Source: Persephonella hydrogeniphila (GTDB lineage Bacteria > Aquificota > Aquificia > Aquificales > Hydrogenothermaceae). Taken from it: a stretch of 57,675 bases of DNA. Shown in pieces: positions 1 to 57,675 of the stretch. The notes under the pieces are model-generated. The model had not been told where the DNA came from and ran no database searches. It saw nothing but the letters and a program-made list of their open reading frames with translations. The stretch's first letter is position 1, and each line of letters starts with the position of its first letter. Made by a program: the position numbers and the translations under genes. The stretch lies in the NCBI RefSeq assembly GCF_900215515.1, contig NZ_OBEI01000012.1, forward strand, positions 1 through 57,675. The letters are read 5' to 3'.

Positions 1-104
1 GGCTTGCGTATTTGTACTTATGAAATTTCTAATCTATAACATAGCTCTCTTACTGGCTGTGTTGTTTTTTATATTTAGAATTTTTAAACAGGCTTCAATA
101 GGGC

Positions 105-133
105 TTGACAAATTTTTTAATATATTCTAAATT
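105..133 (+). promoter_or_regulatory. Promoter of the tRNA-Lys-Glu-Val cluster
   Basis: A consensus -35 box TTGACA (105-110) is followed after 17 bases by TAAATT (128-133), a fair -10 box. Transcription would start near 140, just before tRNA-Lys at 148. Bases 1-104 are AT-rich and hold no gene or RNA that I can recognise. Confidence 0.6.
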
Positions 134-147
134 ATTGTTCCTTTAGT

Positions 148-223
148 GAGCCGCTAGCTCAGTCGGTAGAGCACCGGTCTTTTAAACCGGTGGTCCTGGG
201 TTCGACCCCCAGGCGGCTCACCA
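148..223 (+). tRNA. tRNA-Lys (anticodon TTT)
   Basis: A full cloverleaf is visible. The acceptor GAGCCGC pairs with GCGGCTC, the anticodon stem CCGGT/ACCGG encloses loop CTTTTAA with TTT at 181-183, and the T arm has TTCGA. Discriminator A220 is followed by an encoded CCA (221-223). It is first of three tRNAs in one cluster. Confidence 0.95.
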
Positions 224-227
224 TTTT

Positions 228-302
<75 letters not shown>

Positions 303-314
303 TTTTCATTTTAT

Positions 315-388
315 GGTCGGTTAGCTCAGATGGCTAGAGCGCCTGCCCGACACGCAGGAGGTCGGAGGTTCGAATCCTCCACCGACCA
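315..388 (+). tRNA. tRNA-Val (anticodon GAC)
   Basis: The acceptor GGTCGGT pairs with ACCGACC, and the anticodon arm CCTGC-CCGACAC-GCAGG shows GAC. Discriminator A is at 388 and CCA is not encoded. It is third in the Lys-Glu-Val cluster. Confidence 0.95.
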
Positions 389-463
389 TTTCTTACCTAA
401 CTTGCATTTCTCCCTATACCTCCTAAATTTACTTTTAAGAGTAGATAAAAAGGAGGGTTTCAG

Positions 464-850
464 ATGAGAGTATATATCAAAGAGGAAGGAGGAAAGTATT
501 TTTTAATTAATGCTGTTTCCGGTGAAAAAATAGAAGAGTTTTCTGATATTTCAGATGCCGTTAAATACTCTCTTGAAAAAGGATATCAGCTTCCCTTGAG
601 ATCAGTTGATGGAACTTTTGTTGTTGATAAAGCAGGAAATCCTGTTTATATAGATGATAAAGGAATTTTAGAGCTTGCTGATGGAACGCTATTAGAAGGT
701 TGCAGAATATGTCCAAGATGTGGGTGGATAGCATACTGGGAAGAGGTCCTTGATGAGGACAAGGAACCGAGAGAGTGCTACGTGTGTCCTCACTGTGGTT
801 ATGTATTTGAGTGTACTCCAGAGGAAGAAGATATAGGAGCAGGGGATTAA
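464..850 (+). CDS. Small zinc-ribbon protein of unknown function
   Basis: I do not recognise this 128-residue protein. The N-terminal part (1-75) is predicted soluble and beta-rich. Residues 80-117 carry seven cysteines, including two CPxCG knuckles (C83/C86 and C108/C111) about 22 residues apart, the layout of a zinc ribbon; C80, C105 and C117 are extra. The C-terminus is acidic. It has a good AGGAGG site before the ATG and lies 75 bases after tRNA-Val, so it may be read from the tRNA promoter. No membrane segment or signal peptide is visible. It could be a nucleic-acid or protein-binding accessory factor, but nothing in the sequence decides this. Confidence 0.75.
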   Translation: MRVYIKEEGGKYFLINAVSGEKIEEFSDISDAVKYSLEKGYQLPLRSVDGTFVVDKAGNPVYIDDKGILELADGTLLEGCRICPRCGWIAYWEEVLDEDKEPRECYVCPHCGYVFECTPEEEDIGAGD

Positions 851-864
851 AATCCCCTTTTTTT
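842..864. terminator. Bidirectional terminator between the zinc-ribbon gene and tatA
   Basis: GGGGAT (842-847) pairs with ATCCCC (852-857) around a four-base loop, followed by seven T. The hairpin contains the stop codon of the zinc-ribbon gene and lies at the end of the convergent tatA gene. Confidence 0.7.
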
Positions 865-1108
865 ATGCCTGTGTTTTTTCTTTTTCAGTTGTTTCTACTT
901 TTTTCTCTTCCTTGATTTCAGGTTCGAGCTCTTTGGCTTTAACTACTTTTTCTTCTTCTTTATTTTCTTCTCCGCTTAAAGAACTTTTGAAGCTTCTTAT
1001 TCCCTCACCTAATCCTCTTCCTATCTCAGGTAGTTTTCTTGCTCCAAATAAAAGTAAAAGAATACCAAATATAAGTAAAAGTTCAGGAATACCTATTCCA
1101 CCGATCAT
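863..1108 (-). CDS. tatA: Sec-independent translocase protein TatA/E
   Basis: This 81-residue protein has the TatA/E layout: a short periplasmic start (1-7), one membrane helix (about 8-21), the FGARKLPE hinge (21-28), an amphipathic helix with GLGEGIRSFK (about 32-41), and a highly charged Lys/Glu tail. TatA oligomers form the pore for export of folded proteins with twin-arginine signals. AGGAGG stands before the ATG. It is last in a reverse-strand run yqiA-bcp-tatA. TatB or TatE cannot be excluded, but the short length and FG hinge fit TatA. No tatC is in the window. Confidence 0.9.
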   Translation of the reverse strand: MIGGIGIPELLLIFGILLLLFGARKLPEIGRGLGEGIRSFKSSLSGEENKEEEKVVKAKELEPEIKEEKKVETTEKEKTQA

Positions 1109-1120
1109 ATATATTCCTCC

Positions 1121-1612
1121 TTAAATTCCTTTCAGTTTTTTGATTGCGTTAATTATATCATCTATAGAGTCTTCTATCTTTTTAGGTTCCCAGACGTGAA
1201 CTATCTTTCCATCAGGATTTATTAAAAAAGCTGTGCTAACAACCTTTTCCTTTTCCAGTCCATGTACATTTACCTTCTCATACACACCATATCCTTTTAT
1301 AGTCTCCATTGCTGGATCGCTAAGCATTAAAAACTTTATGTTGTGTTCATGTTTAAATTTTTTGTGCTCTTCAACAGGATCAGCATCTATCAGTACAGGT
1401 ATAACTCCATAATCTATTAGTTTTTCTAAATTTTCTTTTAATGGACATTCACTTCTATCACATCTACTTTTTTCTTCTGTTGATGTAAAGTACAGAAGAA
1501 TGTATTTATTTTCACCAAGCAGGTCAGAAAGACTTATTTTTTTTCCATCTGCTTCATACAGATGAAATTCGGGTGCTATCTCACCAACTTTTCTCAACTT
1601 GTCCTTAGCCAT
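1121..1612 (-). CDS. Peroxiredoxin-like protein of the Bcp/AhpC-TSA family
   Basis: This 163-residue thioredoxin-fold protein aligns along its length with bacterioferritin comigratory protein, a thiol peroxidase. Cysteines C51 and C56 have the C-x4-C spacing of the peroxidatic and resolving cysteines of Bcp. The conserved PxxxTxxC motif is degraded: the Pro and Thr positions are S44 and K48. The Arg expected just before the segment TAFLI is Val. Peroxidase activity is therefore uncertain, and a thiol-redox or sensing role is possible. The start has GGGAGG six bases upstream. The gene overlaps the end of the esterase gene by eight bases, which implies co-translation. Confidence 0.8.
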   Translation of the reverse strand: MAKDKLRKVGEIAPEFHLYEADGKKISLSDLLGENKYILLYFTSTEEKSRCDRSECPLKENLEKLIDYGVIPVLIDADPVEEHKKFKHEHNIKFLMLSDPAMETIKGYGVYEKVNVHGLEKEKVVSTAFLINPDGKIVHVWEPKKIEDSIDDIINAIKKLKGI

Positions 1613-2183
1613 ACCGAACCTCCCTTTTCGATTTTAAGTCCTCTAATAATTCCTCCATGTGCTGAAATCTATGATTTCCTCCGGGGAACATTTTCACATA
1701 AAATCCTTTGAAATATTCTGCCGTTTTTCTACTGTCTAAAAGTTCATCTTCTTCATCAAGATAAATATATAGTTTATCTTTTATTTTTTGTAGTTCTTTT
1801 AAAGGAATCTCTATCTGTTTTAAAAATTCAAGATACTCTTCTTTGAAGTAGTACTCTTCATCTGTTTTATAGTTTTTTTGGAGTCCTATTTCTGATTTCA
1901 GATCTTCAGAAGGTTTTACTGAGGGATTTATTACTACTCCCGAAATGTTAAACTTGTACGACAAATAGAGGGTGTATGCTCCACCTAATGAAGTTCCAAC
2001 AAGCAAAAGAGGTTCTTCGTTTTTCAGATTTCTTATCAGAAATTCAAGCTGTTTTATTGCTTTTTCTGGGTTATAGGGGAGGTTTATACTAAGGACGTTT
2101 TCATCTCCAAAATGCTCTTTCAGTTTCTGTATCTTTTCTCCATAACCGGCGGAATTAAAACCATGTATATATATAACCTTCAT
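1605..2183 (-). CDS. YqiA/YcfP-like alpha/beta-hydrolase (esterase)
   Basis: This 192-residue protein has the compact fold of the UPF0227 family (E. coli YqiA): the HGF-N oxyanion loop near residues 7-11, the nucleophile elbow GTSLGG near residue 65, and a late GGNHRF segment giving the catalytic His. YqiA is an esterase on short acyl and CoA esters; the substrate here is unknown. I start it at the ATG at 2183, seven bases after an AAGGGT site. A TTG one codon upstream is less likely. It is first in the operon with the peroxiredoxin and tatA. Confidence 0.8.
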   Translation of the reverse strand: MKVIYIHGFNSAGYGEKIQKLKEHFGDENVLSINLPYNPEKAIKQLEFLIRNLKNEEPLLLVGTSLGGAYTLYLSYKFNISGVVINPSVKPSEDLKSEIGLQKNYKTDEEYYFKEEYLEFLKQIEIPLKELQKIKDKLYIYLDEEDELLDSRKTAEYFKGFYVKMFPGGNHRFQHMEELLEDLKSKREVRYG

Positions 2184-2214
2184 CAATGATACCCTTGAAA
2201 TTTTTCGTCTTTAT

Positions 2215-2242
2215 ATTATATTAGTGAATCTGTAAATTGCAA
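2215..2242 (-). promoter_or_regulatory. Promoter of the yqiA-bcp-tatA operon
   Basis: On the reverse strand TTGCAA (2242-2237) and TATAAT (2220-2215) are 16 bases apart, with transcription starting about 25 bases before the esterase ATG. It stands back to back with the tRNA-Thr promoter. Confidence 0.5.
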
Positions 2243-2254
2243 AGTATATCAGTG

Positions 2255-2284
2255 TTGACAAGAAAAAATTTTTTTGTATATAAT
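2255..2284 (+). promoter_or_regulatory. Strong promoter of the Thr-Tyr-Gly tRNA cluster
   Basis: Perfect TTGACA (2255-2260) and TATAAT (2279-2284) boxes are 18 bases apart, ending 13 bases before tRNA-Thr(TGT). Confidence 0.8.
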
Positions 2285-2297
2285 TTTTGTCTCGTTA

Positions 2298-2370
2298 GCT
2301 GGCGTAGCTCAGTCGGCAGAGCAGGTGATTTGTAATCACCAGGTCGTGGGTTCAAGTCCCACCGCCAGCT
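2298..2370 (+). tRNA. tRNA-Thr (anticodon TGT)
   Basis: The acceptor GCTGGCG pairs with CGCCAGC, and the anticodon arm GGTGA-TTTGTAA-TCACC shows TGT. Discriminator T is at 2370 and CCA is not encoded. It is first of a cluster matching the E. coli order thrU-tyrU-glyT-thrT-tufB. Confidence 0.95.
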
Positions 2371-2386
2371 TTTTAATTGAATATGT

Positions 2387-2474
2387 GGAGGAGTCGCCTA
2401 GCCTGGCCAATGGCGGGAGACTGTAAATCTCCTGGCGTAAGCCTGCGCAGGTTCGAATCCTGCCTCCTCCACCA
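2387..2474 (+). tRNA. tRNA-Tyr (anticodon GTA)
   Basis: This is a class II tRNA with a long variable arm. The acceptor GGAGGAG pairs with CTCCTCC, and the anticodon loop CTGTAAA shows GTA. Discriminator A2471 is followed by an encoded CCA (2472-2474). Confidence 0.95.
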
Positions 2475-2484
2475 TTGACAGTGT

Positions 2485-2560
2485 GCGGGAGTAGCTCAGC
2501 TGGTAGAGCATCTGCCTTCCAAGCAGATGGTCGCGGGTTCGAGTCCCGTCTCCCGCTCCA
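2485..2560 (+). tRNA. tRNA-Gly (anticodon TCC)
   Basis: The acceptor GCGGGAG pairs with CTCCCGC, and the anticodon arm TCTGC-CTTCCAA-GCAGA shows TCC. Discriminator T2557 is followed by an encoded CCA (2558-2560). Confidence 0.95.
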
Positions 2561-2590
2561 TTATAATGATCTGTTCTATCCAAAATCTTC

Positions 2591-2620
2591 TTTACAAACA
2601 TTCCCATAATTTGCTATAAT
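2591..2620 (+). promoter_or_regulatory. Promoter of tRNA-Thr(GGT)-tuf and probably the rif block
   Basis: TTTACA (2591-2596) and TATAAT (2615-2620) are 18 bases apart, about 30 bases before tRNA-Thr(GGT). No clear terminator is seen between here and the hairpin after rplL, so tuf, rpmG, tRNA-Trp, secE, nusG and rplKAJL could all be served by it. Confidence 0.65.
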
Positions 2621-2649
2621 ATTTTTTTGCTTGTAAAATCCCCCATTTT

Positions 2650-2722
2650 GCCCACGTAGCTCAGTCGGCAGAGCACACCCTTGGTAAGGGTGAGGTCGGC
2701 GGTTCAAGTCCGCTCGTGGGCT
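2650..2722 (+). tRNA. tRNA-Thr (anticodon GGT)
   Basis: The acceptor GCCCACG pairs with CGTGGGC, and the anticodon arm CACCC-TTGGTAA-GGGTG shows GGT. Discriminator T is at 2722 and CCA is not encoded. It ends 41 bases before the tuf start and must be cut from the tuf transcript. Confidence 0.95.
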
Positions 2723-2763
2723 TAGCGGGAAAGATTTTAAAAATTATGGAGGTAATAAAAAGA

Positions 2764-3954
2764 ATGGCGAGAGAGAAATTTGAGAGGAAGAAGGAGCACG
2801 TAAACGTAGGGACAATAGGTCACGTAGACCACGGTAAGACAACATTAACGGCAGCGATTACATACGTATTATCAAAGAAAGGGCTTGCACAGTTTATAGG
2901 ATACGGGGATATAGACAAGGCACCAGAGGAGAGAGACAGAGGAATCACAATTAACATCACACACGTAGAGTACGAGACAGAGAAGAGACACTATGCCCAT
3001 GTAGACTGTCCAGGGCACGCAGACTACATCAAGAACATGATAACAGGTGCTGCCCAGATGGACGGAGCGATATTAGTGGTATCAGCGGCAGACGGTCCAA
3101 TGCCACAGACAAGGGAGCACGTACTTTTAGCGAGACAGGTTAACGTGCCATACATAGTAGTATTTTTAAATAAATGCGATATGGTAGACGATGAGGAGCT
3201 TTTAGAGCTTGTAGAGCTTGAAGTAAGGGAGCTATTAAACAAGTACGAATTTCCAGGGGACGACGTACCAGTGATAAGAGGGTCAGCTCTTGGGGCATTA
3301 AACGACGAGGAGAAATGGGTTAAGTCCATAGAAGAGCTGTTAGATGCGATGGACAACTACATACCAACACCAGAGAGGGCGACAGACAAACCATTCCTGA
3401 TGGCAATAGAGGACGTATTTACTATATCAGGAAGGGGTACAGTAGTAACAGGGAGAGTAGAGAGAGGAACACTGAAAGTAGGGGATGAAGTAGAGATAGT
3501 AGGGCTGTCAGACGAGATAAGGAAGACAGTAGTAACAGGTATAGAGATGTTCAGGAAGACATTAGACGAGGCAGTGGCAGGGGACAACGTAGGAGTACTG
3601 CTAAGGGGAATAGGAAAGGACGAAGTAGAGAGGGGACAGGTATTAGCGGCGCCAGGTACAATAACACCACACAAGAAATTCAAGGCACAGGTATATATAC
3701 TTTCTAAGGAAGAAGGAGGAAGGCACACACCATTTTTCCTTGGATACAGGCCACAGTTTTACATCAGGACAGCAGATATAACAGGTACTGTAGTAGAGCT
3801 GCCAGAAGGGCAGGAGATGGTAATGCCAGGGGACAATGTAGAGTTAACAGTAGAGTTAATGGAGCCGGTAGCTATAGAGGAGCAGATGAGATTTGCTATC
3901 AGGGAAGGTGGTAGAACTGTCGGTGCCGGTGTTGTTACTAAAATAATTGAGTAA
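2764..3954 (+). CDS. tuf: Elongation factor Tu, copy 1
   Basis: This 396-residue EF-Tu brings aminoacyl-tRNA to the ribosome with GTP. The GTPase motifs are GHVDHGKT (19-26), DCPGH and NKCD, with the usual domains 2 and 3 after about residue 205. An in-frame start at 2716 would overlap the 3' end of tRNA-Thr. The ATG at 2764, eleven bases after GGAGG, gives the standard N-terminus and matches copy 2. The gene from its ribosome binding site (2748) to the stop equals 20027-21233 except for three silent changes (2889, 3000, 3645). It heads the tuf-rpmG-tRNA-Trp-secE-nusG run. Its codon choice (GTA, ACA, ATA, GGG) differs from the neighbours. Confidence 0.98.
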
Positions 3955-3969
3955 TAAGGGGATGTAGAT

Positions 3970-4122
3970 ATGCCTAGAGAAATAATTACTTTAGCCTGTA
4001 CAGAGTGTAAGAGAAAGAACTACACTACAACTAAGAATAAAAGGAAGCATACAGAGAGATTAGAACTGAGAAAGTACTGTAAATTCTGTAGAAAACATAC
4101 AGTACACAGAGAAATAAAATAA
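3970..4122 (+). CDS. rpmG: 50S ribosomal protein L33
   Basis: This short gene encodes 50 residues. It keeps four cysteines in two CxxC pairs (C10/C13 and C37/C40), so it is the zinc-binding form of L33. The body is rich in Lys and Arg, as expected of a small subunit contacting 23S rRNA near the E site. It lies 15 bases after tuf and six bases before tRNA-Trp. The order tuf-rpmG-tRNA-Trp-secE-nusG is common in bacteria and supports the call. Confidence 0.95.
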
Positions 4123-4128
4123 ATGAAA

Positions 4129-4201
4129 GGGGCAGTAGCTCAGTTGGTAGAGCACGGGACTCCAAATCCCGCGGTCGAGGGTTCGAGTCCTTCCTGCCCC
4201 G
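4129..4201 (+). tRNA. tRNA-Trp (anticodon CCA)
   Basis: The acceptor GGGGCAG pairs with CTGCCCC, and the anticodon arm CGGGA-CTCCAAA-TCCCG shows CCA. Discriminator G is at 4201 and CCA is not encoded. It sits between rpmG and secE inside a protein-coding transcript. Confidence 0.95.
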
Positions 4202-4220
4202 CTTATTTGTTGGAGCTTAA

Positions 4221-4409
4221 ATGAAGCCAAATGAGATACCTAAATTTTTAAAAGAAGTACAGGAAGAGTTAAAAAAGGTTACCTGGCCTTCTAAGGAACT
4301 GGTCAGGAATGCGACTGTAGCTGTTATTGTGTTTACTTTGCTGGTATCCCTATATTTATGGGGGCTTGATTTGATATTTGACAGAATTTTTAATTACCTT
4401 TACAAATAG
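4221..4409 (+). CDS. secE: Preprotein translocase subunit SecE
   Basis: This 62-residue protein is the short, single-span form of SecE. An amphipathic N-terminal helix (about 5-25) contains the family signature [13 protein letters not shown], and one membrane helix follows (about 31-50). SecE clamps SecY in the plasma membrane. It sits between tRNA-Trp and nusG, 14 bases before the latter; secY is in the spc block of this window. Confidence 0.95.
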
Positions 4410-4423
4410 GAAGGGGTAAATTT

Positions 4424-5221
4424 ATGTCTGAGGAAAAAAAGAAAGAACTTGAAAATAAAGAGCAAGAAGAGAAAAAAGAAGAGCTGAAAGAGGAAAAAAA
4501 GAAATGGTATGCCCTTTATACACAATCAAATCTTGAGATTAGAGCAAAAGAAAATCTTCTCAGGATGCTTGAACTTAACAACATGAAGCATCTTGTTGAA
4601 AAGGTTCTTGTACCTGCAGAAGAAAAGGTTGTTATAAAAGCTCTTGGTAAAGAAAAATACAGACTGTCCCTTAAGGGTGCAAACAGAGAAATAGAAGTGA
4701 TGGGAAAAAAGGGAATTACTAAGTTTATTATAGAGGATGGAAAAGTAAGGGTTGCTGAAAGCGTAGAGGGTGACGAACAGTGTGTAAATCACAGTCCTAT
4801 TTATAAACCAGGACAAAAGATACAGTGTAAAGAAAACAAAACAGAAGCAAGAATAATTCTTGAAAATAAAATATTTCCAGGATATCTGCTTATTAAAGCT
4901 GAATTAAATGATGATCTAATAGATCTTATAAAGAAAACACCCTATATAATAGGATTTGTTAGCGCAGGGGGTGTTCCGGTTCCTTTAGATGAAAAAGATA
5001 TACAGAAAGTGTTAGGTCAGATAGAAAAAGGAGCTCCTAAAGTTAAGAAACTTCTCTTCCAAAGAGGAGATCAGGTTAGAGTTATAGAAGGACCATTTAT
5101 GAACTTTACAGGTACAGTTGAAGAAGTAATTCCGGATAAGGAAAAACTTATTGTATCAATATCAATATTTGGAAGATCAACACCGGTTGAACTTGAGTTC
5201 TCCCAGGTGGAAAAGATCTAA
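4424..5221 (+). CDS. nusG: Transcription elongation/antitermination factor NusG, enlarged form
   Basis: At 265 residues this is much longer than the roughly 180 of E. coli NusG. A Lys/Glu-rich tail (1-26) precedes the NGN domain, which starts at W28 and is split by an inserted region (about 70-145). The NGN resumes with FPGYLLIK (151-158), and a KOW domain covers about 212-265. NusG binds the RNA polymerase clamp and couples it to Rho or ribosomes. Split NGN domains of this kind are known from Aquifex and Thermotoga. The insert contains two cysteines (C120, C135). It precedes rplK by 24 bases. Confidence 0.97.
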
Positions 5222-5245
5222 AAGACTCAAGGAGGTGTATTTTTT

Positions 5246-5683
5246 ATGGCTAAGAAAGTTGTAGGAACGATTGAGCTGATGATACCGGCTCAACAGGCGT
5301 CTCCATCACCACCAGTTGGTCCAGCTCTTGGTCAGCATGGTGTGAATATAATGGAGTTTGTAAAAAGTTTTAACGCAGCAACTGCAGAGATGAAACCAGG
5401 AACGATAGTTCCTGTAGTGATTACTGTTTACTCTGACAGATCTTTCACATTTATACTCAAAACACCACCTGCTTCTTATCTTCTGAAAGAAGCTGCAGGA
5501 ATTAAGAAAGGAGCCTCAGATCCCAAAAGGGAAAAGGTAGGAAAGGTTACAAAAGATCAGATTAAAGAGATAGCTCAGATAAAAATGAAAGATCTGAACA
5601 CAGAAGATATAGAAGCTGCTATGAGGATTATTGCAGGAACTGCCCGTTCTATGGGGATTGAAGTAGAAGGATTGGAGGCGTAG
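5246..5683 (+). CDS. rplK: 50S ribosomal protein L11
   Basis: This 145-residue protein has the proline-rich N-terminal domain with [11 protein letters not shown] (25-35) and the C-terminal RNA-binding domain ending in GTARSMGI. L11 forms the GTPase-associated centre with 23S rRNA and the L10-L12 stalk. An AAGGAGG site precedes the ATG. The stop is two bases before rplA, so the two are translated together; in other bacteria L1 represses this pair. Confidence 0.98.
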
Positions 5684-5685
5684 CC

Positions 5686-6414
5686 ATGGCAAAAAGAGGA
5701 AAAAAATATCTTGAAGCTTTAAAACTTGTTGATAAGAATAAACTTTATTCACTTGAAGAAGCTGTGGATACATTGAAAAAGATGGAAGAAGTTCTCCAGA
5801 GGAAGTTTGATGAAACGGTAGAGCTTGTGTTTAGATTAGGAGTTGATCCTAAATACGCTGATCAGATGGTAAGAGGTTCTGTTGTTCTTCCCCATGGTCT
5901 TGGAAAAGAGCTTAAAGTTCTTGTCATCACACAGGGAGAAAAAGTTAAAGAAGCAGAAGAAGCTGGAGCAGATTATGTTGGAGGGGAAGATCTAATTAAC
6001 AAAATACTTAATGAGAACTGGTTGGATTTTGACGTTGTTATAGCTACTCCAGATATGATGCCTAAAGTCGCCAAATTGGGTAGGATACTTGGTCCCAGAG
6101 GTCTTATGCCAAATCCAAAAGTTGGAACAGTTACACAGAACGTAGCGAAGGCTGTCGAAGAAGCGAAAAAAGGAAGGGTAGAGTTTAAAGTAGATAAAAC
6201 AGGAAATCTCCATGTTCCTATAGGAAAAATATCCTTTGATAAGCAGAAACTGGTAGAGAACGCCCTTGAGGTGATAGAAACTGTTCAGAAGTTAAGACCT
6301 TCAGGTCTGAAAGGCCAGTACATTAAAAATATTGTTATGAAAACAACAATGAGTCCGTCTGTGAAATTAGATACAGCTTCAATACTAAGAAGTCTTGAAG
6401 CAAAAGCAGCATAA
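5686..6414 (+). CDS. rplA: 50S ribosomal protein L1
   Basis: This 242-residue protein carries the L1 signature [14 protein letters not shown] (132-145) in its second domain. L1 forms the mobile stalk that helps deacylated tRNA leave the E site. It is coupled to rplK by a two-base gap. In other bacteria L1 binds its own mRNA near rplK; no clear L1-type target was identified by eye here. Confidence 0.98.
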
Positions 6415-6429
6415 CTGGAGGATTAAGAA

Positions 6430-6972
6430 ATGACAACAGAAGTCAGAAAATCAATACAGAAAAAACAGCAGATAGTAAATGAAGTAAAAGAAAAAATAGA
6501 TAGAGCAAAATTAATGGTCATTTTTGATTTTACAGGGATAGATGCCAATGCAATGGCAGATTTCAGGAAAGAGATAAGGAAAAAAGATGCAGAGATAAAA
6601 GTTATAAAGAACACAGTCCTTTACAGAGCTTGCAACGGAACAGAGCTTTATGATAAAATTGATATTTTCAGAGGGCCTTCTGCTGTAATATTTGCTTATG
6701 AGGATATAGTTACAGCAGCAAAAGCCTTAAAAGAGTTTTTAAAAGAAAATGAATCTGCAAAGGTTAAAGCTGGGCTTGTTGAAGGAGCATATGCTACACC
6801 TGAGAAGATTGAAGAACTTGCATCGCTGCCAAGCAGAGAGGAACTTCTTGCTCAGCTGTTTGCAACCATGATGGCACCTGTAACAAACTTTGTACGTGTG
6901 CTTAATGCAGTACCACAGAAAGCTGTAATGGTACTGAATGCTATTAAAGAAGAGAAAGAAAAACAAGGTTAA
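6430..6972 (+). CDS. rplJ: 50S ribosomal protein L10
   Basis: This 180-residue protein has the N-terminal globular domain with FDFTGID and VIKNTVLYRA, and a C-terminal helix (about 130-180) that binds L12 dimers at the stalk base. It follows rplA by 15 bases. This leaves no room for the long L10 leader of E. coli, so translational control must differ or act within rplA. rplL starts 36 bases after the stop. Confidence 0.97.
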   Translation: MTTEVRKSIQKKQQIVNEVKEKIDRAKLMVIFDFTGIDANAMADFRKEIRKKDAEIKVIKNTVLYRACNGTELYDKIDIFRGPSAVIFAYEDIVTAAKALKEFLKENESAKVKAGLVEGAYATPEKIEELASLPSREELLAQLFATMMAPVTNFVRVLNAVPQKAVMVLNAIKEEKEKQG

Positions 6973-7008
6973 ATAAAAACTGAAAAAAATTAAGGAGGTT
7001 TTAATACT

Positions 7009-7392
7009 ATGGCAACAATTTCAAAGGAAGAAATTAAAGAAGCTATCAAAAACATGACTGTTTTAGAACTGGCTGAGCTCGTAAAAGAGCTTGAAGAAGA
7101 ATTTGGAGTGTCTGCTGCTGCTATGGTGGCTGCTGCTCCTGCTGCAGGTGGTGCTGCTGCTGGTGCTGCTGCAGAGGAAAAAACAGAGTTTGATGTTATT
7201 CTCCAAAGTCCTGGAGATAAAAAGATCAACGTTATTAAAGTTGTTAGAGAGATCACAGGACTTGGTCTTAAGGAAGCTAAAGAGCTTGTTGACTCTGCAC
7301 CAAAACCAATCAAAGAAGGAGTTTCTAAAGAAGAAGCAGAACAGATTAAAGCAAAACTTGAAGAAGCAGGTGCTACTGTCGAAATCAAGTAA
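7009..7392 (+). CDS. rplL: 50S ribosomal protein L7/L12
   Basis: This 127-residue acidic protein has an N-terminal dimerisation domain (1-33), an Ala/Gly-rich hinge (36-55) and a C-terminal factor-binding domain with [12 protein letters not shown]. It forms the multi-copy stalk that recruits EF-Tu and EF-G. The strong TAAGGAGG site fits the need for several copies per ribosome. A hairpin downstream separates it from rpoB. Confidence 0.98.
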
Positions 7393-7437
7393 ATTGATGC
7401 TATTTTATCCATTTGAAGTTTGTTTATAGAGTATCTG

Positions 7438-7470
7438 GGCAGACCATTGGACGGGATGGTCTGCCTTTAT
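7438..7470 (+). terminator. Attenuator between rplL and rpoB
   Basis: A perfect 10-bp stem (7438-7447 with 7456-7465) with an eight-base loop is followed by TTTATT. It lies 45 bases after rplL and 60 before rpoB. In E. coli a partial terminator at the same place lowers rpoBC relative to ribosomal protein expression; the same role is inferred here. Confidence 0.75.
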
Positions 7471-7525
7471 TCATTTTTATACAAAAACTGAATAAGATAA
7501 AAAACCTAATAAAAGGTGGTGTAGA

Positions 7526-10500
7526 ATGAGGAATATAGAAAAATTGCCTTTCAATCCATTAAGAAAAAATTTATCAAGAAGAAAAGAAGTATTACAGCCT
7601 CCGGATTTACTCCACGTCCAAAAAAAATCATTTGAAGATTTTGTACAGTTTCATAAAAATCCTTATGAAAGAGAAGATAAAGGATTACACGGTATATTTA
7701 AAAATTCCTTTCCATTTGAAGATCCTAACGGGCAAATAACAATTAATTATATCGCATATGAAATAGGGGACTGGGAATGTGGAAAGTGTAGGAAATCTGT
7801 TAAGGATGATAACGAACATGTAGGAGGACCAGGAGTTCCATGTCCTTACTGTGGAGGCGTTCTTATATATAAAGAAAAAAATACAGTAGAGGAGTGTAAA
7901 TATAAGGGATTAACCTACAGTGCTCCTCTAAGAGTTCTTTTGGAGCTTGTTATAAATCAAGTAGATCCAGAAACAGGAGAGGTAGTTCCAAAAACAATAA
8001 AAAAACAGAAAGTGTACTTTGGAGATATACCCCTTCTGACAGAACACGCGTATTTTATTATAAATGGTTCTGAAAGGGTAATAGTCTCCCAGCTTATAAG
8101 ATCTTCTGGTATTTTCTTTGAAGCTAAAGAAGATAAAACTAAAGATATTCTCACAAGAATTATATATAAAGGATCTGTTATTCCTGAAAAAGGTTCCAGG
8201 TTAGAGTTTGAATATGCAACAAATGTTGAGATATTCCATGCAAAGATAGACAGAAGAAAGCTTCTTGGAACAACTATACTGAGAGCTTTTGGTCTGGATA
8301 CTGCTTACAAAATACTGAAAAAGTTTTACGGTAATGTCAAAAGGTTTGAGGTAAAGGAAGGGGAAATACTTGATGAAAAAGGGCTTTCTGTATCGGCAGA
8401 AGAGCTTGTCGAACAATTGAAAAATGACGAGATCTTCCTTACATACACAGCCGAGGAGAAAGACGAAAGAGGAAACCTTGTTACTATTAGGAAAGAAATA
8501 GCTGTTGAGCCTGAACATCTTGATAAATACCTGAATGATGACAGAATAAATATAGAGGAAATAGTAGCCATTTCACCTCTTGTTTTCAGGAAGTCTCCTT
8601 ATGGAAATATTCTTATAGAAACACTTAAGAAAGATCAGCCCCAGATAAATGCCAACTTCACGTTCCAGGATGCTGCAAGAGTCGATATATACAGGAAGAT
8701 GAGACCAACAGATACAGCAGTAATGGATCCTAAAGCATTCTTAAGGAGAGCCAATGAACTCTTTGATAATATATTCTTTGATTCTCAAAGGTACGATCTT
8801 TCTAAAGTAGGAAGAGTTAAACTCAATGCAAAAGTTCACCAGATTCCTGAAGTTATAAAACCTCTTGATCTTGATACGTTAATAGAAGATTATCCTCCAC
8901 TGGCTCTTGCAGAGGATCTGAAAATAGGAAAAGAAACAATACCTGCCGGAACAAAAATAGATCAATCTATTATTGAAAAACTAAAATCTAAGAAGTTTAA
9001 AGAGATAAAAGTTAAACCTTATCTTGATGAAGAAGCAAGATTTGTATTATTGCCTGATGTTGTTGCCATTGTTAAGTATCTCCTTGAATTGAGACTTGGT
9101 AAAAAAGAGCTTGATGATATCGCACATCTTGGAAATAGAAGAGTAAGACCTGCAGGAGAGCTTCTTGAAAATCAAACAAGACTTGGTCTTGTGAGAATGA
9201 ACAAAGCATTTCGGGATAGAGTTGCCACTGTAGACATAGAAGATCCAAATCTGAAAGTCGCAGATATGATCAACCCAAGATATGTTACCGGTTCCATACT
9301 TGAGTTCCTGAAAGGAGGACAGCTTTCACAATTTATGGATCAGGCAAATCCTCTTGCCGAGCTTACGCATAAAAGAAGATTATCTGCCCTTGGTCCAGGA
9401 GGTCTTACAAGGGACAGTGCAAAATTCGAGATAAGGGACGTTCATCCAACCCATTACGGAAGAGTATGTCCGATAGAAACTCCAGAAGGGCAGAATATAG
9501 GTCTTATTTCTTCAATGACAGTATATGCAACAATAAATGAGTTTGGATTTCTTGTTACTCCTTACAGAAAAGTGAAAAATGGTGTTGTTACAGATGAGAT
9601 AGAGTATCTTGCTGCCTACGATGAAGAAAAATACGTAATAGCTCAGGCAAACGCCCCTATTGATGAAAAAGGAAGATTTATTAATGAGAGAGTTCTTGCA
9701 AGGGCAAAAGGAGATATAAGACTTGTGTCTCCAGATGAAGTAGATTATATGGATGTATCTCCAAAGCAGGTTGTTTCTGTTTCTGCATCATTGATTCCAT
9801 TTTTAGAGCATGATGATGCTAACAGGGCTTTGATGGGTTCTAATATGCAGCGTCAGGCTGTTCCTCTCCTTAAGACAGAGTATCCACTTGTTGGTACAGG
9901 AATGGAGAAGATAATAGCTGAACATTCAGGAGCTGCCATAGTTGCGAAAAGAGGAGGAGTGGTAGAATCTGTTTCTGGAGATAGAATCGTTATAAAGGTA
10001 AACCCTGAAGAGATAAACACAGATGACCCACTTGATATAGGGCTTGATATATATGAACTGATGAAATTTAAAGGTTCAAATCAAGCCACATGTATGAACC
10101 AGAGACCTCTTGTAAGGAAGGGAGATACTGTAGTTGCAGGTTCTGTTATAGCTGATGGAACATCAACTTACAAAGGAGAACTCTCCCTTGGTAAAAACGT
10201 CCTTGTGGCATTTATGCCATGGAGGGGATATAACTTTGAGGACGCTATCGTCATATCAGAAAGACTTGTTAAAGACGATGTATTTACATCTATTCATATA
10301 GAAGAATTCACCTGCGAAGCAAGGGAAACAAAGCTCGGGCCTGAAGAAATAACAAGAAACATTGTAGGTGTAAATGAAAAAGCCCTTGCAAATCTCGATG
10401 AACATGGAATTGTACGTGTTGGAGCTTATGTGAAGCCTGGAGATATACTTGTTGGTAAGGTTACACCAAAAGGAGAAACCCAACCAACACCTGAAGAAAA

Positions 10501-12004
10501 GCTGCTTCTTGCTATATTTGGAGAAAAAGCAGCAGACGTAAAAGATTCCTCCCTGAGAGTACCAGCAGGGGTAGAAGGAATAGTTATTGACGTTCAGGTT
10601 TTTGCAAGGAAAAAACCAGGGAAGAAGGAAAATAGATATATACAACAGCTTATAGATGAAGAGATAGAAAAATTAGATAAAGAGTTAGAAGAGAAGAAGA
10701 AATTTATTACAGCAAGAAGAGATGAGCTGGTAAAGGAACTCATTATTGGTCAGAAAGTCCCAAGAGATATAAAAGTTGCAGGGAAGGTAATCCTGAAAAA
10801 AGGAGAAGAAATAACAGAAGAAACAGCTCCTAAAGTTCTTAGATTTATAGTAGTAAACCCATCAGGTTTCCTTTCTAATAAGGATGTTATAGAAAAAGTA
10901 GAAAGTATCGTAAATAAGGCTAAACTCCAGATTGAGCTGTGGGAAAACATATACGAAAAACAGAAACAGCAGGCACAAAAAGGAGCCGATCTGAAACCGG
11001 GAGTTAATGAACTTGTTAAGGTTTACATAGCTCAAAAACGTAAAATACAGGTCGGTGATAAGATGGCAGGAAGACACGGAAATAAAGGTGTTATATCGGT
11101 AGTCCTGCCAGAAGAAGATATGCCATTTATGGAAGATGGTACTCCTGTTGATATTGTTCTTAACCCCCTTGGTGTTCCATCCCGTATGAATGTGGGACAG
11201 ATACTTGAAACGCATCTTGGACTTGCTGCCAAGAAGTTAGGTGAGAAGTTAGGAGAAGAACTTAAAAAGATCTCTGGAAAAGAGGCCATTATTGAAAAGA
11301 TACTTGAGTATTACAAGATAGCAAACACAACAGGAGACAAAATAGTAGATAAATACAGAGAGGAAGATCTTAAAGAGTTGGAAAGATACCTGCATACCCT
11401 TGATGAAGAAACATTAAAAGCGGTTATAAAGGATCTTTCACAGATTGGAATCCCCGTAAGAACTCCTGTTTTCGAAGGTGCGACAGAAAGAGATATAAAA
11501 GAAATGCTGAAAAAGGCAGGATTCAAAGAAGATGGAAAAATGAAGTTGATTGACGGTAGAACTGGAGAACCTTTTGATTTAGAAGTGACAGCAGGTTATA
11601 TGTACATGCTTAAACTTATACACATGGTTGATGATAAAATACACGCAAGATCTACAGGTCCTTACTCTCTCATCACACAGCAGCCCCTTGGTGGTAGAGC
11701 CCAGTTCGGAGGTCAGAGATTTGGAGAGATGGAAGTGTGGGCACTGGAAGCTCATGGAGCTGCTTACTCACTTCAGGAAATGCTCACAGTTAAATCTGAC
11801 GATATAGAAGGTAGAAAAAGAGTTTATGAGTCTATAGTAAAAGGTAAGTACTACTATGACATTGGAGTTCCTGAGTCATTCAAAGTTCTTGTAAGAGAGT
11901 TAAAAGCTCTTGCTCTGGATGTTGAATGTAGACTTGAAGATGGTCAGCAACAGGCATGTGATACTGTTGATATAGTTTCAAAAAGTAAGAAAAAAGAACT
12001 TTAA
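7526..12004 (+). CDS. rpoB: DNA-directed RNA polymerase subunit beta
   Basis: This 1492-residue beta subunit is longer than the 1342 of E. coli. The rifampicin region has SQFMDQANP and [13 protein letters not shown] with the usual sensitive residues (D, H, S), and [14 protein letters not shown] follows. Two insertions stand out. One at about residues 84-118 carries C85, C88, C106 and C109, a zinc-ribbon pattern absent from E. coli beta. A long charged segment precedes [18 protein letters not shown], at the place of the large lineage-specific insert of proteobacterial beta. The C-terminal end contains [19 protein letters not shown]. It has its own GGTGG-type ribosome binding site. Confidence 0.99.
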
Positions 12005-12007
12005 TCT

Positions 12008-12027
12008 GGGGCTTAAGCCCCTTTTCT
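12008..12027 (+). terminator. Weak hairpin between rpoB and rpoC
   Basis: The palindrome GGGGCTTAAGCCCC (12008-12021) folds to a 5-bp stem with a TTAA loop, followed by TTTTCTT. It is short and probably slows or trims rather than stops transcription, since rpoC must be read through. Confidence 0.45.
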
Positions 12028-12053
12028 TAAACTCTTAAAGGAGGTTTACAACC

Positions 12054-15000
12054 TTGATAGAAGAAAATAAAGCAAAAGGCTTAATGCCATTTGAAAGTAT
12101 AAGACTTTCTCTTGCTTCTCCAGAAAGGATTAGAGAGTGGTCTCACGGAGAAGTTAAGAAACCAGAAACGCTTAATTACAGAACTTTAAAACCGGAAAAA
12201 GATGGTCTTTTCTGTGCAAAAATATTCGGTCCAGTCAAAGATTATGAATGTCTTTGTGGAAAATACAAGAAGAAAAAATACGAAGGAACAATATGTGATA
12301 GATGCGGAGTAGAGGTAACCAGATCTGATGTTAGAAGAGAAAGATTTGGTCATATAGAGCTTGCTTCTCCAGTAGCGCATATCTGGTATTTAAAATCAAC
12401 ACCTTCCAAGATAGGGAATCTATTAGGTCTCACCTCAAGGGATATAGAAAGGGTTATATACTTTGAGTCTTATCTCATTGTTGAGCATCCAGAAGAGGAA
12501 GAAGAAGAAGCCTTTGAAAATGATCCAAATACAATTCCTCTTATGGATGGGGCACTAACAAAGTATGTGAAGCTGTATGTAAAATCTGAGGAGGAGTTCA
12601 GAGAAGCCTACGAATATGAGCATTCAGAAAAATATGAATACGGAATGGGAGCTGAAAAAGTCAAAGATATCCTTTCGAGATTAGACCTTGAGGCTTATGC
12701 AAATAAACTGAGAAAAGAGATGAAATCCTATGCTATAGGATTTGATGAACTTGGACCTGAGTTCAAACAATCTCAAGAAAGGCTTTATAAAAAGGTAATA
12801 ACAGAGATAGCAAGAAGATTTTCAGAGGTGGGACTTAAGTTTGGAGAGACAATCCCTACAGATAAAGAGATAGATGCAGTACTAACAAAAGAGTATTATT
12901 TGATAATAGATCCTAAAGATACACCTTTGTTGAAGGGTCAGATAGTACACGAGGAAGAACTTAAAGATCTCATTGCCCAGTACGGAGAAGATGGATTTGT
13001 TTATGATAAAGGTCCTTCAGCATTAGAAAAACTCTACAAAGATTACAGAGAAGAACATCCGGATATTCCTATTTTTGAGGTTATAAAGGATAGTGTAAGA
13101 CAGACCATACTAAAGGAAGTTGCAGAACAAAAACTAAAAAAATTGGTAAGAAGACTCAGACTTATAGAAGGATTCATAAAGTCAGGGAACAGACCTGAAT
13201 GGATGATACTTGATGTTATTCCAGTAATACCACCTGATTTGAGACCTCTTATACCGCTTGACGGAGGAAGATTTGCAACATCAGATCTTAATGATCTTTA
13301 CAGAAGAGTAATAAATAGAAATAACAGATTAAAAAGGCTTATAGAGCTTGATGCACCGGAGATAATAATAAGAAACGAAAAAAGGATGCTTCAGGAAGCT
13401 GTAGATGCACTTATAGACAACGGTAGAAGGGGAAGGATAGTTACCCAGAACAACAGACCTTTAAAATCCCTTTCAGACTCATTAAGAGGAAAACAGGGAA
13501 GATTTAGACAGAATCTGCTTGGTAAGAGGGTAGACTATTCAGGAAGATCAGTTATCGTTGTTGGACCAGAATTAGAGATGCATCAGTGCGGACTTCCTAA
13601 AATAATGGCTCTTGAGCTGTTTAAGCCGTTTATATACAGAAGATTAGAAGAAAAAGGGTATGCAACATCCATAAAAAATGCCAAAAGGATGGTTCAGGAA
13701 AAAGCCCCTGAAGTATGGGAATGTCTTGAAGAAGTTGTAAAACAGCACCCAGTTCTTTTAAACAGGGCTCCAACACTTCATAGGATGTCTGTTCAGGCAT
13801 TTGAACCGGTGCTTGTTGAGGGAAAAGCCATAAAACTCCATCCACTTGTATGTCCTCCGTTTAATGCAGACTTTGATGGAGACCAGATGGCTGTTCACGT
13901 TCCTCTTTCTGTAGAGGCTCAGATAGAATCTTATGTTCTTATGCTTTCTACCCAGAACATTCTTTCACCTGCCCATGGAAAACCAATAACAATGCCTTCA
14001 CAGGATATAATTCTTGGTGCTTACTATATGACACAGGTAGTAGAAGGAAGTAAAGGAGAAGGTAAGCTTTTTGCAAATGAAGATGAAGCGATACTTGCCT
14101 ATGATCTTGGTAAGGTAGACCTTCTTGCAAAAATAAAGGTAAGGAAAGACGGTGAAATTGTAGAAACTACAGTTGGAAGATTAATATTTAATAAAGTTCT
14201 CCCTGAAGGCTTCAGATTTGTTAATGAACCTCTGGACAAAAAGAAAATATCAAAACTTATATCTGAGATATATGAGCAGTTTGGAAACGAGATCACAGCA
14301 CAAACACTTGATAAACTAAAAGAGTTAGGATTTGAATACGCTGCAAAAGCTGGAGTTTCTATATCTGCAGATGATCTTGTGGTACCAAAAAACAAATGGG
14401 AGATCATAAGAAAAGCAGAAGAAGAAGCAGAGAAAGTATGGAAACAGTATGTTGATGGAATTATTACAAAAGGGGAGAGACACAATAAGATTATCGATAT
14501 ATGGTCACAAACTACAAATGAAGTAACAAGACTTCTGTTTGAAGAACTTGAAAAAACAGAAAGGATAGAAAACGGTAAAAAATATCCGGGAATATTCAAT
14601 CCTATCTATATGATGGCATTATCCGGTGCAAGGGGTAACAGAGATCAGATAAGGCAGCTTGCTGGAATGCGTGGTCTGATGGCAAAACACTCAGGAGAAT
14701 TCATAGAAACACCAATCAGATCTAACTTTAAAGAAGGGCTTACAATTGTTGAGTACTTCATATCAACATACGGAACGAGAAAAGGTCTTGCAGATACAGC
14801 CCTAAAAACAGCTGTAGCAGGATACCTTACAAGAAGACTTGTTGATGTTGCACAGGATGTAATCATAACAAACGATGACTGTGGAACACTTAACGGCCTT
14901 GATGTCTCTGCAATTATTGAAGGAGGAGAGATTGTTGTACCCCTTAAAGATAGGATTGTTGGAAGATACGCAGCAGAAGATATATATGACCCATATACAG

Positions 15001-16814
15001 AGGAACTCATTGTTGCAGCGGGAGAAGAAATAGACGAAGATAAGGCTCAGGCTATAGAAAACGCAGGTATAGAAGAAGTAAAAATAAGATCCGTACTGAC
15101 CTGTGAGCAGAAAAGAGGAGTCTGTGCAAAATGTTACGGAAGAGATCTTTCACAGAAAAAACTTGTTGATATTGGAGAAGCTGTAGGTATTATTGCAGCA
15201 CAGTCTATTGGAGAACCGGGAACACAGCTTACTATGAGAACATTCCATATTGGTGGTGCTGCAACAGCAAAAGCAGTTCAAACAAAACATGTGGCTTCTG
15301 TGGAAGGAACAGTCAAGTTGCTTAATGTCAAGACAGTTACTGACAAAGAAGGAAAAGTTCTTGTTATTAATAGAGATGGAGCGATAAAGATACTTGATGA
15401 AGAAGGAAAGATCAAAGAGAGATTCCCAGTTCCTTATGGAGGTATACTGAAGGTAAAAGATGGCCAAAAAGTAAAACCAGGAGATGTTCTTGTTGAGTGG
15501 GATCCGTTCTCAATTCCAATTATTGCTGAGAAATCAGGAACACTGGAACTGAGAGATGTTATCTTGGATGTTACCCTAAGAGAGGAAAGGGATAATATCA
15601 CAGGAAAAACAATTATGGATATCTCATTTATGAGGCCTAAAGATGCAGTTCTCCATACTCCAAGAATGGTAGTGAAAGGAGAAGATGGAAAAGAGTATTC
15701 GTATGATTTACCGGTAAATACAATTATTATGCTTTCCAGAAATGATCTTGAGACAAAATGGGATAGATGTCTTGCATGTTCTGAAGCTGAAGAGGCAGAT
15801 GTTTATCATAACTATCTTCAGGTAAAACCGGGATACAAAGTTCAGGCTGGAGATATAATAGCCAAGATACCAAGAGAAACAGCAAAGGTTAGAGATATTG
15901 TTGGAGGTCTGCCAAGGGTTGAAGAACTACTTGAGGCAAGGGAACCTAAAAATAAAGCTATTGTTTCAGAAATAGATGGTATAGTAAGAATTTACGAAGA
16001 TGCAGAAGATATTATCGTTTACAACCCTATAACAGGTCAGTCTGCAACTTACGATGTTCCTAAAGATGCTCTTGTTCTTGTTAAAAACGGTCAGCATGTA
16101 AACGAAGGACAAATGCTTACAGATGATGGCTCTGTAAAGGCAGAGTTCGAAGGAATTGTGAGACTTAAATCTAAGGGTGTCAAGGTAATAGTGTTCAATA
16201 AAGATACAGGTCTGCAGAGAGAGTACTCCATTGCAAAAGGTAAGTTTATTATTGTAAAAGACGGTGAAACTGTTAAGGCTGGAGATCCTTTAACAGATGG
16301 AACACCAAATCCTCATGACATCCTTAGAATTATGGGACCTGAAGAACTGGCAAAATTCCTTGTTAAAGAAGTACAGATGGTATACAGAATGCAGGGAGTT
16401 GAGATAAATGACAAGCATTTTGAGGTGATAATAAGACAGATACTCAGAAAGGTTAAGATTGTTGATCCGGGAGATTCAAGATTCCTTCTAAATGAGATTG
16501 TAGACAAGGTAGATCTTGATGAAGAGATACAGAGGATAATAGAAGAGGGTGGAAAACCACCTAAAGCAGAACCAGTTTTAGTAGGTATTACCAAAGCTTC
16601 TCTATCTACAAGAAGCTGGATATCTGCAGCATCATTCCAGGAAACAACAAGGGTTCTCGCAGATGCAGCAGTAGAAGGAAAAGAAGATAAACTTGAAGGA
16701 TTGAAGGAGAACGTAATTATCGGAAATATCGTTCCGGCAGGAACAGGTATCAGACAGTACGCAGAGATAGAAGCTATTATTCCAAGGGAAGAGATAGAAA
16801 AGCTTTCTGAATAA
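12054..16814 (+). CDS. rpoC: DNA-directed RNA polymerase subunit beta prime
   Basis: This 1586-residue subunit has the N-terminal zinc site C66/C68/C81/C84, the catalytic NADFDGD motif (604-610) holding the active-site magnesium, the bridge helix and trigger loop region with [15 protein letters not shown], and the second zinc site ending [11 protein letters not shown]. The segment after the trigger helix is long, with lipoyl-like repeats and an extra CLAC, as expected of an SI3-type insert. The start is TTG at 12054, nine bases after a perfect AAAGGAGG; no nearer ATG fits. Confidence 0.99.
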
Positions 16815-16818
16815 ATAG

Positions 16819-16850
16819 GGAGAGGGGAGTCTCTCTCCTTTATTTTTTAA
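16819..16850 (+). terminator. Rho-independent terminator after rpoC
   Basis: GGAGAG (16819-16824) pairs with CTCTCC (16833-16838), and a T-rich tract TTTATTTTTT follows. It ends the rplL/rpoBC transcript before the rpsL promoter. Confidence 0.75.
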
Positions 16851-16910
16851 TATTGAAAATCTGGTTTAGTGGTATAATTTTAATCTTCTCTTCTGAATAT
16901 ATATAAGAAT

Positions 16911-16939
16911 TTGACTTAAATCCCAGATTTTATTATAAT
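16911..16939 (+). promoter_or_regulatory. Promoter of the rpsL (str) operon
   Basis: TTGACT (16911-16916) and TATAAT (16934-16939) are 17 bases apart, giving a start near 16946 and a 30-base leader. The promoter follows the rpoC terminator and could drive the whole str-S10-spc-alpha block. Confidence 0.75.
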
Positions 16940-16975
16940 TTTAGCTTGTCTTTATATTTTAAAGGAGGTATTAAT

Positions 16976-17350
16976 GTGCCAACAATAAACCAGCTTGTAA
17001 GGAAAGGCAGACAGAAAGTAAAGAAAAAGTCAAAAGCTCCTGCACTTGAGGGAAATCCTCAAAAAAGGGGAGTTTGTGTAAGGGTTTATACCACAACACC
17101 TAAGAAGCCTAACTCTGCTCTTAGAAAAGTTGCAAGGGTAAGACTCTCAAATGGCTACGAAGTTACCTGCTATATTCCGGGAATAGGGCATAACCTTCAG
17201 GAGCACTCTATAGTTCTCGTTAGAGGAGGAAGGGTTAAGGACTTACCGGGAGTTAGGTACAAAATAATCAGAGGTGCCCTTGATGCAGCTGGAGTTAAAG
17301 ACAGAAGACAATCCCGTTCAAAATATGGAACTAAAAGACCAAAAGAATAA
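16976..17350 (+). CDS. rpsL: 30S ribosomal protein S12
   Basis: This 124-residue decoding-centre protein contains [13 protein letters not shown] and [12 protein letters not shown], with Lys at both positions linked to streptomycin response. The longer in-frame reading from 16946 would start at the predicted transcription start. The GTG at 16976 is seven bases after GGAGG and gives the standard [11 protein letters not shown]-terminus. rpsG follows after 19 bases. Confidence 0.97.
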
Positions 17351-17369
17351 TTAATAAGAGGTAAGAAAG

Positions 17370-17849
17370 ATGCCAAGGAAAGGACCTGTAAAACCCAGAG
17401 AGATTATGCCAGACCCGATATACAAGGATGTTCTGGTTCATAAGCTTATAAATAAAGTAATGAAAGATGGTAAAAAGTCAGTTGCTGAAAAAATAGTTTA
17501 CACTGCAATGAAAATTCTCGAAGAAAAAACAGGAGAAGACGCTTTAACAGCGTTGCACAAGGCTATAGAAAATATAAAGCCCGTCCTTGAGGTAAGACCA
17601 AGAAGGGTAGGTGGTTCTACATATCAGGTTCCTATGGAAGTTCCACCAAGAAGACAGATCTCTCTTGCCCTTAGATGGCTTGTTGAGGCTGCAAGAAACA
17701 GAAGTGGAAAAGGGAATTACACAATGATTGAAAAACTTTCAAACGAACTTTTTGATGCCTACAATAATAGAGGTGCAGCAGTTAAGAAAAAAGAAGATAC
17801 ACACAGAATGGCTGAAGCCAATAAAGCTTTTGCCCATTACAGATGGTAA
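17370..17849 (+). CDS. rpsG: 30S ribosomal protein S7
   Basis: This 159-residue protein has the S7 fold with [14 protein letters not shown] (about 75-88) and the C-terminal [22 protein letters not shown]7 nucleates assembly of the 30S head. It follows rpsL closely; a 74-base AT-rich gap with short repeats separates it from fusA. Confidence 0.98.
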
Positions 17850-17855
17850 TAAATC

Positions 17856-17890
17856 AAAATTTAAAAACTTAAAAATTAAAAATTTAAAAC
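17856..17890 (+). repeat. AT-rich repeats between rpsG and fusA
   Basis: Two near-identical segments of the form AAAATTTAAAA-C lie at 17856-17868 and 17878-17890, separated by AAAAATTAA-like sequence. They may be chance in AT-rich DNA or may hold a spacer element upstream of fusA. Confidence 0.4.
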
Positions 17891-17923
17891 ACTTAATCAA
17901 AAGAATTTGGAGGAAAAAAGAGA

Positions 17924-20008
17924 ATGGCAAGGCAAGTGCCTATTGAAAAATTAAGAAACATAGGGATAGTTGCCCACATTGATGCAGGAAAGACGACAAC
18001 AACAGAGAGAATACTGTTTTATACAGGAAAAACATACAAGATAGGTGAAGTGCACGAAGGTGCAGCCACTATGGACTGGATGGAACAGGAAAAAGAGAGA
18101 GGTATTACAATAACCTCTGCTACGACAGCTGCTTATTGGAAAGGACATCAGCTTAATATTATTGATACACCGGGACACGTTGATTTTGGAGTTGAAGTTG
18201 TTCGTTCTATGAAGGCCTTAGATGGAATAGTATTCGTATTTTCTTCTGTTGAAGCTGTTCAACCGCAGTCAGAGGCAAACTGGAGATGGGCGGATAAATT
18301 TGGAGTTCCAAGAATAGCATTTGTTAACAAAATGGATAGAGTTGGTGCAGATTTCTTCAAAGTGTATGAAGACATTATAGAAAAATTAGGTGCAAGACCT
18401 GTTCCTATACAGGTTCCTATAGGAAAAGAGGACAGTTTTGAAGGTGTTGTAGACCTTTTTGAGATGAAAGCATATATATGGAGAGGCGACGAGTTAGGGG
18501 CTAAATACGACGTTACAGAAGACATTCCGGCAGATGTAAAGCCTGTGGCTGAAGAATGGCGTGAAAAGATGATCGAAGCTATAGTTGAAACAGATGAAGA
18601 GCTGATGGAAAAATACCTTGAAGGAGAAGAGTTATCAGTTGACGAACTGAAAAAAGCTCTCAGAAAAGCTACTATAAGCAGAGAACTTGTTCCAATGCTC
18701 TGTGGTTCAGCATTTAAAAATAAAGGAGTACAGCCACTCCTTGATGCTGTTATAGATTTTCTTCCTTCACCTGTAGATATGCCACCTGTTAAAGGTGTTA
18801 ATCCAAACACAGGAGACGAAGAAGAAAGATATCCTTCTGATGAAGAGCCGTTCTGTGCCCTTGCATTTAAAGTGATGGCAGATCCTTATGCAGGACAGTT
18901 AACATACTTCAGAGTCTATTCAGGAGTGGTAAAAGCTGGAGATACTGTCCTGATTGCCAACAAAAACAAGAAAGTAAGGGTTGGTAGAATTCTGAGAATG
19001 CATGCCAACCAGAGAGAAGAAATAACAGAAGTTTATGCAGGGGATATAGCTGCTGCTGTTGGTCTTGATACTGTAACAGGAGACACACTTTCTGATGTAA
19101 ATCATCCGATAGTCCTTGAATCTATGGAATTCCCAGAACCTGTTATCGCAATGGCTATAGAACCTAAAACAAAATCAGATCAGGAAAAGCTTTCTCAGGT
19201 TTTAAATAAATTTATGAAAGAAGACCCTACATTTAAAGTTACTGTAGATCCAGAAACAAATCAGACATTAATTCACGGTATGGGGGAGCTTCACCTTGAG
19301 ATTATGGTTGACAGGATGAAAAGAGAGTACGGTATAGAGGTAAATGTAGGTAAACCTCAGGTTGCGTATAAAGAAACTATAAAATCAAAAGCTGTTGGAG
19401 AAGGTAAGTTCATCAGGCAGTCTGGTGGTAGAGGTCAGTACGGTCACGCTATTATCGAGATAGAGCCTCTCGAAGGAAAAGAGTATGAGTTTGTAGATAA
19501 AATTGTTGGAGGAGTAATCCCTAAAGAGTACATTCCTGCAGTTGATGCCGGTATACAGGAAGCTATGCAGAACGGTATAGTAGCTGGATATCCTGTAATC
19601 GGAGTAAAGGCTACACTGTTTGACGGATCATTCCACGAGGTAGACTCTTCGGAAATCGCATTTAAGATAGCCGGTTCTATGGCATTCAGGGAAGCAGCTA
19701 AAAAAGCAAATCCAGTTCTTTTAGAACCTATAATGTTTGTTGAGGTCGATACTCCTGAGGAATATATGGGAGATGTTATGGGAGACCTCTCAAAAAGAAG
19801 AGGTAGGATCTTAGGTTCTGAGAAAAAAGGAACAACTATAACAATTAGAGCAGAAGTTCCACTTGCAGAAATGTTTGGTTATGCAACAGATCTCAGATCT
19901 TTAACTCAAGGTAGAGCAACATTCTCTATGGTATTTGAGAAATACGAAGAAGTTCCAAAGAATATCGCCGATGAAATAGCAGGCGAAAGAGCAAAAGCTA
20001 CAAGCTAA
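17924..20008 (+). CDS. fusA: Elongation factor G
   Basis: This 694-residue translocase GTPase has AHIDAGKT (17-24), the DTPGHVDF switch II motif and NKMD. Domains II to V follow, including GRGQYGHA in domain IV and the C-terminal [15 protein letters not shown]. It moves tRNA and mRNA after peptide transfer. It has a GGAGG site and stands 34 bases before the second tuf, the usual str order rpsL-rpsG-fusA-tuf. Confidence 0.99.
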
Positions 20009-20042
20009 TAAATTTTAGAAAAATAAGGAGGTAATAAAAAGA

Positions 20043-21233
20043 ATGGCGAGAGAGAAATTTGAGAGGAAGAAGGAGCACGTAAACGTAGGGACAATAGGTC
20101 ACGTAGACCACGGTAAGACAACATTAACGGCAGCGATTACATACGTATTATCAAAGAAAGGGCTTGCGCAGTTTATAGGATACGGGGATATAGACAAGGC
20201 ACCAGAGGAGAGAGACAGAGGAATCACAATTAACATCACACACGTAGAGTACGAGACAGAGAAGAGACACTATGCCCACGTAGACTGTCCAGGGCACGCA
20301 GACTACATCAAGAACATGATAACAGGTGCTGCCCAGATGGACGGAGCGATATTAGTGGTATCAGCGGCAGACGGTCCAATGCCACAGACAAGGGAGCACG
20401 TACTTTTAGCGAGACAGGTTAACGTGCCATACATAGTAGTATTTTTAAATAAATGCGATATGGTAGACGATGAGGAGCTTTTAGAGCTTGTAGAGCTTGA
20501 AGTAAGGGAGCTATTAAACAAGTACGAATTTCCAGGGGACGACGTACCAGTGATAAGAGGGTCAGCTCTTGGGGCATTAAACGACGAGGAGAAATGGGTT
20601 AAGTCCATAGAAGAGCTGTTAGATGCGATGGACAACTACATACCAACACCAGAGAGGGCGACAGACAAACCATTCCTGATGGCAATAGAGGACGTATTTA
20701 CTATATCAGGAAGGGGTACAGTAGTAACAGGGAGAGTAGAGAGAGGAACACTGAAAGTAGGGGATGAAGTAGAGATAGTAGGGCTGTCAGACGAGATAAG
20801 GAAGACAGTAGTAACAGGTATAGAGATGTTCAGGAAGACATTAGACGAGGCAGTGGCAGGGGACAACGTAGGAGTACTGCTAAGGGGAATAGGAAAGGAC
20901 GAAGTAGAGAGGGGACAGGTATTGGCGGCGCCAGGTACAATAACACCACACAAGAAATTCAAGGCACAGGTATATATACTTTCTAAGGAAGAAGGAGGAA
21001 GGCACACACCATTTTTCCTTGGATACAGGCCACAGTTTTACATCAGGACAGCAGATATAACAGGTACTGTAGTAGAGCTGCCAGAAGGGCAGGAGATGGT
21101 AATGCCAGGGGACAATGTAGAGTTAACAGTAGAGTTAATGGAGCCGGTAGCTATAGAGGAGCAGATGAGATTTGCTATCAGGGAAGGTGGTAGAACTGTC
21201 GGTGCCGGTGTTGTTACTAAAATAATTGAGTAA
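20043..21233 (+). CDS. tuf: Elongation factor Tu, copy 2
   Basis: This second 396-residue EF-Tu has the same protein sequence as copy 1. At DNA level it differs from 2764-3954 only at 20168, 20279 and 20924, all silent. Identity starts at the GGAGG of the ribosome binding site (20027) and stops at the TAA, so the flanks are unrelated. This is the str-operon copy, followed by rpsJ after 14 bases. Such homogeneity is expected from gene conversion. The last 17 or so codons use GGT, GTT and ACT, unlike the rest of the gene. Confidence 0.98.
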
Positions 21234-21247
21234 GAGGGAAGTGAAAG

Positions 21248-21556
21248 ATGCAGGAGAAGATAAGAATAAAGCTAAAGGCTTTTGATCATAAAGTTTTAGA
21301 CCAATCTGTGAAACAAATAATAGATACAGTTAAAAGAAGTGGTGGGGTTATAAAAGGCCCCATTCCTCTTCCCACCCAGAGAAAAATATGGTGTGTACAC
21401 AGATCACCCCACAAATTTGAACAGTCAAGGGAACATTTTGAGATGAGAATTCATAAAAGACTTATAGATATAGAGAATGCAACACCTCAAACAATAGAAG
21501 CTTTAATGGACATCAGCCTGCCTGCAGGTGTTGATGTAGAAATAAAATTAAGCTAA
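21248..21556 (+). CDS. rpsJ: 30S ribosomal protein S10
   Basis: This 102-residue protein starts with the typical [15 protein letters not shown] and contains GPIPLPTQR, the loop reaching into the 30S head. In other bacteria S10 also acts as NusE in antitermination with NusB. It opens the S10 group and follows tuf by 14 bases, so the str and S10 operons are fused here. No L4-type leader is visible before it. Confidence 0.98.
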
Positions 21557-21568
21557 GGAGTGAGTAAA

Positions 21569-22252
21569 ATGCCAAAGGGCATAATCGGTAAGAAGATAGG
21601 TATGACAAGGGTTTTTGTTGAAGATAAAGCGATTCCGGTAACGGTAATACAGGTAGAACCTAACTATGTTGTAAATATAAGAACACCAGAAAAAGATGGT
21701 TACTCAGCTGTTGTACTTGGATCAGGTACAAAAAAAGAAAAAAGAACACCAAAACCTATGAAAGCTATTTTTGAGAAAGCCGGAGTTAAACCTTTAAAAA
21801 CTCTGGCAGAGTTTCCTCTGAAAGAAGGAGAGGAAGTTCAGTTAGGACAGGAAATCAAAATTGAGGATGTATTTGAAAAAGGAGATCTGGTTGATATTAC
21901 AGGAAAATCAAAAGGTAGAGGATTTGCTTCAGCAATGAAAAGATGGGATTTTTCAGGATTTAAAAAATCCCACGGTTCAAGATATCACAGAGCAATCGGT
22001 TCTATAGGTGCATGCTCTGATCCTGGAAGGGTATGGAAAACTAAAAGAATGCCGGGACACTACGGAAATGAGAATATAACAGTTCAGGGTCTGGAGATTG
22101 TGGATATAATTCCAGAAAAGAATGTGATACTGGTTAAAGGTTCTGTTCCAGGTCATACAAATACAATCTTGAAAATAAAAGCTTCTGTAATTGCAAACAG
22201 AAGAAAAGGCAAAAGAAAGTTAGAAAGAGCAAAAGCAGCTTATGCTTCTTAA
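21569..22252 (+). CDS. rplC: 50S ribosomal protein L3
   Basis: This 227-residue protein has the L3 features KGIIGKKIGMTRVF at the N-terminus, KGRGFASAMKRW, and the loop around GSIGACSDPGRVWKTKRMPGHYG that reaches the peptidyl transferase centre. I start it at the ATG at 21569, eight bases after AAGGAG; an in-frame GTG at 21560 overlaps that site. It initiates 50S assembly with L24. Confidence 0.97.
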   Translation: MPKGIIGKKIGMTRVFVEDKAIPVTVIQVEPNYVVNIRTPEKDGYSAVVLGSGTKKEKRTPKPMKAIFEKAGVKPLKTLAEFPLKEGEEVQLGQEIKIEDVFEKGDLVDITGKSKGRGFASAMKRWDFSGFKKSHGSRYHRAIGSIGACSDPGRVWKTKRMPGHYGNENITVQGLEIVDIIPEKNVILVKGSVPGHTNTILKIKASVIANRRKGKRKLERAKAAYAS

Positions 22253-22274
22253 AAATCAGAAAGAGGTGGCTTAA

Positions 22275-22898
22275 ATGGAAGCTAATGTAGTTAATGTGAA
22301 AAAAGAAAATGTTGGAACGATAGAACTTAAAGATTCTATCTTTAATACAGAAGTCAAAGAACATACAGTATGGGAAGTTATCAAATGGCAGCTTGCCTCA
22401 AGGAGAGCAGGAACTGCCTCTACAAAAACAAGAGCAGAAGTAAGAGGTTCCAGAAGAAAGATACTACCACAGAAAGGGACAGGAAATGCAAGACACGGGG
22501 ATAGAAAAGCAAATATATTTGTAGGTGGTGGAGTAGCCCACGGTCCTCATCCGAGAGATTATTACTATGCTCTTCCAAAAAAAGTGAGAAAGAAAGCACT
22601 AAAAGGTGTTCTTTCAATGAAACTTAAAGATGGAGAGCTTACTGTAATAGAGGATTTTTCATTTGAAGAGCCGAAAACAAAAAAAGCAATTGAAGTCCTA
22701 AAGAACTTTGGTTTAGACCAGTCTAAAGTTTTACTCGTGCTTTCAGAAAAAGATGACAATGTGATGAAATCTTTCAGAAATATACCTAAAGCAAAAGTTC
22801 TCCTTGTAGATGGTTTAAACACTTACGACATACTAAATGCTGACCATGTTCTTGTAACAAAATCTGCAGCTGAAAAAATCAATGAGAGGTTAGGATAA
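22275..22898 (+). CDS. rplD: 50S ribosomal protein L4
   Basis: This 207-residue protein has the L4 tunnel loop with STKTRAEVRGSRRK and PQKGTGNARHG (about 49-75) and the C-terminal globular domain. L4 lines the exit tunnel. In E. coli it also regulates the S10 operon; no matching leader is evident here. Its stop overlaps the rplW start as TAATG. Confidence 0.97.
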   Translation: MEANVVNVKKENVGTIELKDSIFNTEVKEHTVWEVIKWQLASRRAGTASTKTRAEVRGSRRKILPQKGTGNARHGDRKANIFVGGGVAHGPHPRDYYYALPKKVRKKALKGVLSMKLKDGELTVIEDFSFEEPKTKKAIEVLKNFGLDQSKVLLVLSEKDDNVMKSFRNIPKAKVLLVDGLNTYDILNADHVLVTKSAAEKINERLG

Positions 22899-23197
22899 TG
22901 AGTGTAAAAACACCTTACGATATACTAATCCGTCCTGTTCTAACAGAAAAAGCTGTCAATCTTAATGAAAAGGAAAACAAGCTGGTTTTCGAAGTTGCTA
23001 TGGACGCAAATAAGATAGAGATAAAAAAAGCTGTTGAAGAGATATTTGGTGTAAAAGTAAAAGAAGTAAGAACGATGATAGTAAAACCAAAACAAAAAAG
23101 AGTAGGTTTCGGAAAACCAGGATATACAAAGAAATGGAAAAAAGCGATAGTAAGAATAGAATCTGAAAAACCAATAAATATAGCAGAATTAATATAG
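22898..23197 (+). CDS. rplW: 50S ribosomal protein L23
   Basis: This 99-residue protein begins PYDILIRPVLTEKA and contains FEVAMDANKIEIKKAVEEIFGVKV, the standard L23 core. L23 sits at the tunnel exit and docks trigger factor and SRP. It is translationally coupled to rplD through a TAATG overlap and precedes rplB by 12 bases. Confidence 0.97.
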   Translation: MSVKTPYDILIRPVLTEKAVNLNEKENKLVFEVAMDANKIEIKKAVEEIFGVKVKEVRTMIVKPKQKRVGFGKPGYTKKWKKAIVRIESEKPINIAELI

Positions 23198-23209
23198 AGG
23201 TGAAATAAG

Positions 23210-24034
23210 ATGGGTGTTAGAAAACTAAAACCTGTTACAAACGGAACAAGGCATGCAATACTGTATGACTTTTCTGAGATAACAAAAAAAGAACCAGAGA
23301 AATCTCTTGTTGAGCCTCTGGTAAAAAAGGCCGGAAGAAATAATCAAGGAAGGATTACAGTAAGACATAAAGGTGGAGGTCACAAGAGAAAATACAGAAT
23401 AATAGATTTTAAAAGGGACAAATGGGACGTTCCTGCAAAAGTAGCTGCTATTGAGTATGATCCTAACAGATCTGCAAGAATAGCACTTCTCCATTATGCC
23501 GATGGAGAAAAAAGGTACATCATATGGCCTGAAGGACTGAAAGTAGGAGATACAGTAGTGGCAGGTCCCAACGCAGAAATAAAAGTAGGAAATGCTTTGC
23601 CACTTGAAAATATTCCTGTAGGTACATTTATACACAATATAGAGCTTACTCCAGGAAAAGGTGGTCAGCTTGCAAGGGCAGCAGGTATGTCAGCCCAGAT
23701 TCTTGGAAGACAGGGAGATTATGTACAGGTAAGATTACCTTCCGGTGAAATCAGACTTATACACAAAAAATGTATGGCTACAGTTGGTGTTGTAGGTCTC
23801 GCAGAGCATGAACTTATAAAGTTAGGTAAAGCCGGAAGAGCAAGATGGCTTGGAATTAGACCTACTGTCAGAGGAACAGCTATGAATCCTGTAGATCACC
23901 CCCATGGTGGTGGTGAAGGAAAAACTTTTGGTAAACATCCAGTTTCTCCTTGGGGACAACCAACAAAGGGATACAAAACAAGACGTGGTGCTAAATACTC
24001 TGATAAATTCATCATCAAACGTAGAGGTAAATAA
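23210..24034 (+). CDS. rplB: 50S ribosomal protein L2
   Basis: This 274-residue protein has [18 protein letters not shown] near the N-terminus and [13 protein letters not shown] (225-237), including the histidine cluster near the peptidyl transferase centre. L2 is needed for subunit joining and peptide bond formation. rpsS begins two bases after the stop. Confidence 0.98.
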
Positions 24035-24036
24035 AG

Positions 24037-24336
24037 ATGGGATACAAAGGTAAGTGGAACGAAAGAAATAAAAATCCATACGTAAATGAAAAGATACTCA
24101 AAAAAATCAGAAAAATGAATGAAACTGGAGAAAGAAAAATAATAAAAGTGTGGGACAGAGCCTGCACAATAACTGAAGAGATGGTAGGTCATACAATAGC
24201 AGTTTATAACGGGATGAAATTTATACCTGTTTATATCCAGCCTGAGATGGTTGGTCACAAGTTAGGAGAATTTTCTCTTACAAGAACATTTAGAGGACAC
24301 CCAGACAAATCTGCGAAAGCAGTCAAGAAAAAATAA
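24037..24336 (+). CDS. rpsS: 30S ribosomal protein S19
   Basis: This 99-residue protein has [20 protein letters not shown] and [15 protein letters not shown], typical of S19. It binds 16S rRNA with S13 in the 30S head. The tail is a few residues longer than in E. coli. It is tightly spaced between rplB and rplV. Confidence 0.97.
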
Positions 24337-24349
24337 GAGGTGAAAGAAG

Positions 24350-24703
24350 ATGGCTGAAGCTACAAAAAATCTTGAAGCAAGAGCTGTTTTAAGATATGCG
24401 AGAACATCACCTACAAAAGCAAGACAGGTGATAAATCAGATTAGAGGAAAAGATGTAGGGGTTGCCCTTGCACTTCTGCATGGAATGAATAAAAGAGCTG
24501 CAAGAATTGTAGAAAAACTGCTTAAAAGTGCTATAGCCAACGCTGAGATGAAAGATATGGATATAGACAATCTATACATTAAAGAGATAAGAGCAGAAGA
24601 TGGTCCTATACTTAAAAGATACATGCCAAGGGCATACGGAAGAGCCACACCTAAAAAAAGAAGATTTTCTCATATTTTTATAACTTTAGCTGAAAGGCAG
24701 TAA
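24350..24703 (+). CDS. rplV: 50S ribosomal protein L22
   Basis: This 117-residue protein has RYARTSPTKARQVINQIRGK near the N-terminus and the C-terminal hairpin with PRAYGRATPKKRRFSH that lines the exit tunnel. Macrolide resistance changes map to this hairpin in other bacteria; nothing unusual is seen. Confidence 0.97.
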   Translation: MAEATKNLEARAVLRYARTSPTKARQVINQIRGKDVGVALALLHGMNKRAARIVEKLLKSAIANAEMKDMDIDNLYIKEIRAEDGPILKRYMPRAYGRATPKKRRFSHIFITLAERQ

Positions 24704-24715
24704 GGAGGAATAAAA

Positions 24716-25399
24716 GTGGGTCAGAAAGTACATCCAACAGGATTTAGATTAGGATTAACAACAGACTGGAAATCAAAATGGTTTGCAGATAAGAAAAGAT
24801 ACGGGAAAATACTCCACGAAGACATTAAAATCAGAAAATTTATTGAAGAAAAGTACAAGCAGGCAGGAATAGCTGATGTTGTTATCGAAAGGCTCGGAGA
24901 AAAGATCAGAGTAAAAATACTTGCTTCAAAGCCGGGAATTGTTATCGGTAGAAAAGGTGCTGAGGTTGAAGAGCTCAATAAGATACTACTTGCCCTTACA
25001 GATGCAAAGGAAGTCCTTGTGAATGTTGATGAAGTAAAAAGACCTGAACTTAACGCAAAGCTTGTTGCTGAAGATATAGCTCTTCAGCTTGAAAGAAGGG
25101 TCTCCCATAGAAGAGCAATGAAGAGAGCTATAGACAACGCAATGAAAGCAGGTGCAAAAGGAATAAAAGTTCAGGTTGGTGGAAGAATAGGTGGAGTTGA
25201 TCTTGCAAGAAAGGAATGGTTTATGGCAGGCAGAATGCCTCTCCAGACATTAAGGGCTGAGATAGATTACGGAACAGCAAGAGCTTCTACAAAATACGGA
25301 ATTTTAGGGATAAAAGTGTGGATTTATAAGGGAGATAAACTTGCCGAGCAGAAAGAAGAGGTTCTGAAAAAAATAGAAGAAGAACTCCATACAGTTTAA
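24716..25399 (+). CDS. rpsC: 30S ribosomal protein S3
   Basis: This 227-residue protein begins [12 protein letters not shown] from a GTG start with GGAGG upstream. The KH domain has [10 protein letters not shown] (about 76-85), and the C-terminal domain has [18 protein letters not shown]3 lines the mRNA entry channel and has helicase-like activity with S4 and S5. No plausible ATG start exists nearby. Confidence 0.97.
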
Positions 25400-25420
25400 T
25401 AAAATCAGGAGGAAAAATAG

Positions 25421-25837
25421 ATGTCACTTTTACAACCTAAAAAGATAAAATGGAGAAGACAACATAGAGGAAGAATGAAAGGCAAGGCAAACAGAAGAAA
25501 TTTTGTTGCCTTTGGGGAGTACGGTCTTCAGGCACTTGAACCCTGTTGGATGACGTCAAGACAGATAGAAGCAGCACGTATTGCTATTGTAAGGGAAGCA
25601 AAAAAAGGAGCAAAGGTATGGATAAGAGTTTTCCCTCATAAGCCGGTTACAAGAAAGCCTGCAGAAACAAGAATGGGAAAAGGAAAAGGTGATCTTGACC
25701 ACTTTGTTGCTGTTGTTAAGCCGGGACATATACTCTTCGAACTTGCAGGTGTTCCTGAAGAGGTTGCTGCAGAAGCCTTTAGAAAGGCAGGACATAAGCT
25801 TCCAATAAAAACAAGACTTGTAAAAGCGAGGTCGTAA
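25421..25837 (+). CDS. rplP: 50S ribosomal protein L16
   Basis: This 138-residue protein has [16 protein letters not shown] and the conserved [21 protein letters not shown] that contacts tRNA near the A site. It is 1 base from rpmC, implying coupled translation. Confidence 0.97.
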
Positions 25838-25838
25838 A

Positions 25839-26048
25839 ATGAAGGCAGAAGAACTCAGAAAATTAACTGATGATGAACTAAAAGAAAAAGTTGTTGAACT
25901 TAAGAAAAAATTAATGAACTTAAGATTTCAGAATGCTGTCGGTGGACTCGAAAAACCATCAGAAATAAGACAGACAAAAAGAGATATAGCAAGAATTTTA
26001 ACAATCTTAAGAGAAAGAGAGTTACAAGCCCAGAGTGGAGGTAAATAA
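25839..26048 (+). CDS. rpmC: 50S ribosomal protein L29
   Basis: This 69-residue two-helix protein has the L29 signature [22 protein letters not shown] and [14 protein letters not shown]29 sits beside L23 at the tunnel exit. Its stop overlaps the rpsQ start (TAATG). Confidence 0.96.
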
Positions 26049-26305
26049 TGGCGGTTAAATCAGGAAGAAAGGAGTTTGTAGGGAAGGTTGTTTCAGATAA
26101 AATGGATAAAACTGTTGTGGTTGCAGTAGAAAGACAGCTGCCACATCCCCTTTACGGAAAAAGAATTAAAAAAACATCAAAGTTCTATGCCCACGATCCT
26201 GAAAATAAATGTAAAACAGGAGATATTGTAAGAATAAGAGAATCAAGACCGATCTCAAAATTAAAAAAATGGGTTGTGGTTGAGATAATCTCACAACAGC
26301 CTTGA
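26048..26305 (+). CDS. rpsQ: 30S ribosomal protein S17
   Basis: This 85-residue OB-fold protein has [18 protein letters not shown] and [23 protein letters not shown], standard for S17. It is an early assembly protein of the 30S body. It closes the S10 group; an 88-base gap with a hairpin follows before rplN. Confidence 0.97.
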
Positions 26306-26344
26306 TTTTATTTGTTGGAAATATTAAAATATTATTTTGTCTTT

Positions 26345-26360
26345 CCGCCTATTCAGGCGG
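26345..26360. promoter_or_regulatory. GC-rich hairpin in the rpsQ-rplN gap
   Basis: CCGCCT (26345-26350) pairs with AGGCGG (26355-26360) around ATTC, in an otherwise AT-rich 88-base gap. There is no T run, so it is not a simple terminator. It may be an RNA processing, pausing or translational control site at the S10/spc border. Confidence 0.45.
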
Positions 26361-26393
26361 GGAGAATCCCATTTTAGAAAGAGGTGTTAGGAA

Positions 26394-26774
26394 ATGATAA
26401 GAAGAGGAACATACCTGAATACTGCTGATAATTCTGGAGCTAAAAAAGTTCAGTGTATAGGTATACCGAAAAAGGTAAACTTTGGAAAGCAGACGGATTT
26501 TGCTACACTGGGAGATGTTATAACTGTAACTGTTAAAGATGCAATACCAAATGGAACAGCAAAAAAAGGAAAGGTTTATAAGGCAGTAGTAGTAAGAACG
26601 GCTAAAGAAGTTGGAAGACCGGACGGAAGTTATATAAAGTTTGATGATAATGCTGTTGTTCTCCTTAATAATAACCTTGAGCCTTTAGGGACGCGTATTT
26701 TAGGTCCGGTAGCAAGGGAGATCAGAGCAAAAGGATTTTACAGAATAGTTTCTTTGGCACCGGAGGTAATATAA
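26394..26774 (+). CDS. rplN: 50S ribosomal protein L14
   Basis: This 126-residue beta-barrel protein has [16 protein letters not shown] at the N-terminus and the [26 protein letters not shown] segment, split here by normal variation. The C-terminus has [14 protein letters not shown]14 forms intersubunit bridges. The ribosome binding site is a modest GAGGTG. It opens the spc group. Confidence 0.97.
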
Positions 26775-26777
26775 AAG

Positions 26778-27143
26778 ATGGTTAAAACAAAATTAAAAAA
26801 AGGTGATACTGTTATTGTTATAGCAGGTAAAGAAAAAGGAAAAACCGGAAAAATAAAACAGATCTTAAGAAGCAATGATCCTAATAAAGTTAGAGTCGTT
26901 ATAGAAGGTGTAAATATAGGTAAAAAGCATCTTAAACATATTGAGGGTGTACAGGAAGGCGGAATTGTAGAAATAGAAAGACCTATCCATATATCCAATG
27001 TTATGTATTACGACGAAAAATCAGGTCAAAGGGTTAAAATCGGAATAAGAATAAAAGAAGAAGAGAATAAAGTAATAAAAGAAAGATTTAACAGGAAAAC
27101 AGGTGAAACTATAGATGTAATATGGGAAAAAGAAAAAAAGTAA
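26778..27143 (+). CDS. rplX: 50S ribosomal protein L24
   Basis: This 121-residue protein has an N-terminal KOW motif (KKGDTVIVIAGKEKGKTGKI, 7-26) and the KKHLKH segment. L24 is an assembly initiator of the 50S subunit. The charged C-terminal tail is somewhat longer than in E. coli. It starts three bases after rplN. Confidence 0.97.
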   Translation: MVKTKLKKGDTVIVIAGKEKGKTGKIKQILRSNDPNKVRVVIEGVNIGKKHLKHIEGVQEGGIVEIERPIHISNVMYYDEKSGQRVKIGIRIKEEENKVIKERFNRKTGETIDVIWEKEKK

Positions 27144-27156
27144 GAGGTAAAAGATA

Positions 27157-27717
27157 ATGGCAGTTGCAGAGAGATATATACCTAGACTTAGGAAAAAATA
27201 TGAAGAAGAAGTGGCTCCAAAACTAATGGAAAGATTTGGCTACAAATCTCCTATGCAGATACCAAGAATTAAAAAGATTGTGGTAAATATGGGAGTAGGA
27301 GAAGCTGTTCAGGATATTAAACAGCTTGATAGAGCTGTAGAAGATCTTATGGCGATAACAGGTCAGAGACCTGAAATCAGAAGAGCAAAAAAATCAGAAG
27401 CTGGATTCAAATTAAGAAGAGGTCTTCCGGTAGGGGCAAGAGTTACGCTGAGAAAGGAAAGAATGTGGGACTTTCTTGATAAACTTATCTCCGTTGCACT
27501 CCCAAGGGTTAGAGATTTTAGAGGTTTAAACCCAAATTCTTTTGATGGAAGAGGAAACTATGCATTTGGTATTGCTGAACAGATTATATTCCCTGAAATA
27601 GATTATGACAAAGTAGACAGAATAAGAGGGATGGACATAATTATAGAGACGTCAGCTGAAACTGATGAAGAAGCAAAGTACCTTCTTGCTTTACTTGGAC
27701 TGCCAATAAGAGGATAA
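27157..27717 (+). CDS. rplE: 50S ribosomal protein L5
   Basis: This 186-residue protein has [34 protein letters not shown] and [19 protein letters not shown], all typical of L5. It binds 5S rRNA and touches P-site tRNA in the central protuberance. rpsN follows after 16 bases. Confidence 0.98.
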
Positions 27718-27733
27718 CAGGAGGAAATAAAAA

Positions 27734-27922
27734 ATGGCACGTAAATGCTTGATAGCAAAATCATTTCTAAAAGAACCTAAATACAAAACAAGAAAACACG
27801 CCAGATGCCCTATATGTGGAAGACCAAGAGGATATTTAAGACAGTTTAATATGTGCAGAATATGTTTTAGAGAAAGAGCTCTCAGAGGAGAAATCCCTGG
27901 AGTTAAAAAAGCGAGCTGGTAA
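27734..27922 (+). CDS. rpsN: 30S ribosomal protein S14, zinc-binding type
   Basis: This 62-residue S14 is the short type Z form, with zinc ligands C25, C28, C41 and C44 in CPICG and CRICF. The C-terminus ends in the usual GVKKASW. The zinc-free long form found in E. coli is not in this window. It follows rplE and precedes rpsH, the standard spc order. Confidence 0.97.
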
Positions 27923-27936
27923 GGAGGCAAATAAAA

Positions 27937-28347
27937 ATGATAGTTGACCCAATTGCAGATATGTTGGCAAGAATAAACAATGCAATAAAAGCAAGAAAAA
28001 GTGAAGTTTACGTCCCTCACTCAAAAATTAAAGAAAGAATAGCAGAGATATTAAAAAGAGAAGGATATATAGAAGATTACACAGTTTCAGAAGAAAATAA
28101 AAAAGGATATCAAGGAACTTTAATAATCAAACTGAAGTATCTCGGACCAAGGAATACAAAACCTGTTATACAGGGACTGAAGAGGGTTTCTAAACCCGGT
28201 TTAAGAAAATATGTAGATGTAAAAAATATTCCCTATGTGAGAAAAGGTCTCGGAATAGCAATTCTTTCAACAAACAAAGGAATAATAACAGATGCAGAAG
28301 CAAGAAAGGAAAGGGTAGGCGGAGAAGTTCTCTGCTACATCTGGTAA
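27937..28347 (+). CDS. rpsH: 30S ribosomal protein S8
   Basis: This 136-residue protein starts [13 protein letters not shown] and ends with the S8 signature [31 protein letters not shown] (two pieces). S8 binds the central domain of 16S rRNA; in E. coli it represses the spc operon by binding near rplE. No equivalent mRNA site was identified by eye. Confidence 0.97.
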
Positions 28348-28368
28348 TTAAAAAAGGAGGCATTATAA

Positions 28369-28911
28369 ATGTCAAGGATTGGTAAAAAACCTATTGATAT
28401 ACCTAATGGAGTACAGGTAACGGTAGATAATAACAACCATGTAACTGTTAAAGGACCTAAGGGACAGCTTGAAGGAGATTTTAACCCCCAGCTGAATATT
28501 AAAGTTGAAGATAATCAGATAAAAATTGAAAGACCTAATGATTCAGCTTTTATGAGAGCAATCCACGGGACAACGAGAGCCTTAATCGCAAATATGGTAA
28601 AGGGAGTGACAGAAGGATTCACAGTAGAGTTAGAGATTGTAGGTATTGGATATAGAGCTGCAATGAAAGGGAAAACCCTCGAGCTTCAGCTTGGATATTC
28701 CCATCCTGTGATTTATGAGCCTCCAGAAGGAATACAGATTGCAGTAGAAGGAAACATAATAAAGGTTTCTGGAATAGACAAACAGAAAGTAGGGCAGGTT
28801 GCAGCAGAGATAAGAGACTTTAGAAAACCTGATCCTTACAAAGGTAAAGGAATAAGGTACAAAGGAGAAGTTCTTAAACTTAAACCGGGTAAATCAGTAG
28901 GTAAAAAATAA
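28369..28911 (+). CDS. rplF: 50S ribosomal protein L6
   Basis: This 180-residue protein has two repeated L6 domains; the second has the signature [15 protein letters not shown] near residue 155. L6 stabilises the sarcin-ricin loop region and the factor-binding site. A strong AAGGAGG precedes the ATG. Confidence 0.98.
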
Positions 28912-28933
28912 AATCTCTGAGAGGAGAAAGTAA

Positions 28934-29305
28934 ATGGCAGTAAAAACCAGAAGACAGAAAAGAATAATAAGACATAAAAGAATAAGAAAAAAAGTTTTTG
29001 GTACGGCAGATAGGCCGAGGATGGCATTTTTCAAAAGTCTTAATAACCTTTACGTTCAGATTATAGATGATGAAGCAGGCAAAACACTTGTCAGTGCATC
29101 TACAATAGATAAAGATTTTGTTGAAAAGTACGGAGTCAGAGGTGGAAAAAATATAGAGATGGCTAAAAAGTTAGGTGAGTTTATTGCTGAAAAGGCACTT
29201 TCAAAAGGAATTGAGAATGTAGTTTTTGACAGAGGTGGTTTTATTTACCACGGAAAGGTTAAAGCATTTGCAGAAGCAGCAAGAGAAAAAGGATTAAAAT
29301 TTTAG
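28934..29305 (+). CDS. rplR: 50S ribosomal protein L18
   Basis: This 123-residue protein has a basic N-terminus and [21 protein letters not shown], followed by [25 protein letters not shown] split over the C-terminal third. L18 carries 5S rRNA into the 50S subunit with L5. rpsE starts 15 bases later. Confidence 0.97.
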
Positions 29306-29320
29306 TCAGGAGTGTAAAGT

Positions 29321-29905
29321 ATGGGAGCAAAAAGTATCGAAAGATTAATAGAAGAGAGACAAAAAATACAACCTGTTAATCCAGCTGAACTGCAGCTTGA
29401 AGAGAAGGTTGTTGAGATAAGAAGAACTACAAGGGTTGTTGAAGGTGGGAGGAGATTCTCATTTTCAACACTTGCTGTTGTTGGAGACAGAAACGGCCAT
29501 GTAGGATTTGGACACGGCAAAGCAAATGAAGTTCCTCCATCTATAGCAAAAGCTATAGCAGATGCCAAAAAACATCTGATAAAAGTTCCTCTTATTGAAG
29601 GGACTGTTCCCCATGATGTAATAGGTGAGTATGAGTCTGCTGTTGTTCTTCTTAAGCCTGCAAGAAGAGGTACAGGTGTTGTGGCAGGAGGACCTGTAAG
29701 ACCTGTTCTTGAGCTTTTAGGTGTAACAGATATACTGACAAAAATAATAAGCAGAACTACAAACCCTAATAATATAGTAAGAGCTGTTTTTGATGCTCTT
29801 CTGAAAGTAAGAGCTCCTGAAGATGTGGCTAAGATCAGAGGGGTAGATGAAGAAAAAATCAGAAAGAATTATAAAATCTACGCATCTTCTCCAATAGTTA
29901 AGTAG
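29321..29905 (+). CDS. rpsE: 30S ribosomal protein S5
   Basis: This 194-residue protein has the double-stranded RNA-binding-like domain with VVEGGRRFSFSTLAVVGD and NGHVGFGHGKANEVP, then VLLKPARRGTGVVAGG. S5 lines the mRNA entry site and affects fidelity. The N-terminal tail (about 1-25) is a little longer than in E. coli. Confidence 0.97.
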   Translation: MGAKSIERLIEERQKIQPVNPAELQLEEKVVEIRRTTRVVEGGRRFSFSTLAVVGDRNGHVGFGHGKANEVPPSIAKAIADAKKHLIKVPLIEGTVPHDVIGEYESAVVLLKPARRGTGVVAGGPVRPVLELLGVTDILTKIISRTTNPNNIVRAVFDALLKVRAPEDVAKIRGVDEEKIRKNYKIYASSPIVK

Positions 29906-29914
29906 GAGGAAAAA

Positions 29915-30094
29915 ATGAAAATAAAAGTTAAACTTGTTAGAGGACTTGCAGGAAAAAGAAAAGATCAGATACAGGCTGTAAAATCCCTCGGTTTAAAAAA
30001 GGTTAATGATGAGAGAATACTTGAAAAAAATCCAATGGTTTTAGGAAATATAAGAAAAGCACACCATCTTATTCAAGTGGAGGAAGTAGAGTAA
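29915..30094 (+). CDS. rpmD: 50S ribosomal protein L30
   Basis: This short gene encodes 59 residues with the L30 pattern: [19 protein letters not shown], then [12 protein letters not shown] and [15 protein letters not shown]. An AGGAGG site lies six bases upstream. The stop overlaps the rplO start as TAATG, in the expected rpsE-rpmD-rplO order. Confidence 0.96.
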
Positions 30095-30546
30095 TGGGAA
30101 TAAAACTGCATCAGCTAAAACCTGCAGAAGGAGCTACCCATAAAGAAAAAAGAATAGGGAGAGGAATAGGCTCCGGTTATGGCAAAACTGCAGGTAGAGG
30201 ACATAAAGGACAGAAATCAAGAAGGGGATACGGAGATCTTCCGGCTTTCTTTGAAGGTGGACAGACACCTTTTATCATGAGAATTCCAAAAAGAGGATTT
30301 AAAAATCCAAATAAAAAAGAGTATGAGATAGTTAATTTAAAAATACTTGAAGAAAGATTTGAAGCAAATGCAGAAATAACTCCGGAGATCCTGAAAGAAA
30401 AAAGAATTATTCACTGTACAGAAGCGGTAAAGATTTTAGGAGATGGAGAACTTACCAAACCGCTGAAAGTAAAGGCTCATAAATTTTCAAAATCTGCTGA
30501 AGAAAAAATCAAAGCTGCCGGTGGAAGCTGTGAGATAATTGAATAA
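30094..30546 (+). CDS. rplO: 50S ribosomal protein L15
   Basis: This 150-residue protein has the glycine-rich N-terminal tail ([20 protein letters not shown]) and [18 protein letters not shown]15 is a late assembly protein of the 50S. It is coupled to rpmD and precedes secY by 24 bases. Confidence 0.97.
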
Positions 30547-30570
30547 CCTGCTGGTTAGAGAGGGCTATTA

Positions 30571-31863
30571 TTGATTGAAAAAATAAAAAATATATTAGAG
30601 ATACAGGATTTAAGGAAAAGAATCCTGTACACATTAATAATGTTTGCTGTTTACAGACTGGGGACACATATACCTGTCCCCGGTGTTGATGCAGAAACCC
30701 TCTCCCATTATTTTAATGCTGCCGGTGGAGCTCTTTTCAATATTTATAATCTTTTTTCAGGTGGAGCTTTAGGAAGGCTCTCTGTTTTTGCCCTTGGTAT
30801 AATGCCCTATATATCTGCTGCAATAATAATGCAGCTTCTTACTGCAGTAATTCCTACTCTGGAAAGATACCAGAAAGAAGAAGGTGAATACGGAAGATGG
30901 AAAATAACCCAGTACACAAGATACCTGACAATAGCAATAGCTGCATTCCAGTCTTTTGCCTTATCAACATGGATTAGCAATATAACAACTGAAACTGGAC
31001 AGCACCTTATCTCAATCTCTCCCTTTGTTTTTGTTTTTATGACTACAGTTATTATAACGACAGGTGTTGTTTTTCTTATGTGGATTGGAGAGAGAATTAC
31101 AGAGTTTGGTATAGGAAACGGTATATCAATGATAATTCTTGCAAGTATTGTTGCAGGTGTTCCAAACGCTATAATATCGACATACGAACAGTTAAAAGTC
31201 GGAGAACTTTCTGTCTTTCAGGTTGGTACAGCAATAGTAATAATTATAGTTGTTGTGGCAGGTATTATTTACATACAGGAAGCTGAAAGAAGAATTCCTA
31301 TAAACTATGCAAGGAGAAATATAGGAGCTATCGGGGAAACAGCAACTTATATACCTTTTAAACTCAACCCAGCTGGAGTTATTCCTATTATATTTGCAGT
31401 TGCTATTCTTATGTTCCCTGCAACTATAGCCCAGATGTTTGTTGAACAGAGTCATATAGCAAGGGTTATAGCTGATCTATTATCCCCACAAAGTTATGTG
31501 TACTTTATTATTTATGTTGTTCTTATTATATTCTTCTCATATTTTTATACAGCAATTCTCGTTAATCCTGTTGATATCGCAGATAATCTAAGAAAAAGTG
31601 GGGCATTTATACCGGGAGTAAGAGCAGGCTCACAGACCTCTGAATACCTGAATTTTGTATTAACAAGAATCATATTTGTAGGTTCAATATTCCTTGCTGC
31701 AATAGCAGTTCTCCCAATGTTTTTGATAAAGTGGCTAAATGTCCCATTTTACTTTGGAGGAACATCTGCTCTTATCGTTGTAGTAGTTGCACTTGATACA
31801 CTACATCAGATAGAGGCACATCTTGCCATGAAAAGATATGAAGGATTCCTGAAAAGGAGTTAA
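30571..31863 (+). CDS. secY: Preprotein translocase subunit SecY
   Basis: This 430-residue integral membrane protein forms the protein-conducting channel with SecE. Ten hydrophobic spans are visible; the N-terminal plug region has HIPVPGVDA and NLFSGGALGRLSVFALGIMP in the second span, and the cytoplasmic loops hold RRIPINYARR. The start is TTG at 30571 with a GAGAGGG site upstream; no ATG is suitably placed. adk begins three bases after the stop. Confidence 0.97.
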   Translation: MIEKIKNILEIQDLRKRILYTLIMFAVYRLGTHIPVPGVDAETLSHYFNAAGGALFNIYNLFSGGALGRLSVFALGIMPYISAAIIMQLLTAVIPTLERYQKEEGEYGRWKITQYTRYLTIAIAAFQSFALSTWISNITTETGQHLISISPFVFVFMTTVIITTGVVFLMWIGERITEFGIGNGISMIILASIVAGVPNAIISTYEQLKVGELSVFQVGTAIVIIIVVVAGIIYIQEAERRIPINYARRNIGAIGETATYIPFKLNPAGVIPIIFAVAILMFPATIAQMFVEQSHIARVIADLLSPQSYVYFIIYVVLIIFFSYFYTAILVNPVDIADNLRKSGAFIPGVRAGSQTSEYLNFVLTRIIFVGSIFLAAIAVLPMFLIKWLNVPFYFGGTSALIVVVVALDTLHQIEAHLAMKRYEGFLKRS

Positions 31864-32490
<627 letters not shown>

Positions 32491-32502
32491 TAGTTTGTCA
32501 AA

Positions 32503-33264
32503 ATGATTGAATTAAAAAGTAAAGAGGATATAGAAAAGCTTAGAAAAGCGAATAAGATAGTAGCAGAGATTCTTCAGATAATTAAAGAAGAAACTAAGCC
32601 GGGAATGACAGGTGTAGATTTAGATGAGATAGCAAGAAGGGAAGCAGAAAAAAGAAAAGTAAAACCTGCATTTTTAGGGCTTTATGGATTTCCGGCAGCT
32701 TTGTGTGTTTCTATAAATGAAGAGATAGTTCATGGAGTTCCAAAAAAGAATAAGGTATTAAAGGAAGGGGATATAGTCAGTATAGATTTTGGCGTTGTTT
32801 ATGAAGGCTGGTATGGTGATGCTGCTATATCTTATGTTGTTGGCGATAAAATAAGTGATAGAAAAAGAAGATTACTTGAAGGCGTCGAAAAGGCATTGAT
32901 GGCAGGAATACAGCAGTGTATTCCTGGAAAAAGTGTAAAAGATATCGCGGCTGCAATAGAAGGCACGTTGGAGGCCTACAGACTGGCCCCTATTTGTGAT
33001 TACGGGGGACATGGTATAGGGCGTAAGCCACACGAAGACCCTCACGTTTCAAACTGTGTGGCAAACGCTGAAGATGTTTTATTAAGGCCAGGTATGGTTC
33101 TTGCCATAGAACCTATGGCCACACTTGGTAGAAGGAAAAATTTCTACCGCAAACTGAAAGATGGCTGGACGGTAGTATCGAAAGAAAAAGCTCTTGCAGC
33201 ACATTTTGAGCATTCTGTTGCTATCACTGAAGATGGTCCAGACATTCTTTCAAAACTTGATTAG
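32503..33264 (+). CDS. map: Methionine aminopeptidase, type I
   Basis: This 253-residue enzyme removes the N-terminal Met of new proteins. The five metal ligands are all visible: the Asp of SIDFG, the Asp of YGDAA, the His of GGHGIG, the Glu of AIEPM and the Glu of HFEHS. It stands between adk and infA, as in many bacteria. The start has only a weak upstream site. Confidence 0.97.
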
Positions 33265-33272
33265 GAGATAAG

Positions 33273-33509
33273 ATGGCAAAGAAAAAGAAGAAAGAGCAAA
33301 AAGAAAAAGGGATAGTAGTAGAGGGAACAGTAGAAGAGGCTCTACCTAATGCTATGTTTAGGGTGAAGCTTGATACAGGGCATGAAGTATTAGCCCATGT
33401 TTCAGGAAAGATGAGGATGCATTTTATCCGTATTTTACCGGGAGATAGGGTCAAGGTGGAGTTATCTCCATACGACCTGACGAGAGGAAGAATAATATTC
33501 AGAATGTGA
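33273..33509 (+). CDS. infA: Translation initiation factor IF-1
   Basis: This 78-residue OB-fold protein has [36 protein letters not shown] and [10 protein letters not shown], the IF-1 core. IF-1 covers the A site during initiation. A Lys-rich N-terminal extension (about 2-10) makes it a little longer than the usual 72 residues. rpmJ follows after 11 bases. Confidence 0.97.
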
Positions 33510-33520
33510 GGTGAATAAAG

Positions 33521-33634
33521 ATGAAAGTAAGATCTTCAGTTAAAAAAAGATGTGAAAAATGCAGAATAATTAAAAGAAAAGGCAGAGTTATGGTAATCTG
33601 CGAAAACCCAAGACACAAACAAAAACAAGGTTAA
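33521..33634 (+). CDS. rpmJ: 50S ribosomal protein L36, zinc-binding form
   Basis: This very short gene encodes 37 residues with the L36 sequence [13 protein letters not shown] and [13 protein letters not shown]. The zinc ligands C11, C14, C27 and H32 are all kept. It is in the standard infA-rpmJ-rpsM order with a GAGGTG site. Confidence 0.96.
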
Positions 33635-33647
33635 TCAGGAGGAAAAG

Positions 33648-34010
33648 ATGGCTCGTATAGCTGGTGTAGACTTACCAGATAGAAAAAGACTTGAGATAGC
33701 TCTTACCTATATTTACGGCATAGGAAAAACAAGAGCAAAGGAGATACTGGAAAAAACAGGAATAGACGGTATGAAAAGGGTTGGAGAACTGACACCTGAT
33801 GAACTGAATACAATAAGAAAATTTATAGAGCAGAACTACAAAGTGGAAGGAGATCTTAGAAGGGAAGTTGCAGTTAATATAAAAAGACTGATGGATATGG
33901 GTTGCTACAGAGGAATAAGACACAGACTTGGACTTCCTGTTAGAGGACAGAGAACAAAAACCAATGCAAAAACAAGAAGAAGATTTGCAGGAAGAATTAA
34001 AAGAAGGTAA
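33648..34010 (+). CDS. rpsM: 30S ribosomal protein S13
   Basis: This 120-residue protein starts [20 protein letters not shown] and has [20 protein letters not shown] near the C-terminus. S13 contacts the P-site tRNA and the central protuberance. It opens the alpha group and has an AGGAGG site. Confidence 0.98.
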
Positions 34011-34024
34011 TTTGAGGAGGAATC

Positions 34025-34417
34025 ATGGCTAAAAAAAGAAGAAGAACAACGAAAAAAGTAAAAAGGACTGTTCCTTATGGTATAGCTCATATACAGGCAA
34101 CATTTAATAATACGATAGTTACAATAACAGATAAAGAAGGAAATGTTCTTACCTGGGCTTCTGGAGGAACAGAAGGCTTTAAGGGAACAAGAAAATCAAC
34201 CCCTTACGCAGCCCAGAAAGCTGCAGAAAAAGCGGCAAAAAGAGCTATGGATGAATTTGGAATGAAGGATATAGAGGTCTGGGTAAAAGGACCAGGAGCA
34301 GGAAGAGAGTCTGCAATAAGAACTCTTGCTGCAACAGGACTAAATATAAAAGTTATTAAAGATGTGACACCAATACCCCACAATGGTTGTCGTCCACCAA
34401 GCAAAAGGAGGGTGTAA
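34025..34417 (+). CDS. rpsK: 30S ribosomal protein S11
   Basis: This 130-residue platform protein has [35 protein letters not shown] and the C-terminal [17 protein letters not shown]11 helps shape the mRNA exit side. rpsD follows after three bases. Confidence 0.98.
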
Positions 34418-34420
34418 TTT

Positions 34421-35050
34421 ATGGGTAGATATTTAGGACCATTAACAAAGGTAAGCAGAAGACTTGGAGTTTTTGTAGGAGGAAATTTAAAAGCTTTTCA
34501 AAATAGAAACTTCCCACCGGGACAGCACGGAAGAGTGCAGGGAAGAAAAGTAAAGCTGTCAGATTATGCGGTTCGTCTTCAGGAAAAGCAAAAATTAAGA
34601 TATCTGTACGGCGGATTAAGGGAAAAACAGTTTAAGAAATACTTTGATGAGGCTGCAAGAATAGCAGGTATTAAGGGAGGTAATACAGGTCAGATATTCC
34701 TCCAGCTTTTAGAGAGAAGGCTTGATAATGTTGTTTACAGACTTGGCTTTGCAAAGACAAGAAGACAGGCAAGACAGCTTGTCAGACACGGGCATTTCCT
34801 CGTTAACGGAAGAAAGGTTGATATTCCATCTTACAGGGTAGACCCTGGTGATATCATAGAAGTAAGGGAAAAAAGCAGAAAATCCCCATTATTTAAAGAA
34901 AATCTTGAAAACATTGATCCAAGAGCAATTCCTAACTGGCTTGAACTTGATAAAGACAACTTCAGAGGAAAAGTTCTTGAGATTCCTCAAGAGATTGAAC
35001 TTGAGATACCTGTTAATGTACAGCTTATTATTGAGTACTACTCAATGTAA
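34421..35050 (+). CDS. rpsD: 30S ribosomal protein S4
   Basis: This 209-residue protein has the basic N-terminus, NFPPGQHG, and the S4 RNA-binding domain RRLDNVVYRLGFAKTRRQAR, RHGHFLVNGRKVDIPSY. It lacks the N-terminal zinc cysteines of some S4 proteins. In E. coli S4 represses the alpha operon at its leader; that site is not evident here. Its stop overlaps a possible early rpoA ATG. Confidence 0.98.
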   Translation: MGRYLGPLTKVSRRLGVFVGGNLKAFQNRNFPPGQHGRVQGRKVKLSDYAVRLQEKQKLRYLYGGLREKQFKKYFDEAARIAGIKGGNTGQIFLQLLERRLDNVVYRLGFAKTRRQARQLVRHGHFLVNGRKVDIPSYRVDPGDIIEVREKSRKSPLFKENLENIDPRAIPNWLELDKDNFRGKVLEIPQEIELEIPVNVQLIIEYYSM

Positions 35051-35070
35051 TGAAGGAGGTAAAAAAGCCT

Positions 35071-36045
35071 ATGCCTTTTTTAGAGTTTATTAAACCAAAT
35101 AAGATTTATTGGGATGAGGCAACAAAAACAGAAACGTACGGTAAACTTTATGTAGAGCCCCTTGAAAGGGGTTATGGTATAACTCTCGGTAATGCACTCA
35201 GAAGAGTTCTGCTTTCATCCCTTGAGAGTGGTGCTATAACAGCTGTTAAAATTCAAGGTGTATCCCATGAGTTTACAACAATAGATGGCGTTATAGAAGA
35301 TGTCTCTGAGATTATTCTTAACCTCAAGCAGATCAAATTCAGAATGGAAGAAGGATACGATAGTGATATAGCGATTCTTGAGTTTAAAGGTCCAGGAGAG
35401 ATAAAAGCAAAAGATATAAAAGTATCTCCGGGAATACAGATTGTTGATCCTGAGATTCATATAGCTACAGTTGAAGATGAAGTAGAGATAAAGATGGAGT
35501 TAAAGGTGGAAAAAGGTCGTGGCTATGTGATGGTTGAGGATATGGAGCCTCCTTCAGAGATAGGATGGATACCTATAGATACAGCTTTTTCTCCTGTCAA
35601 GAAATGTACTTTCAAGGTAGAACCAACAAGGGTAGGAGATAAAACAAACTACGATAAACTTATCTTAGAATTCTATACAGATGGTTCTGTTACTCCTGAA
35701 GAAGCATTAACCAGAGCAACAAACATACTGATAGAACATTTCCAGCTTCTTTTAAATCCTAAAACAATAAAGGTAGAGGTAGTAAAAAAAGCAGAACCTG
35801 AAAGTATTGCTGAGAAGATAGAAGCTGATAAGTTATCCCTTGCCATAGAAGAGCTTGAGATATCTTCCAGGGCAACAAATACATTAAAGAAATTAGGTAT
35901 TAATACTATAGGTGATCTTGTGAAGATGACAGAAGAAGATCTCAAAGAAGCCAAAAGTATCGGTAGAAAAGCACTGAAAGAGATAAAAGAAGCTCTTGCT
36001 GAGCTTGGACTTGAACTTGCACCATCACCAACAAAAAAAGAGTAA
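35071..36045 (+). CDS. rpoA: DNA-directed RNA polymerase subunit alpha
   Basis: This 324-residue subunit has the assembly domain with ERGYGITLGNALRRVLLSS and the C-terminal domain (about 255-315) with LGINTIGDLVKMTEEDL, which binds UP elements and activators. I chose the ATG at 35071 because a GAAGGAGG site (35052-35059) lies between it and the upstream ATG at 35050, and because the family usually begins just before FIKP. The upstream start would add seven residues. Confidence 0.97.
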   Translation: MPFLEFIKPNKIYWDEATKTETYGKLYVEPLERGYGITLGNALRRVLLSSLESGAITAVKIQGVSHEFTTIDGVIEDVSEIILNLKQIKFRMEEGYDSDIAILEFKGPGEIKAKDIKVSPGIQIVDPEIHIATVEDEVEIKMELKVEKGRGYVMVEDMEPPSEIGWIPIDTAFSPVKKCTFKVEPTRVGDKTNYDKLILEFYTDGSVTPEEALTRATNILIEHFQLLLNPKTIKVEVVKKAEPESIAEKIEADKLSLAIEELEISSRATNTLKKLGINTIGDLVKMTEEDLKEAKSIGRKALKEIKEALAELGLELAPSPTKKE

Positions 36046-36060
36046 GTGAGGTAAGGATAA

Positions 36061-36438
36061 ATGAGGCATAGAGTAAAAACAAAAAGTTTTCATAGACCTA
36101 AAGGACATAGAGAAGCTCTATTTGTAAATCTTGCTGTTTCTCTTATAGAACATGGAAGAATAGAGACAACTCTTCCTAAAGCAAAAGCTTTAAGACCGTT
36201 TATTGAGAAGCTTGTTACCCTTGCGAAAAAAGAAAGTATACACGCAAGAAGACTCCTGAATGCCAGATTGAGAAACAACAGAAAAGCAGCTACAAAACTG
36301 TTTAAAGATATAGCTCCCCTTTTTAAAGAGAGAAATGGAGGATATACAAGAATTTATAAATTAGATAAGAGAAGAAGGGGAGATGATGCTGAAATGGCAA
36401 TAATAGAATTTGTGGAGTTTCCAGGAAAAGAAGAGTAA
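36061..36438 (+). CDS. rplQ: 50S ribosomal protein L17
   Basis: This 125-residue protein begins MRHRV and has [20 protein letters not shown] and [20 protein letters not shown], typical of L17. It ends the alpha group. Its stop overlaps the start of the YggT-family gene as TAATG, so that gene is translated with it. Confidence 0.97.
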
Positions 36439-36746
36439 TGTTTATACTTGCGAATTTTATAGAGGCGGTGGCCAGAATTCTGGACATCGCCCTTACTATT
36501 TATTTTTGGATAGTTATAATATCTGCACTTTTGTCTTGGGTTAATCCTGATCCTCATAACCCTATTGTAAGATTTCTCAGAAATGTAACAGAACCTGTCT
36601 ATAGAAAAATAAGAAGGTATATACCTACGTACTATGGAGGAATAGATATAGCTCCCCTGATAGTTATTCTAATTATAATGTTCCTGCAGTACTTTCTTGT
36701 TCCCTCTCTTCATGAGCTTGCACTCAGACTTAAATATGCAGGCTGA
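36438..36746 (+). CDS. YggT-family integral membrane protein
   Basis: This 102-residue protein has two hydrophobic segments (about 12-32 and 68-88) flanking NPDPHNPIVRFLRNVTEPVYRKIRR-type sequence, the hallmark of the YggT/YlmG family. The family is linked in other organisms to cell division and membrane homeostasis, but the exact role is not settled. Its position at the end of the ribosomal block, with one-base overlaps to rplQ and truD, implies co-translation with them. Confidence 0.85.
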   Translation: MFILANFIEAVARILDIALTIYFWIVIISALLSWVNPDPHNPIVRFLRNVTEPVYRKIRRYIPTYYGGIDIAPLIVILIIMFLQYFLVPSLHELALRLKYAG

Positions 36747-37915
36747 TGGATCTTGAAAAATTCATAAAGAGAAGACCAGCTGATTTTATTGTAGAAGAAG
36801 TACTACCCTTTAAACCACAGGAAAAGGGGAAGTATAAACTTTACGAACTGAAAAAGAGTAATCTCTCAACTCTTCAGGTTGTCAGGTTTATAGCATCTCT
36901 CTTAAAGATAAAACCCTCTGAGATAGGATTTGCAGGACTAAAAGATAAAATTGCTGTAACAACCCAGTATATAACACTACCTGAAAGTGTAAATTTTTTA
37001 GAAAACATATCTTACCTGTATCACGGTGGTAGATGGATAAAAGCAGATAAGATAAACTTTGAAAATCAGACAGGTTTCTCCATGAAGTTTACAGGTTTTA
37101 CACAGACTCCTTTAAGCTTAGGGGATAATCTTGGAAATAGATTCATTATAAAAATAGATAATATAGACAAAGACAGAAGAAAAGTTTTTTACAGTAATCT
37201 TGAGGTAGTGAAAAAGTTTGGCTGTGCAAACTATTTTGGGGAACAGAGATTCGGAAGTGTAAAAGGGAGAAATGATTTTATTTTCCTGTATCTACTAAAG
37301 GGAAATATAGAAAAAGCTATGAAGATATATTTTTCTATAAAAGGGAATATAAAAAACTGGGGTAAATGGGAAGCTCTTTACAGAGATTTAAAAGGAAAGT
37401 TAGAACAGTATGAAAGAGATCTGATATTAGGGCTTAAGAGGGGGCTACCTCCTGAAAAGGCTGTAAGAATTCTTCCTAAGAATATAAGACTTATGTTTAA
37501 TTTTGCTTTCCAGTCGTACATGTGGAATGAGTATCTTAGAAAGTATATTGAAGCAAAATATCCATTTAAAAGAGTTTCTTTTATACACAACTGGAAATTG
37601 AGCTTTTATACTGAAGTTTACGATATAGAATACCTGAAAAATCTTCAAATTCCTTATACTGGGAAAGAGTTTTTAATAGAAGATAAAACTTTGAAAGAGA
37701 TAATAAAAAGAACATTAGAGGAACACAGTATAACTGAGGATCTTTTTGATAAAGAACTGATAGGTATAAAAGTTCTTACTGATGGTCTGAGAAATGCTGT
37801 ATTTTTTCCTGAAGAATTCAAAATTGTTCAAAAAACAAAAAATACAATAACAGTTAAGTTTTTTCTTCCTGCAGGATCTTATGCCACAATCTTACTGAGA
37901 AATCTACTTTTCTAA
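36746..37915 (+). CDS. truD: tRNA pseudouridine synthase TruD
   Basis: This 389-residue protein matches TruD, which makes pseudouridine 13 in tRNA-Glu. The N-terminal RRPADFIVEEVLPF, the catalytic segment GFAGLKDKIAVTTQY with the active Asp (about 72-86), LGNRFIIKI, and NYFGEQRFG are all seen. It starts on the TGATG overlap with the YggT-family gene. It has a full-length family size and no defect. A tRNA-Glu is encoded at 228-302. Confidence 0.93.
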   Translation: MDLEKFIKRRPADFIVEEVLPFKPQEKGKYKLYELKKSNLSTLQVVRFIASLLKIKPSEIGFAGLKDKIAVTTQYITLPESVNFLENISYLYHGGRWIKADKINFENQTGFSMKFTGFTQTPLSLGDNLGNRFIIKIDNIDKDRRKVFYSNLEVVKKFGCANYFGEQRFGSVKGRNDFIFLYLLKGNIEKAMKIYFSIKGNIKNWGKWEALYRDLKGKLEQYERDLILGLKRGLPPEKAVRILPKNIRLMFNFAFQSYMWNEYLRKYIEAKYPFKRVSFIHNWKLSFYTEVYDIEYLKNLQIPYTGKEFLIEDKTLKEIIKRTLEEHSITEDLFDKELIGIKVLTDGLRNAVFFPEEFKIVQKTKNTITVKFFLPAGSYATILLRNLLF

Positions 37916-37940
37916 AAATCATCAATTTTGTAATAAATAT

Positions 37941-37969
37941 TTGAAATATATTTTTGTAAATATTAGAAT
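37941..37969 (+). promoter_or_regulatory. Promoter of the multihaem cytochrome gene
   Basis: TTGAAA (37941-37946) and TAGAAT (37964-37969) are 17 bases apart in a very AT-rich gap, giving a start near 37976, about 29 bases before the TTG start codon. Confidence 0.5.
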
Positions 37970-38004
37970 TTATTATTATTACTAATTAATAAAAGGTTAT
38001 TAAA

Positions 38005-40101
38005 TTGTATTTCTTTATAGTTGTTTTATCTGTTTTCATACTTGTAGATTTGTCTTTTGGAGGGATATCAAACACGCCCCATAATCTTTCTATAACAGGA
38101 ACAGGTAATATTAAAGCAGTATCAGAAACAGAAATATGTGCCTTTTGTCATATACCTCACAATGAAAAAGAAGGAACACCACTCTGGAACAGGAAGATGC
38201 CTGTTTCTGTTTACACGTTGTTTGATAGTGAGTTCCTATCAAGAATCAATTATCCCTCTCCACAGCAACCTTCTGAAGTAGAAGGACAGCCGGGAATTGT
38301 ATCAAGACAGTGTCTTTCCTGTCATGATGGGACAGTAGCTATAGGAGATATCTATATAATAAGAGGAACTGAGTTGGGAAATCAGATCATACAGATGCAG
38401 AATGTAAATCCTGATGGTACGATGCCTTCTACAGCTACCGGTTATATAGGAACAGATTTATCAGTCCATCATCCTGTTGCTATAGAGTATAATCCGGATG
38501 TAAGAAAAGACTTTGATATAGGCACCAAAACTGTTGAACTAAAAAGTTTACCGGATTCACCGATTAAACTGTACACTTACAGCGGTAAAAAATATGTGGA
38601 ATGTACATCATGTCATGATCCCCATAAAGAAAATAAAAAATTTCTCAGGGTAGATGTTGGAAATCTTGCACATGATTTTAAACAGACATGTATTTCCTGC
38701 CATGATAAACCAGGATGGACAGGTAGTGCCCACGATACTCAGGCTGTGGTTTATACAGATCCTGAGGTTATCCAGAAATACGGAGAAGGGTCTCCGGTAT
38801 CTGTAGCTGATCTGGGGTGTGGAAACTGCCACACTCCCCATAAGGCACAGGGAAGACCTTTACTGAGGAAGGTAGAGGAAAATACATGTTTCACAGGAGC
38901 AGGCGCTTCATCCTCTGTTGCTCCCTGTCATGGCTCAGGGGGAGCAAAAGATATCCAGTCTTTACTTCCTCCTAATAATATGTATGGACATCCCGTTACA
39001 GACTCTTCACTGGAAAATGTCCATACCCCCCTTGATATTTTGTACGGATACGGTTCTAATGAAACTGATCCTGCTAACAGCAGAACAATTAAATTTTCAG
39101 ACTCCAAGCATGCAGAATGTATGGACTGCCATAACCCCCACTCTGTCAAACCCGGAACTCATGTATCCCAGAATCAATGGTATCCACAGAGTTCTTCTCC
39201 TGAAGGAAACAACGTTTCACAGCCTTTATCTGGGGTATACGGTGTAGAACCTGTATGGGGTTCATTGTGGACACAACCCTCCCAGTTCCAGACTTTATAT
39301 ACAGCATCAAAAGAGTATCAGATATGTATGAAATGTCATTCAAGATGGGCTCTGGGAGACTCTCCGAATATGGATTGTACAACCTCTGAGATATCTTCTC
39401 AATCCGGTATTGTATTAACAGATCAGTCCTGCGAATTTAGTCCAAATAATAAATCTGCCCACCCTGTTGTTATGCCATTGAATCAGATGACAGGTAATTA
39501 CGACCCAAAATCTTTATCACCGGATCAGCTAAAACCGCCGTGGAACTCTAACCCTGGAAATCAGACCATGTACTGTTCAGACTGTCACGGTAATGATAAT
39601 GAAACGGCGAATCCTAAAGGTCCCCATGGTTCTCAGGCAAAATTTATGCTGAAAGGTCCTAACAAAAACTGGCCTGCAGATGAAAACGGCAGGTTGTATA
39701 AAGTAGGTGATATCTTTGGTACAAGTTCAGATGGAGGAACTACAGATGGACTGTTCTGTGTAAACTGTCATAATCTTGAGAATGCAGAGGTTCACCAGTT
39801 TAAAGGAAACGGTGGATGCTGTGGAGGAATGGGAGGCGGGGGAATGGGAGGAGGATTTGCTGATTTTCCATGTGTATACTGCCATGTTGCAGTTCCCCAT
39901 GGTTCACCTGTTTCGAGATTAATAGGCTATTCAAACTTTCCTGAGCCTTACAACTATATGGGTAACAGTCTAAAGCTGGATGGATTTGTAAAGAATAATA
40001 TACTGCAAAAATGGGATGCCCACTCTAATTCATTTACATGTAGATGTCATAGAATGGGAATGGGAGGAGGAAACTACGATCCTAATCCATATCCTTATTA
40101 G
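38005..40101 (+). CDS. Periplasmic multihaem c-type cytochrome with paired CxxCH motifs
   Basis: This 698-residue protein has ten classical CxxCH haem sites, at 45, 103, 200, 229, 272, 372, 441, 524, 585 and 623. Two unusual candidate sites are C295-x12-C308-H309 and C679-R-C681-H682. Several sites continue as DPH, TPH, NPH or IPH, as in the paired-CxxCH (doubled motif) family. A hydrophobic leader covers 1-20 but has no Lys or Arg. A Gly/Cys-rich patch (602-617) holds C605 and C606. The start is TTG at 38005, eight bases after AAAAGG. Such proteins carry electrons in the periplasm or at the surface; partner and substrate are unknown. Its end overlaps the next gene on the other strand by 20 bases. 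Confidence 0.85.
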   Translation: MYFFIVVLSVFILVDLSFGGISNTPHNLSITGTGNIKAVSETEICAFCHIPHNEKEGTPLWNRKMPVSVYTLFDSEFLSRINYPSPQQPSEVEGQPGIVSRQCLSCHDGTVAIGDIYIIRGTELGNQIIQMQNVNPDGTMPSTATGYIGTDLSVHHPVAIEYNPDVRKDFDIGTKTVELKSLPDSPIKLYTYSGKKYVECTSCHDPHKENKKFLRVDVGNLAHDFKQTCISCHDKPGWTGSAHDTQAVVYTDPEVIQKYGEGSPVSVADLGCGNCHTPHKAQGRPLLRKVEENTCFTGAGASSSVAPCHGSGGAKDIQSLLPPNNMYGHPVTDSSLENVHTPLDILYGYGSNETDPANSRTIKFSDSKHAECMDCHNPHSVKPGTHVSQNQWYPQSSSPEGNNVSQPLSGVYGVEPVWGSLWTQPSQFQTLYTASKEYQICMKCHSRWALGDSPNMDCTTSEISSQSGIVLTDQSCEFSPNNKSAHPVVMPLNQMTGNYDPKSLSPDQLKPPWNSNPGNQTMYCSDCHGNDNETANPKGPHGSQAKFMLKGPNKNWPADENGRLYKVGDIFGTSSDGGTTDGLFCVNCHNLENAEVHQFKGNGGCCGGMGGGGMGGGFADFPCVYCHVAVPHGSPVSRLIGYSNFPEPYNYMGNSLKLDGFVKNNILQKWDAHSNSFTCRCHRMGMGGGNYDPNPYPY

Positions 40102-40990
40102 TATTTTCTGACAGTTCATTTATATACAGGACAAGGTTATCTCTTATTATTTCTACTGTTTCCTTGTCTATCTCTTTTAATTTTGAAACAATAATAACTA
40201 TTCCGTATACATCTGTTTTATCTTCCACAGTTATTGCTACAACATGAGGAGCATTAAGTTTTTTGTTTACTTCGTGATTTTTGAAAAATATTACAGGTTT
40301 ATCTATGTAATTTAGTATACTTTTATCACAGTTGATTTTTTCTGTAGAATAGCATCTATTATTTTTTATGTCAAAAAACATTATCCCATCGGTTCCTAAT
40401 GTCTCATTTATATCATATATCCATATCTTTAACGGGAATTTTTTTTCTCTCATCTGTTTCAATGAGCTGTACACTTTTAGAATTTTGCTCTGCTGATTTA
40501 TCATCTCCTGATAGGATATATTCTTTATATATAGATTTTCCATCTCATTCTTAAGTTCCCTGAAGTAATTTTCTCTGTCTGAGAAAGTCCTGTAGAGTCC
40601 CAGAATACCGGTGGTACCGGCAAATATGATTGGTATAAAACTAAGTTCTGTAAAGTTTGATATGTATAAGGATGTAAAAACCGGAATTAAAGATAGTGTG
40701 GAAAAATATACAATTTCCTTTGTGTCTTTAACGAATTCGGCAAAAATAGGAATTATCAAAAGAGAGAGATATGTGTATCCAGTAAGATATATAGATATTG
40801 ATATAAAAAATATGTCAAAGATAAAAAAGAGGCGTTTAGAGGAGGGGTTTTTAGGAATTAAAAAATAAGCAAATATATAAACTCCTGATAGAACAGAAAG
40901 AGCTGTGCTATATTCAATATCTCCCGTGTAAACAGAAAGGATTACAGAGATAGCAATGAATATCCTTAAAATACTACTGTAAATACCCAT
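40082..40990 (-). CDS. Six-helix membrane protein with a GAF-like cytoplasmic domain, unknown
   Basis: I do not recognise this 302-residue protein by family. Six hydrophobic segments (about 5-22, 30-46, 55-70, 73-88, 93-110, 116-133) are followed by a charged, coiled-coil-like linker (137-183). A soluble alpha/beta domain (186-293) resembles a GAF-type sensor in length and pattern. No kinase, GGDEF, HD or phosphatase motif follows, so it is not a complete signalling enzyme. Its start overlaps the stop of the upstream gene as TAATG, and its end runs 20 bases into the cytochrome gene on the opposite strand. The GAF comparison is inference. Confidence 0.7.
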   Translation of the reverse strand: MGIYSSILRIFIAISVILSVYTGDIEYSTALSVLSGVYIFAYFLIPKNPSSKRLFFIFDIFFISISIYLTGYTYLSLLIIPIFAEFVKDTKEIVYFSTLSLIPVFTSLYISNFTELSFIPIIFAGTTGILGLYRTFSDRENYFRELKNEMENLYIKNISYQEMINQQSKILKVYSSLKQMREKKFPLKIWIYDINETLGTDGIMFFDIKNNRCYSTEKINCDKSILNYIDKPVIFFKNHEVNKKLNAPHVVAITVEDKTDVYGIVIIVSKLKEIDKETVEIIRDNLVLYINELSENTNKDMD

Positions 40991-41994
40991 TAACTGTCCT
41001 TGTATAACTTGTTTATTATAAAAAACAGGTCGTTTACAAAGTTTAATATTAATTTCTCATTTAAAAACTCTTTTTTCAAGTTGTACAGACTTTCATTAGG
41101 CTGGGAGGCGAACCATATAACAGGAAGATTAATTCTGTCTATATTTGAGTAGTCCTCTAATTTTTCCTCATTATAAGTTTTACCTGCTTTTTCTAATATT
41201 TTTTTTATCCTGATATAATGGAAACTATCAAGGAGATTTCTTCTGTTTTTTATTATGAGCTTTTCATTTCCTATACCACAGTTTTCTATGTTTATTATAG
41301 ACAGTATCTTATCTTTATCTATTTTGTTTATATGGTTATAAAGACCTTCGTAATCTGAAAATAGCATGTCAGATATTATTATCCTCGTTCTGTATCCTTT
41401 AGGATATTTAATGCTAATTAGTTTTTCTAACAGGTAGATAAGAGTACTGAGAGAACCGTAAAAACTCAAACTGTTTATATCCTGAAATCGGGAATCAACA
41501 GGAAGATTTATATAAATAAAGTACGTTCCTACACCTATATCTAAAAAAATATTTCTGTATTCCTTTTTTATTTTTTTGGTGGAAAGTTTTATATAAAGTT
41601 CTTCTTGTTTAATAAATGAAGGGATATAAAATACAGGAAAGTTTTCTATAAAAATCGGTTTTCTTATCTCCGTGTTTGTGATAACAGCAGCTGGATTTGA
41701 GATTTTTAAGTAGTGGAGAAATGATAGATTCTCTATATTCTCTATATATACAATCTTATCTGAAAGATTTTGGAGGGCTATATGTGGAAAATTCCCCTTT
41801 ATCTCTATTACAGGTGCTTTTATCTCTTTTTTTCCATGATATCCAAAGGATACAGGTTTGAGTTTGATTTTTTTTCCATCCAGATAAGTTAAAGCTTTTT
41901 TAATGACAGAATACTCTGTCTGAAAACTCTCTTCTTGTATCTGTGGTATATCTTTTATTTTGTTTGATATAACCCGTTTAATATATTCCCTCAC
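40990..41994 (-). CDS. Degenerate M28-like aminopeptidase homologue
   Basis: This 334-residue protein has the outline of an M28 aminopeptidase: an N-terminal part, a PA-like insertion (about 75-130), then an alpha/beta domain. Segments such as INLPVDSRFQDINS, SDMLFSDYEGLY and IINIENCGIG occupy the places of the HxDS...NDN, EExGLxGS and NLDM blocks. The His, the second Asp, the Glu pair and the late His that hold the two zinc ions are missing, so hydrolysis is unlikely. The start is GTG, overlapping the ilvE stop as GTGA, and the stop overlaps the next start. The family link is moderate and is based on pattern, not on a search. Confidence 0.6.
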   Translation of the reverse strand: MREYIKRVISNKIKDIPQIQEESFQTEYSVIKKALTYLDGKKIKLKPVSFGYHGKKEIKAPVIEIKGNFPHIALQNLSDKIVYIENIENLSFLHYLKISNPAAVITNTEIRKPIFIENFPVFYIPSFIKQEELYIKLSTKKIKKEYRNIFLDIGVGTYFIYINLPVDSRFQDINSLSFYGSLSTLIYLLEKLISIKYPKGYRTRIIISDMLFSDYEGLYNHINKIDKDKILSIINIENCGIGNEKLIIKNRRNLLDSFHYIRIKKILEKAGKTYNEEKLEDYSNIDRINLPVIWFASQPNESLYNLKKEFLNEKLILNFVNDLFFIINKLYKDS

Positions 41995-42899
41995 TCAATA
42001 GGCACCACCCAATCACTGTATTTTTCTATTTTCCCCCTTACAGCATCAAAATAAACAGACTGTATCTCTTTTGTAATTTTTCCCGGCTTTCCATCTCCTA
42101 TTTTTCTGTGGTCTATCTCAACAACAGGAGAAACCTGTGCCCCTGTTCCACAGAAGAACACTTCATCGGCAACATAAAGCTCTGTTCTCGCTATATGCCT
42201 TTCCTCTACTTCGTATCCTAAATCTTTTGCTATTGTTATTATTGCATTCCTTGTAATTCCTTCAAGTATATCGTCTGATACAGGAGGGGTGATTAATTTT
42301 CCATCTCTTACGATAAATATGTTTTCTGCTGAACCTTCTGAAACATAACCATTTTTATTCAAAACTATAGCTTCATCGGCGCCTGCCAGTATAGCTTCTG
42401 TTTTGGAGAATGCACTGTTTACATATGCTCCGGCAACTTTTAATCTTGGAGGTATCATATTGTCGTTAAGTCTTGTCCATGAAGAGACTATGGCTTTTAT
42501 ACCGTTGTTTATATCTATATAATCTCCAAGAGGGTATGTATATATAGTTATCTTTGCGCTGTATCCTACGAGTTTTGGCCTGATTTTCAGGTCTGAAAAG
42601 TATACAAGGGGTCTTATGTAGATATCTGATTTTATATTGTTTATTAATATCAGTTCCTTTGTTATATCAATAAGATCATCTATACTTTCTTCTATCTCCA
42701 TATTTAAAACTTTCATATTTTTGAATAATCTCTCATAATGTTCCCTAAAAAAAAGTCCCCACATCTTATCTGATTCTTTATCATAATAAGCTCTTATTCC
42801 CTCAAAAATTGCTGTTCCATAATGTAGAGAGTTTGTTTTAACACTGATCTTTGCTTGATCTTCAGGTACTATCTTGCCTTCAAAATATATGTATTCCAT
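41991..42899 (-). CDS. ilvE: Branched-chain amino acid aminotransferase
   Basis: This 302-residue PLP enzyme of fold type IV has SLHYGTAIFEGIRAY at the N-terminus, the catalytic Lys region PRLKVAGAYVNSAFSKTEA, and EGSAENIFIV with LEGITRNAII for phosphate binding. It interconverts Leu, Ile and Val with their 2-oxo acids. D-amino-acid transaminase and ADC lyase belong to the same fold, but these motifs fit IlvE. GGAGG precedes the ATG. It heads an operon with the M28-like and membrane genes. Confidence 0.93.
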   Translation of the reverse strand: MEYIYFEGKIVPEDQAKISVKTNSLHYGTAIFEGIRAYYDKESDKMWGLFFREHYERLFKNMKVLNMEIEESIDDLIDITKELILINNIKSDIYIRPLVYFSDLKIRPKLVGYSAKITIYTYPLGDYIDINNGIKAIVSSWTRLNDNMIPPRLKVAGAYVNSAFSKTEAILAGADEAIVLNKNGYVSEGSAENIFIVRDGKLITPPVSDDILEGITRNAIITIAKDLGYEVEERHIARTELYVADEVFFCGTGAQVSPVVEIDHRKIGDGKPGKITKEIQSVYFDAVRGKIEKYSDWVVPIE

Positions 42900-42953
42900 T
42901 TAAAACCTCCGGAATATTTCAGATGCTCATTAATATTTTAACATCATGAAAGC

Positions 42954-42974
42954 AAAAAGGGGCATTAAGCCCCT
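42954..42974 (-). terminator. Terminator after cydAB
   Basis: On the reverse strand AGGGGC (42974-42969) pairs with GCCCCT (42963-42958) around a five-base loop and is followed by TTTTT. It lies about 30 bases after the cydB stop. Confidence 0.8.
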
Positions 42975-43002
42975 GAAAAGAAAAAAGGTGAATTATGGAA
43001 TA

Positions 43003-44037
43003 TCAGTGATATCCCCCTTCTGATGAAACTTTTCCTTTGAATACCCTGTACACGTAAGCTGTATAAAAAATAACTACTGGCATTATCGTGAGTGTTACCA
43101 CCAACATTACTGTAAGTGTAATATGGGAGGAAGCAGAGTTCCATATAGTGAGATTGTACTGTGGGTTTAGTGTAGATCTCATAAGAACAGGATATGAGGC
43201 TAATGCGATAGTAAGCACTGTTCCGATGGTTACTAAAGTAGAGCCATATATAACCTTTTGGTATTTTTTTGATACGAGAGTTGAAAAGTATATGGCAAGA
43301 CCTAAAAATATCAAAACAGGAGCGATCCAGAAAATAGGGTATCTGAAGTAATTAGAATAAAGCTCAGGAGCCGTAATAACTAATAGAAAATCTGTGAGAA
43401 TAAGAGATATTATGAATCCGAAAAATGCTATATAAGCTGTTTTTCTGGCAAGATTGAATACTTCTCCTTCTGTTTTCCTTAAAAGATACCCACTGCCGTG
43501 CATAAGGAACATAAATATCCCAACTATCCCCATAAGGATAGGAGAAGGTCGTAAAAGTGTCCAGAAAGAACCGTGGTAAACTCCTTCCTGATCAATAGGA
43601 ACTCCAATAACAGCGTTACCTACAGCAACACCAAAAAGTAAAGCCGGAACAAAGTTTCCTATCCAGTAAATCCAGTCCCATATCTTTCTCCATAGAGGTG
43701 ATTCTTTTTTATTTCTGTATTCAAAAGCCACAGCTCTTCCTATTAATGCCCATAAAACAAGAAAGATTGCTATATAAAATCCACTGAAAGAGGCAGCATA
43801 AACAATAGGAAAAGCTGCAAATAACATTCCTCCACCGGCTATAAGCCAGACCTCATTTCCATCCCATACAGGAGCTACTGCATTGTACAGCACCTGCCTG
43901 TTTTCATCTTTTTTTGTAAAAATTGTCAATATACCTGTTCCAAGGTCAAAACCGTCTGTTAATGCGTATCCTACAAGAAAAAATCCTGCAAGTAAAAACC
44001 ATATTCCTTCTAATGTAGTTACCATTTCTAAAGGCAT
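43003..44037 (-). CDS. cydB: Cytochrome bd oxidase subunit II
   Basis: This 344-residue membrane protein has about eight to nine spans and the CydB features WFLLAGFFLVGYALTDGFDLG near the N-terminus and NAVAPVWDGNEVWL (about 52-65). With CydA it oxidises quinol and reduces oxygen to water with high affinity. It starts three bases after the cydA stop with AGGAGG upstream. No CydX-type small gene is seen in the 28 bases before the terminator. Confidence 0.95.
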   Translation of the reverse strand: MPLEMVTTLEGIWFLLAGFFLVGYALTDGFDLGTGILTIFTKKDENRQVLYNAVAPVWDGNEVWLIAGGGMLFAAFPIVYAASFSGFYIAIFLVLWALIGRAVAFEYRNKKESPLWRKIWDWIYWIGNFVPALLFGVAVGNAVIGVPIDQEGVYHGSFWTLLRPSPILMGIVGIFMFLMHGSGYLLRKTEGEVFNLARKTAYIAFFGFIISLILTDFLLVITAPELYSNYFRYPIFWIAPVLIFLGLAIYFSTLVSKKYQKVIYGSTLVTIGTVLTIALASYPVLMRSTLNPQYNLTIWNSASSHITLTVMLVVTLTIMPVVIFYTAYVYRVFKGKVSSEGGYH

Positions 44038-44040
44038 TTT

Positions 44041-45564
44041 TTACACCTCCTTTAAAGCAGTAAGGCTTTCTACAGGCTGTGATTTTTCTGATTGTGGTCC
44101 TTTTTTAACAGCTTTTATCATTGCGTACAGGAATACGATAAAAATTCCGGTATATATAAGAGTGAAAAATATTAGAGAAAACCATACATTTCCTGTAGGA
44201 TGGAAAGAAACACCGTCTTTTGTAAGAAGAACCCCCTGAACAAGCCATGGTTGTCTTCCTACTTCTGCTGCTATCCAGCCAAATTCTGTTGCTATGTAGG
44301 GGAGGGGGATAGATAAAAGAACAGTCCATAAAAATGCTTTATTTGTGTAAATAGTTCCTTTTTTCAAAAGATATAAGCCCCATAGCGTTATAAAAGCAAA
44401 GAAAAATCCAAGGTAAACCATAATATGAAATGTGGTAAAAACAAGAGCAACAGAAGGAAGATCTTTGAAGTTTATATCGTAAGCTCTGGCATTTGCTTTT
44501 GCAAGGGCAAGCTCAGATCTTAATTTTTCTATCTCATTTTTTGGGGCGTTATTTAGTTCAAGTTGTCTTAATTTTTCTTCTAAGACAGGTATTTTTTCTT
44601 TTGCTTTTTCTGATATCTGCCTGTATTCCTGTACAAGTTCTTTAATTCCTTTAAATTCTGCTTTTGGATCATGATAAGAAAGAATGCTGAGCAGATATGG
44701 TATCTTGAGAATTACTTTTGTTTCCTGCTTTTCCTGATTAACTATTCCAAAAAGGTCGAGGGATGCTCCTTTTTCTGTCTCCCATTTTCCCTCCATCATA
44801 GCCATTTTTAATGGCTGTCCATGGGTAACCTGATATCCGTGGATATCTCCAAAAATGATCTGTAAAACAGAAACTATAGCTGTAAAAATCAAAGAAAATT
44901 TGAGACCTATTTTTGCAATTTCTGTCTCCCTATTTTTTAGAAGATAAAAGGCCATTATCCCCATTACAAAGAATCCGCCTACTATATAACCGGCATCAAC
45001 ACAGTGTAAAAATCTGAAAATCGTAGTGTGGTTTATTACAGCTTCCCAGAAGTCAGTAAGGACTGCTTTAACACCCTGAGGTGTTTCAACAATTTTATAA
45101 CCAGCTGGAGTCTGCATCCACGAATTGGCAATCAGTATCCATAGAGCAGATAATGTACTTCCCAATGCAACCATCCACGCTGCAAAGGTGTGCATTCTGT
45201 CAGATACTCTATCTTTACCAAATAAAAACAGACCAATAAAAGTTGATTCAAGGAAAAAAGCCATAAGACCTTCTATAGCAAGAGGTGCTCCAAATATATC
45301 TCCCACAAACTTGGAATAGGTAAACCAGTTAGTCCCAAACTCAAACTCCATAGTCAGTCCAGTTGCAACACCTACAGCAAAATTAATCGCAAACAGTTTC
45401 ATCAGAAACATTGCGAGTCTGTCGTACCTTTCGTCTTTGTTCCGCAGATAGATCGTTTTTAAGATAGCAATCATAAAGGCAAGGCCGAGAGTTAAAGGGA
45501 CAAATAAAAAATGATAAAAAGCTGTCATACCGAACTGGATACGGGAGAGGGTAAGTAAATCCAT
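44041..45564 (-). CDS. cydA: Cytochrome bd oxidase subunit I
   Basis: This 507-residue haem protein has RIQFGMTAFYHFLFVPLTLG with the haem b595 His, the GYQVTHGQPLKMAMMEGKWET quinol site in two parts, FHIMVYLGF with the haem b558 Met, and GRQPW. The Q-loop (about 255-385) contains a long charged, coiled-coil-like stretch. The start is the ATG at 45564: an ATG at 45576 lies directly upstream of the GGAGG site, so it cannot use it. It is transcribed away from hemN through a region with two palindromes. Confidence 0.95.
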   Translation of the reverse strand: MDLLTLSRIQFGMTAFYHFLFVPLTLGLAFMIAILKTIYLRNKDERYDRLAMFLMKLFAINFAVGVATGLTMEFEFGTNWFTYSKFVGDIFGAPLAIEGLMAFFLESTFIGLFLFGKDRVSDRMHTFAAWMVALGSTLSALWILIANSWMQTPAGYKIVETPQGVKAVLTDFWEAVINHTTIFRFLHCVDAGYIVGGFFVMGIMAFYLLKNRETEIAKIGLKFSLIFTAIVSVLQIIFGDIHGYQVTHGQPLKMAMMEGKWETEKGASLDLFGIVNQEKQETKVILKIPYLLSILSYHDPKAEFKGIKELVQEYRQISEKAKEKIPVLEEKLRQLELNNAPKNEIEKLRSELALAKANARAYDINFKDLPSVALVFTTFHIMVYLGFFFAFITLWGLYLLKKGTIYTNKAFLWTVLLSIPLPYIATEFGWIAAEVGRQPWLVQGVLLTKDGVSFHPTGNVWFSLIFFTLIYTGIFIVFLYAMIKAVKKGPQSEKSQPVESLTALKEV

Positions 45565-45578
45565 CTCAACCTCCATTA

Positions 45579-45594
45579 GTTAGTTAATACTAAC
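45579..45594. promoter_or_regulatory. FNR-like palindrome 1, proximal to cydA
   Basis: GTTAGT-TAAT-ACTAAC is a perfect 16-base palindrome with the 5-4-5 half-site layout of FNR/CRP-family sites (FNR: TTGAT-N4-ATCAA). It lies 15 bases before the cydA ATG, in the likely 5' leader, which suits repression. Confidence 0.6.
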
Positions 45595-45615
45595 TTTCAA
45601 TTAAAGTACTTTTGA

Positions 45616-45644
45616 ATTTTAAGGTTTATGAGTAAGGTCATAAA
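45616..45644 (-). promoter_or_regulatory. Candidate cydA promoter
   Basis: On the reverse strand TTTATG (45644-45639) and TAAAAT (45621-45616) are 17 bases apart. The weak -35 would need an activator, and palindrome 2 sits directly upstream of it, centred near -46. Confidence 0.4.
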
Positions 45645-45647
45645 AAG

Positions 45648-45663
45648 GTTAGTTTTTACTAAC
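45648..45663. promoter_or_regulatory. FNR-like palindrome 2, between cydA and hemN
   Basis: GTTAGT-TTTT-ACTAAC repeats both half-sites of palindrome 1 exactly, 69 bases away. It is next to the candidate cydA -35 box and about 95 bases from a TATAAT (45740-45745) that may serve hemN. Confidence 0.6.
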
Positions 45664-45775
45664 TAAGATAAAACCTTTTTGATTACTCTTGAAAATTCAA
45701 GATTGTAAAATCTGGCGTTTTTTATCAAATTATATATAGTATAATTACCAAAATATTTTTTTTGAGGTAAGAAAG

Positions 45776-47161
45776 ATGTCTTTTCACCCACAGGATGTTA
45801 AGTTTGATCTTGAACTTATAATGAAATATGCAAAGCCGGCTCCCAGATATACAAGTTATCCTACGGCTCAGGAATTTACCCCTGATGTAACAGAAAAGCA
45901 GTGGCGTCAAAAGGTTATAGAGTCTAATGAAAGGAAAACCCCCCTTTCCCTGTATTTTCACATTCCTTTCTGTGAGTCTGCATGTCATTTTTGTGGTTGC
46001 AATGTGATTATCACAAGGAGAAAAGAGGTGGTTGAGCCATATCTTGAGCATATTTACAGAGAGATGGATATAATGGGCTCTCTTATTGATAAGTCCAGAA
46101 AGGTAGTTCAGCTTCACTGGGGAGGAGGTACACCTAACTATCTGGAAGATGACCAGACAGTTCAGCTTATGAAAGAGATCAAAAATAGGTTTGATTTTGA
46201 TAAAAATGCTGAGGTTTCTATAGAAATAGATCCAAGGCATGTATCAAGAGATAGAATACTACTTTTAAGGGAGATTGGATTTAATAGAGTCAGTTTTGGG
46301 ATTCAGGACTTTAATCCTAAAGTCCAGCAGGCTGTTAATAGAATACAACCAGAAGAGATGATATTTAATGTAATGTCCTGGATCAGAGAGGCTAATTTTG
46401 AGAGTGTGAATATTGATTTGATTTACGGACTTCCATACCAGACAGTAGAGACATTTTCTGAGACTGTAGATAAAGTCATAAAGCTTAATCCAGATAGAAT
46501 AGCAAACTTTAATTATGCACATGTTCCATGGATGAAGAGACTCCAGAGGATGATAGATGAATCTACACTTCCACCTCCACAAGAGAAACTTGACATTCTT
46601 AAAATGACCATAGAAAAGCTGACCAATGCAGGTTATATATTCATAGGTATGGATCATTTTGCAAAGCCAGATGATGAGCTTGCAGTAGCCCAAAGAGAGA
46701 GAACGCTTCACAGAAATTTTCAGGGTTATACAACACATGCAGAGGCTGAGTTGATAGGGTTTGGTGCAACATCTATCAGCATGCTTTATGATGCTTATGC
46801 CCAGAATCACAAAAAGCTGAAAGATTACTATGGTATGGTTGAAGAAGGGAAACTTCCAATTGAAAGGGGAGTTATTCTTAATAGAGATGATATTATTAGA
46901 AGAGATGTGATAATGAGACTTATGTCTCACTTCCAGCTATATAAAAGGGAGATTGAGGAAAAATACTCTATAGATTTTGATAGCTATTTTGCTTCTGAGA
47001 TAGAAGAGCTTAGAGAGTTAGAAAAAGACGGTCTGTTAAAGCTCTATTCAGATAGAATAGATGTTACAGCTGCTGGAAGGTTGCTAATAAGAAATATAGC
47101 TGTTACATTTGATATATATACAAAAGCCAAAAAAGAGAAAAGATTTTCTAAAGCTATTTAG
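45776..47161 (+). CDS. hemN: Oxygen-independent coproporphyrinogen III oxidase
   Basis: This 461-residue radical SAM enzyme makes protoporphyrinogen IX without oxygen. The N-terminal APRYTSYPTA, the iron-sulphur motif C66-x3-C70-x2-C73-x-C75 and HWGGGTPNYL are typical of true HemN rather than HemW. It faces cydA across a shared control region, so haem supply and a haem-rich oxidase may be regulated together. TATAAT at 45740-45745 is a likely -10 box; GAGGT precedes the ATG. Confidence 0.95.
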   Translation: MSFHPQDVKFDLELIMKYAKPAPRYTSYPTAQEFTPDVTEKQWRQKVIESNERKTPLSLYFHIPFCESACHFCGCNVIITRRKEVVEPYLEHIYREMDIMGSLIDKSRKVVQLHWGGGTPNYLEDDQTVQLMKEIKNRFDFDKNAEVSIEIDPRHVSRDRILLLREIGFNRVSFGIQDFNPKVQQAVNRIQPEEMIFNVMSWIREANFESVNIDLIYGLPYQTVETFSETVDKVIKLNPDRIANFNYAHVPWMKRLQRMIDESTLPPPQEKLDILKMTIEKLTNAGYIFIGMDHFAKPDDELAVAQRERTLHRNFQGYTTHAEAELIGFGATSISMLYDAYAQNHKKLKDYYGMVEEGKLPIERGVILNRDDIIRRDVIMRLMSHFQLYKREIEEKYSIDFDSYFASEIEELRELEKDGLLKLYSDRIDVTAAGRLLIRNIAVTFDIYTKAKKEKRFSKAI

Positions 47162-47187
47162 GGGAAATAGCTGGGAGGTAAATCTGT

Positions 47188-47760
47188 ATGTTTAAGAAGG
47201 TTTTTTTACTTTTTATCGGAATTTTCTTCCTGACAGCCTGTGTAGATACACTGGCTGGCAAAGAGATGCAAAATCAAAACACACAGAATGATACCTCTGA
47301 TTTTTTCCTCAGATCTTCAGCATTTATGAACAATACATTTATCCCTAAAAGGTATACATGTGATGGAGATGATATTTCTCCTGATTTATACTGGGGTGAT
47401 TTTCCTCCGGGAACACAGAGTTTTGTGATAATAATGGAAGATCCAGATGCTCCCTTTGGGGTTTTTGTGCACTGGATAGTTTACGATATACCTTACTATA
47501 AAACAAATCTTAGAGAAAATCTGCCGAGAACTTCTGTAGTAGACGGATTGTTTAAACAGGGATTGAACGACTTTGGAAAAATAGGATATAACGGACCATG
47601 TCCTCCAAAAGGTATGCCCCACAGATACTTTATAAGAATATACGCCCTTGATATACCTACCCTTGGTTTACCTCCCGGGGCTACAAAAGAGGATGTGAGA
47701 TATAAGATGGAAGGGCATATTCTTGGGCAGACTTATTTAATGGGAAGATATGGAAGGTGA
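47188..47760 (+). CDS. PEBP-family (YbhB/YbcL-like) lipoprotein
   Basis: This 190-residue protein has a lipoprotein signal with lipobox LTAC (C18) and a phosphatidylethanolamine-binding-protein fold: YTCDGDDISPDLYW, MEDPDAPFGVFVHWIVYDIP and GYNGPCPPKGMPHRYFIRIYAL. The pocket residues of DPDAP and GxxPPxG are kept. The bacterial family is widespread but of poorly known function. It follows hemN by 26 bases with GGGAGG upstream and may be read with it. It is convergent with the beta-barrel gene. Confidence 0.88.
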   Translation: MFKKVFLLFIGIFFLTACVDTLAGKEMQNQNTQNDTSDFFLRSSAFMNNTFIPKRYTCDGDDISPDLYWGDFPPGTQSFVIIMEDPDAPFGVFVHWIVYDIPYYKTNLRENLPRTSVVDGLFKQGLNDFGKIGYNGPCPPKGMPHRYFIRIYALDIPTLGLPPGATKEDVRYKMEGHILGQTYLMGRYGR

Positions 47761-47776
47761 GACTAATATTGAACAT

Positions 47777-48484
47777 TTAAAACATATAACCGGCTGTTAG
47801 TTTCAGAACTTCCCTTTTAGATTTTGGTTGGAATACTCCACTTTTTACATCAGATTTTCTCCATCTGTCGTAGCTGTAATCAAGTTCAAATTTCAGTCTG
47901 TTAACTATAACTCCTCCTCCGAGAGAAAAAAACAGACCACTTTTAGGCTTTAAAGTAACAGATACTATGCTGGGCTCGTTTTTTGTTTTTATATTGAACC
48001 GGTACTCTCCATATCCGTATAATTTTACATCTTTGTATTTTTTCTGCAGGCCTGCTCTTACAGGGATATAAAACTGACTCCACGTTTCAGTATATCCTAT
48101 AGCTGAGGATGTTTCTATATTCCTTTTCCAGTAATAATAGCCTGCTCCTGTTTCAAAAAATGTATATTTTATTTCTTTACCTATAGACAATCTCGTTGTA
48201 ACTCCCCAGTAGTTTGTATCTGTTTTTACAGGAGTGCCTGTCTGGGTCTGCCCGTCGTAATTAACGGAACCAATCTCAACTCCAGCATAAGGTTTTATAT
48301 AAAGAAAATCTGCATTAAATATGTGGGAAAACCCAAACTCGTGTAAAAAACCACTCTCTTTTAAAAGCTGTTTATCTTTGTCATCGTACTCTTTCCATAA
48401 AAATGATTTAAGAGAGTACTGAAAGTTTAAAGCCATTGATGAAGTTGAAAGAATAAGGATCCCCATAATAATTTTTCTATTCAT
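47777..48484 (-). CDS. Predicted outer membrane beta-barrel protein
   Basis: This 235-residue protein has a signal peptide (about 1-18, ending SSMA) and a series of alternating hydrophobic, aromatic-rich strands (for example FLYIKPYAGVEIGSVNY and FFETGAGYYYW). It ends in Phe after LKLTAGYMF, the usual outer-membrane insertion signal. About ten strands fit the length. I do not recognise the family. It is a single gene, convergent with the PEBP lipoprotein and divergent from uvrA. Confidence 0.75.
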   Translation of the reverse strand: MNRKIIMGILILSTSSMALNFQYSLKSFLWKEYDDKDKQLLKESGFLHEFGFSHIFNADFLYIKPYAGVEIGSVNYDGQTQTGTPVKTDTNYWGVTTRLSIGKEIKYTFFETGAGYYYWKRNIETSSAIGYTETWSQFYIPVRAGLQKKYKDVKLYGYGEYRFNIKTKNEPSIVSVTLKPKSGLFFSLGGGVIVNRLKFELDYSYDRWRKSDVKSGVFQPKSKREVLKLTAGYMF

Positions 48485-48573
48485 TCCATCCCCTCATTGA
48501 AAATATACAGTTATGGATAAATTTTTAAAGGTTATTGTATCATAAATACTTTCATAACATGTGGAGGCAGTTG

Positions 48574-51336
48574 ATGGATAAGATAGTAATTCACGGGGCA
48601 AGACAGCACAACCTGAAAAATATAGATTTAGAGATACCAAAAAATAAACTGATTGTTATTACAGGTCCGTCAGGTTCAGGAAAGTCATCCCTTGCTTTTG
48701 ATACTATATATGCAGAAGGGCAGAGGAGATATGTTGAAAGCCTGTCTGCTTATGCAAGACAGTTTTTAGGACTTATGGAAAAGCCTGATGTCGATAGTAT
48801 AGATGGACTTTCTCCTGCTATAGCTATAGATCAGAAAACAACATCAAAAAATCCCCGTTCTACAGTAGGAACAGTAACAGAGATTTATGATTATCTGAGA
48901 CTGCTTTTCGCAAGAGTTGGGAAGCCACACTGTCCAGAGTGTAACAATCTGATTGCATCCCAATCTCCTGAGGAGATAGCAGATCAGGTACTGAGATTTT
49001 CAGAAGGAACAAAGATACAGATACTGGCGCCTGTTGTAAGAGGTAAAAAGGGAGAGCATAAAGATATACTTGAAAAGATAAACAGGATGGGATACCCCCG
49101 TTTAAGAATTGATGGCGAAGTTTATATGGTGGAGGATGTTCCAAAACTTGAGAAAAACAAGAAGCACACAGTAGAAATCATCGTTGATAGAATTATAATA
49201 AAAGAGGGGATAAGAACAAGACTTGTTGACAGTCTTGAACAGGCTTTGAAACTTGGGGATGGTCTTGTTGTTATAAACAATTTGACAGAAGGAAAGGATT
49301 ACATATTTAGCGAAAAATTTGCCTGTCCAGAGCATGGATTTTCTATACCGGAACTCTCTCCAAGACTTTTTTCATTTAACAGCCCTTACGGTGCATGTCC
49401 TGAATGTAAAGGTCTTGGTGTGATCCACAAGATAGATGTAGATGCACTTGTTGATTATAACAGATCTGTAATAGAGGCTTTCAGGATAACAGACAGTTTT
49501 TACTTTAAATATATTAAAGGTATGGTTTACGACATTATTTATTATTACGGGGTGAACAAATATACAAAATTCAAGGAACTTCCTGAAGATGTAAAAGATG
49601 AACTGCTTTTAGAGATAATTCCCCATTTAGAGAGGAAATATCTTGAAACAGATAATGAAAAACAGAGGGAAGAGTTAGAAAAGTTTATAAGGGAAGTAAA
49701 GTGCCCTGTGTGCCATGGCGCAAGGCTCAGGAGAGAAGCTCTTTACGTTTTTGTAAATGGAAAATCGATATGGGATGTTGTCAATATGAATATAAAAGAG
49801 GCGTATGATTTTTTTGATAGATTTGAAAAATCACCTATGTCTGAAAAAGACCGCATAATAGCACAGAAGATAGTAAAGGAGATAAAAGAAAGACTGAAAT
49901 TTCTTTTAGATGTGGGACTTGATTATTTGACACTTGAAAGGTCAGCAACCACACTATCAGGAGGAGAAGCCCAGAGAATAAGACTCGCAACCCAGATAGG
50001 TTCAAAGCTTTCAGGGGTTCTTTATGTTCTTGATGAGCCGTCTATAGGTCTTCATCCAAGGGATACAGCGAAACTTATAAACACATTGAAAGAACTAAGG
50101 GATTTAGATAATACAGTGATAGTAGTTGAGCATGATCCTGAAACAATAGAGGAGGCAGATATTATTATAGATATGGGTCCCGGAAGTGGTGTTTTTGGAG
50201 GGAAGATTGTTGCTGTAGGGACTCCGGAAGAGATAAAAGAGAATGATAGATCTTTAACAGGAAAGTATATGAGCGGTAAACTGAGAATACCTGTTCCAGA
50301 AAAAAGAAGAACTCCTGACCCAGAAAAGAAACTTGTTATAAGAGGTGCTAAGGAACACAACCTAAAAAATATAGATGTTGAGATACCTCTTGGTCTTTTT
50401 GTTGCGGTAACAGGAGTTTCAGGAAGTGGTAAATCAACACTTATTTATGATATTCTCTGGCAGGCGGCAAAAAATAGATTTCACCACAGAAATGAGTATG
50501 TAGGGGAACATGGTGGTATAGATGGTTGGGAGCATATAGATAAGGTTATAAATGTAGACCAGTCTCCTATAGGTAGAACGCCCCGTTCCAACCCTGCAAC
50601 GTACACAAAGGTTTTTGATAATATAAGAGCTCTTTTTGCTTCTACACCTGAAGCAAAAATAAGGGGTTATACTCCTGGGAGATTTTCCTTTAATGTAAAG
50701 GGTGGAAGATGTGAAGCGTGTAAAGGAGATGGTGTTGTAAAAATAGAGATGCATTTTCTTCCAGATGTTTATGTTACCTGTGAAGTTTGTGGTGGAAAAA
50801 GATACAACAAAGAAACCCTTTCTGTAGAATATAAAGGTAAAAATATAGCCGATATACTTGATATGACTGTTGCAGAAGCTCTTGAGTTTTTTAGTAATAT
50901 CCCATCTATCAGGAATAAATTAAAAGTTCTTTACGATGTTGGGCTTGATTACATAAAACTGGGACAACCTGCAACCACACTATCTGGAGGAGAAGCCCAG
51001 AGAATAAAACTGACAAGGGAGCTATCCAAAAGGGATACAGGGAAGACTCTTTATCTCTTAGACGAACCAACTACAGGTCTTCATTCCCATGATGTAGAAA
51101 AATTGATAAAGGTTTTAAACAGGCTTGTTGATAAAGGAAATACAGTAATTGTTATAGAGCATAACCTTGATGTTATAAAATCTGCAGACTGGATAATTGA
51201 CCTTGGTCCAGAAGGGGGAGATAGAGGAGGTCAGATTGTTGCTACAGGAACACCTGAATCTGTCATGAAAAATCCAAACTCTTACACTGGAATATTTTTA
51301 AAAAAATATCTTGAAGGAGAGAAAGTGCAGGTTTAG
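48574..51336 (+). CDS. uvrA: Excinuclease ABC subunit A
   Basis: This 920-residue damage-recognition ATPase has two ABC modules. Walker A motifs are GPSGSGKSS and GVSGSGKST, both signatures read LSGGEAQRI, and Walker B segments are VLDEPS and LLDEPT. Zinc-binding cysteine sets are CPEC...CPEC-type and CEAC...CEVC. It loads UvrB at lesions in nucleotide excision repair. The ATG at 48574, six bases after GGAGG, gives the usual [13 protein letters not shown] beginning; the longer reading from 48535 has no ribosome site. Confidence 0.98.
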
Positions 51337-51368
51337 CTTAATAAAAAATGCGTTCTGGGGAGGGAGTT

Positions 51369-52769
51369 ATGGATACAATAACGGTAATTATCCATGGGTG
51401 GAGTGACTGCTCAGAATCTTTTGTACAGGTAAAAGAGTTCCTCATAAAAAATGGCATAGGGACTGTTGAGACAATTTATTATGCAGATTATGAATCGAGG
51501 GAGGACAATATCACATTTGAAGATGTGATTGACGGTCTGTATGACAGGTTTAAGGAGAAAGGTTTTATAGACAAAGACGGAAATCCCCTGAAGCATCTAA
51601 ATGTGATAGTTCACTCAACAGGAGGTCTTGTAATAAGACATTTTATATCTGAGTATTACAGCCACAGGATAGAAAAATGCCCGATAAGAAAAGTCATTAT
51701 GCTTGCCCCTGCGAATTTTGGTTCTCCCCTTGCCCATTACGGGAAGTCCCTCTTGGGTATGGTTTTTAAGGGTAGATATAAGTTCGGGGATATGTTTGAG
51801 GTAGGAAGAAAACTCCTTGATGGTCTTGAACTTGCAAGTCCATACCAGTGGAAACTTGCCCACAAAGATATACTGATAAATAATCCTTTCTACAACAGAG
51901 AGCAGATACAGACATTTATATTTGTAGGAGCAAAAGGATACGGAGGTCTTAGAAAGTTTGTAAACAAAAAAGGAACAGACGGCACTGTTGTTGTTTCAGG
52001 AACAAACCTGAATTCTGTTAAATTTTCTGTTGATTTTGTTTCTGAAGAAGAAAAAATTAGCTATATATACCCAAAAACAGACACTGCTTTCTGTGTACTG
52101 AGAAATTATGACCACGGTTCTATTGTTGATGAGATTCATCCTGATAGAAGAAGTCAGATCTCACAGTTGCTTCTTGAGGCACTGAAGATAAAAACAGCAG
52201 AAGATTTTGGTAGTTTTAAGAAGAGACTTAAGATGATAACAGATGAAACATACAAAAATAAGGAGATATACCAGCAGTTTTTTATCCGTACAGTAGATGA
52301 CCACAATATGCCGGTAAAGGATTACACATTGGAGTTTTTTGTTTACAGGTATAAAGACAGGTATATTTCACAGGGAGAGGTTATCAAAAAAAGAATGTCT
52401 TATAAGGAGATATACTGGAGTCAGAAGGTTCATTCTTATATTACAGATGAGTTCCACAACAACACAAAAGACCCGAGTTTCAGAAGGTTTATAGTAGGCT
52501 TAAAAGGTCTAAAAAAACTGTTAAAAGATTGTTATCAGGATTTAGGGGATATAATACTGAGTGTAAAAATACACATTCCTAAGATAGATGAAGGTATATA
52601 TTACCAGACAGAAAAACTGAAAAACATCTTTCTCTTAAAAACAGAAAATGGAGATATAGTGGAAGAGACTCCTTCTCTATTCTATCCTAATACAACAACT
52701 CTTATGCAGTTAAAAGTAAACCGGGCGACAAAATATGTTACTGTTAGTACAGAACCAAAAAGGCATTGA
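51369..52769 (+). CDS. Lipase-like alpha/beta-hydrolase with an unassigned C-terminal domain
   Basis: The N-terminal half of this 466-residue protein is an alpha/beta-hydrolase: oxyanion loop HGWSD (9-13), nucleophile elbow VHSTGG with Ser83, and LAPANFGSPLAHYG, which is common in triacylglycerol lipases and PGAP1-like proteins. The elbow has Val in place of the first Gly of GxSxG. The His of NYDHGSI is a candidate catalytic residue. The second half (about 270-466) is charged and beta-rich, and I cannot assign it. No signal peptide is seen, so it is probably cytoplasmic. I chose the ATG at 51369 because GGGAGG lies just before it. It follows uvrA by 32 bases. Confidence 0.75.
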   Translation: MDTITVIIHGWSDCSESFVQVKEFLIKNGIGTVETIYYADYESREDNITFEDVIDGLYDRFKEKGFIDKDGNPLKHLNVIVHSTGGLVIRHFISEYYSHRIEKCPIRKVIMLAPANFGSPLAHYGKSLLGMVFKGRYKFGDMFEVGRKLLDGLELASPYQWKLAHKDILINNPFYNREQIQTFIFVGAKGYGGLRKFVNKKGTDGTVVVSGTNLNSVKFSVDFVSEEEKISYIYPKTDTAFCVLRNYDHGSIVDEIHPDRRSQISQLLLEALKIKTAEDFGSFKKRLKMITDETYKNKEIYQQFFIRTVDDHNMPVKDYTLEFFVYRYKDRYISQGEVIKKRMSYKEIYWSQKVHSYITDEFHNNTKDPSFRRFIVGLKGLKKLLKDCYQDLGDIILSVKIHIPKIDEGIYYQTEKLKNIFLLKTENGDIVEETPSLFYPNTTTLMQLKVNRATKYVTVSTEPKRH

Positions 52770-52822
52770 TTTATTTAATAAGAACTATTACTATTAAGTA
52801 AAAAATAAAAGGAGGTTAGAAA

Positions 52823-53332
52823 ATGAACAGAGAAAAATCTGTTGAGCTTTTAAACAAAGCTATATCTGAGGAGTTGACAGCTATTCATCAATATATGTAC
52901 TTTCATTTTGTTTTAGATGATCTTGGATACGATCTGCTTGCTTCTATTTTTAAAAAGACGGCTATCGATGAGATGCTCCATACAGAAAAGTTTGCAGAAA
53001 GGATACTATTTTTAGGTGGAGAGATAGAGATGAAACCTGCAAAAGATATAGAACATATAAGAGATCCTGAAAAGATGCTCGAATGGGCAATGAAAGCCGA
53101 GGAAGAAGCTGTTGATATGTATAATGAGTTTGCAGTTGAGGCAACAAATAATAGAGATGCCGGGACGAAACAGATATTTGAAAGTGTGATAATGGATGAA
53201 GAAAGACATTACGATACATTCAGTATAGAGTTTGATAACCTTAAAAAGTTTGGAACTGAGTATCTATCACAGCAAGCAATGGAAAGAAGTAAAAGGGTTG
53301 GTTCACAGAGAGGAGGTCAGGGAGAGGAGTAA
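52823..53332 (+). CDS. bfr: Bacterioferritin
   Basis: This 169-residue four-helix protein keeps all ferroxidase ligands of Bfr (E17, E50, H53, E93, E126, H129), each one position earlier than in E. coli, and the haem-binding Met (M51). It stores iron as a 24-mer and can bind haem between subunits. A strong AAAGGAGG precedes the ATG. Its 3' end overlaps the opposite-strand exporter gene by 30 bases. It follows an AT-rich 53-base gap that could hold its promoter. Confidence 0.93.
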   Translation: MNREKSVELLNKAISEELTAIHQYMYFHFVLDDLGYDLLASIFKKTAIDEMLHTEKFAERILFLGGEIEMKPAKDIEHIRDPEKMLEWAMKAEEEAVDMYNEFAVEATNNRDAGTKQIFESVIMDEERHYDTFSIEFDNLKKFGTEYLSQQAMERSKRVGSQRGGQGEE

Positions 53333-53920
53333 ATGGTATGCATCTTTTAAAAGAAAAATACCAAAAAGTATAAAAACAATACCTATAAAGCGAAGCAGGT
53401 ATATGTAATACCTGCTTTCTATAAACTTTTTTATTTTTTCCGTGAACAGGGCTATAAGCATCATACTGCCTGTAATGCCTATAAAAAATGAGACAGTAAA
53501 AAGGATACCCCCTGTAAATCCAGCTTTTTCAACGTAAGGGGCACCTATAAAAAACCAGAACAGATAAGTGTAAGGATTAAGTATATTAAGGAGAATCCCT
53601 TTTTTTAAAGAGCCTGTTATGTCTGTTTCTACATGGTAAGTCTCTATTTTTATATTTTTATACCCAAAATAAAAGAGAACAAAAGCACCTATAACAGATA
53701 TTATCTCTGTCATGTACTCAATATTTCTTATCCTATCAAGGATAAATAAGGACAGTAGAAGGATAGGTATATCTGTAATAACAGGGGAGATAGAGACAAA
53801 AATACCGTTTTTTTTGTGTCCTTTTATTGTTTCGGATATAAGAAGAGCCATCAAAGGACCCGGGGATAATCCAGCAGCTATCCCAAATGTCAGTCCTGTT
53901 AGTATATCCTGTATGTACAT
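53303..53920 (-). CDS. LysE/RhtB-family exporter
   Basis: This 205-residue membrane protein has six hydrophobic spans, the GLSPGP motif near residues 19-24 and NPYTYLFWFF in the middle, typical of LysE-family exporters. These export amino acids or other small solutes; the substrate cannot be told. The ATG at 53920 overlaps the upp stop as TGATG, so it is translated with upp. The 3' end overlaps bfr by 30 bases. Confidence 0.85.
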   Translation of the reverse strand: MYIQDILTGLTFGIAAGLSPGPLMALLISETIKGHKKNGIFVSISPVITDIPILLLSLFILDRIRNIEYMTEIISVIGAFVLFYFGYKNIKIETYHVETDITGSLKKGILLNILNPYTYLFWFFIGAPYVEKAGFTGGILFTVSFFIGITGSMMLIALFTEKIKKFIESRYYIYLLRFIGIVFILFGIFLLKDAYHLLLSLTSSL

Positions 53921-54546
53921 CACTCTGTATTGAATGCCCTGTCTCCGGCATCTCCTATCCCGGGAATTATATATCCTTTATCATTTAATTTTTCATCAAT
54001 CTGAGCAATAAAAACTTTTACATCAGGATGTTTTTTAGATATTCTATTTAGACCTTCAGGGGCACCTATAACATTTAGAGATATAATCCTCTCAGGATTT
54101 TTTTCTTTTATTACGGAGATTGCATAATCAAGAGAACCACCTGTTGCGACCATAGGATCAAGGATAATAGCTGTTTTACCTTTTAGAGGAGGTACTCTAT
54201 CGTAGTACAGGATACTTTCAAGTGTTTCTTCGTTTCTTTTGATAGCCAGAAAACCCGATCTCGCAAGGGGAATCATCTCCAGAACCCCATCTAACATCGG
54301 AAGACCTGCTCTCAAGATAGGAATAAAAACGTACTTTTCTTCGTCTAAAACAGGAAACCTGTAATTTCCTACCCATATCTGTACTTCTTTTTCCTTAAGA
54401 GTTTCATCTTTTAGTGCTTCTACAAGTAAAATTCTGCCGACTTCAGAAAGATATTTCCTGAAGTCATAAGAGTTTGTATTAATATCCCTCAGCTTTGTGA
54501 CAAGATTCTGAAGTAGAGGATGTTTAACATTTATAATATTTTTCAT
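53920..54546 (-). CDS. upp: Uracil phosphoribosyltransferase
   Basis: This 208-residue salvage enzyme converts uracil and PRPP to UMP. It has the PRPP loop DPMVATGGSLDYAI, PILRAGLPMLDGV and the C-terminal uracil-binding GYIIPGIGDAGDRAFNTE in two pieces. It is co-translated with the LysE-type exporter. A reverse-strand TATAAT (54571-54566), shared back to back with the mazG region, is a likely -10 box. Confidence 0.96.
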   Translation of the reverse strand: MKNIINVKHPLLQNLVTKLRDINTNSYDFRKYLSEVGRILLVEALKDETLKEKEVQIWVGNYRFPVLDEEKYVFIPILRAGLPMLDGVLEMIPLARSGFLAIKRNEETLESILYYDRVPPLKGKTAIILDPMVATGGSLDYAISVIKEKNPERIISLNVIGAPEGLNRISKKHPDVKVFIAQIDEKLNDKGYIIPGIGDAGDRAFNTE

Positions 54547-54603
54547 TTTAGTACCTTTTGCATATATTATACTGGCAATATTTTAACATTTTAGGAGGGT
54601 TTG

Positions 54604-55386
54604 ATGGAAAACAGATGCAGAAAAGAAGGGGAAAATTTCCAGAAATTGGTTGATATAATGGAAAAGCTTAGAAGAGAGTGTCCTTGGGATAGAGAACAGA
54701 CAAATCAGTCAATAAAAAATAATTTAATAGAGGAAGCTTACGAGCTTTTTGAAGCGATAGAAAAAAATGATAATGAAGCGATTTTAGAGGAATTAGGAGA
54801 TTTACTTTTGCAGGTCGTATTTCATGCCCAGATAAAAAAAGATGAAGGTTGCTTTGATATAAATGATGTTATAGAAAATCTCATAGATAAGCTTATAAGA
54901 AGACATCCACATGTTTTTGGTGGGGTAGAGTATGACTCTTTAGAGGGGGAAGACCATCTGAAAAAATGGGAAGCTATTAAGCAAAAGGAGAAAAAAAGAG
55001 AGTCTATCTTAGAAGGAATTCCAGAAAGGATGCCTGCCCTCATGAGGGCAGTAAAAGTACAAAAAAGAATGGCAAAGGTAGGTTTTGACTGGGAAAAAGC
55101 AGAAGAAGTTATAGAAAAAGTAGAAGAGGAATTACAAGAACTGAAAGAAGCAAAAAATAAGAAAGAGATAAAACATGAGATAGGAGATCTTCTTATAGCT
55201 GTAACTAATCTGGCAAGAGCTTACGGTATAGATCCTGAAGAAGCCCTTCATGAATCAATCGACAGAAGTATTCGGAGATTTCAGTATATAGAAAGAAAAG
55301 CAAAGGAGAACAATATAGACCTTAAGGAGATGAAATTAGATGATATGGAACAGTACTGGCAGGAAGCAAAAAGCAAAGGATTATAA
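54604..55386 (+). CDS. mazG: Nucleoside triphosphate pyrophosphohydrolase MazG
   Basis: This 260-residue protein has two MazG domains. The first has LRRECPWDREQTNQSIKNN, then EEAYELFEAI and EELGDLLLQVVFHAQ; the second has GFDWEKAEEVIEKVEEEL, then EIGDLLIAVTNLAR. The acidic EExxE and ExxD metal sites are kept in both. It hydrolyses NTPs to NMPs and cleans the nucleotide pool. The start is the ATG at 54604, five bases after AGGAGGG; a TTG one codon upstream is less likely. Confidence 0.95.
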   Translation: MENRCRKEGENFQKLVDIMEKLRRECPWDREQTNQSIKNNLIEEAYELFEAIEKNDNEAILEELGDLLLQVVFHAQIKKDEGCFDINDVIENLIDKLIRRHPHVFGGVEYDSLEGEDHLKKWEAIKQKEKKRESILEGIPERMPALMRAVKVQKRMAKVGFDWEKAEEVIEKVEEELQELKEAKNKKEIKHEIGDLLIAVTNLARAYGIDPEEALHESIDRSIRRFQYIERKAKENNIDLKEMKLDDMEQYWQEAKSKGL

Positions 55387-56221
55387 GCTCCACAACAAGT
55401 TTATACTTGATGAGAACTCCCTTATATACCGGGAGATAAGATTTGCTCTGAGTCATGGTTATGATTTTATAGCAAATTTGGGACATTCTACCTTTTTAAT
55501 CTCGTATAAAGGTATAAGATTCCTTACAGACCCTTTTCTCAGTCCCCATATATTTGGAATAAGAAGGCAGAAACCTGCACTTAGACCCGACCTTGTCCCT
55601 GAAGTTGACTTTATACTTATATCCCATGCCCATTATGACCATCTTGATATGAGAACTTTAAGAAGACTAAAAAGAAATACAACTATTATCCTTCCTGAAA
55701 ACACAAAACCTGTCTTAGGAAAAACCCACTTTAAAAAGATAGTAGAGTTGAAGCATTACAGCTCGTACAGAGAAAAAGAAGTTGAGATAATTTCTTTACC
55801 GGTAAAACATAATAAAGGAAGATCTATTCTTTTTCCTAATACGGAGACGTCGTCTTATGTAATAAAAATAGAGGAGAGGGTTTACTATTTTGGAGGGGAT
55901 ACTGCGTATTTTGATGGATTTAAAGAGTATGGGAGAGAATTTAGTATTCATACTGCTCTACTTCCTATAGGAGGATACGAACCTACCCTTCTACTTCACA
56001 AAGTCCATATGAATCCGTATGAAGCGGTTCAGGCTTTTATTGATCTTAAAGCAGAGTATGTAGTTCCTATCCATTATGGGACATTCCATACAATACCAAA
56101 GTTTGTAAAGGTTGAGGCTCCATTGAAGTATTTTAAGGAAGAGATAAAATCAAAAAATTTAGAAGAAAAAGCCGTTATTGTAGAACCAAATGCAGTAGAT
56201 ATATGTGTTTATTCAAGCTGA
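55340..56221 (+). CDS. MBL-fold hydrolase related to NAPE-PLD/UlaG
   Basis: This 293-residue protein keeps all metallo-beta-lactamase metal ligands: HAHYDH (H96, H98, D100, H101), H157, D187 and H245. The segment GGYEPTLLLHKVHMNPYEA resembles the NAPE-PLD and UlaG branch, which acts on phosphodiester or lactone bonds; the substrate here is open. The ATG at 55340 overlaps mazG by 47 bases and has AAGGAG ten bases upstream. No other good start lies nearer, though residues 1-25 are not conserved-looking. It is probably read with mazG. Confidence 0.82.
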   Translation: MIWNSTGRKQKAKDYKLHNKFILDENSLIYREIRFALSHGYDFIANLGHSTFLISYKGIRFLTDPFLSPHIFGIRRQKPALRPDLVPEVDFILISHAHYDHLDMRTLRRLKRNTTIILPENTKPVLGKTHFKKIVELKHYSSYREKEVEIISLPVKHNKGRSILFPNTETSSYVIKIEERVYYFGGDTAYFDGFKEYGREFSIHTALLPIGGYEPTLLLHKVHMNPYEAVQAFIDLKAEYVVPIHYGTFHTIPKFVKVEAPLKYFKEEIKSKNLEEKAVIVEPNAVDICVYSS

Positions 56222-56239
56222 CGTGAACAGAGAGTTTTG

Positions 56240-57253
56240 TTATTTTACTGCCGGTTCTTTTTTAGAAAAACTCCCTCTGTTTGTGATTAACTTTCTACCG
56301 AGTCTTTTTACCATCTCTTCATCCTTTCCTGGGGCTCTTCCTGCTCTTGTCAGATAACCACCTGCCATCAGACAGTTTGCAACCTCCATGGCAATGTCAT
56401 GAAACTCCCTTAAGTTTTGTTCCCTTCCGCCACATAATCTCAGTTCTGCCTGAGGATTAAAAAGTTTGAAAAGGGATATAATCTTGAGGCATTTATACGG
56501 CGTTAGCTGTTTATTATTTGCCAGAGGTGTTCCTGGTATAGGGATGAGAAAATTCATCGGTATGGAGTCTACCTTAAGCTCTCTATATGTAATTGCAAGA
56601 TCTACAATATCCTCATCAGTTTCACCTATGCCGAAAATACCCCCACAACAGGTTGATAGACCGGTTTTCTGTATTTTTTTAATGGTTTCATATCTTTCTC
56701 TCCACGGATGTGTAGACACTATGTTTGGGAAATGTCTTTCTGATGTTTCAAGATTGTGGTTTACCCTTTCAACACCTGCTTCTTTAAGGAGCTTAAGATC
56801 TTCTTCATCTATACTTCCTATAGAAACACAAACCTTTACAGGTATGTTCTTTTTTATCTCTTTTACTGCATCTGCTATTTCCTGAACTTCTTCTTTTGTT
56901 GCCCTCCTTCCACTTGTTACTATACAGTATCTGTTGGCTTTTATAGAGACAGCCTTATAAGCCCCTTCAACAACTTCTTTTTTGGGGACAAGTGGGTAAG
57001 CATTGATAGGTGTCGGGTATTTTGAAGACTGGGCACAGAATGAACAGTCTTCTGTACATGCACCGTTTTTTGCGTTTATAAGGGAACAGAACTCAACTTC
57101 ATTATCAAAAACAGCTTCTCTAACCTTTGAAGCCTGTTTGATTAACTGGTTAACAAGTTCATCAGGTGTGTTAAGTATTTTTAATCCTTCTTCTTTTGTT
57201 AGCTTTTCACCATTTAACACCCTGTCTGCCAGTTTATTTATAAAATTTTCCAT
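56240..57253 (-). CDS. bioB: Biotin synthase
   Basis: This 337-residue radical SAM enzyme inserts sulphur into dethiobiotin. The SAM cluster motif C66-x3-C70-x2-C73 is followed by AQSSKYPT. The YNHNLET-type segment reads VNHNLETSERHF here, and the Arg and Cys of the sulphur-donor cluster region (LRLCGGREQNL) are visible. Its control region contains a BirA-like inverted repeat. No other bio genes are in the window. Confidence 0.96.
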   Translation of the reverse strand: MENFINKLADRVLNGEKLTKEEGLKILNTPDELVNQLIKQASKVREAVFDNEVEFCSLINAKNGACTEDCSFCAQSSKYPTPINAYPLVPKKEVVEGAYKAVSIKANRYCIVTSGRRATKEEVQEIADAVKEIKKNIPVKVCVSIGSIDEEDLKLLKEAGVERVNHNLETSERHFPNIVSTHPWRERYETIKKIQKTGLSTCCGGIFGIGETDEDIVDLAITYRELKVDSIPMNFLIPIPGTPLANNKQLTPYKCLKIISLFKLFNPQAELRLCGGREQNLREFHDIAMEVANCLMAGGYLTRAGRAPGKDEEMVKRLGRKLITNRGSFSKKEPAVK

Positions 57254-57262
57254 ATCTTCCTC

Positions 57263-57290
57263 GTTAACTTTAAAATTTTGAATAGTTTAC
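57263..57290 (-). promoter_or_regulatory. Candidate BirA-type operator upstream of bioB
   Basis: Read on the reverse strand, GTAAAC-N16-GTTAAC matches the form of the biotin operator (E. coli GTAAAC-N17-GTTTAC). It starts 10 bases before the bioB ATG and covers a possible -10 box TAAACT (57289-57284). One half-site differs by one base from a perfect inverted repeat. Confidence 0.4.
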
Positions 57291-57336
57291 CATAATTTCT
57301 GCCGTATGCTTTATAAAAAATTTTTGCTTTCTAAAA

Positions 57337-57390
57337 CCCATTTCTTGTTCACCTTCGGTTCACCTAATTCAAAGAATTATTAGAAATGGG
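57337..57390 (+). repeat. Stem-loop region at the likely left end of the TnpB element
   Basis: CCCATTTCT (57337-57345) is an exact inverted repeat of AGAAATGGG (57382-57390). Inside lie the direct repeat GTTCACC (57347, 57358) and a second hairpin TAATTC-AAA-GAATTA (57365-57379). Nested subterminal hairpins are usual at IS200/IS605 ends, but the exact boundary cannot be fixed from one copy. Confidence 0.4.
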
Positions 57391-57496
57391 ATACTTCAAA
57401 GAAGGCGTAAGCCGTAAAAACCCTTTTAGCGTTTAATTTTCATTTTTTCTTAAAAGGCTTGCTTTTTTCGTTAAATTACCATAGGATTAAGGAAAA

Positions 57497-57675
57497 ATGA
57501 AGACCAAAAAAGTAAAAAGAAGTTTACGAATAGAGTTAAATAATATAGATCAGACTATAAGAATAGTCTTAGGCTATCTTACCTATCACGCAGGAAAGCT
57601 TTGGAATGAAGCAAACTACCTTGTAAAAAACAAAATAGCTAAACCAAATAAATTTGATCTATACAATAAGCTAAA
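57497..57675 (+). CDS. tnpB: TnpB/OrfB-type protein of an IS200/IS605-like element, cut by the window end
   Basis: The first 59 codons are in the window. The basic start KTKKVKRSLRIEL, then LTYHAGKLWNEANYLVKNK, is the typical beginning of TnpB, the RNA-guided nuclease that is the ancestor of Cas12. An AAGGA site lies five bases before the ATG. No tnpA is visible upstream, so it may be an IS1341-type element or have tnpA elsewhere. The catalytic RuvC residues and the omega RNA at the 3' end are outside the window, so activity cannot be judged. Confidence 0.8.
   Translation, partial: MKTKKVKRSLRIELNNIDQTIRIVLGYLTYHAGKLWNEANYLVKNKIAKPNKFDLYNKL

Follow-up and report, generated by a model that had tools for sequence, protein, structure and literature searches.

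The window analyzed here, a stretch of 57,675 nucleotides from Persephonella hydrogeniphila, contains a gene for what is very probably a twelve-haem rather than a ten-haem cytochrome, to judge from two non-standard haem sites that are conserved, and spelt as ordinary or near-ordinary motifs in Zixibacteria. An OmcE-like tetrahaem head is fused to an octahaem module, and the family to which the protein belongs would serve as an adaptor between an outer-membrane conduit and cytochrome wires. Taken as a whole, we consider this explanation, including the assignment of the product as an exported dodecahaem c-type cytochrome, to be probable.

Gene and domain architecture

Three features define the gene and its product:

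38005-40101, + strand: gene of the putative dodecahaem cytochrome (698 aa, TTG start), based on the open reading frame and homologues
38053-38709, + strand: OmcE-like tetrahaem domain, residues 17-235, with haems 1-4 at C45, C103, C200 and C229
38710-40098, + strand: octahaem module, residues 236-698, with haems 5-12, which most of the Zixibacteria found encode separately, next to an OmcE-like gene

The TTG codon is preceded, at a distance of 8 nt, by the sequence AAGG (37993-37996). If translation starts at this codon, the signal peptide contains no Lys or Arg; an in-frame ATT two codons further upstream would bring in one Lys. The N-terminus shows no lipobox. The protein matches the Pfam family Paired_CXXCH_1 (PF09699) with 72.2 bits, against a gathering cut-off of 20.6. 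It contains ten CxxCH motifs, whose first cysteines are residues 45, 103, 200, 229, 272, 372, 441, 524, 585 and 623, as well as the non-standard motifs C295-x12-C308-H309 and C679-R-C681-H682. The initial annotation had noted ten CxxCH motifs and both non-standard ones, and these were confirmed in the open reading frame. An AlphaFold2 model built from 15 sequences reached a mean pLDDT of 30, too low for use.

We searched for homologues in 61 relatives, 136 Aquificota, 397 Campylobacterota (the phylum of the genome with locus L037), 296 genomes from the phylum of the L044 genome and 132 genomes from that of L045 (Zixibacteria). This yielded 28 distinct full-length homologues with 47-84% identity to the window protein (BLASTP), plus fragments and split forms. 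Together with the window protein, they form the full-length set of 29 sequences from Aquificota and Campylobacterota, which was extended to an alignment of 42 forms by 13 from Zixibacteria, ten of these joined from adjacent genes.

Residues 17-235 match the sequence of PDB entry 7tfs_A (phmmer, E=1.7e-21; profile search, E=7.6e-27), which is OmcE of Geobacter sulfurreducens (PMC12954529). The profile search also matched this domain to 9yuq_N, another solved OmcE-like cytochrome (E=4.8e-16). The matching region covers nearly the whole of OmcE, including its four CxxCH motifs and its four conserved non-motif histidines. OmcE-like proteins are widespread (PMC12307469), and the chains of OmcE and of the short OmcE-like proteins stop at haem 4. 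In contrast, the window protein does not end where an OmcE-type chain would (~230 aa, four haems) and continues for 463 residues with eight more haem sites.

Aquificota, Campylobacterota and three of the Zixibacteria (L097-L099) encode the two parts in a single gene. In other Zixibacteria (L059, L100-L105, L108-L111), an OmcE-like gene of 211-218 aa adjoins a gene of ~355 aa. Since the same parts occur both fused and as adjacent split genes, this distribution gives Rosetta-stone support to the reading as an OmcE-octahaem fusion. No description of such a fusion was found in the open-licence papers and databases searched. The initial annotation had missed both the nanowire-type domain and the fusion. 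Distant relatives of the octahaem module are also found inside giant cytochromes from the phylum of the L044 genome (L044, L058, L083-L096), open frames of ~750-2060 aa with 5-21 CxxCH motifs that match the window protein only past the OmcE domain.

Two probable non-standard haem sites and the number of haems

Outside the CxxCH motifs, four features of the octahaem module were compared across the family:

38887-38931, + strand: haem site 6, C295-x12-C308-H309, invariant in 29/29 full-length members and CxxCH in 13/13 Zixibacteria forms
39376-39432, + strand: C458 and C476, a probable disulphide pair, both present in 12/29 members, neither in 17/29, never singly
39808-39855, + strand: Gly/Met-rich loop with C605-C606, residues 602-617; the cysteines occur in 1/29 members, and sequence and length differ
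40039-40050, + strand: haem site 12, C679-R-C681-H682 (CX1CH), with CH in 28/29 members, CX2CH in L082 and CX3CH in Zixibacteria

At site 6, C295, C308 and H309 are each retained throughout the full-length family, so that the invariance proposed in the initial annotation holds. Twelve residues separate the cysteines in the full-length members, and 13 in Sulfurimonas L037; the distant L106 and L107 have CX10CH, and the aligned Zixibacteria forms carry a plain motif, for example EENLCFNCH compared with EENTCFTGAGASSSVAPCH in the window protein. If retention of both cysteines and the histidine, combined with a standard motif in homologues, is taken as the mark of a haem c site, site 6 bears it. 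On the simplest reading, CX12CH would have arisen from a loop grown within a presumably ancestral CxxCH: haem 6 would be held by C295, C308 and H309, with a 10-residue insertion between the cysteines. Expanded motifs of this kind are already known, namely CX14CH at haem 1 of OmcZ (PMC9473688) and CX15CH in MccA/SirA (PMC6976685), while no usable precedent for a CX12CH haem motif was found in the open-licence literature.

Site 12 is conserved in a looser way. A C-terminal CH is present in 28 of the 29 full-length members, and each of these 28 has a cysteine 1-9 residues before it, at spacings of 1, 2, 4, 5, 6, 7 or 9. Direct reading of the motif therefore gives 28/29, and the lower per-column count for C679 (25/29) merely reflects how the variable spacing disturbs the alignment. 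The motif is a canonical CNQCH in L082 and CX3CH (CYLRCH, CYLMCH) in all 13 Zixibacteria forms. Accordingly, a CH with an upstream cysteine and a standard motif in homologues is found here as well, except in L038, which lacks the C-terminal CH, and in the partial homologue L041, which lacks the upstream cysteine. In a PMSF tree, the CX1CH state (n=1) changed at least three times on well-supported branches; the tree labels L038 as n=2 by an automatic rule, although this protein actually has no terminal CH. The expected conservation of C679, C681 and H682 was thus borne out for the CH and a nearby cysteine, with variable spacing between them. The two spacings had also been called unusual. This stands insofar as the open-licence literature yielded no earlier case of a natural haem attached at CX1CH, but both sites interconvert with CX2CH, CX3CH or CX10CH among homologues. 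We propose that haem 12 would be held by C681 and H682, with C679 providing a second or optional thioether. Because the CH is lost in L038 and the upstream cysteine is absent from L041, haem 12 may be dispensable or attached by a single thioether.

Ten CxxCH motifs and the two non-standard sites add up to twelve in the window protein, and intact forms in general have twelve sites: the Zixibacteria reach the same total as 11 + 1 in fused and 4 + 7 + 1 in split forms. Thirteen non-motif histidine positions are kept in 42/42 aligned forms: H26, H52, H156, H207, H279, H329, H340, H369, H379, H486, H541, H632 and one in the loop around H597, which does not stay in the same column. In addition, all fused forms retain H243. 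Thirteen universal histidines are enough for twelve bis-His haems, whereas ten haems would leave three of them idle. By analogy, the spare universal histidine could be the residue that OmcE-type subunits lend to their neighbor, inter-subunit ligation by histidine being known for OmcE (PMC9473688, PMC12307469); the lent residue would then be H26.

Two smaller haem counts have to be weighed against twelve. Exactly ten haems is what standard motif counters return, and both odd motifs would then be disulphides or zinc sites. We regard this as highly improbable, since homologues have standard or near-standard haem motifs at both odd positions, the universal non-motif histidines exceed the need of ten haems, and C308-H309 is an invariant CH, which is typical of haem c and superfluous for a disulphide. 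Eleven haems, with a genuine site 6 and a redox or structural cysteine pair at the CX1CH end of the window protein and the other n=1 members, is a less remote but still unlikely alternative. It draws on the unusual chemistry of CX1CH, on the shifting position of the upstream cysteine and its absence from L041, and on the loss of CH in L038. On the other hand, the 28/29 CH at site 12 and its CX2CH and CX3CH forms in homologues speak for a haem, and repeated changes of the n=1 state are expected for a loosely constrained haem loop. Moreover, there is no other free cysteine as a bonding partner, barring C458/C476, which would pair with each other, and C605/C606, which only the window protein has. 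We therefore retain twelve haems as the preferred count.

As for these remaining cysteines, the perfect co-variation of C458 and C476 suggests a probable lineage-specific disulphide. The Gly/Cys/Met-rich patch at residues 602-617 had been put forward as a possible metal-binding site; a conserved metal site was rejected, given that the two cysteines are confined to the window protein and the loop varies in sequence and length.

Orphan copy, conduit cluster and haem synthases

Upstream of the window gene lies truD, and the gene downstream is convergent and has no Pfam match; this arrangement is the same in G011 (L050) and different in G015 (L049). Two genes on the minus strand (40082-40990 and 40990-41994), both without Pfam match, keep their order next to the orphan copy of G011. 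The window gene itself is outside any cluster of the Uet type described below and is an orphan paralogue of a cluster gene: the same genome encodes a paralogue with 68% identity at G000:C13:26346-28388. The initial statement that the gene stands alone is thus correct for the window copy but not for the family, which is found in an electron-conduit cluster. Likewise, the redox partner had been called undefined; the window copy indeed has no cluster neighbors, but partners are suggested by the cluster of its paralogue.

We compared the window protein with its orthologues and obtained pN values of 0.11-0.14 and pS values of 0.73-0.75 (near saturation); all pairs of the orphan clade gave pN 0.05-0.15 and pS 0.55-0.75. 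Because pN is far below pS, the orphan copy is, by this measure, under purifying selection and maintained as a protein. Decay of the window copy was rejected on the same grounds, its reading frame being intact. Within the orphan clade, L031:3-2099 has lost H107 and reads CLSCY at motif 2, and L042:7986-10056 is frame-shifted; these changes may reflect decay or sequence errors in metagenome-assembled genomes.

The paralogue cluster (L046) encodes a NapC/NirT-type tetrahaem cytochrome, cytochromes with seven, eight and eleven haems, a monohaem cytochrome, three short OmcE-like proteins and a further cytochrome with 11 CxxCH motifs and the C-terminus CAPMCH. In addition, it contains three NHL propellers, a SurA-type PPIase, part of a CcsBA and a 776-aa protein with a SPOR domain as its sole Pfam match, which is putatively a barrel, judging from its size, signal and C-terminal Phe. 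In Aquificota, Campylobacterota and Zixibacteria alike, a barrel gene is followed by an NHL gene and then by the gene of the dodecahaem protein or the two genes into which it is split. Among Campylobacterota genomes, second copies of the dodecahaem gene also lie outside a conduit cluster (L117:8595-10658, L119:3634-5628).

This gene content resembles the Uet system of Tenderiales and Gallionella, which comprises the undecahaem UetJ, the tetrahaem UetA, the PPIase UetB, the porin UetC and the NHL proteins UetHI (PMC10734462). At the paralogue locus, we found the corresponding set of an 11-CxxCH cytochrome, a tetrahaem OmcE-like protein, a PPIase, a large barrel-like protein and NHL genes, the likeness being one of gene content. 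No trihaem UetDEG was seen within the 19.6 kb stretch of this locus, and the dodecahaem fusion is absent from the published Uet parts. The UetJ/DmsE-like 11-CxxCH cytochrome of these clusters (L046:5009-6199 on G000:C13, L052:2263-3372, L037:41-1015) ends in a conserved CX3CH (CAPMCH, CGPLCH, CAPACH), so that this "undecahaem" cytochrome may also hold a twelfth haem.

Near-complete Persephonella genomes with a family member (G004, G005, G009, G011) encode two fused CcsBA haem synthases of ~1050-1085 aa; in G004, G005 and G009, one of the two is found no more than ~4 kb from the cluster gene. G001 and G006, which are near-complete and have no family member, encode one fused CcsBA; the incomplete G012 (70%) has two and no detected family member. 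The CX15CH of W. succinogenes and E. coli NrfA are established cases in which an odd motif has a haem lyase of its own (PMC6976685), and by inference sites 6 and 12 would be matured by the cluster CcsBA. In the genome of the window, a fused CcsBA is apparently split over contig ends, with 622 aa on G000:C9 and 465 aa on G000:C13; these contigs probably adjoin, since parts of CcsBA are found on both ends.

Proposed role in extracellular electron transfer

OmcE homology and the cluster suggest that the family takes part in extracellular electron transfer, as a partner of the conduit of outer-membrane β-barrel, NHL propeller and undecahaem cytochrome. The fusion, the histidine H243 of the fused forms and the gene order make an adaptor between this conduit and OmcE-like filaments the most likely role. 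The OmcE-like head would dock on the end of an OmcE-like filament and thereby link conduit to wire; surface location and docking are what we infer from these features. Instead of an adaptor, the protein could possibly form the tip of a filament or act outside the cell as a cytochrome on its own.

That the dodecahaem protein itself polymerizes into a thick filament, as the retained N-terminal H26 of an OmcE-type head might suggest, seems improbable to us. OmcE and its relatives end at haem 4, where the window protein carries its long extension; H243 could replace the ligand given by a neighbor; and the same cluster has separate OmcE-like genes. Still less probable is a role as a multihaem reductase of the MccA or NrfA type, an enzyme-like protein of the periplasm or the cell exterior whose catalytic haem would occupy one of the odd sites. 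It is true that motifs such as CX15CH and CXXCK are hallmarks of catalytic cytochromes that have haem lyases of their own (PMC6976685), and the octahaem MccA/SirA sulphite reductase shares with our family an expanded CXnCH and, near the cluster gene, a second haem synthase gene. However, MccA/SirA belongs to another family, to which searches of Pfam, NCBIfam and PDB sequences revealed no family-level similarity, and the twelve sites of the window protein show no sign of a catalytic haem. NrfA-like matches in these searches were sub-threshold and due to shared CxxCH pairs, and membership in either family was rejected. The universal histidines suffice for bis-His ligation at all haems, the cluster content is of the electron-conduit type, and the CX14CH site of OmcZ sits in a non-enzymatic filament (PMC9473688).

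The octahaem nanowire OmcZ resembles the window protein, as an electron-conducting cytochrome in which an extra loop splits the cysteine pair of a haem site, but it has CX14CH instead of CX12CH, and the latter site is plain CxxCH in Zixibacteria (PMC9473688); OmcZ structures gave no match to the window protein in PDB sequence and profile searches. A porin-cytochrome conduit combined with a cytochrome filament is also known from syntrophic sulphate reducers (OetABI with OmcX/OmcS-like filaments; PMC10553843). There, the gene set is a different one, and OetB is described as a lipoprotein.

Returning to the adaptor, a more detailed joint reading can be offered tentatively, and we lean slightly against its holding in full. 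The terminal OmcE unit would cap a filament, with H243 replacing the histidine of the missing neighbor, and electrons would pass through the octahaem module to the barrel conduit. At the same time, natural haem c sites would be able to keep their haem while drifting from CX2CH down to CX1CH and up to CX13CH, possibly with the help of a dedicated CcsBA.

For annotation, these results mean that pipelines counting CxxCH motifs would come out two haems short for this dodecahaem family. The natural series of spacings at site 6 (CX2, 10, 12, 13) and site 12 (CX1, 2, 3, 4, 5, 6, 7, 9) offers ready material for testing how wide a range of motifs CcsBA haem synthases accept. Finally, a fusion of a filament subunit and an octahaem module is encoded beside an outer-membrane barrel in three phyla, and purification and co-purification of these proteins could test the link from wire to cell surface.
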